A stretch of 64,000 nucleotides of DNA, taken from the NCBI GenBank assembly GCA_003213135.1, contig QCNT01000003.1, forward strand, positions 62,001 through 126,000, given 5' to 3'. The translations under genes were made by a program, and so were the position numbers. The notes below the pieces were generated by a model. That model was not told the origin of the DNA and did no database searches. It saw only the letters and a list, made by a program, of their open reading frames with translations. The DNA is from Pelagibacteraceae bacterium AG-426-I15 (lineage in GTDB: Bacteria > Pseudomonadota > Alphaproteobacteria > Pelagibacterales > Pelagibacteraceae). Below are positions 1 to 64,000 of the stretch, piece by piece (the stretch's first letter is position 1; each line of letters starts with the position of its first letter).

Positions 1-793
1 TATTTGCAAATCTACATCCCACTGAAGAACCCAATATTAACAAACAATAATTAATTATGTTTGGCGGCAATTGATAACTTGCTATTTCAGTTATTTGTAA
101 AAAACCACTTGCAATTAGAGTGCCAGATAAAAGAGCAGCGGGTATTCTTAATTTATCTAATAAATAAATTAAAATTAAAGATAAAAAAATTAATATCAAT
201 AAATCGAAAATATTTTGATTTTTCTGGGGAATAAAATCCAAATTACCAGCGTCAAACCCATAAAAACTTTGAACAAAAAAAGGAAAAACTGTAATGATAA
301 TAATTAATCTTATTAAATGTGAGGTTGCAACTTGGCTAAGGTCCGATTTTTCATTCTCTGCTATTATTAAGAGAGGACCTAGTGCTCCAGGCGCTGCAGA
401 AAAAAAAGAAGTATTTTTTCCATACCCTGAAAATTTTTGTAAATATTTTGAGACAACCAATACACTTATGATTATGTACAAGAACATTATAAGAGAAGTC
501 CATAGCCACTGATGAATTTGTGAAAACAAACTTTTGTCTATATAGTTTCCAATATATAAGCCTAAGAAAATTAAAATTATACTTAAAATTAATCTAGGCA
601 TTTTAACCTTAAAACCAAACAAAGAAATAACCGAGGTCACTAACATTGGGCCTAAAAACCATGCAAGAGGGATATTTAAATAGTCAGCTAAAAGTGCACC
701 AGGTATAGAACTAATAATTACCAATGCAAATTCTTTAGAACAGATTTGTTTAAAATTTTCTTTATTAAATGGTATTGCTTGGTTATTCTGCAT
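1..793 (-). CDS. AbrB family membrane protein (partial, 3' end outside window)
   Basis: Reading the minus strand from the ATG at 793 gives 264 codons without a stop, so the C-terminus lies beyond the window edge. The product is very hydrophobic with repeated membrane segments and contains FFSAAPGALGPLL around residue 129-141 and LGSSVGCRF near the end, typical of the AbrB-type (COG3180, formerly 'ammonia monooxygenase') inner-membrane family, possible transporters of unknown substrate. The start codon lies only 4 bp from the start of the divergent gene at 798. Family assignment is by recognition of motifs; the function is not known. Confidence 0.75.
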   Translation of the reverse strand, partial: MQNNQAIPFNKENFKQICSKEFALVIISSIPGALLADYLNIPLAWFLGPMLVTSVISLFGFKVKMPRLILSIILIFLGLYIGNYIDKSLFSQIHQWLWTSLIMFLYIIISVLVVSKYLQKFSGYGKNTSFFSAAPGALGPLLIIAENEKSDLSQVATSHLIRLIIIITVFPFFVQSFYGFDAGNLDFIPQKNQNIFDLLILIFLSLILIYLLDKLRIPAALLSGTLIASGFLQITEIASYQLPPNIINYCLLILGSSVGCRFAN

Positions 794-797
794 ACTT

Positions 798-1556
798 ATG
801 AAAATAGGTTTTTTGGGAACAGGGCATATTACATCTTCAGTTATAGAGGGTATTATAAAATCAAAGTTAAAAGTAAAAAAAATTTATATTTCTCCTCGCA
901 ATAGATTGATATCAAAAAAATTAAGCAAAAAGTTTAAAAAAGTTGTTATTTCAAAGAATAATCAACAATTGATAGAGTCTAGTAATTGGGTATTTTTAGC
1001 TATTACACCACAAGTTGGTCATAATATTCTAAATAGTCTTAGTTTTAAAAAGAACCAAAAGATTATTAGTTTTATCTCCACTATAAATTTAACAAAGTTA
1101 AAACAATACACAAAAAATAAAAATATAACTCGCGTTATTCCACTTCCGTTTATTGGTATTAGAAAAGGACCAATAATTATTTGTCCAAGAAATATAAAAG
1201 TTAAAAATTTTTTTAATAAGCTTGGAAAAGTTATAGAAATTAAAAATGAAAAAATATCTAAAAATTTTTGGACGACCTCTTCTTTCATGGCTCCTTTTTA
1301 TCACTTTATGGAGACAACAAGTAATTGGCTTACTAGACGTGGTGTCAATAGACGTTCAGCAGAAGATTATACAAGAGAACTTTTTTTAGCCCTTAGCCAA
1401 GATTCAATTTATAAAAATAATTTGAATTTAAAACAACTTGTAAGCGAATCCCAAACACCTGGCGGTATTAATGCGCAAGCATTGAGAGAATTAAAAAAAA
1501 AGAAATTTTACAAAATCCAACAAAAAGTTTTAAATAGCATCTTTAAAAGATTTTAA
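798..1556 (+). CDS. Pyrroline-5-carboxylate reductase-like NAD(P)-binding protein
   Basis: 252 residues. The N-terminus has a Rossmann dinucleotide motif (GFLGTGHITSSVIEGI, residues 4-19), and the C-terminal part carries SQTPGGINAQALREL, equivalent to the conserved TSPGGTT...L region of ProC. ProC reduces 1-pyrroline-5-carboxylate to proline, but this protein diverges from canonical ProC in the substrate-binding half, so it may act on another imine or be an F420-dependent-type oxidoreductase relative. It stands 16 bp before livH and is very lysine/isoleucine rich. No Shine-Dalgarno is visible before the ATG. Confidence 0.65.
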   Translation: MKIGFLGTGHITSSVIEGIIKSKLKVKKIYISPRNRLISKKLSKKFKKVVISKNNQQLIESSNWVFLAITPQVGHNILNSLSFKKNQKIISFISTINLTKLKQYTKNKNITRVIPLPFIGIRKGPIIICPRNIKVKNFFNKLGKVIEIKNEKISKNFWTTSSFMAPFYHFMETTSNWLTRRGVNRRSAEDYTRELFLALSQDSIYKNNLNLKQLVSESQTPGGINAQALRELKKKKFYKIQQKVLNSIFKRF

Positions 1557-1572
1557 ATTTTTTAGGGAAGGC

Positions 1573-2484
1573 ATGGAGTATTTTCTACAACAGCTGATCA
1601 ACGGCGTAACCTTAGGTTCTGTTTATGGTCTAATCGCGATTGGTTATACTATGGTTTACGGGATCATTGGAATGATAAATTTTGCACACGGTGATATTTT
1701 CATGGTCGGAGCATTTGTTGCATTAATTTCATTTATTCTTTTTGCACTGACAGGAATTTCATTACCAATTGTATTAATATTAGTCTTACTCATCGCTATG
1801 GTCTTCACCGCTTGTTACGGATGGACTGTCGAAAAATTAGCCTATAAGCCTTTAAGAAAATCTTTTAGATTAGCTCCACTAATTTCTGCTTTAGGTATGT
1901 CAATAGTACTTCAAAATTATGTTCAAGCTGCACAAGGAGCAAGAATAAAAACTTTGCAGCCTGTAATTCAGGGTGGATTTAATTTTTTTAAAGAATCAGA
2001 ATTTGTAGTTACGCTAAGCTATCTTCAAATTTTTATAGTTTTAGTAACCATAGTTTTAATGGCAATCTTTACTTTGTTAATTACCAGAACAGCTTTAGGG
2101 CGAGCTCAACGAGCATGCGAACAAGATAGAACTATGACTGCACTTATGGGAATAAATGTAGACAGAACAATCTCTATGACATTTATTATTGGTTCTTCAT
2201 TAGCCTCTGTTGCTGGGGTGATGTTCGTTATGTACTATGGTGTTATAGATTTCTACATTGGTTTCTTGGCTGGAATTAAAGCCTTTACTGCGGCTGTGCT
2301 AGGAGGGATAGGATCAATTCCAGGAGCTATGCTTGGCGGACTATTAATTGGATTAATAGAAACTTTTTGGTCAGGATATATTTCAATTGAATATAAAGAC
2401 ATTGCAGCTTTTACCACTCTAGTTATTGTTTTAATATTTTTTCCAACAGGTTTCTTAGGCAAACCAGATATCGAAAAAGTATAA
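1573..2484 (+). CDS. livH: Branched-chain amino-acid ABC transporter permease LivH
   Basis: 303 residues, the usual length for LivH. It has about eight hydrophobic segments and the family motifs INGVTLGSVYGLIAIGYTMVYG at the N-terminus and AAVLGGIGSIPGAMLGGLLIGL near residue 240-260. It forms the inner-membrane channel with LivM and is driven by LivG and LivF. An AGGGAAGG stretch lies just upstream of the ATG. It is the first gene of a tight livHMGF run followed by the binding protein, so uptake of leucine, isoleucine, valine or related amino acids is likely; the exact substrate cannot be read from sequence. Confidence 0.92.
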   Translation: MEYFLQQLINGVTLGSVYGLIAIGYTMVYGIIGMINFAHGDIFMVGAFVALISFILFALTGISLPIVLILVLLIAMVFTACYGWTVEKLAYKPLRKSFRLAPLISALGMSIVLQNYVQAAQGARIKTLQPVIQGGFNFFKESEFVVTLSYLQIFIVLVTIVLMAIFTLLITRTALGRAQRACEQDRTMTALMGINVDRTISMTFIIGSSLASVAGVMFVMYYGVIDFYIGFLAGIKAFTAAVLGGIGSIPGAMLGGLLIGLIETFWSGYISIEYKDIAAFTTLVIVLIFFPTGFLGKPDIEKV

Positions 2485-2485
2485 A

Positions 2486-3754
2486 ATGGGAAAAGATTTA
2501 ATTCAAAAATCACTTAAAGATAGTTTGTTCACTGGGATTATTGCGCTCGCTTTGTTTGGTCCTATCGTAGGGCTTAGAACAGTTGCTAAAAACGAAGTTT
2601 TAGTTGTTGAACCAAAATGGTTTGTTGTTTTATTAATAGTTGCTTTTTGTGCTTTAGGTAGATTTTTTATAAACATCTATACATACAAAAAGGAACAAAG
2701 GAGAGGAGAACCATCCTCACTTGGAAAAGCTATTTCAAACTTTTTAGATGAAAAAGGGGCCCAAATAGCAATAGCCGCTATCGCTTTTTCAATAATATTT
2801 CCTTTCATGCCCTTCGCAGATCGTTATTGGATGGATATCGCAATCATGATGATGACTTATATTATGTTAGGCTGGGGGCTTAATATTGTAATTGGCTTAG
2901 CAGGCCTTTTAGATTTAGGATACGTGGCTTTTTATGCTGTTGGAGCCTATTCTTATGCTCTTTTTGCAATTCATTTTGGTTGGTCTTTTTGGATTTGTTT
3001 ACCCATTGCAGGCGTTTTTGCGGGTTTATTTGGAATTTTATTAGGCTTTCCAGTTTTAAGATTAAGAGGCGATTATTTAGCAATTGTTACTCTTGCTTTT
3101 GGTGAAATGATAAGAATTCTTTTATTAAATTGGTATGAATTAACAAAAGGACCTGATGGCCTTACAGGAATTCCAAGACCTTCATTTTTTGGTTTGCCAT
3201 TTAAGCGTTACCCTGACGAAGGCGTAGAGACCTTCCATACTTTTTTTGGTTTAGAATACGATCCAATGCAAAGAATTATCTTTCTTTATTATTTAATTCT
3301 TGTCTTAGCCCTAATAACAAACGCTTTTACAATAAAGATAAGAAGATTACCCGTTGGTAGAGCTTGGGAAGCACTACGAGAAGACGAAATAGCCTGTAAA
3401 TCATTAGGCGTTAATCCACGTAATACAAAACTGACAGCTTTTGCTATCGGCGCTATGTTTGGCGGTTTCGCAGGATCATTTTTTGCAACTCGTCAGGCTT
3501 TTATAAGCCCAGAAAGTTTCACATTCATTGAGTCAGCCATAATTGTTGCTATAGTCGTTTTGGGAGGAATGGGCTCTCAAACAGGTGTTGTCTTATCTAC
3601 AATTTTTTTAATTGGTCTTATAGAAGTTTTTAGAGATTTTGAGTCTTATAGAATGGTTGCTTTTGGTGGTGCCATGGTTCTCATAATGATCTTTAGACCA
3701 AGAGGAATATTAGCTAAGAGAAAACCAACAATAACAATGGGTAAACATGGATAA
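2486..3754 (+). CDS. livM: Branched-chain amino-acid ABC transporter permease LivM
   Basis: 422 residues. The first 100 residues form an extra hydrophobic/charged extension; the core begins near residue 115 with GWGLNIVIGLAGLLDLGYVAF, the hallmark LivM signature, and continues with RLRGDYLAIVTLAFGEM and the late ALREDEIACKSLGVN loop that contacts the ATPases. It starts one base after the livH stop. It pairs with LivH in the membrane. The extension before the core is often seen in alphaproteobacterial LivM. Confidence 0.92.
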   Translation: MGKDLIQKSLKDSLFTGIIALALFGPIVGLRTVAKNEVLVVEPKWFVVLLIVAFCALGRFFINIYTYKKEQRRGEPSSLGKAISNFLDEKGAQIAIAAIAFSIIFPFMPFADRYWMDIAIMMMTYIMLGWGLNIVIGLAGLLDLGYVAFYAVGAYSYALFAIHFGWSFWICLPIAGVFAGLFGILLGFPVLRLRGDYLAIVTLAFGEMIRILLLNWYELTKGPDGLTGIPRPSFFGLPFKRYPDEGVETFHTFFGLEYDPMQRIIFLYYLILVLALITNAFTIKIRRLPVGRAWEALREDEIACKSLGVNPRNTKLTAFAIGAMFGGFAGSFFATRQAFISPESFTFIESAIIVAIVVLGGMGSQTGVVLSTIFLIGLIEVFRDFESYRMVAFGGAMVLIMIFRPRGILAKRKPTITMGKHG

Positions 3755-3757
3755 TTT

Positions 3758-4552
3758 ATGAGTGAAAAACTACTTGATGTTCAAAATTTAACTATGAAAT
3801 TCGGTGGTCTAATTGCAATTGATGACCTCACCTTTTCGGCAAAGAAAGATCATATAACTTCAATTATTGGCCCAAATGGAGCTGGAAAAACTACAGTATT
3901 TAATTGTTTGACTGGATTTTACAAAGCTACTGCAGGCTCGATGTTTTTAAACAAAAATAACAACAAAATGGATTTAAAGAAATTTTCTGATTTTAAAGTT
4001 GCACAAAAAGCAGGTGTAGCCAGAACCTTTCAAAATATCAGATTATTTCCACAAATGTCAGTATTGGAAAATATGATGGTAGCGCAACACAACAAACTAA
4101 TGGTAGCATCTGGTTTTAGTATTCTTGGACTAATTAATTCAAAATCTTACTTACAAAAAGAGAAGGAGGCGATAGAAATTTCAAAATATTGGTTAGATAT
4201 TATTGGATTAACAAATAGAGCAGATGATAACGCTGGAGACCTTCCCTATGGAGACCAAAGAAAATTAGAAATTGTAAGAGCAATGTGTATAGAACCTCAC
4301 CTTTTATGTTTAGATGAACCTGCAGCAGGATTGAATGCAAAAGAGTCATCTGAGCTAAATAAATTACTTAAATTTATAAAAAATGACAAAAAAACAGGAA
4401 TTTTATTAATTGAACATGACATGAGTGTTGTTATGGGAATTTCCGATCACGTTGTTGTACTAAATTATGGAAAAAAAATTTTTGAGGGAACAGCAAAAGA
4501 AACAAAAAATAGCCCGGACGTTATCGAAGCTTATTTAGGAACGGATGATTAA
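3758..4552 (+). CDS. livG: Branched-chain amino-acid ABC transporter ATPase LivG
   Basis: 264 residues. Walker A GPNGAGKTT at 38-46, ARTFQNIRLFPQMSVLENMMV typical of LivG after the Q-loop, a variant signature LPYGDQRKLEIVRAM, Walker B LLCLDEPAAGLN, and the switch histidine in LLIEHDM. The variant PYGDQR signature separates LivG from LivF. It starts 3 bp after livM and ends 2 bp before livF, so all four components should be co-translated. Confidence 0.93.
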   Translation: MSEKLLDVQNLTMKFGGLIAIDDLTFSAKKDHITSIIGPNGAGKTTVFNCLTGFYKATAGSMFLNKNNNKMDLKKFSDFKVAQKAGVARTFQNIRLFPQMSVLENMMVAQHNKLMVASGFSILGLINSKSYLQKEKEAIEISKYWLDIIGLTNRADDNAGDLPYGDQRKLEIVRAMCIEPHLLCLDEPAAGLNAKESSELNKLLKFIKNDKKTGILLIEHDMSVVMGISDHVVVLNYGKKIFEGTAKETKNSPDVIEAYLGTDD

Positions 4553-4554
4553 AC

Positions 4555-5268
4555 ATGTTAAATATTTCTAAAGTTGAAACTTTTTACGGCAATATTCAAG
4601 CTCTTAGAGGAGTAGATGTTAAAGTAAACAACGGAGAAATTGTTGCATTAATAGGATCCAATGGTGCTGGAAAATCAACCTTATTAATGACAATAAGCGG
4701 GGTTAATAAAGCAGCTACTGGAGAAATACTCTTTGATAGTAAAAGTATAGCTAATATGCCCCCTCATGACATTGTAAATCTTGGAATCTCACAAGTTCCT
4801 GAAGGAAGACGAATATTCTCAAGATTAACTGTAGAAGATAACTTGAGATTAGGAGCGTCTGTAAATGAAAAAGGAAAAAATTTTGATCGAGATTCAAAAG
4901 ATGTCTATGATCTTTTTCCTGTTTTAAAGGACCGATTATCACAAAGAGGCGGAACTTTATCAGGGGGAGAACAACAAATGTTGGCTATAGGCAGAGCGAT
5001 GATGGCCAGACCAAAAGTACTTTTGTTAGACGAACCGTCGTTAGGTATAGCACCTAAATTAGTAAACCAGATATTTACGTCCATTAAAAACATCAATAAA
5101 GAGAAAAAAGTTACAGTTTTTCTTGTAGAGCAGAATGCTAAAAAAGCATTAGAACTCGCAGACAGAGGTTATGTGTTGGTTAATGGAAAAATTTCATTAG
5201 AAGGACAAGGTAAAGATCTGCTTAACAACCCAGACGTGCAAGCTGCTTACCTAGAAGGTGGAAAATAG
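4555..5268 (+). CDS. livF: Branched-chain amino-acid ABC transporter ATPase LivF
   Basis: 237 residues, normal for LivF. Walker A GSNGAGKST at 34-42, the LivF-specific VPEGRRIFSRLTVEDNLRLG block, signature LSGGEQQMLAIGRAMM, Walker B VLLLDEPSLGIAP and switch histidine replaced by glutamine in FLVEQNAKKAL, which is normal for LivF. It forms the second nucleotide-binding subunit together with LivG. About 96 bp separate it from the binding-protein gene. Confidence 0.93.
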   Translation: MLNISKVETFYGNIQALRGVDVKVNNGEIVALIGSNGAGKSTLLMTISGVNKAATGEILFDSKSIANMPPHDIVNLGISQVPEGRRIFSRLTVEDNLRLGASVNEKGKNFDRDSKDVYDLFPVLKDRLSQRGGTLSGGEQQMLAIGRAMMARPKVLLLDEPSLGIAPKLVNQIFTSIKNINKEKKVTVFLVEQNAKKALELADRGYVLVNGKISLEGQGKDLLNNPDVQAAYLEGGK

Positions 5269-5331
5269 TAATCCTTTTTGGACAGATTAAGTATTTACAC
5301 AAACCTGCAGTTGTAGTTCAATAACGCAATT

Positions 5332-5351
5332 TTAATTAATTAATTAATTAA
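5332..5351 (+). repeat. Five tandem copies of TTAA before the livJ ribosome site
   Basis: Five perfect TTAA units lie in the livF-livJ gap, ending one base before the CGAGGGG ribosome-binding region and 13 bp before the livJ start codon. The run is self-complementary and very AT-rich. It could simply be a low-stability leader that keeps the start site open, or a slippage-prone tract. Only the repeat itself is seen directly. Confidence 0.8.
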
Positions 5352-5364
5352 CGAGGGGAAAATA

Positions 5365-6468
5365 ATGATTAGATCAATTAAATATCTAGTTTCTGTATTT
5401 ACTGCCTTTTTGATGCTTGGTTCTTTAGCGGCAAAAGCTGACATAGTTGTTGCTAGCGCTGGACCAATGAGTGGTCAATACGCATCTTTTGGTGCTCAGT
5501 TAAAAGCTGGAGCTGAAATGTGGGTTAAGGACACTAACGCAGCAGGTGGTATAAACGGAGAAAAAGTTAAATTAGTAATAGGCGATGATGCTTGCGATCC
5601 AAAACAAGCTGTTGCTGTTGCTAACAAATTTGTATCACAGAAAGTAGCCTACGTAGCAGGCCATTTCTGTTCTGGATCTTCAATACCAGCTTCAAAAGTT
5701 TACACAGAGGAAGGTATTATTCAAGTTTCTCCAGCTTCAACAAATCCGGCTTTTACGGATGAAGGTGGACCAAACGTATTCAGAGTTTGTGGAAGAGATG
5801 ACCAACAAGGTGAAGTTGCTGGTAAATTTTTAGCAAAAGAATACAAAGGAAAAAAAGTTGCAATTATTCATGACAAAACTGCTTACGGAAAAGGTTTAGC
5901 AGATGCTACTAAAATGAATATGAATAAAGCTGGCTTAAAAGAAACTATGTATGAAGCGATTACAGCTGGTGAAAAAGATTACTCAGCTCTAGTTTCTAAA
6001 CTTAAGTCAAAAGGTATTGATGCAGTTTATCTTGGCGGTTACCACACAGAAGGTGGGTTAATCGTAAGACAAATGAGAGACCAAGGTATGAAAACTAAAC
6101 TAATTAGTGGTGATGCATTAGTTACAGCTGAATACTGGCAAATTACTGGTGATGCTGGCGAAGGTACGTTAATGACTTTCAGTCCAGATCCTAGAAATAA
6201 TCCGCAGGCTGCACCATTAGTAAAAAAGTTTAAAGCTGCTGGCATAGAACCTGAAGGTTATGTACTTTACTCATATGCTGCACTTGAAGTATTTGCACAA
6301 GCTGCAAAAGCTGCAGGTTCAACAGATAGCAACAAAGTTATGAAAGCTATGAAAAAAGGTAAATTCAATACAGTGCTTGGAACTCTAAGCTTTGACAAAA
6401 AAGGTGACGTGAGCTTGCCAGGTTATGTATGGTACGAGTGGAGCAAAGGAAATTACAAACAACTGTAA
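5365..6468 (+). CDS. livJ: Branched-chain amino-acid ABC transporter periplasmic binding protein
   Basis: 367 residues. A Sec signal peptide (MIRSIKYLVSVFTAFLMLGS...AKA) with predicted cleavage after residue 25 is followed by a type-1 periplasmic fold: VVASAGPMSGQYASFGAQL, NAAGGINGEKVKLVIGDDACDP and a Leu/Ile/Val-binding pattern. A strong GAGGGG ribosome site sits 7 bp before the ATG. It is last in the liv cluster, behind its own 96-bp gap and before a strong terminator, which fits separate high-level expression of the binding protein. Binding specificity could extend to related amino acids or amides. Confidence 0.9.
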   Translation: MIRSIKYLVSVFTAFLMLGSLAAKADIVVASAGPMSGQYASFGAQLKAGAEMWVKDTNAAGGINGEKVKLVIGDDACDPKQAVAVANKFVSQKVAYVAGHFCSGSSIPASKVYTEEGIIQVSPASTNPAFTDEGGPNVFRVCGRDDQQGEVAGKFLAKEYKGKKVAIIHDKTAYGKGLADATKMNMNKAGLKETMYEAITAGEKDYSALVSKLKSKGIDAVYLGGYHTEGGLIVRQMRDQGMKTKLISGDALVTAEYWQITGDAGEGTLMTFSPDPRNNPQAAPLVKKFKAAGIEPEGYVLYSYAALEVFAQAAKAAGSTDSNKVMKAMKKGKFNTVLGTLSFDKKGDVSLPGYVWYEWSKGNYKQL

Positions 6469-6490
6469 TTTTTTTTAATCTATAAAATTT

Positions 6491-6520
6491 AAAAGGGGGC
6501 TTTATAGCCCCCTTTTTTTT
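6491..6520 (+). terminator. Rho-independent terminator after livJ
   Basis: A perfect 11-bp stem (AAAAGGGGGCT at 6491-6501 paired with AGCCCCCTTTT at 6506-6516) with a TTAT loop is followed by more T residues up to 6520. It lies 22 bp after the livJ stop and 10 bp before the csaA start. It is the clearest intrinsic terminator in the window. Confidence 0.93.
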
Positions 6521-6530
6521 AGGAGGATAA

Positions 6531-6866
6531 ATGGAAATAACGTATGATGATTTTAAAAAAGTTCAAATAAAACTTGGTACAGTTTTATCAGTTGAAAAAA
6601 ACGAAAAAGCTAGAAAACCATCTTTGGTCATGAAGGTTGATTTTGGAAAAGAAGTAGGTGTCAAACAATCGTCAGCTCAAATTACTCACTATTATTCAAA
6701 GGAAAACCTAATAGGCAAACAAGTAATCGGCGTTTGTAATTTTCCCACAAAAAACATAGCCGGTATAATTTCCGAAGTTTTAATACTTGGAGCCATAGAA
6801 AAAGATGGAAAAGTAGTTTTGGTTCATCCATCTCAAAAAGCTGAGAACGGTTTAGATATTGCATAA
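6531..6866 (+). CDS. csaA: CsaA-like tRNA-binding domain protein
   Basis: 111 residues, the usual size of stand-alone CsaA. The whole protein is one EMAP-II/tRNA-binding OB fold with the signatures DFKKVQIKLGTVLSVE, VDFGKEVGVKQSSAQITHYY and CNFPTKNIAGIISEVLILG. CsaA binds tRNA and has been described as having chaperone or export-related activity. AGGAGG lies immediately upstream of the start. It begins right after the livJ terminator and its stop codon abuts the next start. Confidence 0.88.
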   Translation: MEITYDDFKKVQIKLGTVLSVEKNEKARKPSLVMKVDFGKEVGVKQSSAQITHYYSKENLIGKQVIGVCNFPTKNIAGIISEVLILGAIEKDGKVVLVHPSQKAENGLDIA

Positions 6867-7454
6867 ATGTATCCTGATTTGTTGAGTCTTGTCATATTTG
6901 GTTTTGTAACCGCCATGACTCCAGGTCCAAATAATATCACATCTTCTTATTCTGGATTTAATTTTGGTTATAAAAAAACTCTACCTTTAATTTTAGCAGT
7001 TATTTTTGGTTGGACACTATTATTAATATTAATGAACACAGGTTTAATTTTAATTTTTAAACAATATCCGTATCTTCAACAGATTATTCGAATTTTGGGC
7101 TCAATATTTTTAGTTTACCTTGCTTATTTAATATCTTTTTCAAACACCTCCCAGGGGACACCTATAAAAAACCCTATTTCATTTAGCAAAGCCTTTATAC
7201 TTCAATTTGTAAATCCTAAAAGTCTAGTAGTATCTATGACAACGGTATCAATATTTATTGATCCAAATAATTACTTTAGAGACTCTGTAATAGTAATATC
7301 ATTTTTTTTCTTGATGGCCGTTATAAGTATAAACAGTTGGTGTCTTATGGGAATGTATTTAAGAAATTTTGCCACAAGTGAAAAATTTATCAGGAATTTT
7401 AACTATATTATGTCTTTTTTACTTATAGTTTGTGTTATTATGTTCTATGTATAG
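6867..7454 (+). CDS. LysE/RhtB family amino-acid exporter
   Basis: 195 residues, about six membrane segments. The N-terminal motif FVTAMTPGPNNITSSYSGFNFGYKKTLPL matches the conserved LysE/RhtB signature (TPGPN..). Members export lysine, threonine, homoserine, cysteine or similar compounds; the substrate here cannot be assigned. Its ATG directly follows the csaA stop codon and it ends 3 bp before acnA, so it is likely transcribed with both. Confidence 0.85.
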   Translation: MYPDLLSLVIFGFVTAMTPGPNNITSSYSGFNFGYKKTLPLILAVIFGWTLLLILMNTGLILIFKQYPYLQQIIRILGSIFLVYLAYLISFSNTSQGTPIKNPISFSKAFILQFVNPKSLVVSMTTVSIFIDPNNYFRDSVIVISFFFLMAVISINSWCLMGMYLRNFATSEKFIRNFNYIMSFLLIVCVIMFYV

Positions 7455-7457
7455 TAC

Positions 7458-10130
7458 ATGAATTTTAAAAGTAAAAATTCTTTTCAATCATTAGATAAGT
7501 TAGATATTTATGGTAAAACTTATCTTTTTTACAATCTATCCAAAGCTGAGAAAAATGGACTCAAAAGTATAAAAAAACTACCCAAATCTTTAAAAGTTCT
7601 TTTAGAAAACTTATTACGTTTCGAAGACGGAGTGACAGTAAATAAAAACCAAATTAATGGTGTTGCAGATTGGCTCAAAAAAAAGAGCTCTAAAATGGAA
7701 ATTGCTTACAGACCTGCAAGAATTTTACTACAAGATTATACAGGAATACCAGCTGTAGCGGATCTTGCAGCAATGAGAGACGCGGTTAAATCTAAAAATA
7801 AAGATCCAAATAAAATAAATCCTTTGTCTACAGTGGACCTTGTAATCGACCACTCAGTAATGGTTGATAACTATGCAAAAAAAGATTCCTTTAAAAAAAA
7901 TGTGGAGAGAGAATTTGATAGAAATGGTGAAAGATATTCTTTTCTTAAATGGGGACAGAATGCTTTTAATAATTTCAGAGTTGTGCCGCCAGGCACAGGA
8001 ATTTGTCATCAAGTTAATCTAGAGTATTTATCAAAAGTAGTGTGGTCTTCAAAAATCAATGGTAATACTTTTGCTTATCCGGATACATTAGTTGGTACTG
8101 ACAGCCATACCACAATGGTTAATGGCTTATCCGTTCTTGGTTGGGGTGTCGGAGGAATAGAAGCTGAGGCCGCAATGTTGGGTCAACCTATTTCAATGTT
8201 AATTCCAGAAGTAATTGGTTTTGAAATAAATGGAAAACTAACAGAGGGAACAACAGCAAGCGATCTAGTTTTAACAATAGTAGAAATGTTAAGAAAAAAA
8301 GGTGTAGTTGGAAAATTTGTAGAATTTTATGGCGAAGGCCTTAAAAATCTATCACTTGCTGACAGAGCAACTATCGCAAATATGGCTCCAGAGTATGGAG
8401 CAACTTGTGGTTTTTTTCCAATTGATGAAGAAACAATAAAATATTTAAAATTTTCTGGAAGAGACAAGGATACTATTTCTCTAGTTGAAAAATACTCAAA
8501 AGAACAAGGCTTGTGGGCAAGCAAAGAAATAGATTTTACTGATACTATATCGTTAGACTTAAGTTCAGTTGTACCAAGTATATCTGGACCGAAAAGACCT
8601 CAGGACAAAGTATTATTAACTGATGCTTCAAAAAGTTTTGATAAAGCATTTAAAGAAAATACAAATAGAAAAGTTCCTTTAGAGGCAAAAGTTGAAAAAA
8701 AAGATTTTAAAATTAAAGATGGAGATATAGTAATTGGAGCAATAACATCTTGCACAAACACTTCAAACCCAAGTGTTATGATCGGTGCAGGCTTGTTAGC
8801 AAAAAATGCAGTTGAGAAAGGCTTAAAAGTTAAACCCTGGGTCAAAACCTCTCTAGCCCCAGGCTCACAAGTGGTTACAGATTATTTAGAAAAGGCTGGT
8901 CTTAATAAATATTTAGATGAATTAGGTTTTAATCTTGTTGGATATGGCTGCACAACATGTATAGGAAACTCAGGTCCTTTAGATAAAGAGATTTCTGATG
9001 CAATCCATAAAGAAAATTTATATGCGGTTTCGGTTTTATCTGGAAATAGAAATTTTGAAGGAAGGATTAATCCAGATGTAAGAGCAAATTATTTAGCTTC
9101 CCCGCCTTTGGTCGTTGCATATGCCCTTGCTGGAAACATGCACCAAGATTTATACAAAAGTCCTTTAGGCAGAGACAAAAATGGGAAGGATGTTTTTCTT
9201 AAGGATATTTGGCCATCAAATAAAGAAATAGAAGATCTAATATTAAAATCTATTAGCGCAGACATGTTCATTAAAAGGTACTCTAACGTATCTCAAGGAC
9301 CCAAAGAATGGAGCTCAATTCAAACTAATGAAAGCAGTATTTATAATTGGGAAGAAAGTTCAACATATGTTAAACGACCCCCATTTTTTGACAATTTACC
9401 AGACAAGCCCGAAGGATTTAAAAAAATTAAGGACGCAAGACCACTCTTAATACTTGCTGATACCGTCACAACCGATCATATTTCACCTGCTGGATCTATA
9501 AAAAAAGACAGCCCAACTGGTGACTATTTTATGAAGCATCAAGTACAACAAAAAGATTTTAATTCATATGGCGCAAGAAGAGGTAATCATGAAGTTATGT
9601 TACGAGGAACATTTGGAAATATCAGAATTAGAAATGAAATGGCTCCAGGAACAGAAGGGGGTTTCACAATATTACAACCAGATGGAAAACAAATGAGCGT
9701 TTATGAGGCCGCAATGGAATACAAAAAAAGAGGAAATAGCTTAGTTGTAATTGCCGGTAAAGAATACGGAACAGGCTCCTCAAGAGATTGGGCCGCCAAA
9801 GGAACAAAATTATTAGGCATCAAAGCTGTTATCGCAGAGAGTTTTGAGAGAATTCATAGATCAAATTTAGTTGGAATGGGAATTTTGCCACTTCAATTTA
9901 AAGAAGGTTTTGATAGAAAAAAACTTAACATCAAGGGAAGTGAGCTGTTTACTATTATTGATATTGAAAAAGGCATCAATCCAAGAGCTGAAGTAAGTTG
10001 TGAAATTAAATACGTAGATGGTTCAAGCAAAACTATTAAACTCACATCAAGAATAGATACTGAAAATGAAATTGAGTACTATAAGAACGGTGGAATTCTT
10101 CAATATGTTTTAAGGAATATGCTTAATTAA
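7458..10130 (+). CDS. acnA: Aconitate hydratase A
   Basis: 890 residues, as expected for AcnA/IRP-type aconitase. It interconverts citrate and isocitrate in the TCA cycle. The three cysteines that hold the [4Fe-4S] cluster are visible: C432 in SCTNTSNPSVM, and C498 and C501 in YGCTTCIGNSG. The swivel domain has YGTGSSRDWAAKGTKLLGI near the C-terminus. The stop codon abuts the prpD start, and both sit before a tricarboxylate transporter, so this aconitase may also process imported substrate or 2-methyl-cis-aconitate. Confidence 0.95.
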   Translation: MNFKSKNSFQSLDKLDIYGKTYLFYNLSKAEKNGLKSIKKLPKSLKVLLENLLRFEDGVTVNKNQINGVADWLKKKSSKMEIAYRPARILLQDYTGIPAVADLAAMRDAVKSKNKDPNKINPLSTVDLVIDHSVMVDNYAKKDSFKKNVEREFDRNGERYSFLKWGQNAFNNFRVVPPGTGICHQVNLEYLSKVVWSSKINGNTFAYPDTLVGTDSHTTMVNGLSVLGWGVGGIEAEAAMLGQPISMLIPEVIGFEINGKLTEGTTASDLVLTIVEMLRKKGVVGKFVEFYGEGLKNLSLADRATIANMAPEYGATCGFFPIDEETIKYLKFSGRDKDTISLVEKYSKEQGLWASKEIDFTDTISLDLSSVVPSISGPKRPQDKVLLTDASKSFDKAFKENTNRKVPLEAKVEKKDFKIKDGDIVIGAITSCTNTSNPSVMIGAGLLAKNAVEKGLKVKPWVKTSLAPGSQVVTDYLEKAGLNKYLDELGFNLVGYGCTTCIGNSGPLDKEISDAIHKENLYAVSVLSGNRNFEGRINPDVRANYLASPPLVVAYALAGNMHQDLYKSPLGRDKNGKDVFLKDIWPSNKEIEDLILKSISADMFIKRYSNVSQGPKEWSSIQTNESSIYNWEESSTYVKRPPFFDNLPDKPEGFKKIKDARPLLILADTVTTDHISPAGSIKKDSPTGDYFMKHQVQQKDFNSYGARRGNHEVMLRGTFGNIRIRNEMAPGTEGGFTILQPDGKQMSVYEAAMEYKKRGNSLVVIAGKEYGTGSSRDWAAKGTKLLGIKAVIAESFERIHRSNLVGMGILPLQFKEGFDRKKLNIKGSELFTIIDIEKGINPRAEVSCEIKYVDGSSKTIKLTSRIDTENEIEYYKNGGILQYVLRNMLN

Positions 10131-11633
10131 ATGAGAAATATTCAAGTAAAAGTTTTTCCCTCAGCCTCAAAGCTTAAAAAAAAACAACAATTAGCTTGGA
10201 AAATAGCAGAGATAGCATCTGACCGAGCACATTTGAACGAGGATGCTGTTGATATGGTTATAAACAGAATCATAGATAATGCTTCTGTTGCTATTGCTTC
10301 TTTTAGTAGAAAACCAGTTATTTCCGCAAGAGAGATGGCGCTTGCTCATCCAAAGAAAAATGGTGCAACTATTTTTGGGATTAATTCAAAGAAAAAATTT
10401 GATTGTGAATGGGCTGCATGGGCAAATGGAACAGCTGTAAGAGAATTAGATTTTCATGACACTTTTTTAGCCGCAGACTACAGTCATCCTGGAGACAATA
10501 TTCCCCCTATCTTAGCTGTTGCTCAACAAAAAAAGATGTCAGGTAAAGACTTGATTAAAGGAATTTTAACAGGTTATGAAGTTCAGGTTAATCTTGTCAA
10601 AGGCATTTGTTTACACGAGCATAAAATAGATCATATTGCTCATTTAGGCCCAAGTGTAGCGGCAGGGCTAGGTTCTCTTTTAAAATTAAATACAGATAAA
10701 ATTTATCAATCTATTCAACAGTCACTTCATATAACTGTTTCCACAAGGCAATCAAGAAAAGGCGAAATTTCCAGCTGGAAAGCTTTTGCACCAGCTCATG
10801 CAGGCAAGTTGGCTATTGAGGCCGTTGACAGATGTATGAGAGGAGAAGGAGCGCCAAGTCCAATTTATGAGGGTGAAGACAGTGTAATTGCATACGTTCT
10901 TTCAGGACCTAAAGCGAGATACACTGTTCCTCTTCCTAATATTAATGAGGAAAAAAAAGCAATTTTGGAAACTTATACCAAAGAACATTCTGCTGAGTAT
11001 CAATCACAAGCACTTATTGATTTAGCCATAAATATGAATGATAGAATAGAGAATATTTCAAAAATAAAATCTGTAGAAATTCACACAAGTCATCACACAC
11101 ATTACGTGATCGGTACTGGCGCAAAGGACCCTCAAAAAATGGACCCCAATGCTAGCAGAGAAACTTTGGACCATTCTATTATGTATATTTTCGCAGTCGC
11201 ATTAGAGGATGGAAAATGGCATCATGTTAACTCATACACCACAAAAAGAGCTAATAAAAAAAGCACAGTTGAGTTATGGAAAAAAATTAAAACCTTTGAA
11301 GACAAAAAATGGACAAAAAATTATCATGACCCTGACCCTAACAAAAAATGTTTTGGAGGTAGGGTTATTATCAAAATGAAAGATGGAAAAAAAATTGTAG
11401 ATGAAATATCAGTTGCTGATGCACATCCAGCTGGAAAAAGACCATTTGAGAGATCTAACTATATAGAAAAATTTCAAACTTTAACTGATGGACTTATTTC
11501 AACAAAAGAAGCGAAAAGGTTTCTAAATGCTGTGCAAAATTTGAGAAAACTCAAATCGGGCGAACTAACTAAACTCAACGTTGAAGTTAAGGCAAAATCA
11601 TTGAGAACGAGAAGCAAGAAGACAATTTTCTAA
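10131..11633 (+). CDS. prpD: MmgE/PrpD family 2-methylcitrate dehydratase
   Basis: 500 residues, full-length PrpD. Family hallmarks include [31 protein letters not shown], the [20 protein letters not shown] block and [18 protein letters not shown]. PrpD dehydrates 2-methylcitrate to 2-methyl-cis-aconitate, which aconitase can rehydrate; the directly abutting acnA fits that pairing. No prpB or prpC is present in the window, so a different hydroxy-tricarboxylate substrate is possible. The C-terminus is a lysine/arginine-rich tail. Confidence 0.85.
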
Positions 11634-11683
11634 TTGACTCTTTAAACAATCCAAAATTTAATAAGGTAAATAATAAATGGAGG
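11634..11683 (+). promoter_or_regulatory. Candidate sigma-70 promoter and ribosome site for tctC
   Basis: Directly after the prpD stop codon lies TTGACT (11634-11639), a 17-bp spacer and TTTAAT (11657-11662), good -35 and -10 matches. GGAGG at 11679-11683 is 4 bp before the tctC ATG. This would allow the binding protein to be transcribed independently of acnA-prpD. It is a consensus match only. Confidence 0.55.
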
Positions 11684-11687
11684 AAAA

Positions 11688-12665
11688 ATGCGAAATATAA
11701 GAAAATTTATAAGCTTACTATTTGCTGCTGTTCTTTTCTCATCAATTTCAACACAATCATTTGCAATTGACAAACTTCACTTCATTATTGGTGGTGGAGC
11801 TGGCGGTGGCTGGGATGGAACTGCTAGAGGAACAGGAGAAGCATTAACAAAATCAGGCATGCTCAAAAGCGCATCTTTTGAAAACATGTCAGGTGGTGGT
11901 GGTGGTAAAGCTCTATCATTTTTAATTAATACAAAACCTGAAGGAACTGTATTGGTACAGTCAACTCCTTTAGTTCTAAGATCTATTACAAGACACAAAG
12001 GCTATGTTAAAGGAAGCGGCGTTCTTTCATACAAAGATGTTGTTCCAATAGCTGGTGTTATCGGTGACTACGGTGCAATTGCTGTAGCAAAAAACTCACC
12101 ATATAAAAACTTTAAAGATGTTGTTACAGCTTACAAGGCCAATCCAAAATCTGTGAAAATGGCTGGCGGATCTGTTAGGGGTAGCATGGATCACTTAATT
12201 GGTGCGCTTGCGTTTCAAGAAGCAGGGGCAGATCCAAATAAGGTAGTTTATGTTCCTTATGACGCTGGAGGAAAAGCTTTAGCAGGATTATTATCTGGTG
12301 AAACTCAAATTCTTTCAACTGGTTTGGGAGAAGTAATGGGAGCAAGAGACCAAGTTAGAATTATTGGTATTACTGCACCCAAAAGAGTATCAGATGCACC
12401 TGAAGTTCCAACACTTAAAGAACAAGGTTTTGATGTTCAGTTTGTAAATTGGAGAGGATTCTTTGGACCCCCTAACATGAGCAGTGCTGATAAAAAGAAA
12501 ATTGCTAAAATGTTAGGTGATGTACAGAAAACTCCCGAGTGGGAAGCTGTTAGAAAAAGAAATGCTTGGGTAAATATATATAACCCAGACAAAAAGTTTG
12601 TTAAGTTTCTAAAAACACAAACAAAAGAAATGACAGCTCTTATGAAAAAACTAGGAGTAATTTAA
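11688..12665 (+). CDS. tctC: Tripartite tricarboxylate transporter substrate-binding protein TctC
   Basis: 325 residues. Signal peptide with likely cleavage after residue 26 (STQSFA/ID). The mature protein has the TctC/Bug fold signature: HFIIGGGAGGGWDGTARGTGEAL, the late motif PYDAGGKALAGLLSGE and RVIGITAPKR-like strand before EVPTLKEQGFDVQFVNWRG. Such proteins bind citrate or other carboxylates and hand them to TctAB. It has a strong ribosome site and an apparent own promoter, and is followed by tctB and tctA. Confidence 0.9.
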   Translation: MRNIRKFISLLFAAVLFSSISTQSFAIDKLHFIIGGGAGGGWDGTARGTGEALTKSGMLKSASFENMSGGGGGKALSFLINTKPEGTVLVQSTPLVLRSITRHKGYVKGSGVLSYKDVVPIAGVIGDYGAIAVAKNSPYKNFKDVVTAYKANPKSVKMAGGSVRGSMDHLIGALAFQEAGADPNKVVYVPYDAGGKALAGLLSGETQILSTGLGEVMGARDQVRIIGITAPKRVSDAPEVPTLKEQGFDVQFVNWRGFFGPPNMSSADKKKIAKMLGDVQKTPEWEAVRKRNAWVNIYNPDKKFVKFLKTQTKEMTALMKKLGVI

Positions 12666-12690
12666 TCCACTAGGATTTAAAGGAGGAGCA

Positions 12691-13161
12691 GTGAAGATAA
12701 GTTCAGTAAAAATTATCTCGCTGCTCTTCTTTATTTTATCAGCTTTTTACCTTTATACTGCATACCAAATACAAGTATTTGCATTTGACGAAGATGCACC
12801 CTTTAATGCAAAAACATTTCCAATTTATCTTGGTTACACTGGAATGTTTCTATCTGCATTACGAATAGTTTTGCCTGAAAAAACCTCAGAAGAAGTGGAT
12901 CACAAAGTTTTGGATTATAAGAAAGTCATCTTTCTAGTTATTATTATGATTTTTTATGGCCTAACTATTTTGAGAACAGGGTTCTTCTTATCTACTTCGA
13001 TATTTTTATTATTTGCGTATTATTTTCTTGGAGAAAGAAGATGGAAATGGATGCTGTTATTTTCTTTCCCATTTGTTGCATTATTCATGTTCTTACTACA
13101 TGGTGTTTTAGATATTTATCTCAGAGACCCTTTATTAAAGTACATAGGAATAATTGGATGA
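12691..13161 (+). CDS. tctB: Tripartite tricarboxylate transporter small membrane subunit TctB
   Basis: 156 residues, four hydrophobic segments, the normal size and layout of TctB. The start is GTG at 12691, chosen because a perfect AGGAGG lies at 12681-12686. Its stop overlaps the tctA start in ATGA (13158-13161), implying translational coupling. Sequence conservation is poor in this family, so the assignment rests mainly on size, topology and position between tctC and tctA. Confidence 0.85.
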   Translation: MKISSVKIISLLFFILSAFYLYTAYQIQVFAFDEDAPFNAKTFPIYLGYTGMFLSALRIVLPEKTSEEVDHKVLDYKKVIFLVIIMIFYGLTILRTGFFLSTSIFLLFAYYFLGERRWKWMLLFSFPFVALFMFLLHGVLDIYLRDPLLKYIGIIG

Positions 13162-14654
13162 TCGAAGGAATTTTAATAGGATTAAATACAGCGTTATCAT
13201 TAAAAAATATTTTAATGGTAATGATGGGATGTTTTTTTGGAACTATAATTGGAATGTTGCCAGGTCTTGGCCCTATGACCGCAATTGCCTTGATGATTCC
13301 AATTACTTATGGATTTGATCCTGCTACAGGTTTAATTTTAATGGCCGGTGTTTACTATGGAGCAGTTTTTGGGGGATCTACATCTTCTATTTTAATTAAT
13401 GCTCCTGGAGTTCCTGGAACTGTGGCAACATCTTTTGATGGATACCCTATGGCTCAACAAGGGAAAGCTGGCAAGGCACTTGCTATTGCAGCATATAGCT
13501 CCTTCGCTGGAGGAACAATCGCCGCAATATTTTTATTATTTGCAGCTCCTAGCTTATCTAAAGTGAGTTTAGCTTTTAGATCCCCAGATTATTTTGCATT
13601 AATGGTTTTAGGTTTGACTGCAGTTTCGGCATTTTCATCTAAAGGACAATTCTTAAAAGCAATGATGATGGCAATACTAGGATTAATGTTAGCAACTGTT
13701 GGTCAGGATACTTTATCAGATATACCACGTTTTGTTTTCAACAATATGAATTTATCAGATGGGATAAGTTTTGTTCTTGTTGTTATGGCTACATTTGCGA
13801 TGAGTGAGGCATTAACAATTATTTTAAAAGGTACTGATCCAAGTAGTGCCGCTAAAGCGATTTCACTTAAGGAATTAGGATCAATCAAATTAAATAAAGA
13901 GGAAACTAAAAAAACTTTAAAAACAATACCGAGATCATCAGTAATAGGATTTATAGTTGGAGTTTTACCAGGAGCGGGATCAACAATTGCATCTTTTTTA
14001 GCATATGGAATGGAAAGAAACTTCGTAAACAAAGAAGAAAAAGAAAAATTTGGCAAAGGCAGTGTTCATGGATTATCAGCACCTGAAACAGCAAATAATG
14101 CTGCATGTTCAGGCTCATTTGTGCCTTTATTAACTTTAGGTATACCAGGAAGTGGCACTACCGCTGTGATGTTAGGAGCTCTTTTAGGATTTGGTATACA
14201 ACCTGGACCAAGACTTTATATGACTAACCCAGAAATTTTTTGGTCAGTTATCATGTCAATGTATATAGGTATGGTAATACTTTTAATTCTTAATTTACCT
14301 TTGATACCTTATATTGCAAGAATTCTAGCAGTTCCTAGAACTTTTTTGATTCCTATGATTTTATTTTTTTCTGTAACAGGTATTTACCTGATGTCTTTTA
14401 ATACTTTTGATATTTTTTTGATGATAGGTATTGCGGTAGTAGCTACAGGTTTAAGGCTTTATAAATTTCCTATGCCACCTTTAATTTTAGCTTTTGTTTT
14501 AGGAGGTTTGATGGAAGAAAATTTAAGAAGATCTCTTTTAATTAGTGACGGTTCGTTTAGTTTTCTATGGGACAGGCCATTAACAGCAATAATTTTAGCT
14601 TTTACTATATTAATTTTTTCTTGGCAAAGTTATTTAAGTTTTAAAACTAAATAA
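13158..14654 (+). CDS. tctA: Tripartite tricarboxylate transporter large membrane subunit TctA
   Basis: 498 residues from the ATG at 13158, which forms an ATGA overlap with tctB; the frame is open further upstream to 13041, but that would bury 117 bp of tctB and is unlikely. About 11-12 membrane segments. Hallmarks: GTIIGMLPGLGPMTAIALMIP, YGAVFGGSTSSILINAPGVPG and the second repeat VGVLPGAGSTIASFLAYGMER with ETANNAACSGSFVPLLTLGIPGSGTTA. It couples ion flux to carboxylate import with TctB and TctC. The 3' end overlaps the convergent terC by 8 bp. Confidence 0.92.
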   Translation: MIEGILIGLNTALSLKNILMVMMGCFFGTIIGMLPGLGPMTAIALMIPITYGFDPATGLILMAGVYYGAVFGGSTSSILINAPGVPGTVATSFDGYPMAQQGKAGKALAIAAYSSFAGGTIAAIFLLFAAPSLSKVSLAFRSPDYFALMVLGLTAVSAFSSKGQFLKAMMMAILGLMLATVGQDTLSDIPRFVFNNMNLSDGISFVLVVMATFAMSEALTIILKGTDPSSAAKAISLKELGSIKLNKEETKKTLKTIPRSSVIGFIVGVLPGAGSTIASFLAYGMERNFVNKEEKEKFGKGSVHGLSAPETANNAACSGSFVPLLTLGIPGSGTTAVMLGALLGFGIQPGPRLYMTNPEIFWSVIMSMYIGMVILLILNLPLIPYIARILAVPRTFLIPMILFFSVTGIYLMSFNTFDIFLMIGIAVVATGLRLYKFPMPPLILAFVLGGLMEENLRRSLLISDGSFSFLWDRPLTAIILAFTILIFSWQSYLSFKTK

Positions 14655-15285
14655 TCTTTGTAACAAAATCTGGAAGAACTCCCGGATAAATTTCATTCGT
14701 ACCACCGAGTATCAACTGTATTGCAACAATTAGAATCACAAATAATCCCAAAACCCCAACCCATTTATGATTCTTAATATAATTTGCAAAAAAAGTAGCT
14801 ACAGTTCCGACAAGTAAAACTGATAATAGCAATCCAAATATTAGCAGTCCTGTTTCATTTTTAGCGGCAGCAGCAACTCCCAAAACATTATCAAAACTTA
14901 ATGTAACGTCAGCAACTACTATTGCATAAACTGCCGAAGCAAATGATGGTGGCTTTTTTGGCTTAGGTGTTTGTTGTTTAGATGTTTTTAAAGCATCAAA
15001 GATTTCTAAATCTTTAATTAACTTCACAATAATCCAAATTAATAATGCCCCACCTAAAACTTTCAGTATCGGATACTGTAATAGCTGAACTGTTATTGCA
15101 GCAAAAATTACTCTAAAAAGGAAAGCTCCAAAAACACCAAGTAGTATTATTCTCTTTCTATCCTTTGAAGCAAAAGAAGATGCAATTAAACCAATAATAA
15201 TTGCATTATCAGCAGCCATAACAATATCAATAAAAACTATTTGAAAAAAAATTATTACTTTTGGTAGGAGTATTATGTCAGCCAT
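14647..15285 (-). CDS. TerC family integral membrane protein
   Basis: 212 residues, about seven membrane segments. The N-terminus FFQIVFIDIVMAADNAIIIGL and the second half VVADVTLSFDNVLGVAAAAK carry the duplicated acidic [D/N] motifs of the TerC/YjbE family. Family members are linked to tellurite resistance and to manganese or other metal export. It is convergent with tctA, overlapping it by 8 bp, and divergent from the TRAP operon. Confidence 0.88.
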   Translation of the reverse strand: MADIILLPKVIIFFQIVFIDIVMAADNAIIIGLIASSFASKDRKRIILLGVFGAFLFRVIFAAITVQLLQYPILKVLGGALLIWIIVKLIKDLEIFDALKTSKQQTPKPKKPPSFASAVYAIVVADVTLSFDNVLGVAAAAKNETGLLIFGLLLSVLLVGTVATFFANYIKNHKWVGVLGLFVILIVAIQLILGGTNEIYPGVLPDFVTKII

Positions 15286-15422
15286 TTAAAATACTACTTA
15301 TATTAGTTTATCAGCAAACTTTAAAGAAATATTTAATCAAAATGGGTCAGTTATTCAAAAAAGGTCTTGCAATTTACAATGCATGAATGTGAAATACGTT
15401 TTTATTAATTATAGGGGGACAT

Positions 15423-16394
15423 ATGAAAATAATTAAAAAAATAAGCGTAATACTTACCTCTTTACTTATCAGTATGGGTGCTGCACAAGCAGAGACGTGG
15501 AACATGGCTTTAGCATATGGAGCAAGCAATTTCCATTCAGCAAACGCAACAGAATTTGCAAATGCTGTTACTGAGAAGACAGGTGGAAAACTTACAATTA
15601 AGACTCACCCAGGTGGTTCTTTATTTAAAGGTGGAGCTATTTTAAGAGCTGTCCAAACAGGACAAACACAAATCGGTGAAAGATTTATGTCTGCTCATGG
15701 AAGTTTTGATCCATTATTAGAAGTAGACTCTATTCCTTTTGTTGCTCAAACATACTCTGATGCACAAAAACTTTACAAAGCTTCAAAGCCAGAATTGGTT
15801 AAAGGACTTGATGAAAAAGGACTAGTTTTCCTTTACGCAGTTCCGTGGCCGGCTCAAGGCTTGTACAGTAAAAAAGCTATTAACTCTGTAAGCGATCTTA
15901 AGGGTCTTAAGTTTAGAGCATATAACTCTGCAACAATTAGGATTGCAGAATTAACTGGTATGAAACCAACTAAGCTAGAAGCTGTTGCAATCAGCCAAGC
16001 ATTCTCTACTGGAATGGTTGAAAGCATGATCACGTCACCAACAACTGGTAAAAATAGTAAAATTTGGGAAAACGGTGTTAAATATTTTTATGATATTGCA
16101 GCATGGTTTCCAAAAAACATGGTTGTTGTAAATAAAAAAGCTTGGAACAAGCTAGACGATGCAACTAAAAAAATAGTTATGAACCAAGCAGCAGTTGCTG
16201 AGAGAAAAGGCTGGAACTTATCTAAACGAGGTAATGTTGCAGACAAAAAAGCTCTAGCAGACGCTGGAATGGTAGTTGGAAAAGTTAATACGGCTTTACA
16301 AAGTCATTTTGAAAAAACTGGCGCTACTATGGCCAAAGAATGGGCAGGTAGAGCAGGTTCAAGAGGACAAGCTGTTTTATCAGCATATAAATAA
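15423..16394 (+). CDS. dctP: TRAP transporter substrate-binding protein (DctP family)
   Basis: 323 residues. Signal peptide with probable cleavage after residue 23 (GAAQA/ETW). The mature part is a DctP fold: WNMALAYGASNFHSANATEFANAV, LTIKTHPGGSLFKGGAILRAVQTGQTQIG and the DLKGLKFRAYNSATIRIAELTGMKP substrate-binding region, including the arginine that usually clamps a carboxylate. A GGGGG ribosome site precedes the ATG. It is the first gene of a dctPQM operon; the substrate is likely an organic or sulfonic acid but is not determined. Confidence 0.9.
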   Translation: MKIIKKISVILTSLLISMGAAQAETWNMALAYGASNFHSANATEFANAVTEKTGGKLTIKTHPGGSLFKGGAILRAVQTGQTQIGERFMSAHGSFDPLLEVDSIPFVAQTYSDAQKLYKASKPELVKGLDEKGLVFLYAVPWPAQGLYSKKAINSVSDLKGLKFRAYNSATIRIAELTGMKPTKLEAVAISQAFSTGMVESMITSPTTGKNSKIWENGVKYFYDIAAWFPKNMVVVNKKAWNKLDDATKKIVMNQAAVAERKGWNLSKRGNVADKKALADAGMVVGKVNTALQSHFEKTGATMAKEWAGRAGSRGQAVLSAYK

Positions 16395-16410
16395 ATTTTA
16401 TTTAGGCAAA

Positions 16411-16435
16411 AAGGCCGTATAATAGGTACGGCCTT
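16411..16435 (+). promoter_or_regulatory. Hairpin between dctP and dctQ occupying the dctQ ribosome site
   Basis: A perfect 9-bp stem, AAGGCCGTA (16411-16419) with TACGGCCTT (16427-16435), encloses a 7-nt loop and ends one base before the dctQ ATG at 16437. There is no T-run after it, so it is a poor intrinsic terminator. By position it could protect the dctP message 3' end and reduce dctQM translation, giving more binding protein than permease. The role is inferred. Confidence 0.75.
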
Positions 16436-16436
16436 T

Positions 16437-16928
16437 ATGCTTTGTAAAATAGATAAATTTTTAAATTCTCTTTACAGATACTCAGGATACGTCGCATCTT
16501 TTTTTTTAATTCTTATATTAGCGACTATAGTTTTAGGCATAACATCTAGAATTTTTGGATTTTATATTCGTGGTTTAACAGAATATTCAGGTTATAGCTT
16601 AGCTACCGCATCTTTTTTAGCATTAGCTTACACATTCAATGAAAACGGTCATATTAGAATCACTTTGTTTCTTGAAAGTGCAAAAGGAAGTTTATTAAAA
16701 TTTTTAACTATTTGGTGTTTAGCAGCCTCTACATTTTTGTCAGGTTTTTTAGCATTCTATTTTATCAAAATGTGGATTGTATCAATTCAGCTCGGTGAAA
16801 GGAGTCAAGGAGCAGATGAAATTTTACTGTGGATACCACAAACAGGGGTAGCAATAGGCGCAATAATATTTTTTATTTGTATTACTCACAATTTCTTAAA
16901 ACTATTTTTTACCAAAACAAATGCCTGA
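16437..16928 (+). CDS. dctQ: TRAP transporter small permease DctQ
   Basis: 163 residues, four membrane segments, normal for DctQ. The central loop ...RGLTEYSGYSLATASFLALAYTFNENGHIRI matches the family pattern (E-x-x-x-Y ... A..F...GHI+). It anchors DctM and interacts with the periplasmic DctP. The ATG directly follows a 9-bp hairpin and has no free Shine-Dalgarno. It overlaps dctM by 8 bp. Confidence 0.88.
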   Translation: MLCKIDKFLNSLYRYSGYVASFFLILILATIVLGITSRIFGFYIRGLTEYSGYSLATASFLALAYTFNENGHIRITLFLESAKGSLLKFLTIWCLAASTFLSGFLAFYFIKMWIVSIQLGERSQGADEILLWIPQTGVAIGAIIFFICITHNFLKLFFTKTNA

Positions 16929-18231
16929 AGTTTATCTAACAATATTTTTTATCAGTGTTTTATTAATATTCCTTGGATCAGGAGTTTGGGTTGGAATAAG
17001 TATGATTGGAGTTTCCACAATAGGAATGATGATGTTTACCTCGAGACCAGTTGGCGATGCCATGGCAACAACCATGTGGAGCATGGGCTCGTCTTGGTCG
17101 CTTACAGCTTTGCCACTTTTTGTTTGGATGGGAGAAATTTTATTTCGAACAAAATTATCCGAAAATTTATTTAAAGGTTTGTCACCTTGGCTATCAAAGT
17201 TACCAGGGGGCTTGATACACATAAATATATTGGGTTGCGCCATCTTTGCGGCTATTTCAGGTTCATCAGCAGCTACGGTAGCTACAGTTGGTAAGATGTC
17301 TATTCCAGAGTTGAGAAAAAGAAATTATCCAGAGAGTTTTCTTTTAGGAACTTTAGCTGGATCAGGTACCTTAGGTCTTTTAATACCACCATCAATTATT
17401 TTAATTATTTATGGTGTTACCGTTGAAGAGTCCATAGCAAAACTCTTTATCGCAGGTATAATTCCCGGTATTGGGTTGGCCCTTTTGTTCATGATCTATG
17501 TTGTTGGTTGGTCTTTAAGAAATAAGAAGATTATGCCAATTATTAGTGAAGATTTTTCTTTTATTGAAAAAATAAAGCAATCAGGGCAATTAATTCCCGT
17601 TGTTCTTTTAATTTTTGCAGTAATCGGATCTATTTATGCTGGAATAGCTACAGCCACAGAGGCAGCTTCACTTGGTGTTTTGGGAGCGTTGATATTATCT
17701 TATTTTCAGAAAAGTCTAACAAAAGAGTCATTTGGTAAATCACTATTAGGTGCAACCAAAACATCTTGCATGATAGCTTTTATATTGGCTGGATCATCTT
17801 TTTTAACTTTAGCAATGGCTTTCACCGGTCTTCCAAGAAACTTGGCAGTTTTTATAGATACACTTCAGCTGTCCCCTTACATGCTACTTTTGGTTCTTAC
17901 AATTTTTTATATAATTCTTGGAATGTTTTTAGACGGAATCTCCGCAGTAGTTTTAACTATGGCAATTATCGAACCAATGATACGCCAAGCTGGGTTTGAT
18001 ATGATTTGGTTCGGTATATATTTGGTTATAGTTGTAGAAATGGCACAAATAACTCCTCCTGTTGGATTTAATTTATTCGTTCTTCAAGGGATGGCAAAAA
18101 AAGATATGGGTTTTATTGCCAGAAGTGCTTTTCCACTTTTTCTTTTAATGATTTTAGCTGTAATTATAATTATAGCGTTTCCTCAATTAGCTCTATGGTT
18201 GCCAGAACAAATGATTCAACCATTAAACTAG
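16921..18231 (+). CDS. dctM: TRAP transporter large permease DctM
   Basis: 436 residues, about 11-12 membrane segments, standard for DctM. Motifs include FLGSGVWVGISMIGVSTIG, SGSSAATVATVGKMSIPELRKRNYPESFLLGTLAGSGTLGLLIPPSIILIIYG and the C-terminal VVEMAQITPPVGFNLFVLQGM. It is the ion-coupled translocation subunit of the secondary transporter. It overlaps the dctQ stop by 8 bp and ends the operon. Confidence 0.92.
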   Translation: MPEVYLTIFFISVLLIFLGSGVWVGISMIGVSTIGMMMFTSRPVGDAMATTMWSMGSSWSLTALPLFVWMGEILFRTKLSENLFKGLSPWLSKLPGGLIHINILGCAIFAAISGSSAATVATVGKMSIPELRKRNYPESFLLGTLAGSGTLGLLIPPSIILIIYGVTVEESIAKLFIAGIIPGIGLALLFMIYVVGWSLRNKKIMPIISEDFSFIEKIKQSGQLIPVVLLIFAVIGSIYAGIATATEAASLGVLGALILSYFQKSLTKESFGKSLLGATKTSCMIAFILAGSSFLTLAMAFTGLPRNLAVFIDTLQLSPYMLLLVLTIFYIILGMFLDGISAVVLTMAIIEPMIRQAGFDMIWFGIYLVIVVEMAQITPPVGFNLFVLQGMAKKDMGFIARSAFPLFLLMILAVIIIIAFPQLALWLPEQMIQPLN

Positions 18232-18286
18232 CTAAAGCGACACATAGTTATATTTTTTTTTACAGAAAAATGGTTATAGATTGATC

Positions 18287-19708
18287 ATGGAAAATAAAAA
18301 AGCACTAGTGTGGTTAAGAGATGATTTCAGAATAAATCATAATAGCGCATTGGTTTATGCTACTGAAAACCATGAACAGGTTTCTACAGTATATATTTTC
18401 AATCCAGAGGATTATGAAGATAAAAGAGAGGCACAACGTTGGTGGATATACCATTCTTTAATTAACTTTAAACAAGAACTATCCAAATTTAATATTTCCT
18501 TGGAATTATTGGTAGGAGATGAGGCCCATATTTTAAAAAAAATTAAAACTGCCGACAAGGTATCATTATATTGGAATAAAATCCCTGAACCAGAAGAAGA
18601 AAAAAAAGAAAAAAAAATAATTAAAACTCTCGAAGAAAATAATATAAATTTTAAGTTTTTTAAGGGAAATATACTTAGTGAGTATAAAGAGGTTACTAAA
18701 AATGATGGTACGCCTTTTAAAGTTTTTACTCCTTTCTGGAGAGTTGCTGAGCAAGTATACTTGAATAAAGTTCCGTCAAAAAAGTCAAAGACAAAGAAAA
18801 AAAATAAAAAGATATTCATTTTTAAAGAATCAAGTGATTTATCAAAAGTTTTACCAAATAAAAATTGGTTTAAAAAATTTGAAAAGTATTGGACCCCATC
18901 CGAAATTAAAAGTGACAAGGTATTAAACGATCTAATTGAAAAAAAAATAGGCAACTATCATAAAACAAGAGACTATCCATCAATAGAGGGAACTTCTAAG
19001 ATTTCTCCTTACCTTAAACATGGACAAGTACATGTAGAAAAAATTTGGGAAACTTGTCAGAACATTAAAAATAAAAATACAGGTTTTAGAAAATTTGTTA
19101 ATGAAATAGGATGGAGAGAATTTTCTCATAGCTTAATAAATTATTTTCCTCAAATGCTGAAAGGTAATTTGAGGAAAGAATTTGATACATTCCCCTGGGT
19201 TGAGAATAAAAAATATTTAGAAGCATGGAAGAGGGGCATAACTGGCTACTCCATTGTTGATGCAGGAATGAGAGAACTTTATGAAACTGGATGGATTCAT
19301 AATAGGGTCCGAATGATAGTGGGATCATTCCTGGTAAAACATTTACGAATACATTGGAAAGAGGGAGAAAAATATTTTAGAAATACTTTGTTAGACTTCA
19401 ATGTGGCTAACAATGTTGCTTCTTGGCAATGGGTTGCAGGTTGTGGAGCTGACGCAGCCCCATATTTTAGAATATTTAATCCAATATTGCAGGGAGAAAA
19501 GTTTGACAAGGACGGGAAATATGTCAAGCATTGGGTGCCAGAGTTAAAAAATGTTCCAACTAAATTTATTCATAGACCGTGGGAAATGGATGATGAAACA
19601 CAAAAGTCCGTTAATATTAAAATAGGAAAAGACTATCCATTACCAATTGTTGATCACGCTAAAGCCAGAGAACAAGCACTCAAAGCTTTTGATAAAATTA
19701 CAAAATAA
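18287..19708 (+). CDS. phr: Deoxyribodipyrimidine photo-lyase (class I photolyase/cryptochrome)
   Basis: 473 residues from the ATG at 18287; an in-frame TTG at 18281 is a less likely start. The N-terminal alpha/beta antenna domain begins KALVWLRDDFRINHNSAL. The C-terminal FAD domain has REFSHSLINYFP, the WKRGITGYSIVDAGMREL block, TGWIHNRVRMIVGSFLVKHL and FNVANNVASWQWVAGCGADAAPYFRIFNP, all hallmarks of CPD photolyases. It repairs UV-induced pyrimidine dimers with blue light, expected in a surface-ocean cell. The stop abuts the convergent doxX stop. Confidence 0.93.
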   Translation: MENKKALVWLRDDFRINHNSALVYATENHEQVSTVYIFNPEDYEDKREAQRWWIYHSLINFKQELSKFNISLELLVGDEAHILKKIKTADKVSLYWNKIPEPEEEKKEKKIIKTLEENNINFKFFKGNILSEYKEVTKNDGTPFKVFTPFWRVAEQVYLNKVPSKKSKTKKKNKKIFIFKESSDLSKVLPNKNWFKKFEKYWTPSEIKSDKVLNDLIEKKIGNYHKTRDYPSIEGTSKISPYLKHGQVHVEKIWETCQNIKNKNTGFRKFVNEIGWREFSHSLINYFPQMLKGNLRKEFDTFPWVENKKYLEAWKRGITGYSIVDAGMRELYETGWIHNRVRMIVGSFLVKHLRIHWKEGEKYFRNTLLDFNVANNVASWQWVAGCGADAAPYFRIFNPILQGEKFDKDGKYVKHWVPELKNVPTKFIHRPWEMDDETQKSVNIKIGKDYPLPIVDHAKAREQALKAFDKITK

Positions 19709-20095
19709 TTATTTTTTATTTTCTAAATAATAATCAAAACTACAAATTTGTGGTTTATTAGACACAATAATTAATAACCCACCAATAATTGCAAAGTTTT
19801 TTAATAGAGATGTTAGTTGCATGCCGTCAGATAATACGCCAGAAGTATGAAAAATTAACGTAACTGTTAAAACAAATAACGCCAACATAGATGACACTAT
19901 CTTTGTTTTATAGCCAGCTATTAGAAAAAGAGGAACTATTAGTTCAAAAGCTATTGAAGGATAAAAAAGGAATTCAGGAACACCATGATCTGACATGTAC
20001 ATCATACCCATATCTGGATTAAATATTTTTTTAATAGCTTCAATAATAAAAAGAGCAGATATAAAAATTCTTCCAAAGACTTCAACAATATGCAT
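19709..20095 (-). CDS. DoxX family membrane protein
   Basis: 128 residues with four membrane segments. The N-terminus GRIFISALFIIEAIKKIFNP and ELIVPLFLIAGYKTKIVSSMLALFVL match the DoxX family, quinone-related or redox-associated small membrane proteins of mostly unknown function. Its start directly follows the stop of the TPR gene, so it is likely transcribed as TPR-doxX. It is convergent with the photolyase gene with no intervening base. Confidence 0.8.
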   Translation of the reverse strand: MHIVEVFGRIFISALFIIEAIKKIFNPDMGMMYMSDHGVPEFLFYPSIAFELIVPLFLIAGYKTKIVSSMLALFVLTVTLIFHTSGVLSDGMQLTSLLKNFAIIGGLLIIVSNKPQICSFDYYLENKK

Positions 20096-20581
20096 TTATT
20101 TTTTTTCTATAACTTTTTTTAGTTCAGTGTACTCTTCGCAATTACAACTTTTAAGTATCGCTAATCTTTCTTTGGCTAAATCCATACGGCCGGTATTAAC
20201 GTAAAGTTCACCCAAATATTCGTTAATACCATTATGTTCAGGTTTAATTTTTAGTCCTGCAAGATAAAATTTTTCAGCTTCTTTTAATTTACCAGTTTTT
20301 CTAAGTGTAAAACCCAAATAATTAAGAATGTCAGGGTTATTTCGATCTGCTTTGTATGCCTCTTGCAATTTCTCTAAAGCTTTCACATATAATTTTGCAG
20401 CTCTGTCAGTTTTATTTTTTTCTTCTAATTTTTTAGCTCTTTCCACAAATTTTTTTGCTTGTTTGTATTGATTTAGATAATTTTCAGAAGAACCGCTATC
20501 GCTGGATGCTCCATGGGATACTCCAACATATTGTGCAAAAATAAATACAGCAATTAATATAATTAAAATTTTTTTAAACAT
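20096..20581 (-). CDS. Secreted tetratricopeptide (TPR) repeat protein
   Basis: 161 residues from the ATG at 20581; an ATG 15 bp further upstream would overlap pxpA and is less likely. A signal peptide (MFKKILIILIAVFIFAQYVGVSHGA) is followed by a charged linker and two or three TPR units: KALEKLQEAYKADRNNPDILNYLGFTLRKTGKLKEAEKFYLAGLKIKPEHNGINEYLGELYVNTGRMDLAKE in pieces. TPRs mediate protein contacts, here in the periplasm. Function unknown; it lies between pxpA and doxX on the same strand. Confidence 0.8.
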   Translation of the reverse strand: MFKKILIILIAVFIFAQYVGVSHGASSDSGSSENYLNQYKQAKKFVERAKKLEEKNKTDRAAKLYVKALEKLQEAYKADRNNPDILNYLGFTLRKTGKLKEAEKFYLAGLKIKPEHNGINEYLGELYVNTGRMDLAKERLAILKSCNCEEYTELKKVIEKK

Positions 20582-20588
20582 TGTTTCT

Positions 20589-21362
20589 TTAAGCAAACTT
20601 TTTTAATTGATCCAATGGTCTAAGAGTCACACCATTATTAATAAGTCCATTTCTTATCTCTTTTGCTGTTACTACGGCACTCTTTCCATCTCCATGTACG
20701 CAAATAGAGTCAATGTCGCATGGAATCTGTTTTCCTGAAAAGCAATTCAAAGCTTGATTTTTTACCATCCGAATAACATGTTTTTTTGCAATTTCAGGAT
20801 TTGTTATCAAAGCATTTGATTTTGATCTAGATACTAAATTCCCGTCATCTTCATAATTTCTATCAGCAAATATTTCTGCCGCAACTTTCATTTTTAAATT
20901 TTTACCGGCTCTTTCCATTTCAGATCCTGTTGGCACTAAAAAAATTAAATCTTTATTTACTTGCAGAATTGATTTTGCAATTATATTAGCTAATTCAAAA
21001 TTCTCGCATGCCATATTATTTAATGCCCCATGAGGTTTAACATGGGTTACTTTCATCAAGTTTCTCTCTGCAATTAAAGCTAAAATATTAAATTGATCAA
21101 TAATTAGTTTTGTTATTTCTTTCGCTGTTAGTTTTAGCCTTTTTCTTCCAAAGTTTTCTGGATCATTAAAAGAGGGATGAGCACCAATGCTTACTCCATT
21201 TTTTTTTGAAATCTCAATAGTCTTCTGCATAGTGGGTTCGTCGCCCGCATGATAACCACAGGCTATATTTGCTGAGTTAACTATACCCAACAATAAAGGG
21301 TCATTTTCTGTAGAGCAGAACTTAGAAGTTTCTCCTAGATCGCAATTAATATTAATTTCCAT
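20589..21362 (-). CDS. pxpA: 5-oxoprolinase subunit A (LamB/YcsF family)
   Basis: 257 residues, normal length. Family motifs: INCDLGETSKF at the N-terminus, SANIACGYHAGDEPTM, GAHPSFNDPENFGRKRL, THVKPHGALNN and CVHGDGKSAV near the end. PxpABC hydrolyses 5-oxoproline (pyroglutamate) to glutamate using ATP. pxpA is divergent from pxpBC across a 37-bp gap, an arrangement that still allows joint control from the shared gap. Confidence 0.92.
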   Translation of the reverse strand: MEININCDLGETSKFCSTENDPLLLGIVNSANIACGYHAGDEPTMQKTIEISKKNGVSIGAHPSFNDPENFGRKRLKLTAKEITKLIIDQFNILALIAERNLMKVTHVKPHGALNNMACENFELANIIAKSILQVNKDLIFLVPTGSEMERAGKNLKMKVAAEIFADRNYEDDGNLVSRSKSNALITNPEIAKKHVIRMVKNQALNCFSGKQIPCDIDSICVHGDGKSAVVTAKEIRNGLINNGVTLRPLDQLKKFA

Positions 21363-21399
21363 ATTTTAAACCATTATATAATATCTATTATAACAATTT

Positions 21400-22089
21400 A
21401 TGTTAAAAAAAATAAGCAATATAGGGGACTGTGGTATCACATGTGATTTTGGTGAGGAAGTTAACAAAAAAACAAACAAAGAGGTGATCAAGCTTTTTAA
21501 TTTTATAAAAGAGTCAGTAAATAGTAAAAAAATCAAAGGAATTTTAAATTATACTCCTTCTTATAATAAGCTAATAATTAATTTTGAATTAGGGCAAATA
21601 AAGTCTAAAGAAATTATAGAATTTATTAAAGGAAGCGATTTCTCCAAAACGATTCTGTCCGAAAAAAATAAAATAGTAGAAATACCAATATGTTACGACG
21701 AAGAATTTGCATTAGATATAAAAAGATTAGAAGAAAGAACAAAATTAAATTTTAAAGAAATAATAAAAGAGCATCTTAATACTAATTTTTTTGTCTATAT
21801 GATCGGATTTGTTCCCGGGCAACCTTTTCTTGGAGATCTAAATAATAATCTACACCATGATAGATTAGATACACCTCGAGTGAAAATTAATAAAGGATCA
21901 GTCGGCATAGTTGAAAAATTTTGTACTATTTACACATTTGAAAGCCCGGGTGGATGGAATATTATCGGAAAAACTCCTCTTGATTTATTTAACATTAACA
22001 AAAAAAATACTAGCCTTTTAACACCTGGAGACACAGTTAGATTTAAATCTATTTCAAAAAAAAATTTATTATCTTTTAAAAATGAGTAA
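21400..22089 (+). CDS. pxpB: 5-oxoprolinase subunit B (KipI family)
   Basis: 229 residues. KipI/PxpB signatures: IPICYDEEFALDIKRLEE, FFVYMIGFVPGQPFLGDL, the TPRVKINKGSVGIVEKFCTIYTFESPGGWNIIGKTP block, which ends in the family's PGGW..IG motif. With PxpC it forms the ATP-dependent half of 5-oxoprolinase. It overlaps pxpC by 8 bp. The N-terminal half is more lysine-rich than usual, in line with local composition. Confidence 0.9.
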   Translation: MLKKISNIGDCGITCDFGEEVNKKTNKEVIKLFNFIKESVNSKKIKGILNYTPSYNKLIINFELGQIKSKEIIEFIKGSDFSKTILSEKNKIVEIPICYDEEFALDIKRLEERTKLNFKEIIKEHLNTNFFVYMIGFVPGQPFLGDLNNNLHHDRLDTPRVKINKGSVGIVEKFCTIYTFESPGGWNIIGKTPLDLFNINKKNTSLLTPGDTVRFKSISKKNLLSFKNE

Positions 22090-23005
22090 CTATTTTAAAG
22101 TATTAAGGCCCGGTATAAATTCTACATTCCAAGATTTAGGAAGATTTGGCTTACAACATTTTGGAATTGTAGCAAGTGGGTGTATGGATCAATTATCATT
22201 TTATATTTCAAATAAATTAGTTGGCAATAAAGTTTCTGAGGGAGCTTTAGAATTTGCTTATCAAGGACCATTACTTGAGCATAAAGGTGAGCCCGCATTA
22301 GTTGCAGTTTCAGGAAAAGTAAATTTTAATATTATCAGTAAAAATGGTGAGACAAAGCAAGGCTCACCTAATACAAGCTTTGTTGTTTCAAATGGTGACA
22401 AAATTGATATTCTATCAACAATAAATTCTGTTTATGGTTATTTCTCAGTTTTTGGTGGTTTTAAATTAAAAGAAGTAAAAGGAAGCGTTTCAACTTTAGT
22501 AAAGGCAAAGATCGGGCCAAACAATGGTGATAAATTAAAGTCTGAAGATAAAATATTTTTTAATAAATCTAGTTCGTTAGATAAAACAAAAAAAATTAAA
22601 TTTAATTTTGATGAAGATAATATTATTAGAGTAATGAAGGGATTACAGGTTAATTATTTTTCTAAAAAAAGCCAAGAAGTTTTTTTTTCAAAAGAATATC
22701 GAGTTACTAGATTATCCGACAGGATGGGAATGAGACTTCAGGGAGAAAAATTAGAAAACATAATTAATACAAATATTAAATCGGAAGGCATTACCAAAGG
22801 ATCAATTCAAATACCAGGAGATGGACAGCCAATCATACTTTTATCAGACCACCCAACTATTGGAGGTTATCCTAAAATTGCGAATGTTATATCAGCTGAT
22901 TACGATAAATTAGTTCAAAAAGTACCTGGCACATTAATTAAATTCAAATTGGTCGATCTGTCTGTTGCCGAAAGTGCCTTTGAAGAATATGTAAGAAAAT
23001 TCTAA
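22082..23005 (+). CDS. pxpC: 5-oxoprolinase subunit C (KipA family, biotin-dependent carboxylase-like)
   Basis: 307 residues, as usual for KipA/PxpC. Motifs: PGINSTFQDLGRFGLQHFGIVASGCMDQLSF, the middle strand GALEFAYQGP, YRVTRLSDRMGMRLQG, and SEGITKGSIQIPGDGQPIILLSDHPTIGGYPKIANV. It completes the PxpABC enzyme for 5-oxoproline use. It overlaps pxpB, and the permease gene starts directly at its stop codon, suggesting one transcript. Confidence 0.92.
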   Translation: MSNYFKVLRPGINSTFQDLGRFGLQHFGIVASGCMDQLSFYISNKLVGNKVSEGALEFAYQGPLLEHKGEPALVAVSGKVNFNIISKNGETKQGSPNTSFVVSNGDKIDILSTINSVYGYFSVFGGFKLKEVKGSVSTLVKAKIGPNNGDKLKSEDKIFFNKSSSLDKTKKIKFNFDEDNIIRVMKGLQVNYFSKKSQEVFFSKEYRVTRLSDRMGMRLQGEKLENIINTNIKSEGITKGSIQIPGDGQPIILLSDHPTIGGYPKIANVISADYDKLVQKVPGTLIKFKLVDLSVAESAFEEYVRKF

Positions 23006-23863
23006 ATGCATTTTATTTATAAAATTCCTGGACCAATATTAGTTCTACTAGGGGGTTTTTCATTAAGTTGGGGAGGATTAATTATAAGATCTTTTGAAGA
23101 CGCAAGTATTTGGCAAATACTTTTCTACAGGTCTCTATTTTTTCTTTGGGCTTTAATTACATTTTTATTTTTAACGTATGGAAAAAAAACTATAAAAAAA
23201 ATAAAAATTGCTGGAATACCAGGTTTAGTCGGAGGCATTTTTCTTTCTGGAAGCTATGTTGCTTATATGTATTCTATGACAGAAACAACTGTGGCTAATG
23301 TAGTTTTTATTATAAGTACTCAAACAATTTTTTTACCGATTCTCGCTTATTTTTATTTAAAAGAAAAAATTTCGCAAAGAGGTCTTGCGGCAATTGTTTT
23401 GGCAATGATAGGGGTGCTGTTAATGATAGGAGATTCAATTGGCACTGGATCTATTTATGGAAATGTAGCAGCTCTTGCTATACCAATAAACTTTTCAATC
23501 TTGATTTTGATAATAAGAAAATATCCAAAAGTTGACATGATACCAGCCATATTTTATGCAGGAGTTCTAAGTTGCTTATATGGTTTGATATTACTTGAAT
23601 CTATAAATATTTCCGCAAAAGATATTTGGTTATCTTTTTTATTAGGTGTTCCACAATTAGCTTTTGGTTTTATTTTTATTACCATTGGATCAAGAACTAC
23701 CCCAGCAGTGATGGTTGGTTTATTAATGTTAATGGAAACAATATTTGCTCCTATTTGGGTTTGGTTATTTTATAACGAAATACCACCTTCAAGTGTGTTG
23801 ATTGGTGGATTAATAATAATTTCTGCAGTCGTAATGAAAACTTTAGATTATAAAAAAGTATAA
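23006..23863 (+). CDS. EamA/DMT family permease
   Basis: 285 residues, ten predicted membrane segments in two EamA repeats (about 10-135 and 150-280). Signatures: LSWGGLIIRSFEDASIWQILFYRSLFF and the second-repeat ending MVGLLMLMETIFAPIWVWLFYNEIPPSSVLIGG. DMT transporters move amino acids, metabolites or vitamins. The start abuts the pxpC stop, so it may carry 5-oxoproline or a related metabolite; that link is inference from position. Confidence 0.85.
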   Translation: MHFIYKIPGPILVLLGGFSLSWGGLIIRSFEDASIWQILFYRSLFFLWALITFLFLTYGKKTIKKIKIAGIPGLVGGIFLSGSYVAYMYSMTETTVANVVFIISTQTIFLPILAYFYLKEKISQRGLAAIVLAMIGVLLMIGDSIGTGSIYGNVAALAIPINFSILILIIRKYPKVDMIPAIFYAGVLSCLYGLILLESINISAKDIWLSFLLGVPQLAFGFIFITIGSRTTPAVMVGLLMLMETIFAPIWVWLFYNEIPPSSVLIGGLIIISAVVMKTLDYKKV

Positions 23864-23893
23864 TTTATCTAAATTTTATGGTATAAATTAAAG

Positions 23894-24060
23894 AATAACG
23901 GGAGAGACTATTTAAATATAGCGCCGAAGGAGCAACCTCCCTGGAAACTCTCAGGCAAAAGGACCGTTATTGTAATAACTCTGGAAAGCAGGCTAAGGCC
24001 TCACCGAAGGAGTAAATCTCTCAGGTTCTTAGACAGATGGGGAATTAAAAGGGTTATTAC
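23894..24060 (+). promoter_or_regulatory. Tandem glycine riboswitch (two aptamers) upstream of gcvT
   Basis: Aptamer 1 spans 23894-23971: P1 AATAACGG/CCGTTATT, with the conserved GGGAGAGACT, GCGCCGAAGGAGCAA and CTCTCAGGCAAAAGGACCG blocks. Aptamer 2 spans 23972-24060: P1 GTAATAAC/GTTATTAC, with CTCTGGAAAGCAGG, CACCGAAGGAGTAA and CTCTCAGGTTCTTAGACAGA. These are textbook glycine-riboswitch elements in the cooperative two-aptamer layout, placed before glycine-cleavage genes. The second P1 ends 3 nt before the gcvT start and its 3' arm follows AAAAGGG, a likely ribosome site, so control is probably at translation initiation. Confidence 0.96.
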
Positions 24061-24063
24061 AAA

Positions 24064-25152
24064 ATGGAAAAAACGGCTTTATACAATTTTCACAAAAATC
24101 TAGGAGCAAAGTTTGTTCCTTTTGCTGGTTATGAAATGCCCATCCAATACAAGGAGGGAATAGTAAAAGAACATATTAGCACAAGGCAATCAGCAGGTTT
24201 TTTCGACGTCTCTCATATGGGGCAGTTATTTGTATCAGGAAATAATTCGTTAGAACAAAACCTAGAAAAAATTATTCCTCTAGATTTTAAAGAAATTAAA
24301 ATGAATCAATCAAAATATTCTTTTTTGATTAATGAAAAAGGCGGAGTAATTGACGACATCATTATAACTAGGGTGGAAGGCGGCTTTAATATCATATTGA
24401 ACGCAGCATGCAAAGATAACGATATTAAAGAAATTGCAAAATGCTTAAATTCAGAAAGCAAATACGAATTAAAAAAAAATCTTTCACTTATTGCTTTACA
24501 GGGACCTAAATCAGAAATTATTTTAGAGTCTATTGTTCAGGGGGTAAAACAACTTAAATTTATGAATGGTGATTTCTTTAAATTTCAAGCAAAGCAAATT
24601 TACATAACTCGTTCAGGTTACACAGGCGAAGATGGTTTTGAAATTTCGGTACAGGACAAAAATGTAGAAAATTTTACTAAACTTCTAACAACCAAAGGTG
24701 CTAAACCAATAGGACTTGGAGCAAGAGATACACTGAGATTAGAGGCTGGTTTATGTTTATACGGACACGAATTGAACCAAAATATTAGCCCTGTTCAAGC
24801 AAATTTAAAATGGGCTATTTCAAAAAGAAGAAGAAAAGAGGGAGGCTTTAACGGTTGGGAAAATATAAAAAATGATTTACAGAATGGTGTATCAAAAATT
24901 AGAGTTGGTATCAAACCATCTGGAAGGATCATCGCAAGAGAAGGTACAAAAATTTTTTCATCGTCTGGAGAAGAAATAGGCATTGTTACAAGCGGAACAT
25001 TTGGCCCAAGCGTAAATGCTCCTGTCGCGATGGGATATATACAGAGTAAATTTTCTGAGATTAATAATAAAATTCTTTTAGAAGTAAGAGGAAAAAAACA
25101 TGATGCAGTGATTTCTAAGTTGCCATTTTATAAAAAAAGTTATGTCAAATAG
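24064..25152 (+). CDS. gcvT: Glycine cleavage system T protein (aminomethyltransferase)
   Basis: 362 residues. It transfers the methylene group from aminomethyl-lipoyl GcvH to tetrahydrofolate and releases ammonia. Motifs: [74 protein letters not shown] and [16 protein letters not shown]. First gene of gcvTHP, directly under the glycine riboswitch. Start ATG at 24064 lies 3 nt after the riboswitch P1 helix. Confidence 0.95.
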
Positions 25153-25160
25153 GAGGGAAA

Positions 25161-25541
25161 ATGAGTGAAAAAAAATACTCAAAAAAACATGAGTGGATAG
25201 CTTTAGAGGGAGAGACAGCAACAGTAGGAATCAGCAAGCACGCTACTGAAATGCTTGGTGATATCGTTTTTGTTGAGCTCCCACAAAAAGGCAAGGGTTT
25301 AAACAAAGAGGATAAGGCAGCTGTAGTCGAGTCCACGAAAGCTGCTAGCGATGTTTACACACCTGTCTCAGGAGAAATATTAGAAACAAATCAACCAATT
25401 GTTGATGATCCATCTAATGTTAATAAAGATCCTGAAAATAATGGTTGGTTTTTCAAAATTAAAATAAAAGATAAATCTGAATTAGACTCTTTAATGAGTC
25501 AGACTGACTATGAAAAATTTGTAAAGGATAACCCAAACTAA
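25161..25541 (+). CDS. gcvH: Glycine cleavage system H protein
   Basis: 126 residues, normal length. Lipoyl-carrier protein that shuttles the aminomethyl group between GcvP, GcvT and the L protein. The lipoylation lysine is K60 within [19 protein letters not shown]-terminal [38 protein letters not shown] is standard. AGGAGGG precedes the ATG. It lies 8 bp after gcvT and 1 bp before gcvP. Confidence 0.95.
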
Positions 25542-25542
25542 A

Positions 25543-28410
25543 ATGATAGACGATACTTCAAAAGAATTTATTAGTAGACATATTGGCCCGAACGCAAGTG
25601 AACAAAAAGAGATGCTAAAAGCAATATATTCGAAATCTATTAATGATTTAATTGAGAACACTGTACCAAAAAATATTTTAATTAAAAATAATCTTAAAAT
25701 TGACGAGCCTATGTCTGAGAATGATGCTCTAAAAAAATTAAAACTTTTATCAAAAAATAATCAAGTCTTTAGAGATTTTATTGGTATGGGTTATTATAAT
25801 ACTGTTACCCCAAATGTGATTTTAAGAAATATTCTTGAGAACCCGGGTTGGTATACTTCTTATACTCCTTATCAACCAGAAGTAGCTCAAGGCAGATTAG
25901 AAATGCTTATTAATTTTCAACAAATGATAATGGATTTAACCGGTATGGATATTGCAAATGCCTCATTGTTGGACGAGGGAACAGCTGCCGCTGAAGCTGT
26001 TGGTTTATGTCAAAGAGTGGATAAAAATAATTCAAAAAAAATATTTGTATCAAACTCATGTAACCCACAAACAATAGATATAATCAAGACAAGAGTTGAA
26101 CCTTTTAATATTGAATTAATAATTGGTAATGAAGAAAATGTTTTAAAAGATATTAAAGATAAAATTATTTGTGGTGTTTTAGCTTACCCTGGAACTTTAG
26201 GTGAAATAAAAGACCCAAGTGAATCTATAAGCTTAATTCATAAAAAAGAAGGTAAAGTAATTATGGTAAGTGATTTATTGGCCTTAGCAAGACTCAAAAC
26301 TCCAGCAGAGCTCGGGGCAGATATTGCTGTTGGTAGTGCACAAAGATTTGGAATACCGATGGGGTATGGAGGTCCACACGCCGCATTCTTTGCGACCAAG
26401 GAAGAATTTAAAAGATCTATGCCAGGAAGAATTATTGGAGTATCTGTTGATAGACATGGAAAAAAAGCATTTAGACTATCTCTTCAGACAAGAGAACAGC
26501 ACATAAGAAGGGATAAAGCCACAAGCAATATATGTACTGCTCAAGCACTTCTTGCAATTATCTCAGCTGCTTATGCAATTTATCATGGTCCTGAGGGAAT
26601 TTTGAAAATAGCAAATAGGACATCTAAACTTGCAAAAATATTTGCTGATGGTTTGAAATCAGGTGGTTACGAACTACATTCAGAAAATTACTTTGATACA
26701 GTTACTATTAGAACTAATGAAAAAACGGATACTATAAACAACAAAGCTTTATCTGAGAAAATTAATTTAAGAGTTGTAGATAAAAATACCTTATCAGTAG
26801 CATTTGACGAAGTAAAAAGAGTTGATCATGTAAACACTTTGTTAAAAATATTTGGAGTTAAAAAAATGTTTAATAATACTGATACAGTTGAATTAACTAA
26901 TTTACCAGATAATCTTTTAAGAACATCTGAATACCTTACTCATCCTATTTTTAACAAATATCATTCTGAAACTGAAATGCTACGTTATCTAAAAAAATTG
27001 GAAGACTGTGATATCGCTTTGAATAGATCTATGATTGCACTTGGCTCTTGTACTATGAAGTTAAATGCTACGGCTGAGCTTATTCCTGTAACCTGGAAGG
27101 AATTCTCGCAGCCACACCCATTTGTGCCCCAAGATCAAATGAAGGGGTATAAGGTTTTATTTAATGATTTAGTTAATGATTTAAAGGAAATCACAGGTTT
27201 TGATGCAGTTTCTCTTCAACCAAACTCTGGCGCTCAAGGCGAATATTCAGGATTAATGACAATACGTAAGTTTCATTTAAATAATAATCAAAAAAATAGA
27301 AACGTGTGTTTAATACCAGAGTCAGCACACGGCACAAATCCTGCAAGTGCACAAATGTGCGGAATGAAAGTAGTAGTTATTAATTGTGACGATGAAGGTA
27401 ATGTTGATCTAAAAGATTTAAAAGAAAAAGTTAATAAGTATTCAGAAGATCTAGCTGCTTTAATGGTAACTTATCCATCAACACATGGAGTTTTTGAGGA
27501 AAAAATTAGTGAAATTTGTGACATTGTTCACAAAGCAGGTGGTCAAGTTTACATGGATGGTGCAAATCTTAACGCCTTAGTCGGAATTGCAAAACCTGGA
27601 AAATTTGGACCAGATGTTTGTCACATTAACTTGCATAAAACTTTTTGTATTCCTCACGGAGGAGGAGGCCCGGGCATGGGCCCAATCGCTTGTGCCAAAC
27701 ATTTAAAAGATTTTTTGCCAAATCACAACATTACTAAAACTACGAGATCTGAGAAAAGTTTAGGCTCTGTATCTGCTGCTCCTTGGGGGAGTGCAAGTAT
27801 ATTACCTATTTCATGGATGTATATTAAAATGATGGGGGCAGAAGGTTTAAGGAAAGCTTCAGAAGTAGCAATTTTAAATGCAAACTATATATCAAAAAAA
27901 TTATCTAATCACTACAAAGTACTTTACAAAGGCAAAAATGGAAATGTAGCTCATGAATGTATAATCGATCTTAGACCAATAAAATCTAAATCAGGAATTT
28001 CTGAAGAAGATATCGCTAAAAGATTAATAGATTACGGATATCATGCGCCAACAATGTCATGGCCAGTTGCCGGAACATTAATGATTGAGCCTACAGAGAG
28101 TGAAAATTTAGCAGAGATAAATCGTTTTTGTAATGCATTGATATCTATTAAAAAAGAAATTGATAAAGTAGATAACGGTAGTTTTGATAAGAAAGACAAT
28201 CCTTTAAAAAATGCTCCCCATACTCATATTGAATTAAGTGCAAATGAATGGAAACACTTATACAAAAGAGAAGAAGCTGCATTTCCTAATGAGTATATAA
28301 AAGACAATAAGTATTGGCCCCCTGTTGCAAGAGTAGATAACGTTTATGGAGATAGAAATTTAGTTTGTTCTTGCCCAAGTCTTGATGAATATAAAGATGA
28401 GGCTGCTTAA
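25543..28410 (+). CDS. gcvP: Glycine dehydrogenase (decarboxylating), P protein
   Basis: 955 residues, a fused single-chain P protein as in most proteobacteria. The N-terminal half has FISRHIGPNASEQKEML and MGYYNTVTPNVILRN; the PLP lysine is K699 in HINLHKTFCIPHGGGGPGMGP; ALGSCTMKLNAT and PESAHGTNPASAQMCG are present. It decarboxylates glycine and loads the aminomethyl group on GcvH. It closes the riboswitch-controlled gcvTHP operon; the next gene begins 6 bp later and may be read through. Confidence 0.96.
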   Translation: MIDDTSKEFISRHIGPNASEQKEMLKAIYSKSINDLIENTVPKNILIKNNLKIDEPMSENDALKKLKLLSKNNQVFRDFIGMGYYNTVTPNVILRNILENPGWYTSYTPYQPEVAQGRLEMLINFQQMIMDLTGMDIANASLLDEGTAAAEAVGLCQRVDKNNSKKIFVSNSCNPQTIDIIKTRVEPFNIELIIGNEENVLKDIKDKIICGVLAYPGTLGEIKDPSESISLIHKKEGKVIMVSDLLALARLKTPAELGADIAVGSAQRFGIPMGYGGPHAAFFATKEEFKRSMPGRIIGVSVDRHGKKAFRLSLQTREQHIRRDKATSNICTAQALLAIISAAYAIYHGPEGILKIANRTSKLAKIFADGLKSGGYELHSENYFDTVTIRTNEKTDTINNKALSEKINLRVVDKNTLSVAFDEVKRVDHVNTLLKIFGVKKMFNNTDTVELTNLPDNLLRTSEYLTHPIFNKYHSETEMLRYLKKLEDCDIALNRSMIALGSCTMKLNATAELIPVTWKEFSQPHPFVPQDQMKGYKVLFNDLVNDLKEITGFDAVSLQPNSGAQGEYSGLMTIRKFHLNNNQKNRNVCLIPESAHGTNPASAQMCGMKVVVINCDDEGNVDLKDLKEKVNKYSEDLAALMVTYPSTHGVFEEKISEICDIVHKAGGQVYMDGANLNALVGIAKPGKFGPDVCHINLHKTFCIPHGGGGPGMGPIACAKHLKDFLPNHNITKTTRSEKSLGSVSAAPWGSASILPISWMYIKMMGAEGLRKASEVAILNANYISKKLSNHYKVLYKGKNGNVAHECIIDLRPIKSKSGISEEDIAKRLIDYGYHAPTMSWPVAGTLMIEPTESENLAEINRFCNALISIKKEIDKVDNGSFDKKDNPLKNAPHTHIELSANEWKHLYKREEAAFPNEYIKDNKYWPPVARVDNVYGDRNLVCSCPSLDEYKDEAA

Positions 28411-28416
28411 AAATAA

Positions 28417-29703
28417 ATGAAAATTGCAGTTATTGGATCAGGAATTTCAGGACTATCCTCTGCATATTATTTATCAAAAAATTATAAAGTAGATCTTTTC
28501 GAAAAAGATGATCATTTTGGAGGGCACTCATATACATTTGACATAAAAGAAAAAAATAAAAAAATCCCCGTAGATTTAGGCTTTATTGTTTTTAATAAAC
28601 TTACATATCCGAATCTAATAAAATTTTTTGAAGAATTAAAGGTTCCATATGAAAAAAGCGATATGTCATTTTCAGTATCAGTAAAAGACTCCAATATAGA
28701 ATACGGAGGTACAGGTTTTAACTCATTATTTGCAAGAAAAAACAATCTTTTTAATTTTAATTTTATTAAAATGATTTATGAAATTATATCTTTCTATAAA
28801 TCTGCTCCAGTTTTATTAAAAAAAGATTTGAAAAATCTAACCCTAGGTAATTATTTGGACAACTCAAAGATTTCAAAATATTTTGTTAATTATCATATAA
28901 TACCTATGGTAGCCGCAATCTGGTCTATGCCTTTCTCAAAAGCTAGAGATATACCATTAGAATTATTTCTAAATTTTTTTAACAATCATGGACTTTTCAA
29001 ACTCAAAAATAGACCTCAGTGGTACACAGTAACAAATAGAAGTAGAAACTATGTTTCAAAAGTTTTAGAGAAAATAAATGGAGAATATTTTAAAAACTAC
29101 GAAATTAAAAAAATCATTAGAAGCGATGATAATGTAAGAATTTTCATGAATACAATGGGTGAATTTAGGGATTACGATCATGTGGTGTTATCATGCCACG
29201 CTGATCAAAGTTTAAAACTCATTGACAATCCATCTAAAGATGAAAAAGAAATTCTCAATAAATTTACATATATATCAAACGAAGCTTACTTACATACTGA
29301 TGTAGATTTAATGCCAAATAAAAAGAATGCATGGTCGAGTTGGAATTCAATATCAAAAAAAGATTTATCAAAAACCTGTGTAACATATTGGCTTAATAGA
29401 CTTCAAAATTTAGAAACAAATAAAAATTATTTCCTTACTTTAAATCCTATTACAAAAATCAAAAACAATAAAATTATAAAAAAAATAAACTTTACTCATC
29501 CGCACCTAAATAATAAAAGTTTTGATGTTCAATATCGGTTAAAAGACTTGCAAGGAAAAAAAAGACTTTGGTTTTCAGGAAGTTATTTTGGTTATGGTTT
29601 TCACGAGGACGGATTAAAGTCCTCACTGGAAATGTTTAAACAATTCGAGGAGAATAATGGAGACATGTATATACAAAGGTATAGTAACGCATCGAAGATT
29701 TAA
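28417..29703 (+). CDS. FAD-dependent amine-oxidase-like protein (COG2907 type)
   Basis: 428 residues. The N-terminal FAD-binding motif is GSGISGLSSAYYLSKNYKVDLFEKDDHFGGHSYTF (residues 7 onward, GxGxxG then E at the end of strand 2), followed by PVDLGFIVFNKLTYPNL and IVPMVAAIWS-type sequence as in the COG2907 group. The C-terminal FSGSYFGYGFHEDGLKSSLEM motif also binds FAD. In other proteobacteria this gene sits beside DUF1365 and a Cfa-type methyltransferase, as here, and is thought to act on unsaturated lipids. It overlaps DUF1365 by 47 bp. Confidence 0.88.
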   Translation: MKIAVIGSGISGLSSAYYLSKNYKVDLFEKDDHFGGHSYTFDIKEKNKKIPVDLGFIVFNKLTYPNLIKFFEELKVPYEKSDMSFSVSVKDSNIEYGGTGFNSLFARKNNLFNFNFIKMIYEIISFYKSAPVLLKKDLKNLTLGNYLDNSKISKYFVNYHIIPMVAAIWSMPFSKARDIPLELFLNFFNNHGLFKLKNRPQWYTVTNRSRNYVSKVLEKINGEYFKNYEIKKIIRSDDNVRIFMNTMGEFRDYDHVVLSCHADQSLKLIDNPSKDEKEILNKFTYISNEAYLHTDVDLMPNKKNAWSSWNSISKKDLSKTCVTYWLNRLQNLETNKNYFLTLNPITKIKNNKIIKKINFTHPHLNNKSFDVQYRLKDLQGKKRLWFSGSYFGYGFHEDGLKSSLEMFKQFEENNGDMYIQRYSNASKI

Positions 29704-30418
29704 ACCGAAAAGGCATTTTTTTTCATATAAAACCTTTTCTATTTTTTTTGATTTAGATGAATTAAGAGAATTACAAAAAAAAATATCAATTTTTTCTTTT
29801 AATAAATTTAATATATTTAGTTTTTACAACAAAGATCATGGTAATAGAGATGGTAGCAATCTTAAGGATTGGGTTATAAAAAATTTAAAAAAATATAATA
29901 TTAATTTTAAAGTTTCAAAAATTAAACTTTTATGTTTTCCTAGAATTTTTGGTTATGTTTTTAATCCATTAAGTATTTTCTATTGTTACAATGAAAATAA
30001 TGAACTAAAAGCAATACTTTACGAAGTAAAAAATACATTTAATGAACAACATACTTACATTTTCCCTGTAAAAGAAAATAATAAAATTATTACCCAATCG
30101 TGTAATAAGAAATTTTATGTATCGCCATTTATAGAAATGGAAACAGCTTATAATTTTAGATTAGCGGAACCAAAAGATACTTTAAGTATTTTTATTAAGC
30201 AGACAGATAATAACGGGATGCTGCTTTCAGCATGTCAGATAGGAAAAAAAGAGCAAATATCCACAAAAAAATTGGTTCAAAATTTCTTTAAACACCCAAT
30301 GATGACCATAAAAATTATAATGGCGATACATTTTGAAGCATTAATGTTGTGGAAGAAAGGGATTAAACTAGTTAAGAAAAATTCAAAAACCAAAAATGAT
30401 CTATCTATTGAAAAATGA
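29657..30418 (+). CDS. DUF1365 family protein
   Basis: 253 residues. Signature sequence: CIYKGIVTHRRFKPKRHFFSYKTFSIFFDLDEL at the start, then CFPRIFGYVFNPLSIFYCY and YEVKNTFNEQHTYIFPV, all DUF1365 hallmarks. The biochemical role of DUF1365 is unknown; it is strongly co-located with the FAD oxidoreductase and Cfa-like methyltransferase on both sides here. The start at 29657 is supported by GAGGAG 4-10 bp upstream inside the preceding gene, giving a 47-bp overlap. It shares ATGA with the next gene. Confidence 0.88.
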   Translation: METCIYKGIVTHRRFKPKRHFFSYKTFSIFFDLDELRELQKKISIFSFNKFNIFSFYNKDHGNRDGSNLKDWVIKNLKKYNINFKVSKIKLLCFPRIFGYVFNPLSIFYCYNENNELKAILYEVKNTFNEQHTYIFPVKENNKIITQSCNKKFYVSPFIEMETAYNFRLAEPKDTLSIFIKQTDNNGMLLSACQIGKKEQISTKKLVQNFFKHPMMTIKIIMAIHFEALMLWKKGIKLVKKNSKTKNDLSIEK

Positions 30419-31602
30419 ATTTTAATCCTTATAAAATTTCTGAAAATTTTGTTCTAAAAAAGTTAGTCTCAATTAAAAATGGAACGCTTACCTTAGAAAA
30501 CTATGATGGGAAAATATATCAATTTGGAAATACAGAAAGTGTTTTAAACGCAAAAATTAAAATTCATAATCCAAAGTTTTATTTTAACATTATACGTGGA
30601 GGTAGTACTGCATTGGGTGAAAGTTATATTAGAAATGAATTTGAGACTTCAAATTTACCATCTTTAATAGAACTAACTGCAAAAAATATAAATATAACTC
30701 ATGAATTTTCAGGAATATTAAACATCTCGAGTATAAGCAGCATTTTTAAAAAGTTTTTTTTATCAAATACAAAGAAAAAAAGTGTTGAAGACATCTCAAA
30801 GCATTATGACTTAGGCAATGAATTTTTCTCCACTTGGTTAGACAAAACTTTAACTTATTCCTGTGGAATTTTTGAAAAACCTGGTCAGGAGTTAGAAGAA
30901 GCGCAAATCAATAAATACAACAAGCTCATAAATTTAATACAACCAAAGCCAGGTGATAAAATTCTAGAAATAGGATGTGGATGGGGAGGCTTTGCAGAAC
31001 ATCTTGCAAAAAATTATGACATTAGACTTGATTGTATAACGATTTCACAAAAACAATTAGAATTTACTAAAAAAAGAATAAATCGTCTGGGTTTACAAAA
31101 TAAAGTTAAAGTGAAATTTTTAGATTATAGAGATCTCAAAGATAAGTATGACGCAATTGCTTCTATAGAGATGATAGAGGCAGTAGGAGAGAAAAATCTA
31201 AACAAATACTTTAAAACAATAAAAAATAATTTAAAACCTAATGGTGTAGGGGCCATCCAAGCTATTATTATAAAAGACGAACTTTACGGCAGGTACAAAA
31301 AGAATCAGGATTTCATTCAAGAATATATTTTTCCAGGCGGTTTTTTACCTTCATTAAATTCAATAAAGGACTACACCAAAAAAACAGGTTTAACATTGAA
31401 AAGTTATAATTCCTACGGAACACATTATTCACACACACTAAGCAGATGGAGAGAAAATTTTATAAATTCATGGTATTATATTTCTAAACAAGGTTTTGAC
31501 AACTCATTTAAAAAAATTTGGGATTTCTATTTCTCTTATTGTGAAGCGGGATTTAGATCTAAGAATATTGATTTAATACAATTTTCAGTTAGGAATAAAT
31601 AA
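30415..31602 (+). CDS. cfa: Cyclopropane-fatty-acyl-phospholipid synthase family methyltransferase
   Basis: 395 residues. The SAM-binding motif I is ILEIGCGWGGFAEHLAKNY; upstream SKHYDLGNEFFSTWLDKTLTYSCGIF and downstream QAIIIKDELYGRY..FIQEYIFPGGFLPS are Cfa family signatures. It methylates the double bond of membrane phospholipid acyl chains; in this gene context it may make a methylated or precursor-of-furan fatty acid rather than a ring. ATGA overlap with DUF1365 suggests obligate co-expression. The gene symbol names the family, not a proven product. Confidence 0.88.
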   Translation: MNFNPYKISENFVLKKLVSIKNGTLTLENYDGKIYQFGNTESVLNAKIKIHNPKFYFNIIRGGSTALGESYIRNEFETSNLPSLIELTAKNINITHEFSGILNISSISSIFKKFFLSNTKKKSVEDISKHYDLGNEFFSTWLDKTLTYSCGIFEKPGQELEEAQINKYNKLINLIQPKPGDKILEIGCGWGGFAEHLAKNYDIRLDCITISQKQLEFTKKRINRLGLQNKVKVKFLDYRDLKDKYDAIASIEMIEAVGEKNLNKYFKTIKNNLKPNGVGAIQAIIIKDELYGRYKKNQDFIQEYIFPGGFLPSLNSIKDYTKKTGLTLKSYNSYGTHYSHTLSRWRENFINSWYYISKQGFDNSFKKIWDFYFSYCEAGFRSKNIDLIQFSVRNK

Positions 31603-31605
31603 AAT

Positions 31606-32130
31606 ATGAGATATATTTTAACTTTATTTTTAACGTTTTTTTTAACTAATTGTGTAGCAGGAATGAAACCAGAAGATTTTAAATATCAAAAACCTAGACT
31701 TATAATTGAGGAATTCCTTAGCGGAAATGTAAAAGCATATGGAGTTCTTCAAAACAGGGGAGGAAAAGTTACTAGACAATTTTCTGCAGATTTAAATGGC
31801 AAATGGGATGGAAAGCAGTTGATACTAGATGAAAAGTTTAATTGGTCTGATGGTGAGGTTCAAACTAGACAATGGAAAATCATAAAAAAAGATGAAAATA
31901 ATTACGAGGGTACGGCCTCGGATGTTGTCGGTACAGCAAAAGGATTTTCTTTCGGTTCAGCATTCAAGTTAGAATATGTTTTGCTTGTACCTGTAAAAGG
32001 AAAAGAAATCAAAATAACTTTTGATGACTGGATTTTTAAACAAAGTGATACCGTAGCAATCAATAGAGCAAAAATGACTAAGTTCGGTTTTAGGGTTGCT
32101 GAACTAACTGTTGTTTTTATAAAAAATTGA
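31606..32130 (+). CDS. DUF3833 family putative lipoprotein
   Basis: 174 residues. Short hydrophobic N-terminus ending in LTNC, an imperfect lipobox at residues 13-16, so it may be lipid-anchored. The body matches DUF3833: EFLSGNVKAYGVLQNRGGKVTRQFSADLNGKWDG and the late FDDWIFKQSDTVAINRAKMTKFGFRVAELT. The function is unknown; it is a steady companion of Cfa/DUF1365/SDR clusters. It follows cfa by 3 bp and is convergent with the SDR gene. Confidence 0.82.
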   Translation: MRYILTLFLTFFLTNCVAGMKPEDFKYQKPRLIIEEFLSGNVKAYGVLQNRGGKVTRQFSADLNGKWDGKQLILDEKFNWSDGEVQTRQWKIIKKDENNYEGTASDVVGTAKGFSFGSAFKLEYVLLVPVKGKEIKITFDDWIFKQSDTVAINRAKMTKFGFRVAELTVVFIKN

Positions 32131-32131
32131 T

Positions 32132-32884
32132 TTAACGATTTACAAATTTACTAATTAAAAAATTATAAATTTTATTTGGTAAAATCTGAAAGATTTTATA
32201 AATAAAAGCTATTTGAGGAGGAAATATAATTTCAAAAGCTTTTTTATTTATCAACCCATCATATATTTTTTCAGCTGCATATTTTGTATCTTTTAAAAAT
32301 GGCATTTTGAAGTCGTTTTTGTCAGTTAAAGCTGTCTTGATAAATCCAGGAGAAATCAAACTTACTCTAACATTAAATTTTTTAAAATCAAAATATATTC
32401 CCTGGGTAAAATTATTTAAAGATGCTTTTGACGCTGTATATCCAGATGACTTAGGCAAACCTCTGTAACCAACAGGTGATGAAACAATTGAAATATGACC
32501 GTTTTTTTTGTTTTGGAAATATTCCTGAACTGTTTTTACACAGCCTACTACTCCTAAAAAATTAACCTCCATTACTTTTTTGACATTATCTACATCTAAT
32601 CCTTTTTCTGATTTTCTCTCATATGTACCTGAACTAAAAATACACAAATCTAAATCTCCAAAATCTTTAAGAATTTTATTAAAAGTTTCTTCAGTTTTGT
32701 TTTGGTCGGTAACATCCATTGGGTAAGCAAAAATATTTTCATTTTTTGCCATTTCATTTAAGAGCTCTTCTCTTCTAGCAGAAATTGCAACTTTCCAGTT
32801 TTCTTTAGCAAATTTTTCAGCCACAGCTTTGCCAATTCCGCTACTAGCTCCTGTAACCCAAACTTTTTTCTGGTTTTCACTCAT
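32132..32884 (-). CDS. Short-chain dehydrogenase/reductase
   Basis: 250 residues. Classical SDR layout: cofactor motif TGASSGIGKAVAEKFAKENW (residues 11-30), a D-V strand PMDVTDQ, active-site serine in VSSPVGYRG and YTASKASLNNF with catalytic Tyr-x-x-x-Lys. The C-terminal hydrophobic stretch IAFIYKIFQILPNKIYNFLISKF could be membrane-associated, as in lipid-modifying SDRs. It lies on the minus strand inside the lipid-stress gene group, between DUF3833 and tspO. Substrate unknown. Confidence 0.88.
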   Translation of the reverse strand: MSENQKKVWVTGASSGIGKAVAEKFAKENWKVAISARREELLNEMAKNENIFAYPMDVTDQNKTEETFNKILKDFGDLDLCIFSSGTYERKSEKGLDVDNVKKVMEVNFLGVVGCVKTVQEYFQNKKNGHISIVSSPVGYRGLPKSSGYTASKASLNNFTQGIYFDFKKFNVRVSLISPGFIKTALTDKNDFKMPFLKDTKYAAEKIYDGLINKKAFEIIFPPQIAFIYKIFQILPNKIYNFLISKFVNR

Positions 32885-32905
32885 AATAAATTATATCTCA
32901 TACTT

Positions 32906-33370
32906 ATGTTTAATAATAAATATGTATCTTTTATATTAATAGTTTTAATTACATTTTCAGCATCTGCAATAGGCGGTGTTGTAACATCAGCTTTCAAAGA
33001 ACCTTGGTATTCCCAAATAATTCAACCATCTATAAGTCCTCCTTCTTGGGTTTTTGGTCCAGTTTGGACAACACTGTATTTCTTGATGTCCATAGCAATT
33101 TGGTTGCACTGGATTTCTATAAAACAAAAAAAAGTGCTCGTAATTTATTTCGTTCATATTTTATGTAACGGTATGTGGAGCATAATTTTTTTTGGATTTC
33201 ATCAAATTTTCTTGGCGTTATTAAATCTTATAATAATCTTAATTTTTATTATTTGGCTTATGAGTATTTATTACAAAACTCACAAATTAAGCTTTTTACT
33301 AATGACACCTTATTTGTTATGGTCTAGTTATGCATTAATACTTAATGGGAGTATTCTTTATTTAAATTAA
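32906..33370 (+). CDS. tspO: TspO/MBR family tryptophan-rich sensory protein
   Basis: 154 residues, five membrane segments. Signatures: EPWYSQIIQPSISPPSWVFGPVWTTLYFLMSIAIWLHW and LCNGMWSIIFFGFHQ, including the conserved W/P-rich loop and tryptophans. TspO proteins bind porphyrins and are involved in tetrapyrrole or oxidative-stress control in alphaproteobacteria. It is divergent from the SDR gene with a 21-bp gap and 2 bp ahead of the next gene, so it may be co-transcribed downstream. Confidence 0.88.
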   Translation: MFNNKYVSFILIVLITFSASAIGGVVTSAFKEPWYSQIIQPSISPPSWVFGPVWTTLYFLMSIAIWLHWISIKQKKVLVIYFVHILCNGMWSIIFFGFHQIFLALLNLIIILIFIIWLMSIYYKTHKLSFLLMTPYLLWSSYALILNGSILYLN

Positions 33371-33372
33371 TT

Positions 33373-34476
33373 ATGGATGATATTGTTATTATTGGCGGAG
33401 GCATTATTGGTACTGCATCAGCATATTTCTTATCTAAAGAGGGTAGAAAAGTTAAAGTAATTGAACAGGATCCAACATATAAAAAAGCTTCTTTCCCCTT
33501 ATCATTAGGCGGTTTTAGAAGGCAATTTTTTCAAAAAGAAAATATTTTATTAGGAAAATTTGCAAGAGAATTTATTTTTCAAGTTCCAGAATTATTGAAA
33601 ACCGAGAAAAATCCCAATCCCACAACAAGCGTAGTTCCTAATGGTTACCTTTTCCTTTTTGGACCAGACCATGCCCCCGAACAGTATGAAGCACTTAAAA
33701 ATCATAAAGAGTGTCAGGCAGGAACGAAAAATATTAAAGGAAAAGAATTGAAAAATAAATTTCCTTATGTAAACGATGAGGGTATCGAAACCGCAACCTA
33801 TACTGATGACAAGAAAGAAGGATGGATTGACCCATATCTGTTTCATTCTGCGCTAAAAAACAAAGCTTTGGAGCTAGGCGCTGAGTTTACCAAAGGGGAG
33901 ATAAAGGATATTTCTGAGGTTAATTCAAACATTATAATTTGTGCGGTAGGTTACAACACAAATAACTTATTGAAAGATGTTCCAGTTGTCCCACAGAAGC
34001 ACACTGTTTTTAGAGTAAGTTGTCCAAAACATATACCGGAGATGCCACTAACATCAGATTTTACAACTGGTGTTTATTGGAGGCCAGAGGGCAAAGAATA
34101 TTTGGCAGGTTCACCCGTATCAAAATTTAACGCCAAAGATTTAGAGCCAGACTGGGATCATTTTGAAGAATTAGTATGGCCAGCTTTAGCAAAAAGAATT
34201 CCAATTTTTGAAAAACTTAAACTAACTGGTGGTTGGGCAGGTTTTTATGACTGTAATAAATTAGATAATAACGCTGTTGTTGGAAAACACCCAAAATATA
34301 AAAACTTGTATTTAGCTTCTGGTTTTACAGGTAGAGGATTAATGCAAGCACCAGGTATAGGAAGAGCATTAACGGAACTTATTAATACGGGATCCTACCA
34401 ATCTATTGATCTTTCTGCACTTGCAGTAGATAGAGTTCTAGAAAACAGAAAAACACCAGAACCTTACGTACTTTAA
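33373..34476 (+). CDS. FAD-dependent oxidoreductase (DAO family, FOXRED1-like)
   Basis: 367 residues. FAD motif IVIIGGGIIGTASAYFLSKEGRKVKVIEQD at the N-terminus. The interior KEGWIDPYLFHSALKNKALELGAEF and the C-terminal GGWAGFYDCNKLDNNAVVGKHP then YLASGFTGRGLMQAPGIGRALTELI are close to the pattern in eukaryotic FOXRED1, a complex I assembly factor, and to sarcosine/glycine oxidase-like DAO proteins. Either a respiratory assembly role or N-methyl amino-acid oxidation is possible. It shares one base (TAATG) with the following Yip1 gene. Confidence 0.82.
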   Translation: MDDIVIIGGGIIGTASAYFLSKEGRKVKVIEQDPTYKKASFPLSLGGFRRQFFQKENILLGKFAREFIFQVPELLKTEKNPNPTTSVVPNGYLFLFGPDHAPEQYEALKNHKECQAGTKNIKGKELKNKFPYVNDEGIETATYTDDKKEGWIDPYLFHSALKNKALELGAEFTKGEIKDISEVNSNIIICAVGYNTNNLLKDVPVVPQKHTVFRVSCPKHIPEMPLTSDFTTGVYWRPEGKEYLAGSPVSKFNAKDLEPDWDHFEELVWPALAKRIPIFEKLKLTGGWAGFYDCNKLDNNAVVGKHPKYKNLYLASGFTGRGLMQAPGIGRALTELINTGSYQSIDLSALAVDRVLENRKTPEPYVL

Positions 34477-34991
34477 TGAAATCTAATTTTTTAAATAGAA
34501 TATATAGAGCGATAAAAATAGATCCAGAATTGTATGAAGAAGTCGAACATGATAAATCAGCAACTATTCAAGCTGCTTTAGTTGTTGTACTTTCAAGTTT
34601 AGCCGCAGGTGTGGGAGCCATACATTTAGGAGCATCAAATTTTCTATTTGGACCATTTATATCTTTAGCTAGTTGGTATTTTTGGGCTTTTTTAATTTAT
34701 ATAGTTGGAACAAAAATGTTTCCAGACAAGCAAACTAAAAGTAATCATGGAGAATTATTAAGAACAATAGGTTTTTCAAGTGCTCCTGGCTTAATAAGAG
34801 TTTTTGGTTTTACACCTGAGTTAATGACAGTAACCTTTGTCGGATCATCTTTTTGGATGCTTGCATGTATGGTCGTTGGTGTAAGACAGGCGCTAGATTA
34901 TAAGAGTTTATGGAAAGCATTGGGAGTTGTGGTAACCTGCTGGTTTATTCAGGCTTTTCTTTTATTTTTAATTCTTATAATTTTTAGATAG
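34476..34991 (+). CDS. Yip1 domain membrane protein
   Basis: 171 residues with about five hydrophobic segments (from residue 29 on). The N-terminus MKSNFLNRIYRAIKIDPELYEEVEHDKSATIQAALVVVLSSLAAGVG and the later GELLRTIGFSSAPGLIRVFGF fit the bacterial YIP1 family, integral membrane proteins of unknown role. The ATG overlaps the stop of the FAD oxidoreductase gene by one base, so the two are probably translated together. No cofactor or catalytic motif is visible. Confidence 0.75.
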   Translation: MKSNFLNRIYRAIKIDPELYEEVEHDKSATIQAALVVVLSSLAAGVGAIHLGASNFLFGPFISLASWYFWAFLIYIVGTKMFPDKQTKSNHGELLRTIGFSSAPGLIRVFGFTPELMTVTFVGSSFWMLACMVVGVRQALDYKSLWKALGVVVTCWFIQAFLLFLILIIFR

Positions 34992-35121
34992 GAAAAATTA
35001 GCTTAGATAATTTACAACTATTGCAAATTTTGTAACCATGCATTATTAAATTTTGCGATACACTCTCTTCTATTTTTTCACATTCTTCACAAACCTCATC
35101 AAATTTTTTTTCTTTATTCAT
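34984..35121 (-). CDS. Small protein with two CxxC pairs (45 aa)
   Basis: A 45-codon frame reads on the minus strand: an acidic/lysine-rich N-terminus, CEEC at residues 11-14, then GYKICNSCKLSKLIFPI with a second CxxC at 33-36. Four cysteines in two CxxC pairs suggest a small zinc ribbon. The ATG is one base after the hisI stop on the same strand, so it is likely the last gene of that transcript. Its last 8 bp overlap the end of the convergent Yip1 gene. No family recognised. Confidence 0.6.
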   Translation of the reverse strand: MNKEKKFDEVCEECEKIEESVSQNLIMHGYKICNSCKLSKLIFPI

Positions 35122-35122
35122 A

Positions 35123-35590
35123 TTAAATTTTTGTTGGATTCGGTTTTCCTTTATAAATTATATTAGGATCAAATTTCTTTTTTTTGTCTTTAAATTCCAT
35201 TTCAACCTGTTCTGTATTTTTAATCTTTCCTAGGCTCACAGATCTGTAAAAACACGATCTATACCCCACGTGACAGCTTGCTCCATCACCAATATCTACA
35301 CTCATCCATATTGAGTCCTGGTCATCATCAATTCTAATTTCAATAACTTTTTGAACAAAACCACTTGTAGAACCTTTGTGCCAAATTTCTTTTCTCGACC
35401 TACTCCAATAATATGCTTCCTTAGTTTCGATTGTTTTTTTTAAAGACTCAGCATTCATATGACCATGCATTAAAACCTCTTTGGTTTTAAAATCAGTTGT
35501 TATAACTGGAATAAGGCCATCCTTATCAAATTTAGGTGACAATATTTTGCCCTCCTCTATGGCAGCGACATTTTCTCTCTTTTTAAACAT
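35123..35590 (-). CDS. hisI: Phosphoribosyl-AMP cyclohydrolase
   Basis: 155 residues. It opens the purine ring of PR-AMP in histidine synthesis. Family motifs: LIPVITTDFKTKEVLMHGHMNAESL, EAYYWSRSRKEIWHKGSTSGFVQKV and the zinc-binding DIGDGASCHVGYRSCFYRSV. Stand-alone HisI, without HisE, is usual in alphaproteobacteria. Divergent from folE with a 75-bp gap; no other his genes nearby. Confidence 0.93.
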   Translation of the reverse strand: MFKKRENVAAIEEGKILSPKFDKDGLIPVITTDFKTKEVLMHGHMNAESLKKTIETKEAYYWSRSRKEIWHKGSTSGFVQKVIEIRIDDDQDSIWMSVDIGDGASCHVGYRSCFYRSVSLGKIKNTEQVEMEFKDKKKKFDPNIIYKGKPNPTKI

Positions 35591-35665
35591 TTGTTTAAAC
35601 TAATAAAAAAGTAGTAGAATAGCAATTTGCAATAACAATAATTATTGTATATGTAAGCACGAGCT

Positions 35666-36280
35666 ATGAAAATTGTTAAAAATTTAGATAAAGTTGATAA
35701 AAATATATCAAAAGTAACAGATAAAGAAGCCGAAGAAGCTATCAAAACAATAATAGAGTGGATTGGTGAGGATCCTAAAAGAGAAGGTTTGATCGAAACT
35801 CCGCGAAGAGTAATCAAAGCTTTTAAGGAATACTTTAAAGGATACACACAAAATCCATCAATCGAATTAAAAAAAACTTTTGGAGATGTCGAAGGTTACG
35901 ACGACATGGTTTTGCAAAAAAATATTTCTGTATCAAGTCATTGTGAACATCACATGGCCCCAATCATTGGAGTTGCCCACGTAGCATATTTGCCAAAAAA
36001 AAGAATTGTTGGATTAAGCAAACTCGCAAGAACTGTAGAGATTTTTTCGAAAAGATTACAAACACAAGAAAGATTAACAATGCAAATTGCAAACGCTCTT
36101 ACAGATGGTTTAGAAGCATATGGAGTTGCAGTAACTATCGACTCCACACATCAGTGCATGACCATGAGAGGAATAAAAAAAGAAAAAGCTACAACAATAA
36201 CAAACTATTTTACAGGTAAATTTAAAGAAGACTTGAGTTTCCAAAATAGATTTTTGAGATATATTTCTGACAAAAATTAG
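35666..36280 (+). CDS. folE: GTP cyclohydrolase I
   Basis: 204 residues. It catalyses the first step of tetrahydrofolate synthesis from GTP. Hallmarks: EDPKREGLIETPRRVIKAFKEYFKGY, then SSHCEHHMAPIIGVAHVAYLP with zinc ligand C93 and H96, RLQTQERLTMQIANAL and HQCMTMRGI with the second cysteine. It lies across a shared 75-bp divergent gap from hisI, another nucleotide-ring hydrolase. Its last 4 bp overlap the convergent small membrane gene. Confidence 0.95.
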   Translation: MKIVKNLDKVDKNISKVTDKEAEEAIKTIIEWIGEDPKREGLIETPRRVIKAFKEYFKGYTQNPSIELKKTFGDVEGYDDMVLQKNISVSSHCEHHMAPIIGVAHVAYLPKKRIVGLSKLARTVEIFSKRLQTQERLTMQIANALTDGLEAYGVAVTIDSTHQCMTMRGIKKEKATTITNYFTGKFKEDLSFQNRFLRYISDKN

Positions 36281-36474
36281 TCTTCGTTTCTCCAATCATC
36301 CAAATAAAATTTGTAACACGCGTAAGTTACAGCTACAATTCCATAACAAAAAGCTAAAAGCAAACCATCTTTTTTTCCAAGAAAATACCAGCCAATTTGG
36401 AAAACAAAAATGGGAGATACAAGTATAATTAAGATTATGCTTAATCTTACATAGTATGGAAACTTTTCTTTCAT
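36277..36474 (-). CDS. Small two-segment membrane protein, function unknown
   Basis: 65 residues from the ATG at 36474 (a TTG 6 bp upstream is less likely). Two hydrophobic segments (about residues 9-30 and 36-52) are separated by WYFLGKKDGLLL and followed by a charged tail KFYLDDWRNED. The size and layout resemble the small AtpI-like or unannotated inner-membrane proteins common in SAR11, but I recognise no family. Convergent with folE, overlapping by 4 bp. Confidence 0.6.
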   Translation of the reverse strand: MKEKFPYYVRLSIILIILVSPIFVFQIGWYFLGKKDGLLLAFCYGIVAVTYACYKFYLDDWRNED

Positions 36475-36537
36475 TAACAACTATACGATTATAAAAAAAA
36501 TATTTGTCATATTAATTTGTCACATGTAAGATAAGAG

Positions 36538-37539
36538 ATGTCTAAAAAATTCAAAGCAATTCTAATTGATAATCAAAATGACAAGTTTTCACGTGAGGTT
36601 AAAGAAATTGATATCGACTCTTTAAAAGATGGAAATGTTTTAATTAAAGTAGATTACTCGAGCCTAAACTATAAAGATGCAATGATTTTAAAAGACGGTG
36701 GCAGGATAGTAAGAAAATTTCCATTTATACCAGGTATTGATTTTTCAGGAGTTGTCCAAGAAAGTGCTGATGAAAAATTTAAAAAAGGTGAAAATGTAAT
36801 ATTAACCGGTTTTAGAGTAGGAGAAAGTTATTTTGGTGGCTTTTCACAATATGCAAAAGTTGATTCAAATTTTTTGGTCAAAATGCCAAAAGATTTGGAT
36901 AGTAAAAAATCTATGATGTTAGGAACGGCAGGTTTTACAGCTTTACTATGTTCTTTTGCAGTAAAAGCCAAAGAAGAATTATTACTCGGAACCAAAGTCA
37001 AAGATGTATTGGTTACTGGCGCAACAGGTGGTGTAGGAAGTGTTGCGATAATGATTTTGTCAAAAATGGGCTACGATGTCCATGCTGTTACTGGAAAAAA
37101 AGATAAAGAAGAATATTTAAAAAATTTAGGAGCAAAAAATATTATTGATAGAAAAGAATTTGAAGGTGAAAGCAAATTATTAGAAAAAGGTATTTGGGAC
37201 GGCGTTGTTGATACAGTGGGTGGATCAGCTCTTACAAAAATATTTGCACAAACAAAACCCGGCGGAATAGTTGCTGCTTGTGGAAACGCAGGTGGAGTAA
37301 AAATAAATACTACGGTTATGCCCTTTATTATAAGAGGAGTTAAGCTTTGGGGAATAGACTCTTCTGGGTCCTCTTTAAAAAGACGTGAATTTGTCTGGAA
37401 TGAAGCTGCCAAATTAATAGATTTTTCAAAAGTTCAAGGATTTACCAAAGAACTATCATTTGACGAACTTTTAGAAACATATCCAAAATTATTAAAGGGT
37501 GAGTTTTCTGGAAGAGCTATAGTTAATACAAATAAATAA
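36538..37539 (+). CDS. acuI: AcuI/YhdH-type acryloyl-CoA reductase (zinc-free MDR)
   Basis: 333 residues. An MDR-family oxidoreductase of the YhdH/AcuI group: KAILIDNQNDKFSREVKEID, VDYSSLNYKDAMILKDGG, PGIDFSGVV, GFSQYAKV, the cofactor motif VTGATGGVGSVAIMIL and WGIDSSGSSLKRREFVW. AcuI reduces acryloyl-CoA to propionyl-CoA, which matters in DMSP catabolism and 3-hydroxypropionate use in marine bacteria. Propionyl-CoA output would connect to 2-methylcitrate dehydratase elsewhere in the window. Substrate is inferred from the subgroup. Confidence 0.82.
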   Translation: MSKKFKAILIDNQNDKFSREVKEIDIDSLKDGNVLIKVDYSSLNYKDAMILKDGGRIVRKFPFIPGIDFSGVVQESADEKFKKGENVILTGFRVGESYFGGFSQYAKVDSNFLVKMPKDLDSKKSMMLGTAGFTALLCSFAVKAKEELLLGTKVKDVLVTGATGGVGSVAIMILSKMGYDVHAVTGKKDKEEYLKNLGAKNIIDRKEFEGESKLLEKGIWDGVVDTVGGSALTKIFAQTKPGGIVAACGNAGGVKINTTVMPFIIRGVKLWGIDSSGSSLKRREFVWNEAAKLIDFSKVQGFTKELSFDELLETYPKLLKGEFSGRAIVNTNK

Positions 37540-37546
37540 AAAATCT

Positions 37547-38437
37547 ATGGATTGGGATAAGTTGAAAATTTTTCATACTGTTGCTGAAGCAGGCAGTTTC
37601 ACAAAGGCATCAACAATTTTAAATTTAAGCCAATCAGCAATAAGTCGTCAAATACAAACTTTAGAAAATGAGATGAAAATTCATTTATTTGAGAGACATG
37701 CTCGGGGATTAGTTCTTACAGATAATGGTGAATATTTGTTCAAAACAGCTCATGAGGTAATATCAAAATTAAAAGACGTCGAAGCCACATTGGGCGACGA
37801 AAAAGACAAGCTTAATGGTAAGCTTACTGTGACAACAGTAGTAAGTTTTGGAACTACATGGTTAACGCCAAGGATAAAGGAATTCATGACTTTGCACCCA
37901 AGTATAGAAGTAGAATTAATTTTTGACGACAAAGAATTAGATTTAAGCACTCGCCAGGCTGATATTGGAATTTTTATGAGAAGACCAAAACAACTTAATT
38001 ATATTCAAAAAAAATTAATTGATCTCCATTACCATGTTTATGCGTCTACAAAATATTTAGAAAAATATGGTCACCCAAAAAATTTAAAAGATTTGGATAA
38101 ACACAAATTTATTACTTATGGAAGAGGGGCCCCATCTCCAGTTTTTAATCCAGACTGGGCTCTAAAACTAGGTTCAAAGGATAATAAAAAAAGAAAACCA
38201 GTAATGAAAGTTAATAGCGTTTATGGCTTGTTGTTAGCCGTTCAAAGCGGAGTAGGTTTAGCAGCCTTACCCGACTATATTACAGTCAATGTACCAAATA
38301 TTGTAAAAGTGCTTCCAGATATCGAAGGACCTTTGACCGAAACTCATTTTGTATATCCACAATCATTAAAAAATGTTGCAAAAGTTAAGGCCTTTAGAAA
38401 TTTTCTTTTTAGCAAAATTAGTGAATGGAAATTCTAA
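37547..38437 (+). CDS. LysR family transcriptional regulator
   Basis: 296 residues. N-terminal winged helix-turn-helix MDWDKLKIFHTVAEAGSFTKASTILNLSQSAISRQIQTLENEMKIHLFERHARGLVLT, then a substrate-binding domain with LTVTTVVSFGTTWLTPRIKEF and VNSVYGLLLAVQSGVGLAALPDYI. It starts 7 bp after acuI on the same strand and may control that gene or a neighbour, but no operator was identified. The effector is unknown. Confidence 0.9.
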   Translation: MDWDKLKIFHTVAEAGSFTKASTILNLSQSAISRQIQTLENEMKIHLFERHARGLVLTDNGEYLFKTAHEVISKLKDVEATLGDEKDKLNGKLTVTTVVSFGTTWLTPRIKEFMTLHPSIEVELIFDDKELDLSTRQADIGIFMRRPKQLNYIQKKLIDLHYHVYASTKYLEKYGHPKNLKDLDKHKFITYGRGAPSPVFNPDWALKLGSKDNKKRKPVMKVNSVYGLLLAVQSGVGLAALPDYITVNVPNIVKVLPDIEGPLTETHFVYPQSLKNVAKVKAFRNFLFSKISEWKF

Positions 38438-38749
38438 TTAATAGGTCTCAGCTTTTATTTTAAGTTTTGCACCCTCATCGATTGAAAGATTTTTTTGACT
38501 TAAAACGCCCTCAACCTCAGCTGTAGATTTAATACTTATTTTATCAGAATTAATATTTCCTTTAGAATAGCCACCTAGCGTAGCTTCAGATGCAGTTATA
38601 TTGCCATTTAATTTACTTCCTGGATGAGTTACTAATTTCTCCGAAGTTACATCACCGTCAATTTTAGAGTCAGTTATTAATTTTTCTTTCTCTATAACGT
38701 TGCCCTTTATAGTGACATCTGATAATAGCACTGATATTTTCTCGCTCAT
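38438..38749 (-). CDS. Bactofilin-like polymer-forming protein
   Basis: 103 residues from the ATG at 38749. The core is a bactofilin beta-helix pattern with short repeated strands: ITDSKIDGDVTSEKLVTHPGSKLNGNITASEATLGGYSKGNINSDKISIKSTAEVEGVLSQKNLSID. Bactofilins polymerise into filaments that shape or position cell structures. The protein is short, little more than the core. It is convergent with the LysR gene, stop codons adjacent. Confidence 0.75.
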   Translation of the reverse strand: MSEKISVLLSDVTIKGNVIEKEKLITDSKIDGDVTSEKLVTHPGSKLNGNITASEATLGGYSKGNINSDKISIKSTAEVEGVLSQKNLSIDEGAKLKIKAETY

Positions 38750-38855
38750 TGCGATAATTGTACAATTATAAGTTGAGAAAATCAAATATTTAAAATTTAG
38801 CGAAAAAGCATTAATTAAGCTTAATTAGCAATATTAAAAAAAAAATTTGAGATAT

Positions 38856-39581
38856 ATGATACCTTTAAAAGACGACAATCCAACCAACTCAAGGCCGATA
38901 GTCAGTTACGGTATAATTTTTTTCTGTGTAATAATATTTTTATCTCAAACGGGTCTTAATCAGATAGAGTTAAGAGAATTTACCTACTCATACGGATTGA
39001 TTCCCTCAGTTTTAATGGGAATAGATCAGCTTCCGGACAATCTAAATAAAATTTCTCCAGTCGGAACAATTTTTACATCAATGTTTATGCATGGTGGTTG
39101 GATGCACCTAATTGGCAATATGCTATATTTGTGGATTTTTGCAGATAATATTGAAGACGATCTTGGAACATTAAATTTCGTTATTTTTTATTTTGCCTCA
39201 GGTGTTGGGGCAGCCATGTCACAGGTTTTTGTTGATATAAATTCGCAAATTCCCATGATTGGAGCAAGTGGAGCTATAGGCGGAGTATTAGGAGCGTATT
39301 TAATAAATTATCCAAATGCAAAAGTTTTAGTTTTAATTCCGTTTGGATTTTTTAGCCAATTAATTAAAATAAGAGCTTTATATGTATTAATATTTTGGTT
39401 TGTTTTGCAATTTATCAACTCTTTTTTTTCTTCGCCATCAGGCGGAGGAGTCGCTTATGCAGCTCACATAGGAGGTTTCATTTCTGGTGTTATTTTGATA
39501 TTATTTTTTAATAAAAAAAGTCAAAGTAAAGCTATAAGGTCTAAAAAAGGAAAAACAAAAAAAGGTCCATGGGAGCAATAA
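38856..39581 (+). CDS. Rhomboid family intramembrane serine protease
   Basis: 241 residues from the ATG at 38856; an in-frame TTG at 38847 is less likely. Six to seven membrane segments. Catalytic pair visible: S138 in IGASGAIGGVLGAYL and H204 in AAHIGGFISG; GWMHLIGNMLYLWIFADNIEDDLG is the typical first-loop block. It cleaves membrane-spanning substrates within the bilayer. It overlaps the RseP-like gene by 13 bp, so two intramembrane proteases are coupled. The C-terminus is a KKGKTKKGPWEQ tail. Confidence 0.9.
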   Translation: MIPLKDDNPTNSRPIVSYGIIFFCVIIFLSQTGLNQIELREFTYSYGLIPSVLMGIDQLPDNLNKISPVGTIFTSMFMHGGWMHLIGNMLYLWIFADNIEDDLGTLNFVIFYFASGVGAAMSQVFVDINSQIPMIGASGAIGGVLGAYLINYPNAKVLVLIPFGFFSQLIKIRALYVLIFWFVLQFINSFFSSPSGGGVAYAAHIGGFISGVILILFFNKKSQSKAIRSKKGKTKKGPWEQ

Positions 39582-40684
39582 ATTATATAATTCCTTTTAT
39601 CATTTTGATAACAATCGTTGTATTTATTCATGAATACGGTCACTATTATTTTGCAAGAAAATACAAAGTTGGAGTTACTGATTTTTCTATCGGATTTGGT
39701 AAAGAAATTTTTGGTTTTAATGATAAAAATGGAACAAGATGGAAATTTTGTCTTATACCTTTAGGAGGGTATGTTAAATTTTTTGGAGACAGAAATGTTT
39801 TTAGTCAATCAGAACAGCAGGAAATTTTAAAAAAATACAACAAAGACGACCGAGAAAAATTATTTATAACAAAACCCTTATATCAAAGAAGCATAATAGT
39901 GGCCGGAGGACCTTTTGCAAATTTTCTCTTAGCTATAATTATATTTTCTTGTATATATATGTTTGTTGGAAAAGATTTTACCCCAGCAAAAATAGAAGAA
40001 GTTTCTGTAGATAGTCCTGCGGAAATAGCCGGGTTAAAGAAAAACGATATTATTACATCGATTGATGGGAATAAAATTGAGAGTATTCTTGAAGTTCCAA
40101 TGTATATAAATACCGGCACTTCTGAAATAACTAGCATAAGAGTTTTAAGAGACCAAAAAGAACTTGATCTAATAGCCAAACCTAACATTGTTGAGGGTAA
40201 AGATGCCTTTGGTAACCAAATAAAGAAAAGAATAATTGGTATAAAAATAGCCCCACTTGACGATGAATTTAATAAACAAAAACTTGGACCAACAAAAGCC
40301 ATTTATTACTCTTTTAAAGAAATATGGTTTGTAACAAAAACAACCATAAAATTTATTGGCTCTCTTTTTCAAGGAAAAGGAGACACCTCTCAACTTGGAG
40401 GGCCGATTAAAATTGCTAAAATTTCTGGCCAAGTTATTGAATTTGGTTTTTTAGCATTCTTGAGCACAATCGCCTATATATCTATAAGTTTGGGATTAAT
40501 TAATCTTTTTCCAATTCCCTTATTAGACGGCGGTCATCTTATGTTTTATTTATTTGAAAAAATTTTAGGGAGGCCGCTCAAACAAAGCACTCAAGAAGGT
40601 TTTTTTCGAATCGGTCTTTTTTTGTTACTTTCATTGATGATTTTTACAACTTTTAACGATTTAAAAGATTGGGGAGTTTTTTAA
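39569..40684 (+). CDS. rseP: RseP-type site-2 metalloprotease (M50B)
   Basis: 371 residues. Zinc motif HEYGH at residues 21-25 in the first membrane segment, FGKEIFGF, PLGGYVKFFGD, a single PDZ domain around 135-210 (AEIAGLKKNDIITSIDGNKI) and the distal LLDGGHLMFYLFEKILGRPL. It performs regulated intramembrane proteolysis of anti-sigma or signal-peptide substrates. It starts inside the end of the rhomboid gene. Usually this gene lies next to dxr and bamA; that context is absent here. Confidence 0.9.
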   Translation: MGAINYIIPFIILITIVVFIHEYGHYYFARKYKVGVTDFSIGFGKEIFGFNDKNGTRWKFCLIPLGGYVKFFGDRNVFSQSEQQEILKKYNKDDREKLFITKPLYQRSIIVAGGPFANFLLAIIIFSCIYMFVGKDFTPAKIEEVSVDSPAEIAGLKKNDIITSIDGNKIESILEVPMYINTGTSEITSIRVLRDQKELDLIAKPNIVEGKDAFGNQIKKRIIGIKIAPLDDEFNKQKLGPTKAIYYSFKEIWFVTKTTIKFIGSLFQGKGDTSQLGGPIKIAKISGQVIEFGFLAFLSTIAYISISLGLINLFPIPLLDGGHLMFYLFEKILGRPLKQSTQEGFFRIGLFLLLSLMIFTTFNDLKDWGVF

Positions 40685-40709
40685 AGCTCTCTTGAAACCT
40701 TAAAAACAT

Positions 40710-40792
40710 CAATAAAATCAACACTTTTTTAATATGTACTATATATTGTGTTAGTATTTTTAAAATGTACTAAATTATCGTTGATTTTATTG
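40710..40792 (+). promoter_or_regulatory. Nested inverted and direct repeats upstream of hupB
   Basis: A perfect 13-bp inverted repeat, CAATAAAATCAAC at 40710-40722 and GTTGATTTTATTG at 40780-40792, flanks a 57-bp segment that contains two direct copies of ATGTACTA at 40734-40741 and 40765-40772, 31 bp apart. CTTTTTT follows the second arm. This is probably the promoter/operator region of the HU gene; whether the repeats act as protein sites or RNA structure is not known. Confidence 0.7.
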
Positions 40793-40834
40793 CTTTTTTG
40801 TAGAGATTTAAAAAACAACAAAAAAGGGGCAAAA

Positions 40835-41110
40835 ATGAACAAAAAACAGCTAGTTAATAAGATCGCCGCAAGCATGAATCAGAGTAAAGCTGATGCTGAG
40901 CGAACTTTTGATACTATCACCAACATCATCTTAGATTGTCTTAAAAATGACGAAGCCGTGAAAATCGCAGGTTTTGGTACTTATAAGGTTGCTAAGAGAA
41001 AGGCAAGAGTAGGCCGAAACCCAAGAACTGGTGAACAAATTCAAATAGCCGCTTCTCAGAAGGTAAAATTCTTACCTGCAAAAGGCTTAAAGGACATGTT
41101 CAACAAATAA
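40835..41110 (+). CDS. hupB: HU family DNA-binding protein
   Basis: 91 residues from the ATG at 40835, preceded by AAAAGGGGC; the frame is open upstream to 40748 but HU starts at MNKKQLVNKIAASMNQSKADAE. The DNA-binding arm is FGTYKVAKRKARVGRNPRTGEQIQIAASQKVKF, and the C-terminal KGLKDMFNK helix is complete. HU is a histone-like nucleoid protein. A single HU gene followed by a strong hairpin. Confidence 0.95.
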   Translation: MNKKQLVNKIAASMNQSKADAERTFDTITNIILDCLKNDEAVKIAGFGTYKVAKRKARVGRNPRTGEQIQIAASQKVKFLPAKGLKDMFNK

Positions 41111-41118
41111 TCGAATTA

Positions 41119-41154
41119 AACAACCCTTAAAAACTAAGAATTTTAAGGGTTGTT
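41119..41154 (+). terminator. Transcription terminator hairpin after hupB
   Basis: A perfect 14-bp stem, AACAACCCTTAAAA (41119-41132) with TTTTAAGGGTTGTT (41141-41154), encloses an 8-nt loop and lies 8 bp after the hupB stop. It lacks a long T-run after the stem, so termination may be partial or the structure may stabilise the 3' end. Confidence 0.8.
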
Positions 41155-41253
41155 CCAAGGCCAAACTGACACACCTCAAAAAAACTCATAACTAACCTTC
41201 ACATAAAGCACTTCTTAAAAATTACCGTTGAACTAAGGTTAGAGACTTGGAGG
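41155..41253 (+). promoter_or_regulatory. amtB leader with long-range complementary arms
   Basis: The 103-bp region before amtB contains CTAACCTT (41192-41199) complementary to AAGGTTAG (41235-41242), nested inside CCAAG (41155-41159) complementary to CTTGG (41246-41250). The outer arm abuts and partly covers the GGAGG ribosome site at 41249-41253. It could form a leader that masks translation initiation; the pairing is inferred and weak in the outer arm. Confidence 0.45.
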
Positions 41254-41257
41254 TATA

Positions 41258-42550
41258 ATGAAAAAATACATAGGTTATTTTTTTGCAGGTACAGCACTTT
41301 ATTTCAGCTTTGCTGGTTTAGGGTACGCAAATACGACTGTATCAGCAGAAGTACAATACATATTTAATACAATATTATTTTTAATGTCAGGTTTTCTGGT
41401 CATGTGGATGGCAGCAGGTTTTGCCATGCTTGAATCAGGGTTGGTTACATCTAAAAGTGTATCAGCAATCTGTGCAAAAAATATAGGTTTATATTCAATT
41501 GCAGGAGTAATGTTCTGGTTAGTTGGATACAATTTAGCATACGGTATACCCGAAGGTGGATGGATAGGTTCATTCTCTTCTTGGAGTGACGCATCATCAT
41601 TGGAAACAGGTTATTCTGATGGATCAGATTGGTTTTTCCAAATGGTATTCTGTGCAACAACAATGTCAATCGTATCAGGAACATTGGCTGAAAGAATTAA
41701 AATTTGGCCATTCTTCTTATTTGCAGCTATTTTAACTGGATTTATTTATCCAATTGAAATGGGATGGCAGTGGGGCGGTGGTTGGTTATCAGCTGCTGGT
41801 TTTTCTGATTTTGCAGGTTCAACATTAGTACATGCTGCTGGAGGAGCTGCTGCTCTTGCCGGTGCAATAGTACTAGGTGCTAGAACTGGAAGATTTACTT
41901 CAGGAGGTAGCCCTAAAGCTATGGCACCTTATGCAGCTTCATCAATTCCATTAGCAACACTTGGAGTATTTATACTTTGGTTAGGTTGGTTTGGATTTAA
42001 CGGTGGTTCTCAATTAGCTGCTGGTACTCTTGAAGATGTAAGCGCTGTTGCAACAATTTACATAAATACTAATTTAGCTGCTGGTGGTGGTGTTTTAGCT
42101 GCCGCTGCTGTATCAAGACTTGCGGGTGGTAAAACAGACGTAGTCATGATGCTTAACGGAGCGATCGCAGGTCTAGTTGGTATTACAGCCGAACCTTTGG
42201 CGCCAAGCCCACTTGCTGCAATTTTTATTGGAGCAATAGCTGGTGTATTAATGTACTACTCAACAAAACTACTATACAAAATGAAAATAGATGATGTTGT
42301 TGGTGCTATTCCTGCACACTTAGTTGCTGGAGTATGGGGTACATTAGCGGTTCCATTTACTAATACCGAAGTAAGTTTTGGTTCACAATTCTTAGGAACG
42401 ATTTCGGTAGTAATATTCGTTTTCGTAGTGTCATACATTGTATGGTCAATCATGAAAATGACTATTGGAATTAGAATCAGTAAAGAAGCTGAAAGGCTTG
42501 GAACTGATAAGTCCGAAGTAGGTGTAGTTGCTTACGGAATAAGAGACTAA
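41258..42550 (+). CDS. amtB: Ammonium transporter AmtB
   Basis: 430 residues, 11 membrane segments after an N-terminal signal-like segment (MKKYIGYFFAGTALYFSFAGLGYA). Amt hallmarks: FLMSGFLVMWMAAGFAMLESGLV, DWFFQMVFCATTMSIVSGTLAERIK, DFAGSTLVHAAGGAAALAGAI with the first pore histidine, and PAHLVAGVWGT with the second. It conducts ammonium, the main nitrogen source for SAR11. A GGAGG ribosome site lies 4 bp before the ATG. No glnK gene is adjacent. Confidence 0.95.
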   Translation: MKKYIGYFFAGTALYFSFAGLGYANTTVSAEVQYIFNTILFLMSGFLVMWMAAGFAMLESGLVTSKSVSAICAKNIGLYSIAGVMFWLVGYNLAYGIPEGGWIGSFSSWSDASSLETGYSDGSDWFFQMVFCATTMSIVSGTLAERIKIWPFFLFAAILTGFIYPIEMGWQWGGGWLSAAGFSDFAGSTLVHAAGGAAALAGAIVLGARTGRFTSGGSPKAMAPYAASSIPLATLGVFILWLGWFGFNGGSQLAAGTLEDVSAVATIYINTNLAAGGGVLAAAAVSRLAGGKTDVVMMLNGAIAGLVGITAEPLAPSPLAAIFIGAIAGVLMYYSTKLLYKMKIDDVVGAIPAHLVAGVWGTLAVPFTNTEVSFGSQFLGTISVVIFVFVVSYIVWSIMKMTIGIRISKEAERLGTDKSEVGVVAYGIRD

Positions 42551-42592
42551 TTAAAAAATTAAAAGTTACCTTCCCTTAAGTTTGGTAATATC

Positions 42593-42617
42593 AAGGCCCG
42601 AGAAATCGGGCCTTTTT
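42593..42617 (+). terminator. Terminator between amtB and the convergent peroxiredoxin
   Basis: An 8-bp stem, AAGGCCCG (42593-42600) with CGGGCCTT (42607-42614), encloses AGAAAT and is followed by TTT. It lies 42 bp after the amtB stop and ends at the stop of the convergent bcp gene, so it may act on both strands. Confidence 0.88.
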
Positions 42618-43083
42618 ATTTTTGTGATTTTAGAAAATCTAAAACTTCTTGAGCATGACCTTTAACCCTTACATTTGACCATACTTTTAAAATTTTACCT
42701 TTGTTTAACACAAATGTAGATCTTACAGTTCCCATAAATTTTTTGCCCAAGAAAGACTTCATTCCCCAAACTCCATATTTTTTTTGAACCAGTATTTTTT
42801 CATCAGACAAAAGATGGAAAGGGACTTTAAATCTTTTTTTAAAACCCAGGTGACTTTCGATACTATCCTTGGAAATACCAACAACTTCATATTTTAAACT
42901 TTTGAACTTTTTATAAAGTTTTGAAAAATCTATAGTTTCCAGAGTACATCCAGGGGTATTATCTCTAGGGTAGAAGTAAATCACAAGACCACCTTTCAGT
43001 TTTGATAATTCAAAGTTATTAGAATTTGTTGATTTAAGTTTGAAATTTGGAGCATTTTTATTTAATTTAATTTTCATTTTCAT
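42616..43083 (-). CDS. bcp: Peroxiredoxin, Bcp/PrxQ type
   Basis: 155 residues from the ATG at 43083; an ATG at 43077 is also possible, and the frame is open to 43122, but those residues (MVCHQMWIGKGCG) do not look like family sequence. Thioredoxin fold with peroxidatic cysteine C46 in PRDNTPGCTLETIDF. The resolving cysteine five residues on, common in Bcp, is not present, so it resembles 1-Cys members. It reduces peroxides. It overlaps the upstream gene by 17 bp. Confidence 0.88.
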   Translation of the reverse strand: MKMKIKLNKNAPNFKLKSTNSNNFELSKLKGGLVIYFYPRDNTPGCTLETIDFSKLYKKFKSLKYEVVGISKDSIESHLGFKKRFKVPFHLLSDEKILVQKKYGVWGMKSFLGKKFMGTVRSTFVLNKGKILKVWSNVRVKGHAQEVLDFLKSQK

Positions 43084-44095
43084 CCCACAACCTTTTCCAA
43101 TCCACATTTGGTGACAAACCATAAATGGAATTTATATTTGTAAAGTGTACAGCCAGCGATGGTATTGGGGAGATACATAATTCTTTTTTATAGATATTAT
43201 GAAGTGGTTTCTCAAAAGGATAGTGTTCAAATTTACACATGCTAATAAATTTTTCCCAATGTTTTTCTATTATTTTTTTGCTTGTTAAAAATGTACACAA
43301 CGTTTGATCGATCTGTCTCCAATGACTATTTTCACCTAAGAAAATTTTAGTTTCATCGGTCTGGGCATATAAATATGGATAATCTGTAGGACAAACTATA
43401 CAATCCTGATTTATCAATGACGCTATCCTTTCAAATGTAAAAAGCATTTCCGAAATACTGTTTTTTTCATGAATATAGTCATCTTCTACAAAATAGATTA
43501 AATCCTCACTTCTTTCTTTTGAAAACACAAGAGATTGGTGAATATTCGACATATTAGATTTTTGGTTTTGCGTTACCACTTTATTTTCTTCGTTTAATTT
43601 TCTTATTTGTTTGGAAAACCTTTCTAGCTGAAGGTTTGTAATTTCATGATCAATATTTGATTTTTTTAAAATATTTTCTATTTTGCTCATCTGACTCTCA
43701 TTAGAATTATGATCAATTATAAAAATCTTAAATCTTGTATTTTTAAATACATTTTTTGCATAATTTACACTTTTAATTAAAGAGATTAGAGTTCTTTTTG
43801 TGTATTCCTCTTTATCCATTTCAAAAATTCTTTTTTTAGATTGAGTAAGCATATTAACGGACATGCAAGTTCTTAAGATAATGTCTAGGGATTTCACTCT
43901 TCTCGTTATACTTACTTTTCCGAGAGGCAGAACCATAGATCTTTCACCAGGAATACTTATACTTTGGTTTAGATTTTTATTAGTGGCAGGTAGATTAAAA
44001 TTAGCTTGATCAATAATTTCAAAACCAAATACCCTACATAATTTAATGAAAATTTTTGTAAAAAAACTCTTTTTATTTGGTTTAATTTCTCTCAT
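43067..44095 (-). CDS. Putative GT-A-fold glycosyltransferase-like protein
   Basis: 342 residues, soluble. I do not recognise a named family. The middle has LIYFVEDDYIHEKNSISEML, with an acidic EDD resembling the metal-binding DxD of GT-A glycosyltransferases, preceded by RFKIFIIDHNSNESQMSKIENIL, which resembles the first sugar-nucleotide-binding strand. The C-terminal WRQIDQTLCTFLTSKKIIEKHWEKF and HNIYKKELCISPIPSLAVHF are acceptor-domain-like. The first 60 residues are a basic, partly hydrophobic leader. No other glycan genes are near. Confidence 0.5.
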   Translation of the reverse strand: MREIKPNKKSFFTKIFIKLCRVFGFEIIDQANFNLPATNKNLNQSISIPGERSMVLPLGKVSITRRVKSLDIILRTCMSVNMLTQSKKRIFEMDKEEYTKRTLISLIKSVNYAKNVFKNTRFKIFIIDHNSNESQMSKIENILKKSNIDHEITNLQLERFSKQIRKLNEENKVVTQNQKSNMSNIHQSLVFSKERSEDLIYFVEDDYIHEKNSISEMLFTFERIASLINQDCIVCPTDYPYLYAQTDETKIFLGENSHWRQIDQTLCTFLTSKKIIEKHWEKFISMCKFEHYPFEKPLHNIYKKELCISPIPSLAVHFTNINSIYGLSPNVDWKRLWDENEN

Positions 44096-44115
44096 TTTAT
44101 TTATAAAAAAATAAA

Positions 44116-44703
44116 TTATTTTCTTATTTCATCGATTGCATACACTAGTCTATCTTGCCCCCAAAAAATTTTTTTATTTACTAAAAATGTTGGGGCTCCA
44201 AAGATTCCTTTTTTTAAAGCATCTGAAGTAAGTTTTTTAAGTTTATCTTTAATTTTTTGATCAGTTGCTTTAGTCATAAATATTTCAGGATTTAAATCCA
44301 TATTTTTGTGAACTTTATTTATCACAACCGGATCATTCATATTAAGACCATCTCTCCAAATGGCATTAAAAATTTTTTCAACATAAATTTTTTGAAAATT
44401 ATCTTTTTCGGCAACAAGAACGCCTCTCATAAAATTTACAGTTTTAATTGGAAAATATGAATTAAAAATAAATTTAATATTCTTTTTTTCAGAAATTAAC
44501 TTTGTATCATCGATCATATATTTTGATTTCATTGGTATAAATGCAGCAGCTGTTACACCTGCTGAATTATGTAATCCACCTAAAAAAATAGGCATAAACT
44601 TAATTTTAAAAGTATTTTTTTTTTCTAACTGTTTAATTTCTTTATATCCAATGTATGAATATGGACTACTAAAGTCGAAGTAAAACTCAATAGATTTAGT
44701 CAT
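44116..44703 (-). CDS. 2-hydroxychromene-2-carboxylate isomerase-like (DsbA/GST-kappa family)
   Basis: 195 residues. DsbA-like fold with IEFYFDFSSPYSYIGYKEIKQL, the active site S-P-Y-S in place of CxxC, the internal FLGGLHNSAGVTAAAF and the C-terminal GIFGAPTFLVNKKIFWGQDRLVYAI. HCCA isomerases act in aromatic catabolism using glutathione; many marine copies have unknown substrates. It overlaps the ABA4-like gene upstream by 8 bp on the same strand. Confidence 0.82.
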   Translation of the reverse strand: MTKSIEFYFDFSSPYSYIGYKEIKQLEKKNTFKIKFMPIFLGGLHNSAGVTAAAFIPMKSKYMIDDTKLISEKKNIKFIFNSYFPIKTVNFMRGVLVAEKDNFQKIYVEKIFNAIWRDGLNMNDPVVINKVHKNMDLNPEIFMTKATDQKIKDKLKKLTSDALKKGIFGAPTFLVNKKIFWGQDRLVYAIDEIRK

Positions 44704-45166
44704 AATAATTAATTTTTTTTGAATAAAAAATTCTTATTATCCAATAAAATACCAAACCTATTGGCCCAGTAAAATAGGTAAGTAGCAATGATATTACTAC
44801 CAAAAACTTGGAAATTAAAAATATTCTAGAGTCACTCGCTATCCAATTTCCAACAAATAGACTTATTGATAAAAAATGAAGCCAGAATATTAAAAGAAAA
44901 GCTTCATTTGAAAACAGCGCGTATAGTTCATCTAAGCCAATATAAAGATTAAAAACTTCAAAAATGTTTTCACTAATATAAATTTGATAAGCTACTAAAA
45001 TGTAAGCTGTGGATAATAACAATGGAATTATTACAGATTTAACAAAAAATTTTGTAATTACATGGTTAGGAATAAAAATAAGTAATAGCCAACAAGGCAA
45101 TACACCAAAATTAGCTATATGGTAAATTTTCTCATATGTTAAAAATGTTAGCAGATTGTCAATCAT
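44696..45166 (-). CDS. ABA4-like (DUF4281) membrane protein
   Basis: 156 residues from the ATG at 45166; the frame is open to 45232, but that would run over the divergent recX start. Four membrane segments. The pattern EKIYHIANFGVLPCWLLLIFIP, DELYALFSNEAFLLIFWLHFLSISLFVGNWIASDSR and TYFTGPIGLVFYWIIR matches the ABA4-like family, named after a plant carotenoid (neoxanthin) gene. Bacterial function unknown, perhaps carotenoid-linked. Confidence 0.72.
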   Translation of the reverse strand: MIDNLLTFLTYEKIYHIANFGVLPCWLLLIFIPNHVITKFFVKSVIIPLLLSTAYILVAYQIYISENIFEVFNLYIGLDELYALFSNEAFLLIFWLHFLSISLFVGNWIASDSRIFLISKFLVVISLLLTYFTGPIGLVFYWIIRIFYSKKINYYD

Positions 45167-45185
45167 AAAAATTGTATAATAAACA

Positions 45186-45746
45186 ATGGATCCAATATCA
45201 AACAAAAAAGAATTTGACGATTTAACTATCAATTTAAGAGATTTAGCCTACGCATATATAGAAAAATATAATCCATCAAAACAACAAATAAAAACTTATT
45301 TGCTGAAAAAATATTTGACCAAATTTCAGGGGTCAAAACAAAAAAAAGAGATAACGGAAATCATAGAAAATATCGTAGCCAATCTTGAAAAAAGTCATTT
45401 TCTAAATGATAGTCTATACTCTGACTCTAGGGCAAGAATGCTTTTTAAAAGAGGTTATTCTCTTAATAAAATAAGTCACTCATTAATGAGCAAAGGAATA
45501 GAAAGAGAAAAAATAAAAGTTAGTTTAGAAAAAATTAAAAACGATAAATCAGATCCTGACTTTATTTCTGCTATGAAAATTTGTAAGAAAAGAAGAATCG
45601 GACCAATGAGACCACAAGCTAATAGAGATTTATTTTATAAAAAAGATATGGGAATTTTAGCAAGATCAGGTTTTAATTATGATATTTCCAAGAAAATTTT
45701 GTCTATGGAACAAGAAGAATTTAATAAGTTAATAAAAATTATTTAA
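45186..45746 (+). CDS. recX: RecX family regulatory protein
   Basis: 186 residues, all-helical, with tandem three-helix units typical of RecX: LRDLAYAYIEKYNPSKQQIKTYLLKKY, LNDSLYSDSRARMLFKRGYSLNKISHSLMSKGI and a third less conserved unit. RecX modulates RecA filaments. The recA gene is not in the window. Divergent from the ABA4-like gene by 19 bp; its stop overlaps the convergent 44-residue gene by 8 bp. Confidence 0.82.
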   Translation: MDPISNKKEFDDLTINLRDLAYAYIEKYNPSKQQIKTYLLKKYLTKFQGSKQKKEITEIIENIVANLEKSHFLNDSLYSDSRARMLFKRGYSLNKISHSLMSKGIEREKIKVSLEKIKNDKSDPDFISAMKICKKRRIGPMRPQANRDLFYKKDMGILARSGFNYDISKKILSMEQEEFNKLIKII

Positions 45747-45873
45747 TTTTTTTTTTCTCATTAAGCTTTAAGTAATATTCAATTTTCTTTTTCATGAAAT
45801 TTCTAACAAAAACAAATAGAATAATCCCAAAAATTGTTACAGAAATAATTATTATTAATATAGTTTTAAGCAT
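45739..45873 (-). CDS. Small single-segment membrane protein (44 aa)
   Basis: Minus-strand frame of 44 residues: hydrophobic segment MLKTILIIIISVTIFGIILF followed by a basic tail RNFMKKKIEYYLKLNEKKK. The start overlaps the end of cysQ by 8 bp and the end overlaps recX by 8 bp, so it fills the gap exactly. Layout fits a small inner-membrane protein co-transcribed with cysQ. No family recognised; an accidental frame in AT-rich DNA cannot be excluded. Confidence 0.45.
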   Translation of the reverse strand: MLKTILIIIISVTIFGIILFVFVRNFMKKKIEYYLKLNEKKKIK

Positions 45874-46645
45874 CTAAAATTTTATTACGTCTAATTATTA
45901 AACTTAAATTTTTATAATCACTTTTACCATATTTAAATTCTTTATTTTCCAAAGTAGTAATTATAGCTCCAGCTCCTTCAGCTACAGCATGTCCCGCCGC
46001 ATAATCCCATTCATAAGCTCTCTCTTTTGCAGCGTAAAAATCAAATTCTCCTGTAGCTATCACACAAAATTTATAGGAACTATGCATTGGTGTAAAAGAA
46101 TTTACTTTATATTTTTTAAAAACGTCAAGGATGAGATTTCCAGGTTTGGAACTTCCACTGACAGCTAATACTTTTCCTTTTTCACTTTTTTTCTTACAAT
46201 CAAGGTGAATTATTTTTTTTCCTTCAATCATATATGAATTATTTTTTCCATAAGCGTAAAATAATCTGTTTTTCTTTGGCGCTCCAAGTAAACCAATTAT
46301 TGGGATATTATTTAAAACTAATGACGCATTAATAGTATACTCATCTTTACCAGCGATATACTCTCTAGTTCCGTCAATCGGGTCTATTAACCAAAAAGTA
46401 CTTAATTTATTTTCTTTCTTTAAATTTACTGTTTCTTCAGAAATTATGGGTATATTAGGTGTTAAAATTTTAATTTTTTCTGTTAGCAATTTATTAACTT
46501 CTAAATCACCATTTGTTACAGGAGAGTTGTCTGGTTTTATAATTTTTTTTAAACCTTTACGGTAAAGATCAATCGAGATTCTACCAGCAGTATTTGTAGT
46601 TTCTATAAGTTCTTCAGCTATCTTTTTTAAGTCGTTATTGTTCAT
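45866..46645 (-). CDS. cysQ: 3'(2'),5'-bisphosphate nucleotidase CysQ-like (inositol monophosphatase family)
   Basis: 259 residues. IMPase-family motifs: PVTNGDLEVNKLL, IPIISEETV, the metal-binding WLIDPIDGTREYIAGKDEYTINASLV, and the C-terminal YEWDYAAGHAVAEGAGAIIT. The DGTREYI variant matches CysQ, which removes 3'-phosphoadenosine 5'-phosphate left by sulfate activation. SAR11 lacks assimilatory sulfate reduction in general, so the in vivo substrate may differ. It overlaps DUF3553 upstream by 11 bp. Confidence 0.88.
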   Translation of the reverse strand: MNNNDLKKIAEELIETTNTAGRISIDLYRKGLKKIIKPDNSPVTNGDLEVNKLLTEKIKILTPNIPIISEETVNLKKENKLSTFWLIDPIDGTREYIAGKDEYTINASLVLNNIPIIGLLGAPKKNRLFYAYGKNNSYMIEGKKIIHLDCKKKSEKGKVLAVSGSSKPGNLILDVFKKYKVNSFTPMHSSYKFCVIATGEFDFYAAKERAYEWDYAAGHAVAEGAGAIITTLENKEFKYGKSDYKNLSLIIRRNKILDA

Positions 46646-46811
46646 TTTTAATTTTTTCTAAGCTAACATTTTCTAAATTAATGACTTTTTTTCCGGCATT
46701 TTGAAAATTAACAGTAGCTTTATTTTTAATTATAGACTGCACTTGCCCAATTCCCCAGCCTTTTTGAGAAGGATTTACTACAAAATTACCTGGTTCTATA
46801 TCATATTGCAT
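46635..46811 (-). CDS. DUF3553 family protein (58 aa)
   Basis: 58 residues from the ATG at 46811. The sequence EPGNFVVNPSQKGWGIGQVQ, SIIKNKATVNFQNAGKKVIN is the complete DUF3553 pattern, a small SH3-like beta domain common in alphaproteobacteria and sometimes fused to UvrD-type helicases. It overlaps the cysQ start by 11 bp and is divergent from mnmA with a 38-bp gap. Function unknown; nucleic-acid binding is possible. Confidence 0.85.
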   Translation of the reverse strand: MQYDIEPGNFVVNPSQKGWGIGQVQSIIKNKATVNFQNAGKKVINLENVSLEKIKNEQ

Positions 46812-46849
46812 AATGGAAAATTTTATCTTTTTATAATATATAACAGTTT

Positions 46850-47995
46850 ATGATTAACTCTCTAGGTATAAAAAAGTCGCCAAAAAATACTAAAATTGTT
46901 GTAGCTATGTCTGGAGGCGTAGATTCATCAGTAGTAGCTGGCCTTATGAAAGAACAAGGATACGATGTGACAGGAATTACTCTAAAGTTATATGACGACG
47001 CTAAACTATCCGATAATGGAAGACAGTGCTGCGCTGGAAAAGATATCATTGATGCAAAAAGAGTATCTGAAAGTTTAAATATAAATCATAAAATTTTATA
47101 CTACCAAAAAAAATTTAAAAATGAAGTTATTGACTCTTTTATAGACAGTTATGTAGCCGGCGAGACACCAATACCATGTGTTCAATGTAATCAAACAGTG
47201 AAATTTAGAGATCTTTTTAAATTTTCAAAAGAACTTAACGCAGACGCCCTCGTGACAGGTCACTATGTTATAAGGGATGAAAAAAATGGAAAAGGAAAAA
47301 TGTATCGAGCTAAAGATTCGAGTCGAGATCAGAGTTACTTTCTATTTAGCACAACTCAAGAACAACTTAATTATTTAAGATTTCCATTGGGTGCAATAAA
47401 TAAATCTGAAACTAGAGAAATTGCAAGCAAACTAAAACTAAACGTTGCTAAAAAGCCAGATAGCCAAGATATTTGTTTTGTTCCTAACGGCAACTATGCA
47501 TCTGTTATTCAGAAATATAGACCACAATCATTTAAAAAAGGGGATATTTTAAATGTAGAGGGTAAAAAACTAGGTACACATGATGGAATAATAAATTATA
47601 CAATTGGTCAAAGAAAAGGAATTAAAATCTCAAACAAAGAACCTCTTTATGTAATAGATATAATAGCTAAGACTAATTCTATAATTGTTGGCCCACAAGA
47701 TTTTTTAAATATAAAAAAACTATTTTTAAGAGACATTAATCTTTTATCAGATAAAAAAATTTTTAAGGATGATATTTTTATTAAAGTGAGATCAACAGGA
47801 AAATTACTTAAAGCAAAAGCAACCATAAAAGAAAATAATGCAAACGTAGAAATTTTACAAAATGAAAAAGGAATATCGCCCGGACAAGCATGTGTATTTT
47901 ATTCTAAAGATAATTTCGGTGATAGACTTCTTGGCGGCGGCTGGATAGACAAAGTTTTTAACAAAAATTTATCCACACAACTAACAGACCAATAA
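46850..47995 (+). CDS. mnmA: tRNA-specific 2-thiouridylase MnmA
   Basis: 381 residues. PP-loop motif [29 protein letters not shown] at the N-terminus, [16 protein letters not shown], catalytic cysteines in [14 protein letters not shown] and [16 protein letters not shown], and [12 protein letters not shown]. It places the 2-thio group on U34 of tRNAs for Lys, Glu and Gln. Downstream lies the structured RNA candidate at 48034-48231. Confidence 0.95.
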
Positions 47996-48033
47996 AAAAT
48001 CAACTAAAAAGTGATGGTGGTTTTCTCTAAATC

Positions 48034-48231
48034 AATTAAATTAATAAATGAATTAAGAGGCAACTCTTAACTGGCCAGTTAAGGAAAGACCGAGAGGTTT
48101 AAGCTTAACGGGCAGAAAGTTCTACAAAGTAGTACTAAAATTGTAGAACGGGAGGCTTGGCGGTAGTACTAAAACGACGGGCCAAAACTTAAGTCTGCGC
48201 ACCGCAAGGTGTGTAGACAAGGGTTTTAATT
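48034..48231 (+). ncRNA. Unassigned structured RNA candidate downstream of mnmA
   Basis: G+C is 73/160 (46%) over 48061-48220, against 25% (15/60) at 48001-48060 and 22% (13/60) at 48241-48300. On the plus strand several GNRA-capped hairpins can be drawn: TTAAGAG-GCAA-CTCTTAA (48053-48070), a 5-bp stem with GAGA loop (48087-48100), and an 11-bp stem with two G-U pairs and GCAA loop (48193-48218). GTTCTACA/TGTAGAAC (48119-48126, 48142-48149) encloses a loop containing GTAGTACTAAAA, repeated exactly at 48163-48174 in a second loop closed by TTGGC/GCCAA. TTAAG/CTTAA (48099-48103, 48188-48192) can close the multibranch. There are no tmRNA, RNase P, SRP or 6S signatures. The strand is inferred from the GNRA loops. 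Confidence 0.7.
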
Positions 48232-48927
48232 TCTTTTCCAAAACAAATAAGTTAGAAAATAAAAAAGTATTACTCCAAAAAAATAATTCCATTCCAAAGC
48301 ATGTTTGAAGTGGGTATTTCCACTTGTTACAACTATAGGCAAACTAACTAAAGCTACTATAACTAAAATAGAAACTAAAATAATCTTAAGTGTAAGAACA
48401 TAGTTATTTATTTGCTTAATCATAAATGATTTTAATTTAAAAAATCTATATACCAGTAATGATTGCGCTACTATTTCAAAAATAATAAAACTTAATAATA
48501 CAAATCTTCGAAAAAATTTATATATATCATTATCGAATTTTACCCCAAGTAGTAAAGAGTGTATGACAAGAAAGATCGCAGATATTATACCCAGTATTTT
48601 GAAAAGATTATTTTTATTTTCTAGGCCTTGATAAAAATTAATTATTTTATTTGTTTTAGTCCAATAAATTATAAGCAGGATTGATGTAAAAATCATTCCT
48701 GGTTTAAAAATTAAAAAAGTAGGATAGGTTCTCGCTGTTCTGCTTATTGAAACTCCTCCATCAAAATAAGGAAATGTAGAACCTGATCTTCCGATCTGAT
48801 CAACACTTAAAAATGTATTGTCAAATATTTGATAATTTACGGATATAAATAAACACAAATTGACGGCAATGAATGGAATAATAAATATCCATAAACTCAA
48901 CTTTTTAATTTGAGTTCTTAGTTCCAT
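48226..48927 (-). CDS. Multi-pass membrane protein (possibly Frag1/DRAM/Sfk1-like)
   Basis: 233 residues, about six membrane segments. Features: a first extracytoplasmic loop with GRSGSTFPYFDGGVSISRTARTYPTFLIFKPGM and a final LEWNYFFGVILFYFLTYLFWKRN. The loop between the first two membrane segments and the closing aromatic segment recall Frag1/DRAM/Sfk1 proteins, but the match is loose. Function unknown. The 3' end overlaps the RNA candidate by a few bases. Upstream on the same strand is a 27-codon basic gene 11 bp away. Confidence 0.6.
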   Translation of the reverse strand: MELRTQIKKLSLWIFIIPFIAVNLCLFISVNYQIFDNTFLSVDQIGRSGSTFPYFDGGVSISRTARTYPTFLIFKPGMIFTSILLIIYWTKTNKIINFYQGLENKNNLFKILGIISAIFLVIHSLLLGVKFDNDIYKFFRRFVLLSFIIFEIVAQSLLVYRFFKLKSFMIKQINNYVLTLKIILVSILVIVALVSLPIVVTSGNTHFKHALEWNYFFGVILFYFLTYLFWKRN

Positions 48928-48938
48928 TTTGAGTTAGA

Positions 48939-49022
48939 CTATCTTTTCTTATTTCTTTTTCTAGCTCGTCTTTTTTTTGAGCCAATTTTACGTCTTCCTC
49001 TATGTTTTTTTGGGTATCCCAT
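48939..49022 (-). CDS. Very basic 27-residue peptide, possible small ribosomal-type protein
   Basis: The minus-strand frame reads MGYPKKHRGRRK followed by IGSKKRRARKRNKKR: 27 residues with 16 Lys/Arg and no acidic residue. Such size and charge are typical of tiny ribosome-associated proteins (for example Thx or the AURKAIP1/COX24-type peptides). It lies 52 bp after accC and 11 bp before the membrane protein gene on the same strand. No Shine-Dalgarno is evident. An accidental frame is possible, but the unbroken basic composition argues otherwise. Confidence 0.5.
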   Translation of the reverse strand: MGYPKKHRGRRKIGSKKRRARKRNKKR

Positions 49023-49074
49023 AGTTAAGTTTTAATATCATTTTAATAATTACTTATCAATTTAAATAATTATT

Positions 49075-50412
49075 TTAGTAAAATTTTTCTTTTCCAAGCC
49101 AATTAGTATCAAACTCAGATGTTATAAATTTCTCATGAGATAGTATTTTTTTATGTAGATCAATAGTGGTTACAATTCCATCTATTACAAACTCATTCAA
49201 TGATCTCATTGTCCTTTGTATAGCTTCTGTCCTATTTCTACCTTTACATATTAGTTTACATATTAAACTATCGTAATACGGAGTAATTTTACATCCCTGA
49301 AATATTGATCCATCTACCCTTGTTCTAAAACCGGATGGTTGGTGGCAAACCGAAATTATTCCTGGACTTGGTTGAAAATTTTTTGATGGATCCTCAGCAT
49401 TAATTCTGCATTCAATAGTGTGTCCTCTTGCACTTATGTCGCTTTGTTTTAAAGCCGTATTACCTGAATTAGCAATCCAAATTTGCTCTTTAACTATATC
49501 TATACCTGTTTGAACCTCAGTTACGGGATGCTCAACCTGCACCCTTGTATTCATCTCTAAAAAATAAAATTTTCCGTTTTCATATATATATTCAACTGTA
49601 CCCGCGCCTTCATATCCAATTGCCTCGACCATTTTTACTGTTTTATTCAATAAGTCTGTTCTGGTTTGGTCCGTAAGTACAGGGCTAGGAGTCTCCTCTA
49701 TTAATTTTTGATGTTTCCTCTGTACACTACAATCCCTTTCATTTAAATGCACAGTTCTATTTTTTCCAGATAAAACCTGTACTTCAATATGTCTTGGATT
49801 TTTAAAATATTTTTCAATATAAACTTCATCATTTCCAAAGTATTTTTTTGCCTCTAAACGCGCCAAAGAAAATAATTCTTCTAGCTTATTTTCTTCTTCA
49901 ACAACTTTCATTCCTTTGCCACCTCCACCACCAGAGGCTTTGATTAAAACAGGATAACCAATTGAATTACAAATCTTTTTTGCCTCTTCAAAATTTTTTA
50001 CACCTCCTTCTGAACCCTCAATAACTGGTAAACCATTTTGTTTTGCTACTCTCTTTGCTTCTATTTTGTCTCCCATTTTTTTAATAATTTCCGAACTCGG
50101 TCCAATAAATCTTATTCCATGTTTTTGAACTATATCTGCAAATTTATAATTTTCGGATAAAAAACCATAACCAGGATGAATTGCTTCAGCACCAGTTACG
50201 TCGACTGCTGACATAATTGCTGCCATATTTAGATAGCTATTTCTTGGTTCATGAGAACCTATACAAACACTCTCGTCAGCTAAACGAACATGCATTGACT
50301 CAGAGTCAACATCAGAATGAACAGCAACTGTTCCTATACCCCACTCCTTACAAGCTCTTATAATTCTAACCGCTATCTCACCTCTATTTGCGATTAAAAC
50401 TTTTTTAAACAT
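49075..50412 (-). CDS. accC: Acetyl-CoA carboxylase, biotin carboxylase subunit
   Basis: 445 residues, standard AccC. ATP-grasp fold: FKKVLIANRGEIAVRIIRACKEWGI, EAIHPGYGFLSEN, KASGGGGGKGMKVV glycine loop, RDCSVQRKHQKLIEE, and EMNTRVQVEHPVTE. It carboxylates the biotin on AccB for malonyl-CoA formation. It is 3 bp after accB in an aroQ-accB-accC run. Confidence 0.96.
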   Translation of the reverse strand: MFKKVLIANRGEIAVRIIRACKEWGIGTVAVHSDVDSESMHVRLADESVCIGSHEPRNSYLNMAAIMSAVDVTGAEAIHPGYGFLSENYKFADIVQKHGIRFIGPSSEIIKKMGDKIEAKRVAKQNGLPVIEGSEGGVKNFEEAKKICNSIGYPVLIKASGGGGGKGMKVVEEENKLEELFSLARLEAKKYFGNDEVYIEKYFKNPRHIEVQVLSGKNRTVHLNERDCSVQRKHQKLIEETPSPVLTDQTRTDLLNKTVKMVEAIGYEGAGTVEYIYENGKFYFLEMNTRVQVEHPVTEVQTGIDIVKEQIWIANSGNTALKQSDISARGHTIECRINAEDPSKNFQPSPGIISVCHQPSGFRTRVDGSIFQGCKITPYYDSLICKLICKGRNRTEAIQRTMRSLNEFVIDGIVTTIDLHKKILSHEKFITSEFDTNWLGKEKFY

Positions 50413-50415
50413 TGA

Positions 50416-50826
50416 TTATTTCAGAAGAACTAATACTTGGCCAAATTCAACTGCTTGACCATCTTGTACTAAGATTTTTTTTACCTCACCGTCCGAAGTC
50501 GAAGGAACATGATTCATTGTTTTCATAGCCTCAACAATCATAACCGTTTGTCCTTTTTTAATTTTTTGACCGACCTCGATAAATTTTTTTCCACCAGGTT
50601 CAGGAGCTAGATATGCTGTACCTATTATTGGAGAAATAATTTTGGTTCCACTTTCTTCCTCTTTTGATTTTGTTAAACCAGCTTTATGGGCGGTAATCGT
50701 ACTACCAGATGTTATGTTTTTTCCAACCTTAATTTTTTTATTTCCATCTTGATATTCGATCTCCGTAAGGTCAAATTCATCTAAGTATTCTTTTAGTTCT
50801 TTAATTAATTTTTTATCAATTTTCAT
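50416..50826 (-). CDS. accB: Biotin carboxyl carrier protein AccB
   Basis: 136 residues. C-terminal biotinyl domain with target lysine K102 in IVEAMKTMNHVPS, preceded by ISPIIGTAYLAPEPGGKKFIEVGQKIKKGQ. The thumb-type AccB layout and N-terminal helical region are normal; the linker is short and not Pro/Ala rich. It overlaps aroQ by 11 bp and precedes accC, the common proteobacterial order. Confidence 0.94.
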   Translation of the reverse strand: MKIDKKLIKELKEYLDEFDLTEIEYQDGNKKIKVGKNITSGSTITAHKAGLTKSKEEESGTKIISPIIGTAYLAPEPGGKKFIEVGQKIKKGQTVMIVEAMKTMNHVPSTSDGEVKKILVQDGQAVEFGQVLVLLK

Positions 50827-51262
50827 TATCTATAATTTTTTTAATTCCATTAAGTGCCATAATATAACCTTCAACACCTAAACCACAAATTATTCCATCT
50901 GCTGCTTTGCTAATCAAAGATTTATGCCTGAAATCTTCCCTTTTGTAAATATTAGTTATGTGCAACTCTATAGTAGGTTTTTTTACCGCGAGCAGTGCGT
51001 CCAGAATAGCTACTGAGGTATGTGTGTATCCACCTGCATTTATAATTATACCTTGATTATTACTTCTTGTTTCTTGAATAAAATTAACTATCTCACCCTC
51101 AACATTAGATTGTTTAAATTCCACTTCTAAACCTATTTTTTTACAGTGTATTTCGCATTTTTTCTTAATTTCATCTAATGATATATTTCCATATTTGTCT
51201 TTCTCTCTAGTTCCTAGAAGATTTAAATTTGGACCATTAATAACAAGGATTTTTCGACTCAT
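50816..51262 (-). CDS. aroQ: 3-dehydroquinate dehydratase, type II
   Basis: 148 residues, normal for the dodecameric type II enzyme. Motifs: ILVINGPNLNLLGTREKDKYG with catalytic tyrosine, EFKQSNVEGEIVNFIQ, GIIINAGGYTHTSVAILDAL and EIHITNIYKREDFRHKS (as ELHITN...). It removes water from 3-dehydroquinate in the shikimate pathway. First gene of the aroQ-accB-accC run; divergent from thiS with a 33-bp gap. Confidence 0.94.
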   Translation of the reverse strand: MSRKILVINGPNLNLLGTREKDKYGNISLDEIKKKCEIHCKKIGLEVEFKQSNVEGEIVNFIQETRSNNQGIIINAGGYTHTSVAILDALLAVKKPTIELHITNIYKREDFRHKSLISKAADGIICGLGVEGYIMALNGIKKIIDNEN

Positions 51263-51295
51263 TTTGATATAATAAAAATTTAAAATATCTCAATT

Positions 51296-51499
51296 ATGGC
51301 AAAAATACAATTAAATGGAAAAAAAATTAAAATTTATAAAGACCTAAATATAACAGGCCTTTTGAGGAAATATAATTTAGATATGAAAAAGATTGCTGTT
51401 GAGCTTAATGGTGAAATTTTACCGAAAAGTTATTATGGCAAAAAAAAGCTTCGAGATAAAGATAAAATTGAAATTGTACAATTTATTGGTGGAGGATAA
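51296..51499 (+). CDS. thiS: Sulfur carrier protein ThiS
   Basis: 67 residues, ubiquitin-like beta-grasp fold ending in the required C-terminal GG (VQFIGGG). N-terminal [23 protein letters not shown] and [13 protein letters not shown] match ThiS. Its thiocarboxylate donates sulfur for the thiazole moiety of thiamine. One-base overlap (TAATG) with thiG. Confidence 0.92.
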
Positions 51500-52272
51500 T
51501 GAGGAATGATAATTTAAAAATTGGAGGACACTCTCTAAAATCTCGACTGATAGTTGGAACCGGTAAATACAAAAATTTTAAACAGACTGCTGATGCAGTA
51601 AAAGCTTCTGGAGCTAGCATGGTAACAGTTGCTGTAAGAAGAGTAAATATTTTAGACAAAAGAAAACCAGTTTTAATGGATTATTTAGATCCCAAGAAAA
51701 TTATTTATTTACCAAATACAGCAGGATGTTTTAATTCTAAGGATGCGTTAAGAACTTTAAGATTAGCAAGAGAAATGGGCGGTTGGAAACTTGTAAAGCT
51801 AGAGGTTCTTGGCGATAAAAAAACGTTGTACCCAAATATGGTTGAAACATTAAAGTCAACAGAAGTTTTGGTCAAAGAAGGTTTTAAAGTAATGGTTTAT
51901 TGTTCTGATGACCCAATACTTGCAAAAAAACTTCAAGATCTTGGAGCCACTGCTATCATGCCTTTAGCCTCACCAATAGGCTCAGGCAGAGGTATTAGAA
52001 ACAAACTAAACATCTCATTAATTATAAAAAATATTAAAGTACCAGTAATAGTTGATGCAGGTATAGGCACCGCATCTGATGCAGCTGTAGCTATGGAACT
52101 TGGATGCGATGGAGTTTTAGTTAATACAGCAATTGCAAAAGCAAAAAAACCAATTTTAATGGCCTCTTCAATGAAAGATGCTGTTATAGCTGGGAGAAAA
52201 TCTTATTTGGCTGGTAGAATGAATTTTCAAAATTATGCAAGCTCTAGCAGCCCAGAAGATGGGTTAATTTAA
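51499..52272 (+). CDS. thiG: Thiazole synthase ThiG
   Basis: 257 residues, TIM barrel. Motifs: [50 protein letters not shown], the Schiff-base lysine in [11 protein letters not shown], and [38 protein letters not shown]. It makes the thiazole phosphate with ThiS. No thiC, thiD or thiE is nearby, which fits the known need of SAR11 for a pyrimidine precursor. It overlaps the RNase E gene by 9 bp, convergent. Confidence 0.93.
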
Positions 52273-54069
52273 TTTTTTACGTTTTCTCTTTGTCCACAAT
52301 ATTTTACCGAGTGTCGTGCTTTTTACTGAAGTCTTTTTATCTTTTATATTTACAACATTATTTTTATTTTTTAAATTTTTCTTTTTTCCATTAATTTCAA
52401 TTAAATTTTCAACTTTATTCAACATTTTTTTATTTTTGTTAAGCAGTACAATTTTGTATTCTGGTATCATAAAATTTTTTTCACTATAGATAACTATTTT
52501 AAATTTGTATTTTTTTTGAAAAAACTCAATCTCATTTTCAAAATAATTTTCTAAATAATTTTTTACTTTTTCATGAACACTAGCTTCGATAATTTTAGTC
52601 TTATTGGAAAAGGCAAGCATTTCAATTTTTTTAATCATTTTTTGAGCAAATGATTCTAAAGATAAATTAACTTCCCACTTAATAGAACTTTCCCTTAGTC
52701 TTTGTCTTGTCATCTCTAAAAGACCAAAATTACTTATTCTTCCGATTTGAATTCTCGCTCTGTCTGATTTCAACTTTTCCCTTAATTTTCTCTCAACTAC
52801 TTTTTTATTATGAAAGTTCATCATATCAATAAAATCAATAACAATTAGTCCAGAGAGATCTCTGAGTTTGACTTGTCTAGCAATTTCTTCAGCCGCCTCA
52901 ATATTAGTATTCAAAGCAGTTTTTTCTATGTTTAGTTGTTTAGTAGATTGTCCTGAATTTATGTCTATAGCTACCAAAGCTTCAGTTGGGTTTATTACCA
53001 GATAACCACCGGATTTTAATTTTACAACTGGTTCATAAATTTTATTTAAATTTTGCTCTATTTGTTCGCTATGAAATAGAGGTATTTTGCCTCTATATTT
53101 TTTTATAAATTTAGCATTTCTAGGCATTAATTGTTTCATGAAATTTTTAGCTTTCTGGTACCCATCATTGCCTTCAATGTAAATATATTTTGTATCATTG
53201 TCATACATGTCACGTAGCGCTCTTTTAATAATGTCTCCCTCCTCATGTATAAGTACTGGAGCGGTTGAAATTACGGTTTTATTTCTTATCTCTTCCCAAA
53301 TTTTAATAGTTCCTTGAAGATCATTGTTAATTTCATTTTTAGTTTTTCTAGACCCAGCAGTTCTTACTATTAATCCCATATTTTTGGGAATATCCATTTC
53401 GTTTAGTATTGTTCTGATTTTTTTTCTATCTTCATAATGAAAAATTTTTCTAGATATACCTCCGCCTTTAGCTGTATTTGGCATTAAAACAACATACTTG
53501 CCAGCTATAGATATAAAAGTTGTAAGGGCCGCTCCTTTTTGGCCTCTTTCCTCTTTGATGACCTGAATAAGTATTACCTGGCCAGGTTTAATTACTTCTT
53601 GAATTTTATATTTTCTAATTCCGTATCTGTTTTTTAGACTTTCTCTAAATTTTTCAGATTTGTTTTCATTTGACTCTTTTATTTCTGAAGAGTCTGCTTC
53701 GTTATTTTTTTGTTTTTCAGAACCATCATCATTATTTTTTTCACCAATTTCTATTTCTTCGTTTTCTTTTAAATCTTCTCTTATTTTTTCCTCTGCTTTT
53801 TTTAATTCATCCTTATCTCCAGTTGGAATTTGATAATAATCCGATTGAATATCATTAAAGGCTAGGAAACCATGCCTTTCTCTTCCATAGTTGATAAAAG
53901 CCGCCTGTAAAGATGGTTCGACCCTGCTAACTATTCCTAAATAAATATTATTTTTAAGATTTAAATTGTTCTTATTTTCTGACTCGTATTCTTCAATATA
54001 ATATTTAGATTTGAGTACAACTCTAGTTTCTTCTGGATGCGCAGCATCGATATATAAATTTTTTTCCAT
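52264..54069 (-). CDS. rne: Ribonuclease E/G, short form without the Zn-link cysteines
   Basis: 601 residues. S1 domain around residues 35-180 split by an acidic, lysine-rich insert at about 85-145, then RNase H-like and DNase I-like parts with catalytic acids in VAIDINSGQ (D369) and IDFIDMM (D412/D415). [16 protein letters not shown] is present, but the CPxCxG zinc-link segment that normally follows is absent; the sequence goes straight to [18 protein letters not shown]. The whole protein contains no cysteine. There is no long degradosome scaffold at the C-terminus, only a basic tail. Role: 5'-end-dependent RNA decay and rRNA processing. Confidence 0.9.
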
Positions 54070-54187
54070 AGTAAATGAATTCCGTTAATAGCTATTAATT
54101 TTTTAAAAGTTTTTTGTGAATAATTTAACATTATATTATTATAGCTCTTTTTTGTTTGAATTGTAAGTTCATAAATCGCAAAATGCC

Positions 54188-54219
54188 TTAAGATAGCCAA
54201 AATTAAGCAATTATCTTAA
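54188..54219 (+). promoter_or_regulatory. Inverted repeat just upstream of mrcA
   Basis: TTAAGATA (54188-54195) is repeated inverted as TATCTTAA (54212-54219) with 16 bp between, ending 8 bp before the mrcA ATG. The 158-bp rne-mrcA divergent gap otherwise shows only AT-rich promoter-like sequence. It could be an operator or a leader hairpin; no assigned regulator. Confidence 0.4.
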
Positions 54220-54227
54220 TAAGCAAC

Positions 54228-56582
54228 ATGAAAATATCAAAGACTTTTAATTATTTAATCAAAATATCAGTAGCTATTATTCTATCCGGCTTGTTTCTGA
54301 TTTTCTCGGCATTCTGGTATTTTTCAGCTGGACTGCCAGATTATAAAAAATTAACTAATTATGAACCGTCTGTACTTAGTAGGGTTTATACAGAAAATGG
54401 TAAATTAATAGCTGAATTTTCACTAGAAAAAAGATTATTTATTCCTTTTGAAGCAATGCCGAAAAAAGTTATCGATTCATTTCTATCGGCTGAAGATAAG
54501 AATTTTTTCGAACATCCTGGAGTTGACGCCAAAGGTGTTACAAGAGCTATTATTAAAAACTTTAAAAATATACTATCAGATAAAAGATTAGAGGGCGCTT
54601 CAACAATTACCCAGCAAGTAGCTAAAAACTTTTTACTTACAAACGAGATATCTCTAAAAAGAAAAATAAAAGAAGCTATTCTTGCTTTTAGAATTGAAAA
54701 AGCTTTTACAAAAAAAAGAATTTTAGAATTATATTTAAATGAGATTTATCTCGGGCAAGGAACTTATGGCGTAGCATCAGCGAGTTTAGAATATTTTGAC
54801 AAGTCAGTTAAAGAGCTAAATTATGAAGAAGCATCATTACTTGCAGCACTACCAAAAGCACCAAGCAAATATAACCCTTTCAAATCTCCAGAATTGGCCA
54901 AAAAAAGGAGAAACCTAGTATTAAAAAATTTAAAAGATAATGGATATATTACCAACTCTGAATATAAAAAATTAATTAAAACAAATATTAATTTGAAAAA
55001 TAGGAAAGTTTTTTTATTGGAGGAAGCAAAATCATATACAGAAGAAGTTAGAAGAATTGTAAAAACAGATTACGGTTTTGAAAAACTTTATTCACAAGGA
55101 TTATCGATAAGCACTCCTCTTAACCCTGATTATCAAATATCGGCTCTTAACTCTCTAAGATACGGAATAGAGGAGTATGATAAAAGAAAAGGTTGGAGAG
55201 GCCCAATTGCAAATATTTATATTGATAAAAATTGGGATAAAATTTTAAAAAACACAAATCTAGATAAAACTTTAGGCTGGGAGGTTGCTCAAATTTTAAG
55301 TGTGACTGATTATATTTGTGAAGCAAAACTTATAAGTAATGAAAAGAATATTAAAATTTTATTTGAAAATCTTAAGTGGACGAAAAGAAAAAATTTCAAC
55401 GATTTAGTTGAAAAAGGTGATTTAATTTTTTTAAAGAAAAACAAAAAAGGAAATTGGAATTTAAAACAACTTCCTAGGGTTAATGGCGGCATCGTAGTCA
55501 TGAATCCTCACAATGGAGAAATTAAAGCACTTGTTGGTGGTTACAGCTATAAATCGAGTGAATTTAATAGAGTTACCCAAGCAAAAAGGCAACCTGGCTC
55601 AGCATTTAAACCAATAGTTTATGCTTCCGCATTAGAAAATGGTTACTTGCCAAACACTTTAATACTCGACGCTCCATTTGTTAGTGAACAAGGCGCTGGT
55701 TTGAAAGATTGGAAACCAGAGAATTATGGTAAAAAATTCTACGGACCGTCAACTTTAAGAAAAGGTATTGAAAAATCAAGAAACCTGATGACAGTTAGAA
55801 TTGCACAAAATCTAGGTTTTGATAAAATTTCAGCTATATCAAAAAATCTTGGAGTATATGAAACAACCCCAGAACTATTATCTGTATCGTTAGGATCAAA
55901 CGAAACCACTCTTTTGAAATTAACTAATGCATACTGCACTTTTGTAAATGGTGGGAAAAAAGTTCAATCAAAGATGATAAAAAGAATACAAGATAGAAGG
56001 GGAAAAACAATTTATAACTCAGAAAGCAGGGAGTGTAGTGGTTGTGAGATTTTCTTAGAAAAAAAAGAATCTTTAATTAAAATATTAGATAATAGACCTC
56101 AAATAATTAGTGGAGAAACAGCCTACCAAATAACATCAATGTTGGAAGGAGCTGTTCAAAGAGGAACAGGAAAAAAATTAAAAAGTTTAAAAGTACCACT
56201 TGCTGGGAAAACTGGAACAACTAATGATAATTTTGATGCCTGGTTCATAGGTTTTACATCTAACTTAGTTATCGGCGTTTACATTGGTTACGACGAGCCA
56301 AGATCATTGGGCAAATATGAAACTGGTTCAAAAGTAGCCTTACCAGTTTTTAAAAAATTTGTAGAAACAGCATTGTATAAAGAAGACTTTAAACCTTTCA
56401 AAGCCCCCTCGAATATTTACTTTTATCCAGTTAATTATGATACAGGGCAAATATCAAATTTTGTGGATACAAAGTCAATTATTGAAAGTTTTAAGGAAAA
56501 AGGTTCTGAAAATATCAAATTTAAAAATTTAAACTTTGGACAGAATCATGGTAAATCATTAAAATTCAAAGGATTTTATTAA
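54228..56582 (+). CDS. mrcA: Penicillin-binding protein 1A
   Basis: 784 residues. One N-terminal membrane anchor (about residues 11-33), glycosyltransferase domain with catalytic E89 in SAEDKNFFEHPGVD and EGASTITQQVAKNFLL, an OB-like linker, then transpeptidase with S458 in RQPGSAFKPIVYAS, the SRN in EKSRNLMTVRIAQ and KTGTTNDNFDAWF. It polymerises and crosslinks peptidoglycan. It ends sharing one base with prfB (TAATG). Confidence 0.95.
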   Translation: MKISKTFNYLIKISVAIILSGLFLIFSAFWYFSAGLPDYKKLTNYEPSVLSRVYTENGKLIAEFSLEKRLFIPFEAMPKKVIDSFLSAEDKNFFEHPGVDAKGVTRAIIKNFKNILSDKRLEGASTITQQVAKNFLLTNEISLKRKIKEAILAFRIEKAFTKKRILELYLNEIYLGQGTYGVASASLEYFDKSVKELNYEEASLLAALPKAPSKYNPFKSPELAKKRRNLVLKNLKDNGYITNSEYKKLIKTNINLKNRKVFLLEEAKSYTEEVRRIVKTDYGFEKLYSQGLSISTPLNPDYQISALNSLRYGIEEYDKRKGWRGPIANIYIDKNWDKILKNTNLDKTLGWEVAQILSVTDYICEAKLISNEKNIKILFENLKWTKRKNFNDLVEKGDLIFLKKNKKGNWNLKQLPRVNGGIVVMNPHNGEIKALVGGYSYKSSEFNRVTQAKRQPGSAFKPIVYASALENGYLPNTLILDAPFVSEQGAGLKDWKPENYGKKFYGPSTLRKGIEKSRNLMTVRIAQNLGFDKISAISKNLGVYETTPELLSVSLGSNETTLLKLTNAYCTFVNGGKKVQSKMIKRIQDRRGKTIYNSESRECSGCEIFLEKKESLIKILDNRPQIISGETAYQITSMLEGAVQRGTGKKLKSLKVPLAGKTGTTNDNFDAWFIGFTSNLVIGVYIGYDEPRSLGKYETGSKVALPVFKKFVETALYKEDFKPFKAPSNIYFYPVNYDTGQISNFVDTKSIIESFKEKGSENIKFKNLNFGQNHGKSLKFKGFY

Positions 56583-57677
56583 TGAATGATTTCGAAAAAA
56601 AATTTGAGATATCAAACGGCTCCTTAGATAATATTAGGAGGTATCTTTGATTTACAAAATGCTGAAAAAAAGATTTTAGATTTAGATATTGAGATTTCAA
56701 AAGAAGCTTTTTGGAAAGATAGAAAAAGATCAAAAAAAATTATTAGAGAAAAAAACTTTTTTGAAAGTATTATAAATTTTTATTCAGACACTAAAAAAAA
56801 TCTAAAAAATCTTCAAGATTTAAACAATTTAGCATTAGAAGAAAAAGATTCCGAGACTCTAGATGATTGCTTAAAAAAAATTGTATTAATATCAACACAA
56901 GTTAAAAAATATGAAATTAAATGTTTTCTCTCCGGGGAGAACGATCATCTTGATATTTATATGGAAATTCATGCTGGTGCCGGTGGAACAGAAAGTCAAG
57001 ATTGGGCTGAAATGTTAAGGAGAATGTATATTAAATGGTTCGATAAAAAGAATTTTAAATACCAGATGATTAGTGAACACAAAGGTGAGGAAGCTGGCAT
57101 AAAATCATCAACATTAAAAATTAGTGGTGAAAATCTTTACGGACTAATGAAAAAGGAATCAGGAGTACACAGACTCGTAAGAATTTCACCATTTGACTCA
57201 GGAGCAAGAAGACACACTAGTTTTGCAAGTATTTGGGTTTATCCTAGTATTGACGATTCTATTGATGTAAGTGTTGATGATAAAGATTTAAGGATCGACA
57301 CTTATAGATCAAGTGGAGCAGGAGGCCAGCATGTAAATACAACCGATAGTGCTGTACGAATAACTCACCTACCAACTAAAATCGTTGTTCAATGCCAAAA
57401 CGAAAGGTCACAACACAAAAATAAAGAGACATGTTTTAAGATGCTTAAAGCCAGACTTTATGAACATGAATTAAAAAAGAGAGAAGAAAAGAGTAATAAA
57501 GAGGCTAATTCAAAAACAGACATTGGTTGGGGTCATCAAATCAGATCATACGTACTTCAACCTTACAGATTAGTAAAAGATTTGAGGTATGGAACTGAAG
57601 ATACAAATCCAGACTCAGTTCTAAATGGAAATATAGACAACTTTATTGAGGGATCTATTTTTAAAATAGAAAAATAA
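56582..57677 (+). CDS. prfB: Peptide chain release factor 2, with programmed +1 frameshift
   Basis: Frame 0 runs from ATG 56582 for 22 codons to an in-frame TGA at 56648-56650. Directly before it are AGGAGG (56636-56641), TAT and CTTT, the spacing of the classical RF2 frameshift site. After +1 slip at CTT-T the frame continues from GAT 56649 for 342 codons, giving 364 residues. Domain features: EIHAGAGGTESQDWAEML, SPFDSGARRHTSFAS (tripeptide anticodon SPF) and GGQ at about 247-249. It releases chains at UAA/UGA and so controls its own synthesis. It overlaps mrcA and the AsmA-like gene by one base each. Confidence 0.95.
56636..56650 (+). promoter_or_regulatory. Programmed +1 frameshift site of prfB
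   Basis: AGGAGG, a 3-nt spacer TAT, and CTT followed by the stop TGA. The internal Shine-Dalgarno pairs with 16S rRNA while the slow-decoded TGA waits in the A site, pushing the ribosome forward by one base. This is the known RF2 autoregulation mechanism. Confidence 0.95.
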
Positions 57678-59503
57678 TGAAAAAAGCATTCTTTTCAACA
57701 TTTTTATTTTTGATATTTGTAGTATTTTTATCAGTGGTATATTTAAGTTTTTTTGGTTTCGAAACATCTAGATTTAATAAATTAATTAAATCTGAAATTT
57801 TAAAATCAAATGAAAATATTTCTTTAGACTTCGAAAAAATATCAATACTATTAGATATTAAAAAAGTTAGTTTGTTTATTAAATTGATTAATCCTGAAAT
57901 TAACTACTCAAAGATTGAATTTCCTTTAAGAGAACTTAGAGCAGATATAGACCTAGAGTCCATTCTTAAAAGAAAAATAAATATTAAAAGAATAAATATA
58001 AGTACTAATTATTTAGAAATAAACAAATTTAAACCAATTGTTAAAAAAAGTAATTTTGATGAAGAGATATTTAAAAAAATCAAAAGTGGAGAGTTTTTAA
58101 TTAATAATTTAGAATTACAATTTGAAAAAAATTTCCAATTAAAAAAAGATTTTATAATCAATGGATCGATTAAAAATACAAGTATAGAGCTCACAAAAGA
58201 TTACAATCTGAAGAATCTAATCTCAAATTTTTATTATAAGAAAAATAATTTTGAATTAAATAATATTTCATGGAATTTTAATGATAATAACAAAAAAAAA
58301 GAATTTTTTAATGGAAAACTTAATTTTAAAAAAACAAACAAATACGAAATTCTTCTAAATTTTCAAACAAAGCAAATTCAAAATTTCTTTAATATTCCTA
58401 TAATCAATTATTCTTTTTCAGAGGGTGACATAGCCACTGTAAAAACTAATTTCCATATATTAAAAAATAAATCTATCAAGCTTAAAGATTTTTTAATCGA
58501 GGACCCTAATAATAAATTTAAAATTAAAGATTTACATCTAGATAAAAAATATAATTTAATAAATTTTGGTGAAATTCAAGTAAAAACATCAATAGATAAT
58601 AACGTTAATAATGATTTTAAAATTTCAAATAATGATAAGATTGTTATTAAAGGAAAAGTTTTTGATGCAAAATTGTTATTGAAAGAACTGAATAACAAAA
58701 AAAATAATAATAATTTTTTAAAAAGTATATCAAAAGAAATAGAAATTGACTTTAATAAAATTCTTAAGATAGCAAAATTTCCAATTAAAAATTTCAGACT
58801 TATCGGAAGTGTCAACAAGGGTAAACTTGAAAAAATTTCAGCTAAAAGTGATTTTTCAAATAATGAACATCTTGATATACTGTTAAAAAAAGATAATAAA
58901 TCTGAAAAAAAAATTTTAGAAGTTTTCTCAGATATAGCAACACCCTTAATCGCAGACTATAAATTTTTTAGTGGTTTGGATGGAGGAAATTTAATATTTA
59001 TCTCAAAATATGATGAAAACAACTCGTCTAATGAATTAACTATTAATGATTTTAAATTGAATGATGCTCCAACTTTAGCAAAGCTATTAACTCTTGCTGA
59101 TCTTAAAGGTCTAACGGACTCTTTAAAAGGAGAGGGTATAAGTTTTGATACATTGTCTTTAAAATATCAAACGACTCCATTCACAATGACCATAAATGAA
59201 ATTTTTATGATTGGCCCATCCATATCAATTTTAATCGAAGGATATATTGAAAAAAAAAGTGGATTAATAAGTTTAAGAGGCACATTGGTTCCAGCCAAAA
59301 CTCTTAATAAAATTGTTTCAAAGATTCCAGTTGTTGGAGAAATTTTAGTTGGAAAAAAAATGGGAGAGGGGGTTTTTGGGTTAAGCTTTAAAATTAAAGG
59401 TTTACCTGATAATCTCAAAACTACAGTAAATCCAGTAAAAACATTAGCTCCAAGATTCATTACCAGAGCTGTTGAGGCGGCAAAAAAAAGAAAAGCTAAA
59501 TAA
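57677..59503 (+). CDS. AsmA-like protein with AsmA_2-type C-terminus
   Basis: 608 residues. One N-terminal membrane anchor (MKKAFFSTFLFLIFVVFLSVVYLSFF), a long periplasmic beta-strand-rich middle and a C-terminal AsmA-like region (about 490-600): GEGISFDTLSLKYQTTPFTMTINEIFMIGPSISILIEGYI, then LVPAKTLNKIVSKIPVVGEIL. Proteins of this type are thought to carry phospholipids between membranes. Very Lys/Asn rich middle. It shares a base with the prfB stop (TAATG), so its translation is likely tied to RF2. Convergent with tyrS, 8-bp overlap. Confidence 0.8.
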   Translation: MKKAFFSTFLFLIFVVFLSVVYLSFFGFETSRFNKLIKSEILKSNENISLDFEKISILLDIKKVSLFIKLINPEINYSKIEFPLRELRADIDLESILKRKINIKRINISTNYLEINKFKPIVKKSNFDEEIFKKIKSGEFLINNLELQFEKNFQLKKDFIINGSIKNTSIELTKDYNLKNLISNFYYKKNNFELNNISWNFNDNNKKKEFFNGKLNFKKTNKYEILLNFQTKQIQNFFNIPIINYSFSEGDIATVKTNFHILKNKSIKLKDFLIEDPNNKFKIKDLHLDKKYNLINFGEIQVKTSIDNNVNNDFKISNNDKIVIKGKVFDAKLLLKELNNKKNNNNFLKSISKEIEIDFNKILKIAKFPIKNFRLIGSVNKGKLEKISAKSDFSNNEHLDILLKKDNKSEKKILEVFSDIATPLIADYKFFSGLDGGNLIFISKYDENNSSNELTINDFKLNDAPTLAKLLTLADLKGLTDSLKGEGISFDTLSLKYQTTPFTMTINEIFMIGPSISILIEGYIEKKSGLISLRGTLVPAKTLNKIVSKIPVVGEILVGKKMGEGVFGLSFKIKGLPDNLKTTVNPVKTLAPRFITRAVEAAKKRKAK

Positions 59504-60737
59504 TGGATATTTTAAGATGATTTTTTTTTCCGACTGACAATTTTATTTTCTTACTGTCTAAAACATCTTCCATATTTATTATTTTTTTATCATCAGAAAT
59601 AATTTTATCATTAACTCTTATACCGTTATTTTTTAATATTCTTCTACCTTCACTTTTAGAAACAACCAAACCATTTTGAAAAATTAATTCTATAATGTTA
59701 ATTCCTTGCAAAATTATTTTTTTTGAAATTTTTTTTTCTGGTATATTTTTCCCCATACCTCCCTGAACAAAAGTTTCTATCGCAGTTTCAGCACTCTCTT
59801 TAGCAGCTTTTGCACCATGTAAAATAGAGGTAGCTTCATTCGCTAACAATATTTTTAATTTATTTATATCTCTCTCATTACTAATTTTTTTAATTAAATC
59901 ATCTGTATCAATTTCCGTAAAATATTTTAAAAATTTTTCAACATCTTCATCAGCGGTATTTCTCCAAAATTGCCAATAATCGTAAGGAGAAAATAATTTA
60001 TTATCTAACCATACCGCACCTTTTTCAGTTTTTCCCATTTTAGCACCCGATGACAAAGTTATTAGAGGAGATGTAAGCCCAAATGACTCCTTTTTCAAAA
60101 TTCTCCTAATTAATTCAACGCCATTAACTATATTGCCCCACTGATCTGAACCTCCCATTTGTAAAATACATCCGTATTTTTTAAAAAGTTGATAGAAATC
60201 ATATGCTTGCAAAATCATGTAGTTAAACTCCATGTAACTCAGAGATTGTTCCCTTTCTAATCTAAGCTTAACGCTATCAAAAGTTAGCATTTTATTGATT
60301 GTGAAATGCTTTCCCACATCTCTTAAAAATTCAATATATTTTAATTTTTCAAGCCAATTAAAATTATCAACAAAAATAGGTTTTGTTTTTTTGTTTTTTG
60401 TATTTAAAAGTTTTTCAAAAATTTTTTTAATACTGGCAATATTTTTTTTTATATCTTTATGTTTTAATATTTGTCTAGTCGAGTCTTTACCAGACGGATC
60501 TCCAATTAAGGTGGTCCCCCCGCCAAGGAGAACAATAGGTTGATGCCCATATTTTTGTAAAAGTCTTAAAATCATAATCTGCATTAAACTGCCGACATGA
60601 AGACTTTGGGCAGTACAGTCAAAACCTATATAGGCTTTAATAGGTTTATTATTACTTATATCCTTTAGTTTATCTAAATCAGTACATTGATTCAGAAAGC
60701 CTCTAGAGCTCATTTCAGATAAAAAAGCATTTTTCAT
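59496..60737 (-). CDS. tyrS: Tyrosyl-tRNA synthetase
   Basis: 413 residues. Class I synthetase: AYIGFDCTAQSLHVGSLMQIMILRLLQKYGHQPIVLLGGGTTLIGDPSGKD in pieces, with the HVGS version of HIGH, the tyrosine pocket QAYDFYQLFKKYGCILQMGGSDQWGNIV, and KMSKS-like AKMGKTEKGAVWL. C-terminal S4 RNA-binding domain (about 350-410). It charges tRNA-Tyr. Divergent from anmK with a 58-bp gap. Confidence 0.96.
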   Translation of the reverse strand: MKNAFLSEMSSRGFLNQCTDLDKLKDISNNKPIKAYIGFDCTAQSLHVGSLMQIMILRLLQKYGHQPIVLLGGGTTLIGDPSGKDSTRQILKHKDIKKNIASIKKIFEKLLNTKNKKTKPIFVDNFNWLEKLKYIEFLRDVGKHFTINKMLTFDSVKLRLEREQSLSYMEFNYMILQAYDFYQLFKKYGCILQMGGSDQWGNIVNGVELIRRILKKESFGLTSPLITLSSGAKMGKTEKGAVWLDNKLFSPYDYWQFWRNTADEDVEKFLKYFTEIDTDDLIKKISNERDINKLKILLANEATSILHGAKAAKESAETAIETFVQGGMGKNIPEKKISKKIILQGINIIELIFQNGLVVSKSEGRRILKNNGIRVNDKIISDDKKIINMEDVLDSKKIKLSVGKKNHLKISII

Positions 60738-60795
60738 AGAACTTTATGTGCTAAAGCTACTATTATACTAAAATTGATATAAATAAATAAAAATT

Positions 60796-61893
60796 ATGAC
60801 TAAAGAATATATATCCTTAGGATTGATGAGCGGTACTTCAATGGATGGAGTTGATGCTTCAATTATTCAATCAGATGGGGAGACAAAACATAAGGTTATA
60901 TTAGATAAATATTTCGAATATCCACAGAGGATTTATAAAAACCTAACAGATTTAAGAGATAAAATTAATGAATCAAAAGACTTAAAAAAATTTTTAAAAG
61001 AAATTAAAGAATTAGAAAGAGAAATAACTTTATTTCATTCTGAATCCGTAAATCAAATAATAAAAGAAACAGAAATTAATATAGATATGATCGGTTTTCA
61101 TGGACAAACAATTTTTCACAAGCCAGAAGAACAAATCTCTAAACAATTAGGAGATGGAAATTTACTATCGCAACTAATTCGCAAAGATGTGGTTTATAAT
61201 TTTAGGGAAAACGATTTAAAAAATGGAGGAGAGGGCGCGCCATTAACTCCAATTTATCATAAAATTTTACAAAAGAAATTTAATACCAAACCAGTTACAT
61301 TTATAAATATAGGCGGAATAATTAATAGAACAACCGTTGATATTAATGGAAACCTGTCCGCAAAAGATGAGGGTCCGGGTATGTGTTTAATAGACAAATG
61401 GATAAGAAATAATACAAAAAAAAAATATGACGAAAATGGCAACATTGCAAAATCTGGCAAAGTAAATAAAGTAATTTTAGAGCAATACTATAATAATTTT
61501 GAAACTTCAAATTCTAAAAAAAAATCTTACGATATAAACGATTTTGATATTTCATTTATTAGGGGCCTGTCATTAGAAGATGGTGCGGCCACATTAACCT
61601 CAATAACAACGAATGTAATTAACTCACTATTTTCAGAAAATAAATTAATTTTAGATGAAAAAATAATTTTATGTGGAGGCGGAAGAAAAAATAAATTTTT
61701 AATACATGAACTCAAAAAAAATAATAATAATATTAAGATCATTGATGATTACGGAGTTAATGGGGATTTTGTTGAGTCTCAAGCTTTCGCATATCTTGCG
61801 ATAAGATGTCATCTTAATTTACCAATATCATTTCCAGAAACTACAGGATGTTTAAAAGCTTGCACTGGCGGAGAAATTATTAAATTTACATAA
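60796..61893 (+). CDS. anmK: Anhydro-N-acetylmuramic acid kinase
   Basis: 365 residues. Motifs: GLMSGTSMDGVDASIIQ at the N-terminus, GFHGQTIFHKPEEQISKQLGDGNLL, VVYNFRENDLKNGGEGAPLTPIYH, FINIGGIINRT and ILCGGGRKNKFLIHEL. It phosphorylates and opens 1,6-anhydro-MurNAc from cell-wall recycling, often next to tyrS in alphaproteobacteria as here. Convergent overlap of 8 bp with the hydrolase gene. Confidence 0.94.
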   Translation: MTKEYISLGLMSGTSMDGVDASIIQSDGETKHKVILDKYFEYPQRIYKNLTDLRDKINESKDLKKFLKEIKELEREITLFHSESVNQIIKETEINIDMIGFHGQTIFHKPEEQISKQLGDGNLLSQLIRKDVVYNFRENDLKNGGEGAPLTPIYHKILQKKFNTKPVTFINIGGIINRTTVDINGNLSAKDEGPGMCLIDKWIRNNTKKKYDENGNIAKSGKVNKVILEQYYNNFETSNSKKKSYDINDFDISFIRGLSLEDGAATLTSITTNVINSLFSENKLILDEKIILCGGGRKNKFLIHELKKNNNNIKIIDDYGVNGDFVESQAFAYLAIRCHLNLPISFPETTGCLKACTGGEIIKFT

Positions 61894-62542
61894 TTTCTGT
61901 TTTTTCTTTAATGTATTGATTAATAGTTTTTTTTAAATCAATTTCTTTATTTTTAAAAAAATGATTTGAATTTTTGATTTCATTAAATTGTACCTCTATA
62001 CCTTTTTGATTCTCCAAACGTACTTTAAGGTCATTAATACTTTCCTTAGAAACCAGCTCATCTTTTTCACCAGATATAATTTGTCCTGATATAGGGCATG
62101 GAGCTAAGAAAGTGAAATCGTATACATTTGGTTGTGGCGAAATCGAAACAAACTTTGTCACCTCTGGTCTTCTCATAATAAGTTGCATACAAATTAATGA
62201 GCCAAAAGAAAAGCCAGAAACCCAACATTGACTAAAATCTTGGTTTTCTCTCTCTATCCAATCAAGAGCCGCAGCTGCATCTGAGAGTTCTCCTTGGCCA
62301 TTATCAAAAGTACCCTCGCTTTTTCCAACACCTCTAAAATTTATTCTTAAAACTGAAAAACCATTATCTACAAAAGACTTAAAAACTTCTACGACAACTC
62401 TATTATTCATAGTTCCGCCATATTGCGGGTGAGGTTGTAATACGACTGCTATCGGAGATTTTTGTTTTCCATTTTTAAAATACTTTCCCTCAAGTCTTCC
62501 AGCGGGCCCAGGTATAAAAACTTCTACACTTTTCTGTTTCAT
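61886..62542 (-). CDS. Alpha/beta hydrolase (COG2945 type)
   Basis: 218 residues. VEVFIPGPAGRLEGKYFKNG, PIAVVLQPHPQYGGTMNNRVV, LRINFRGVGKSEGTFDNGQGEL and the nucleophile elbow VSGFSFGSLICMQ are typical of the COG2945 alpha/beta hydrolase group in alphaproteobacteria; the acid and histidine are in SGEKDELVS and KNSNHFFKN. Substrate unknown. Divergent from the IscR-type regulator. Confidence 0.85.
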   Translation of the reverse strand: MKQKSVEVFIPGPAGRLEGKYFKNGKQKSPIAVVLQPHPQYGGTMNNRVVVEVFKSFVDNGFSVLRINFRGVGKSEGTFDNGQGELSDAAAALDWIERENQDFSQCWVSGFSFGSLICMQLIMRRPEVTKFVSISPQPNVYDFTFLAPCPISGQIISGEKDELVSKESINDLKVRLENQKGIEVQFNEIKNSNHFFKNKEIDLKKTINQYIKEKTEIM

Positions 62543-62623
62543 GATTAATAATGATAATTATTTTCAAAAAAAAAATAGATTTATAACATGTTTTAACCGC
62601 GTCATATTTTTTTTTTTATTAAG

Positions 62624-62669
62624 TTGACTATATTACTAGGAATAACTAAATAATTAATGATATTGGAGG
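62624..62669 (+). promoter_or_regulatory. Promoter and possible iron-sulfur operator of the iscR-suf operon
   Basis: TTGACT at 62624-62629 is followed after 17 bp by TAAATA (62647-62652), a plausible -35/-10 pair. TTGACTATATTACTAGG (62624-62640) also resembles Rrf2/IscR-type operators (TTGACT...ACTxGG), which would suit autorepression by the adjacent regulator. TGGAGG lies just before the iscR ATG. The operator reading is inferred. Confidence 0.5.
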
Positions 62670-62673
62670 TTAA

Positions 62674-63099
62674 ATGAAGCTAACTACAAAAGGCAGATAT
62701 GCTGTAATGGCAATGGCAGACTTAGCAGCTAATGGGACAGGAGGCCCTATTAGTCTTACAGAGATATCCACGAGGCAAAATATATCTGTATCGTACTTAG
62801 AACAACTTTTTCTTAAGTTAAAAAACAAAAAATTAGTTAAAAGTGTAAGAGGTCCGTCTGGAGGTTATCTCATAGAGGGAAATCCAAAAGAGATTAGAAT
62901 TTCAAATATTATATTTGCAGTAGATGAACAGGTAAAAACTTTAAATTGCAACAAAGATTCAAAAAAAAGTTGTAACGGAAAATCCACAAAATGTATTACA
63001 CATAATTTATGGGATGAATTAGAAAATCATATTAATAACTTTTTTGATAAAGTAAGTTTAAATGATGTGGTCAAACAAAAAAATATCGAAATTAAATAA
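62674..63099 (+). CDS. iscR: Rrf2 family regulator, IscR-type
   Basis: 141 residues. Winged helix MKLTTKGRYAVMAMADLAAN, NISVSYLEQLFLKLKNKKLVKSVRGPSGGYLI. Three cysteines C92, C100 and C107 with H110 resemble the [2Fe-2S] ligands of IscR, though spaced differently (7 and 6 residues between). It likely senses Fe-S status and controls the suf operon, since sufB begins at its stop codon. Confidence 0.9.
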   Translation: MKLTTKGRYAVMAMADLAANGTGGPISLTEISTRQNISVSYLEQLFLKLKNKKLVKSVRGPSGGYLIEGNPKEIRISNIIFAVDEQVKTLNCNKDSKKSCNGKSTKCITHNLWDELENHINNFFDKVSLNDVVKQKNIEIK

Positions 63100-64000
63100 A
63101 TGAAAAATCAAAATATAAATACAAATCAAGAATATAAATACGGCTTTACAACAGACATTGAAAATATCCGTGCACCCAAGGGTTTAAATGAGAACTCAAT
63201 TAAATTCATTTCTAAAATGAAAAAAGAACCTAAATGGATGTTAGAATGGAGGCTGAAAGCGTTTAATAGATTGAAAAATTTAAAGGAACCTAATTGGCAG
63301 AAACCTAAGTATCCTAAAATTAATTATCAAGAACTGTATTATTATTCGGCACCAAAAAGTGCTTCAGATAAACCAAAAAGTTTAGACGAGGTTGATCCTA
63401 AGCTTCTTGAAACATATAAAAAACTTGGAATTCCATTGAACGAGCAAAAAAAATTAAGCGGCGTTGCTGTAGATGCGGTTTTCGACTCAGTTTCTGTTGC
63501 AACAACTTATAAAGAAGAACTTACAAAAAAAGGAATTATTTTTTGTTCAATATCTGAAGCAATACAAAAACATCCAGATTTGGTAAAAAAATATATAGGT
63601 TCAGTCATTCCATTAACTGATCATTATTTTGCAACACTTAATTCAGCAGTTTTCACTGATGGTTCTTTTGTTTACATACCTCCAAACGTTAGATGCCCGA
63701 TGGAACTTTCGACATACTTTAGAATAAATGCCGCTGAAACCGGTCAATTCGAAAGAACATTAATAATTGCCGACAAAGGTAGTTACGTTAGCTATCTTGA
63801 GGGGTGTACAGCGCCTATGCGTGATGAAAACCAATTACACGCCGCTAATGTAGAATTGATAGCTCTAGATGATGCAGAAATTAAATATTCTACAGTCCAA
63901 AATTGGTATCCTGGTGATAAAGATGGTGTTGGAGGAATATATAATTTTGTAACCAAAAGGGGAGCTTGTCGAGGTAAAAATTCAAAAATTTCATGGACAC
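63100..64000 (+). CDS. sufB: Fe-S cluster assembly protein SufB (partial, 3' end outside window)
   Basis: 300 codons open to the window edge from ATG 63100, directly after the iscR stop. Recognisable SufB sequence: [115 protein letters not shown] and [42 protein letters not shown]. It is the scaffold of the SUF system with SufC and SufD, expected downstream. Confidence 0.95.

Follow-up and report, generated by a model that had tools for sequence, protein, structure and literature searches.

The locus downstream of mnmA in a SAR11 genome is a gene for the catalogued IMES-2 RNA, with two hairpin loops predicted to pair with each other

In the purine riboswitches, two neighbouring hairpins of similar length pair through their loops, L2 and L3, and the two helices are packed side by side in this kissing arrangement. 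IMES-2 (RF02035) is an already catalogued structured RNA of the SAR11 bacteria of the ocean. The literature searched contained no experiment on the function of IMES-2 and no function for it; the RNA was named as a likely environmental contaminant in a squid genome (PMC6962438), and a 2009 survey of Pelagibacter ubique RNAs made no mention of IMES (PMC2704228). Here, we show that a GC-rich interval downstream of mnmA, in a 64-kb stretch of a Pelagibacteraceae genome (64,000 nucleotides, hereafter the window), is a gene for IMES-2. The feature is thus real, but not new. Beyond the catalogued Rfam model, we add a contact between loops 3 and 4, the full bounds of the gene, its changing neighbourhood, and the pattern of its absence from relatives.

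A cmscan search of Rfam 15 matched the locus to IMES-2 over the full length of the model (model positions 1 to 141) with 153 bits and an E value of 4.8e-40, far above the gathering cut-off of 54.7 bits. No other Rfam family matched the region even with E values up to 1, in line with the earlier judgment that it is not tmRNA, RNase P RNA, SRP RNA, or 6S RNA. The preliminary description had left the RNA unassigned and possibly new, and had itself named a strong cmscan match to a known family as the outcome speaking against novelty; that search has now been run, and the match to RF02035 rules out a novel noncoding RNA. The genome carries one copy of IMES-2. The window holds one further match above the cut-off, a glycine riboswitch aptamer elsewhere (RF00504, window positions 23889 to 23976, plus strand, 76.9 bits).

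The interval stands out in composition: its GC content reaches 48% in windows of 100 bases, while most flanking windows have 17 to 30%, which agrees with the GC peak reported before (46% over 160 bases, 22 to 25% on the flanks). Its predicted RNA fold has a free energy of -71.3 kcal/mol (z = -6.8), and none of 200 dinucleotide shuffles folded as low. All three GNRA hairpins drawn at first sight are present, with the tetraloops GCAA at 48060 to 48063, GAGA at 48092 to 48095, and GCAA at 48204 to 48207. In an alignment of 48 non-redundant IMES-2 sequences, 92.8% of the cells in paired columns were paired, compared to 79.9% in shuffles and 32 to 44% in slid controls, and 31 of 45 pairs, six kissing pairs counted in, showed two-sided changes, a number reached by no shuffle. 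The Rfam helices of IMES-2 are strongly backed by covariation across these members. Both the fold and the covariation, the latter a check that had been proposed at the outset, bear out the reading of the locus as a structured noncoding RNA. Features of the gene are compiled in Table 1.

Table 1. Predicted features of the IMES-2 gene (window coordinates)
Feature	Position	Strand	Basis or remark
Bipartite upstream element TTATCCACACAACTAACAG, consensus TTATCCaCa.aATTcACAg	47969..47987	+	aligned upstream regions, unrelated contexts
AATCAACtAaAAAGTGATg block, candidate -35 region	47998..48016	+	upstream alignment; single exact match in own genome
Candidate -10 TTAAAT, position approximate	48036..48041	+	conserved TGATaTaaT column in upstream alignment
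IMES-2 RNA core	48046..48185	+	cmscan RF02035, full model length
Hairpin 1, 7 bp, GCAA tetraloop	48053..48070	+	100% of cells paired; two-sided changes at 4/7 pairs
Hairpin 2, 4x4 internal loop and GAGA tetraloop	48071..48115	+	two-sided changes at 9/11 outer pairs
Hairpin 3, large loop	48119..48149	+	two-sided changes at 8/8 pairs
Loop 3 kissing hexamer AGUACU	48131..48136	+	pairs with 48165-48170; covariation
Hairpin 4, large loop	48154..48183	+	two-sided changes at 5/9 pairs
Loop 4 kissing hexamer AGUACU	48165..48170	+	pairs with 48131-48136; covariation
3' terminator hairpin, GCAA loop, then U-rich tract to about 48237	48186..48225	+	outside Rfam model

A perfect 18-nucleotide palindrome, CTTAACTGGCCAGTTAAG, spans positions 48066 to 48083, as noted before, and had been taken to suggest an alternative fold. 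We found it kept in only 3 of the 48 non-redundant relatives, and both helices that compete with it are supported by covariation. The palindrome itself stands, and is on these comparative grounds incidental; the alternative fold built on it was rejected.

The repeated sequence reported in the two large loops was also recovered: both carry GTAGTACTAAAA, with the self-complementary AGTACT at 48131 to 48136 and at 48165 to 48170. It had been proposed that these loops could kiss within the RNA or join two molecules. Among the relatives, five antiparallel pairs link the loop 3 columns to those of loop 4, with joint GC/UA, CG/UA, and GC/AU substitutions, giving the loop 3/loop 4 types AGCGCU/AGCGC, AGUACU/AGUACU, AGCACU/AGUGCU, AGUGCU/AGCAC, and AUCGCU/AGCGA or related. 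The set of five core Watson-Crick pairs is complete in 43 of the 48 rows, with a mean of 4.875 of 5 (at most 1.75 in slid controls), and only 8 of 5,000 re-pairings of the 8 distinct loop-pair types were as good as the observed one. With one bulged nucleotide allowed, about 200 members retain at least five Watson-Crick loop-loop pairs, among them types without self-complementarity in either loop; loop 4 pairs normally in L199 and L042, and the AUCGCU members with AGCGC or AGCUG, which reach six pairs only with a bulged nucleotide, lend weaker support. On a tree built without the loop columns, loop 3 changed at least six times and loop 4 at least seven times. Independent loop contrasts number five on all branches; a formal sign test is without power, since only two of them fall on strongly supported branches.

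These matched changes, seen in about two hundred relatives, show that the repeated sequences belong to two hairpin loops pairing with one another. It is conceivable that the self-complementary loops instead drive homodimers or multimers through loop 3-loop 3 and loop 4-loop 4 contacts, as in retroviral dimer initiation sites, considering that both loops in the window carry the palindrome AGUACU and that the commonest loop 3, AGCGCU, is palindromic as well. However, the non-palindromic combinations AGCACU/AGUGCU, AUCGCU/AGCGAG, and AGUGCU/AGCACG remain mutually complementary. Since several types keep only mutual complementarity where self-complementarity has been lost, the conserved contact is that of loop 3 with loop 4, and we regard homodimerisation through palindromes as improbable. 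Of the two initial proposals, the pairing of the loops with each other is accordingly upheld, and self-complementary pairing proved not to be conserved. Because hairpins 3 and 4 are direct neighbours of similar length, the contact of their loops is most simply read as intramolecular kissing and not as palindromic dimerisation, although an exchange of loops 3 and 4 between two molecules would fit the covariation as well.

Upstream of the RNA, the bipartite element, an AATCAAC.AtaAAGTGATac block, and a TGaTataaT block keep a similar spacing across unrelated contexts. The bipartite element lies about 60 to 75 nucleotides upstream of the RNA start, overlaps the 3' end of mnmA in this genome, and has one exact copy there (TTATCCACACAACTAACAG). 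A consensus promoter scan returned nothing, and a regulon search of the genome with the upstream elements gave no convincing second site. At the other end, a strong 3' hairpin is found in 48 of 48 relatives, with at least five U in eight positions at its end in 46 of them, and the hairpin sequences are unrelated between lineages. Since it has its own conserved upstream region and a 3' hairpin resembling an intrinsic terminator, the gene should yield a discrete transcript of about 180 nucleotides, predicted to start near 48046 and to end near 48227 to 48237.

The bipartite element resembles two tandem DnaA boxes, a likeness of sequence only, with TTATCCACA at 47969 to 47977 and a similar second half about 10 bp further on, conserved in several genera. 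This raises the possibility that the locus serves chiefly as a DNA element, whose tandem DnaA-box-like sites couple the RNA or the region to replication. Against this, boxes with at most one mismatch are not enriched in the window over chance, the GC skew near the locus turns from positive to negative, which is not the pattern of an origin, and the upstream element could be the site of another regulator. We consider a replication element very unlikely.

The neighbours of the gene are convergent, as originally described: mnmA (46850 to 47995, plus strand) and an ORF of 233 amino acids (48226 to 48927, minus strand), whose product had no Pfam match. A position directly after mnmA, with a terminator hairpin at its end, might be expected if the locus were no more than the 3' untranslated region of mnmA or its terminator, or if it served two convergent genes as a bidirectional terminator. 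The order mnmA, RNA, and convergent 233-aa ORF recurs in three genera (g1, g6, and g9), but in others the RNA and its upstream region stand beside entirely different genes (named here by sequence reading): in g3 with an O6-alkylguanine-DNA-alkyltransferase-like gene on one side and an integrase-like gene and a small ORF on the other, next to nuclease-like and SRAP-like genes in g2, and next to a SelO-like gene in g8. In g3 genomes without IMES-2 (e.g., L112, L114, and L115), the genes that flank it elsewhere in this genus are directly adjacent, leaving a clean empty site. These changing neighbours and empty sites indicate that the RNA is a separate unit and not an untranslated region of mnmA; the core, moreover, scores far above the RF02035 cut-off, and the probability of a mere mnmA appendage or shared terminator is in our view negligible.

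IMES-2 was detected in 200 of 397 sampled genomes of the order, belonging to 6 of 13 genera, and in a sample of 385 genomes of the class it matched only the genome of the window and two others of its own family. The recovered records were of Pelagibacteraceae or Pelagibacterales, except for two from other groups, which matched a short pattern only and are not IMES-2. The RNA is thus found in marine bacteria and, in the genomes searched, confined to SAR11 relatives, as the preliminary description had surmised. A search of 50,697 phage records for a phage origin gave no match, and two pattern matches in IMG/VR were not IMES-2. Complete or near-complete genomes without IMES-2 stayed negative in a more sensitive search, as well as with a new model, R1, built to include diverged members, which gave weak hits only. 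The best of these, in genome G020, was rejected as a diverged copy: it fits the pairing of the model poorly and seems to overlap protein-coding sequence. Relatives that have the same flanking genes but no IMES-2 speak against an essential role, and the patchy presence of the RNA suggests a dispensable, regulatory one.

Several known modes of RNA-based regulation were compared with the host context. Hfq was detected in none of 17 SAR11 genomes (five control genomes were positive) and CsrA likewise in none of the 17 (three control genomes positive), and thus an Hfq-type or CsrA-sponge role for IMES-2 is unlikely. 6S RNA (RF00013) was found neither at the locus nor in 25 SAR11 genomes; the control genomes, Caulobacter and E. 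coli among them, were positive. A stand-alone gene with a promoter region and a terminator follows the usual plan of trans-acting antisense small RNAs, and IMES-2 might pair with mRNAs via an exposed loop. However, the lack of Hfq in 17 of 17 SAR11 genomes and the predicted engagement of the conserved loop sequences inside the RNA make this unlikely. Since the conserved loops would be used internally and Hfq was not detected, our best guess, reached by elimination and from conserved unpaired nucleotides, is a structured RNA that binds a protein.

In the reading that we favour, with a probability of roughly 0.6, the locus is a single-copy IMES-2 gene with its own upstream region, a kissing-loop fold, and a terminator, encoding an Hfq-independent trans regulator that probably binds a protein. 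In the core of four hairpins, loops 3 and 4 are paired, as covariation shows; hairpins 3 and 4, 4 nucleotides apart and similar in length, could lie side by side, locked into a compact fold by a kissing helix of 5 to 6 bp. Such an RNA may act in trans as a structured regulator independent of Hfq, most likely by binding a protein, for which the nearly invariant GNRA loops and the unpaired GAAA/GGAAA segments might provide the contact sites. It is tempting to speculate further that IMES-2 is a compact kissing-loop protein-binding regulator in SAR11 lineages without Hfq, CsrA, and 6S RNA, and that the dedicated bipartite element upstream controls its transcription, but we hold this more specific proposal to be doubtful.

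SAR11 bacteria rank with the most abundant cells of the ocean, and the identification settles what this locus is. The covarying contact, the transcript bounds, and the promoter element define a concrete construct and mutants to test, and the clean absence in some relatives makes strains with and without IMES-2 comparable.

Compared with the Rfam model of IMES-2, the locus shares sequence and secondary structure over the full length as well as a SAR11 host, but the structure line printed by cmscan lacks the loop 3-loop 4 pairing, and the model stops before the terminator hairpin. IMES-2 resembles 6S RNA in its similar length and as a stand-alone gene for an RNA of regulatory type; its plan, however, is one of four hairpins and not the one long bulged helix of 6S RNA. 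With the purine riboswitch it has in common two neighbouring hairpins of similar length with pairing loops, an analogy of architecture only, considering that IMES-2 has no ligand pocket in a three-way junction and does not lie in a 5' leader. Like the dimer initiation site of HIV-1, it has a purine-flanked hairpin loop with a hexamer that is a palindrome in this genome, whereas the conserved constraint on IMES-2 is the complementarity of two different loops and not self-complementarity.
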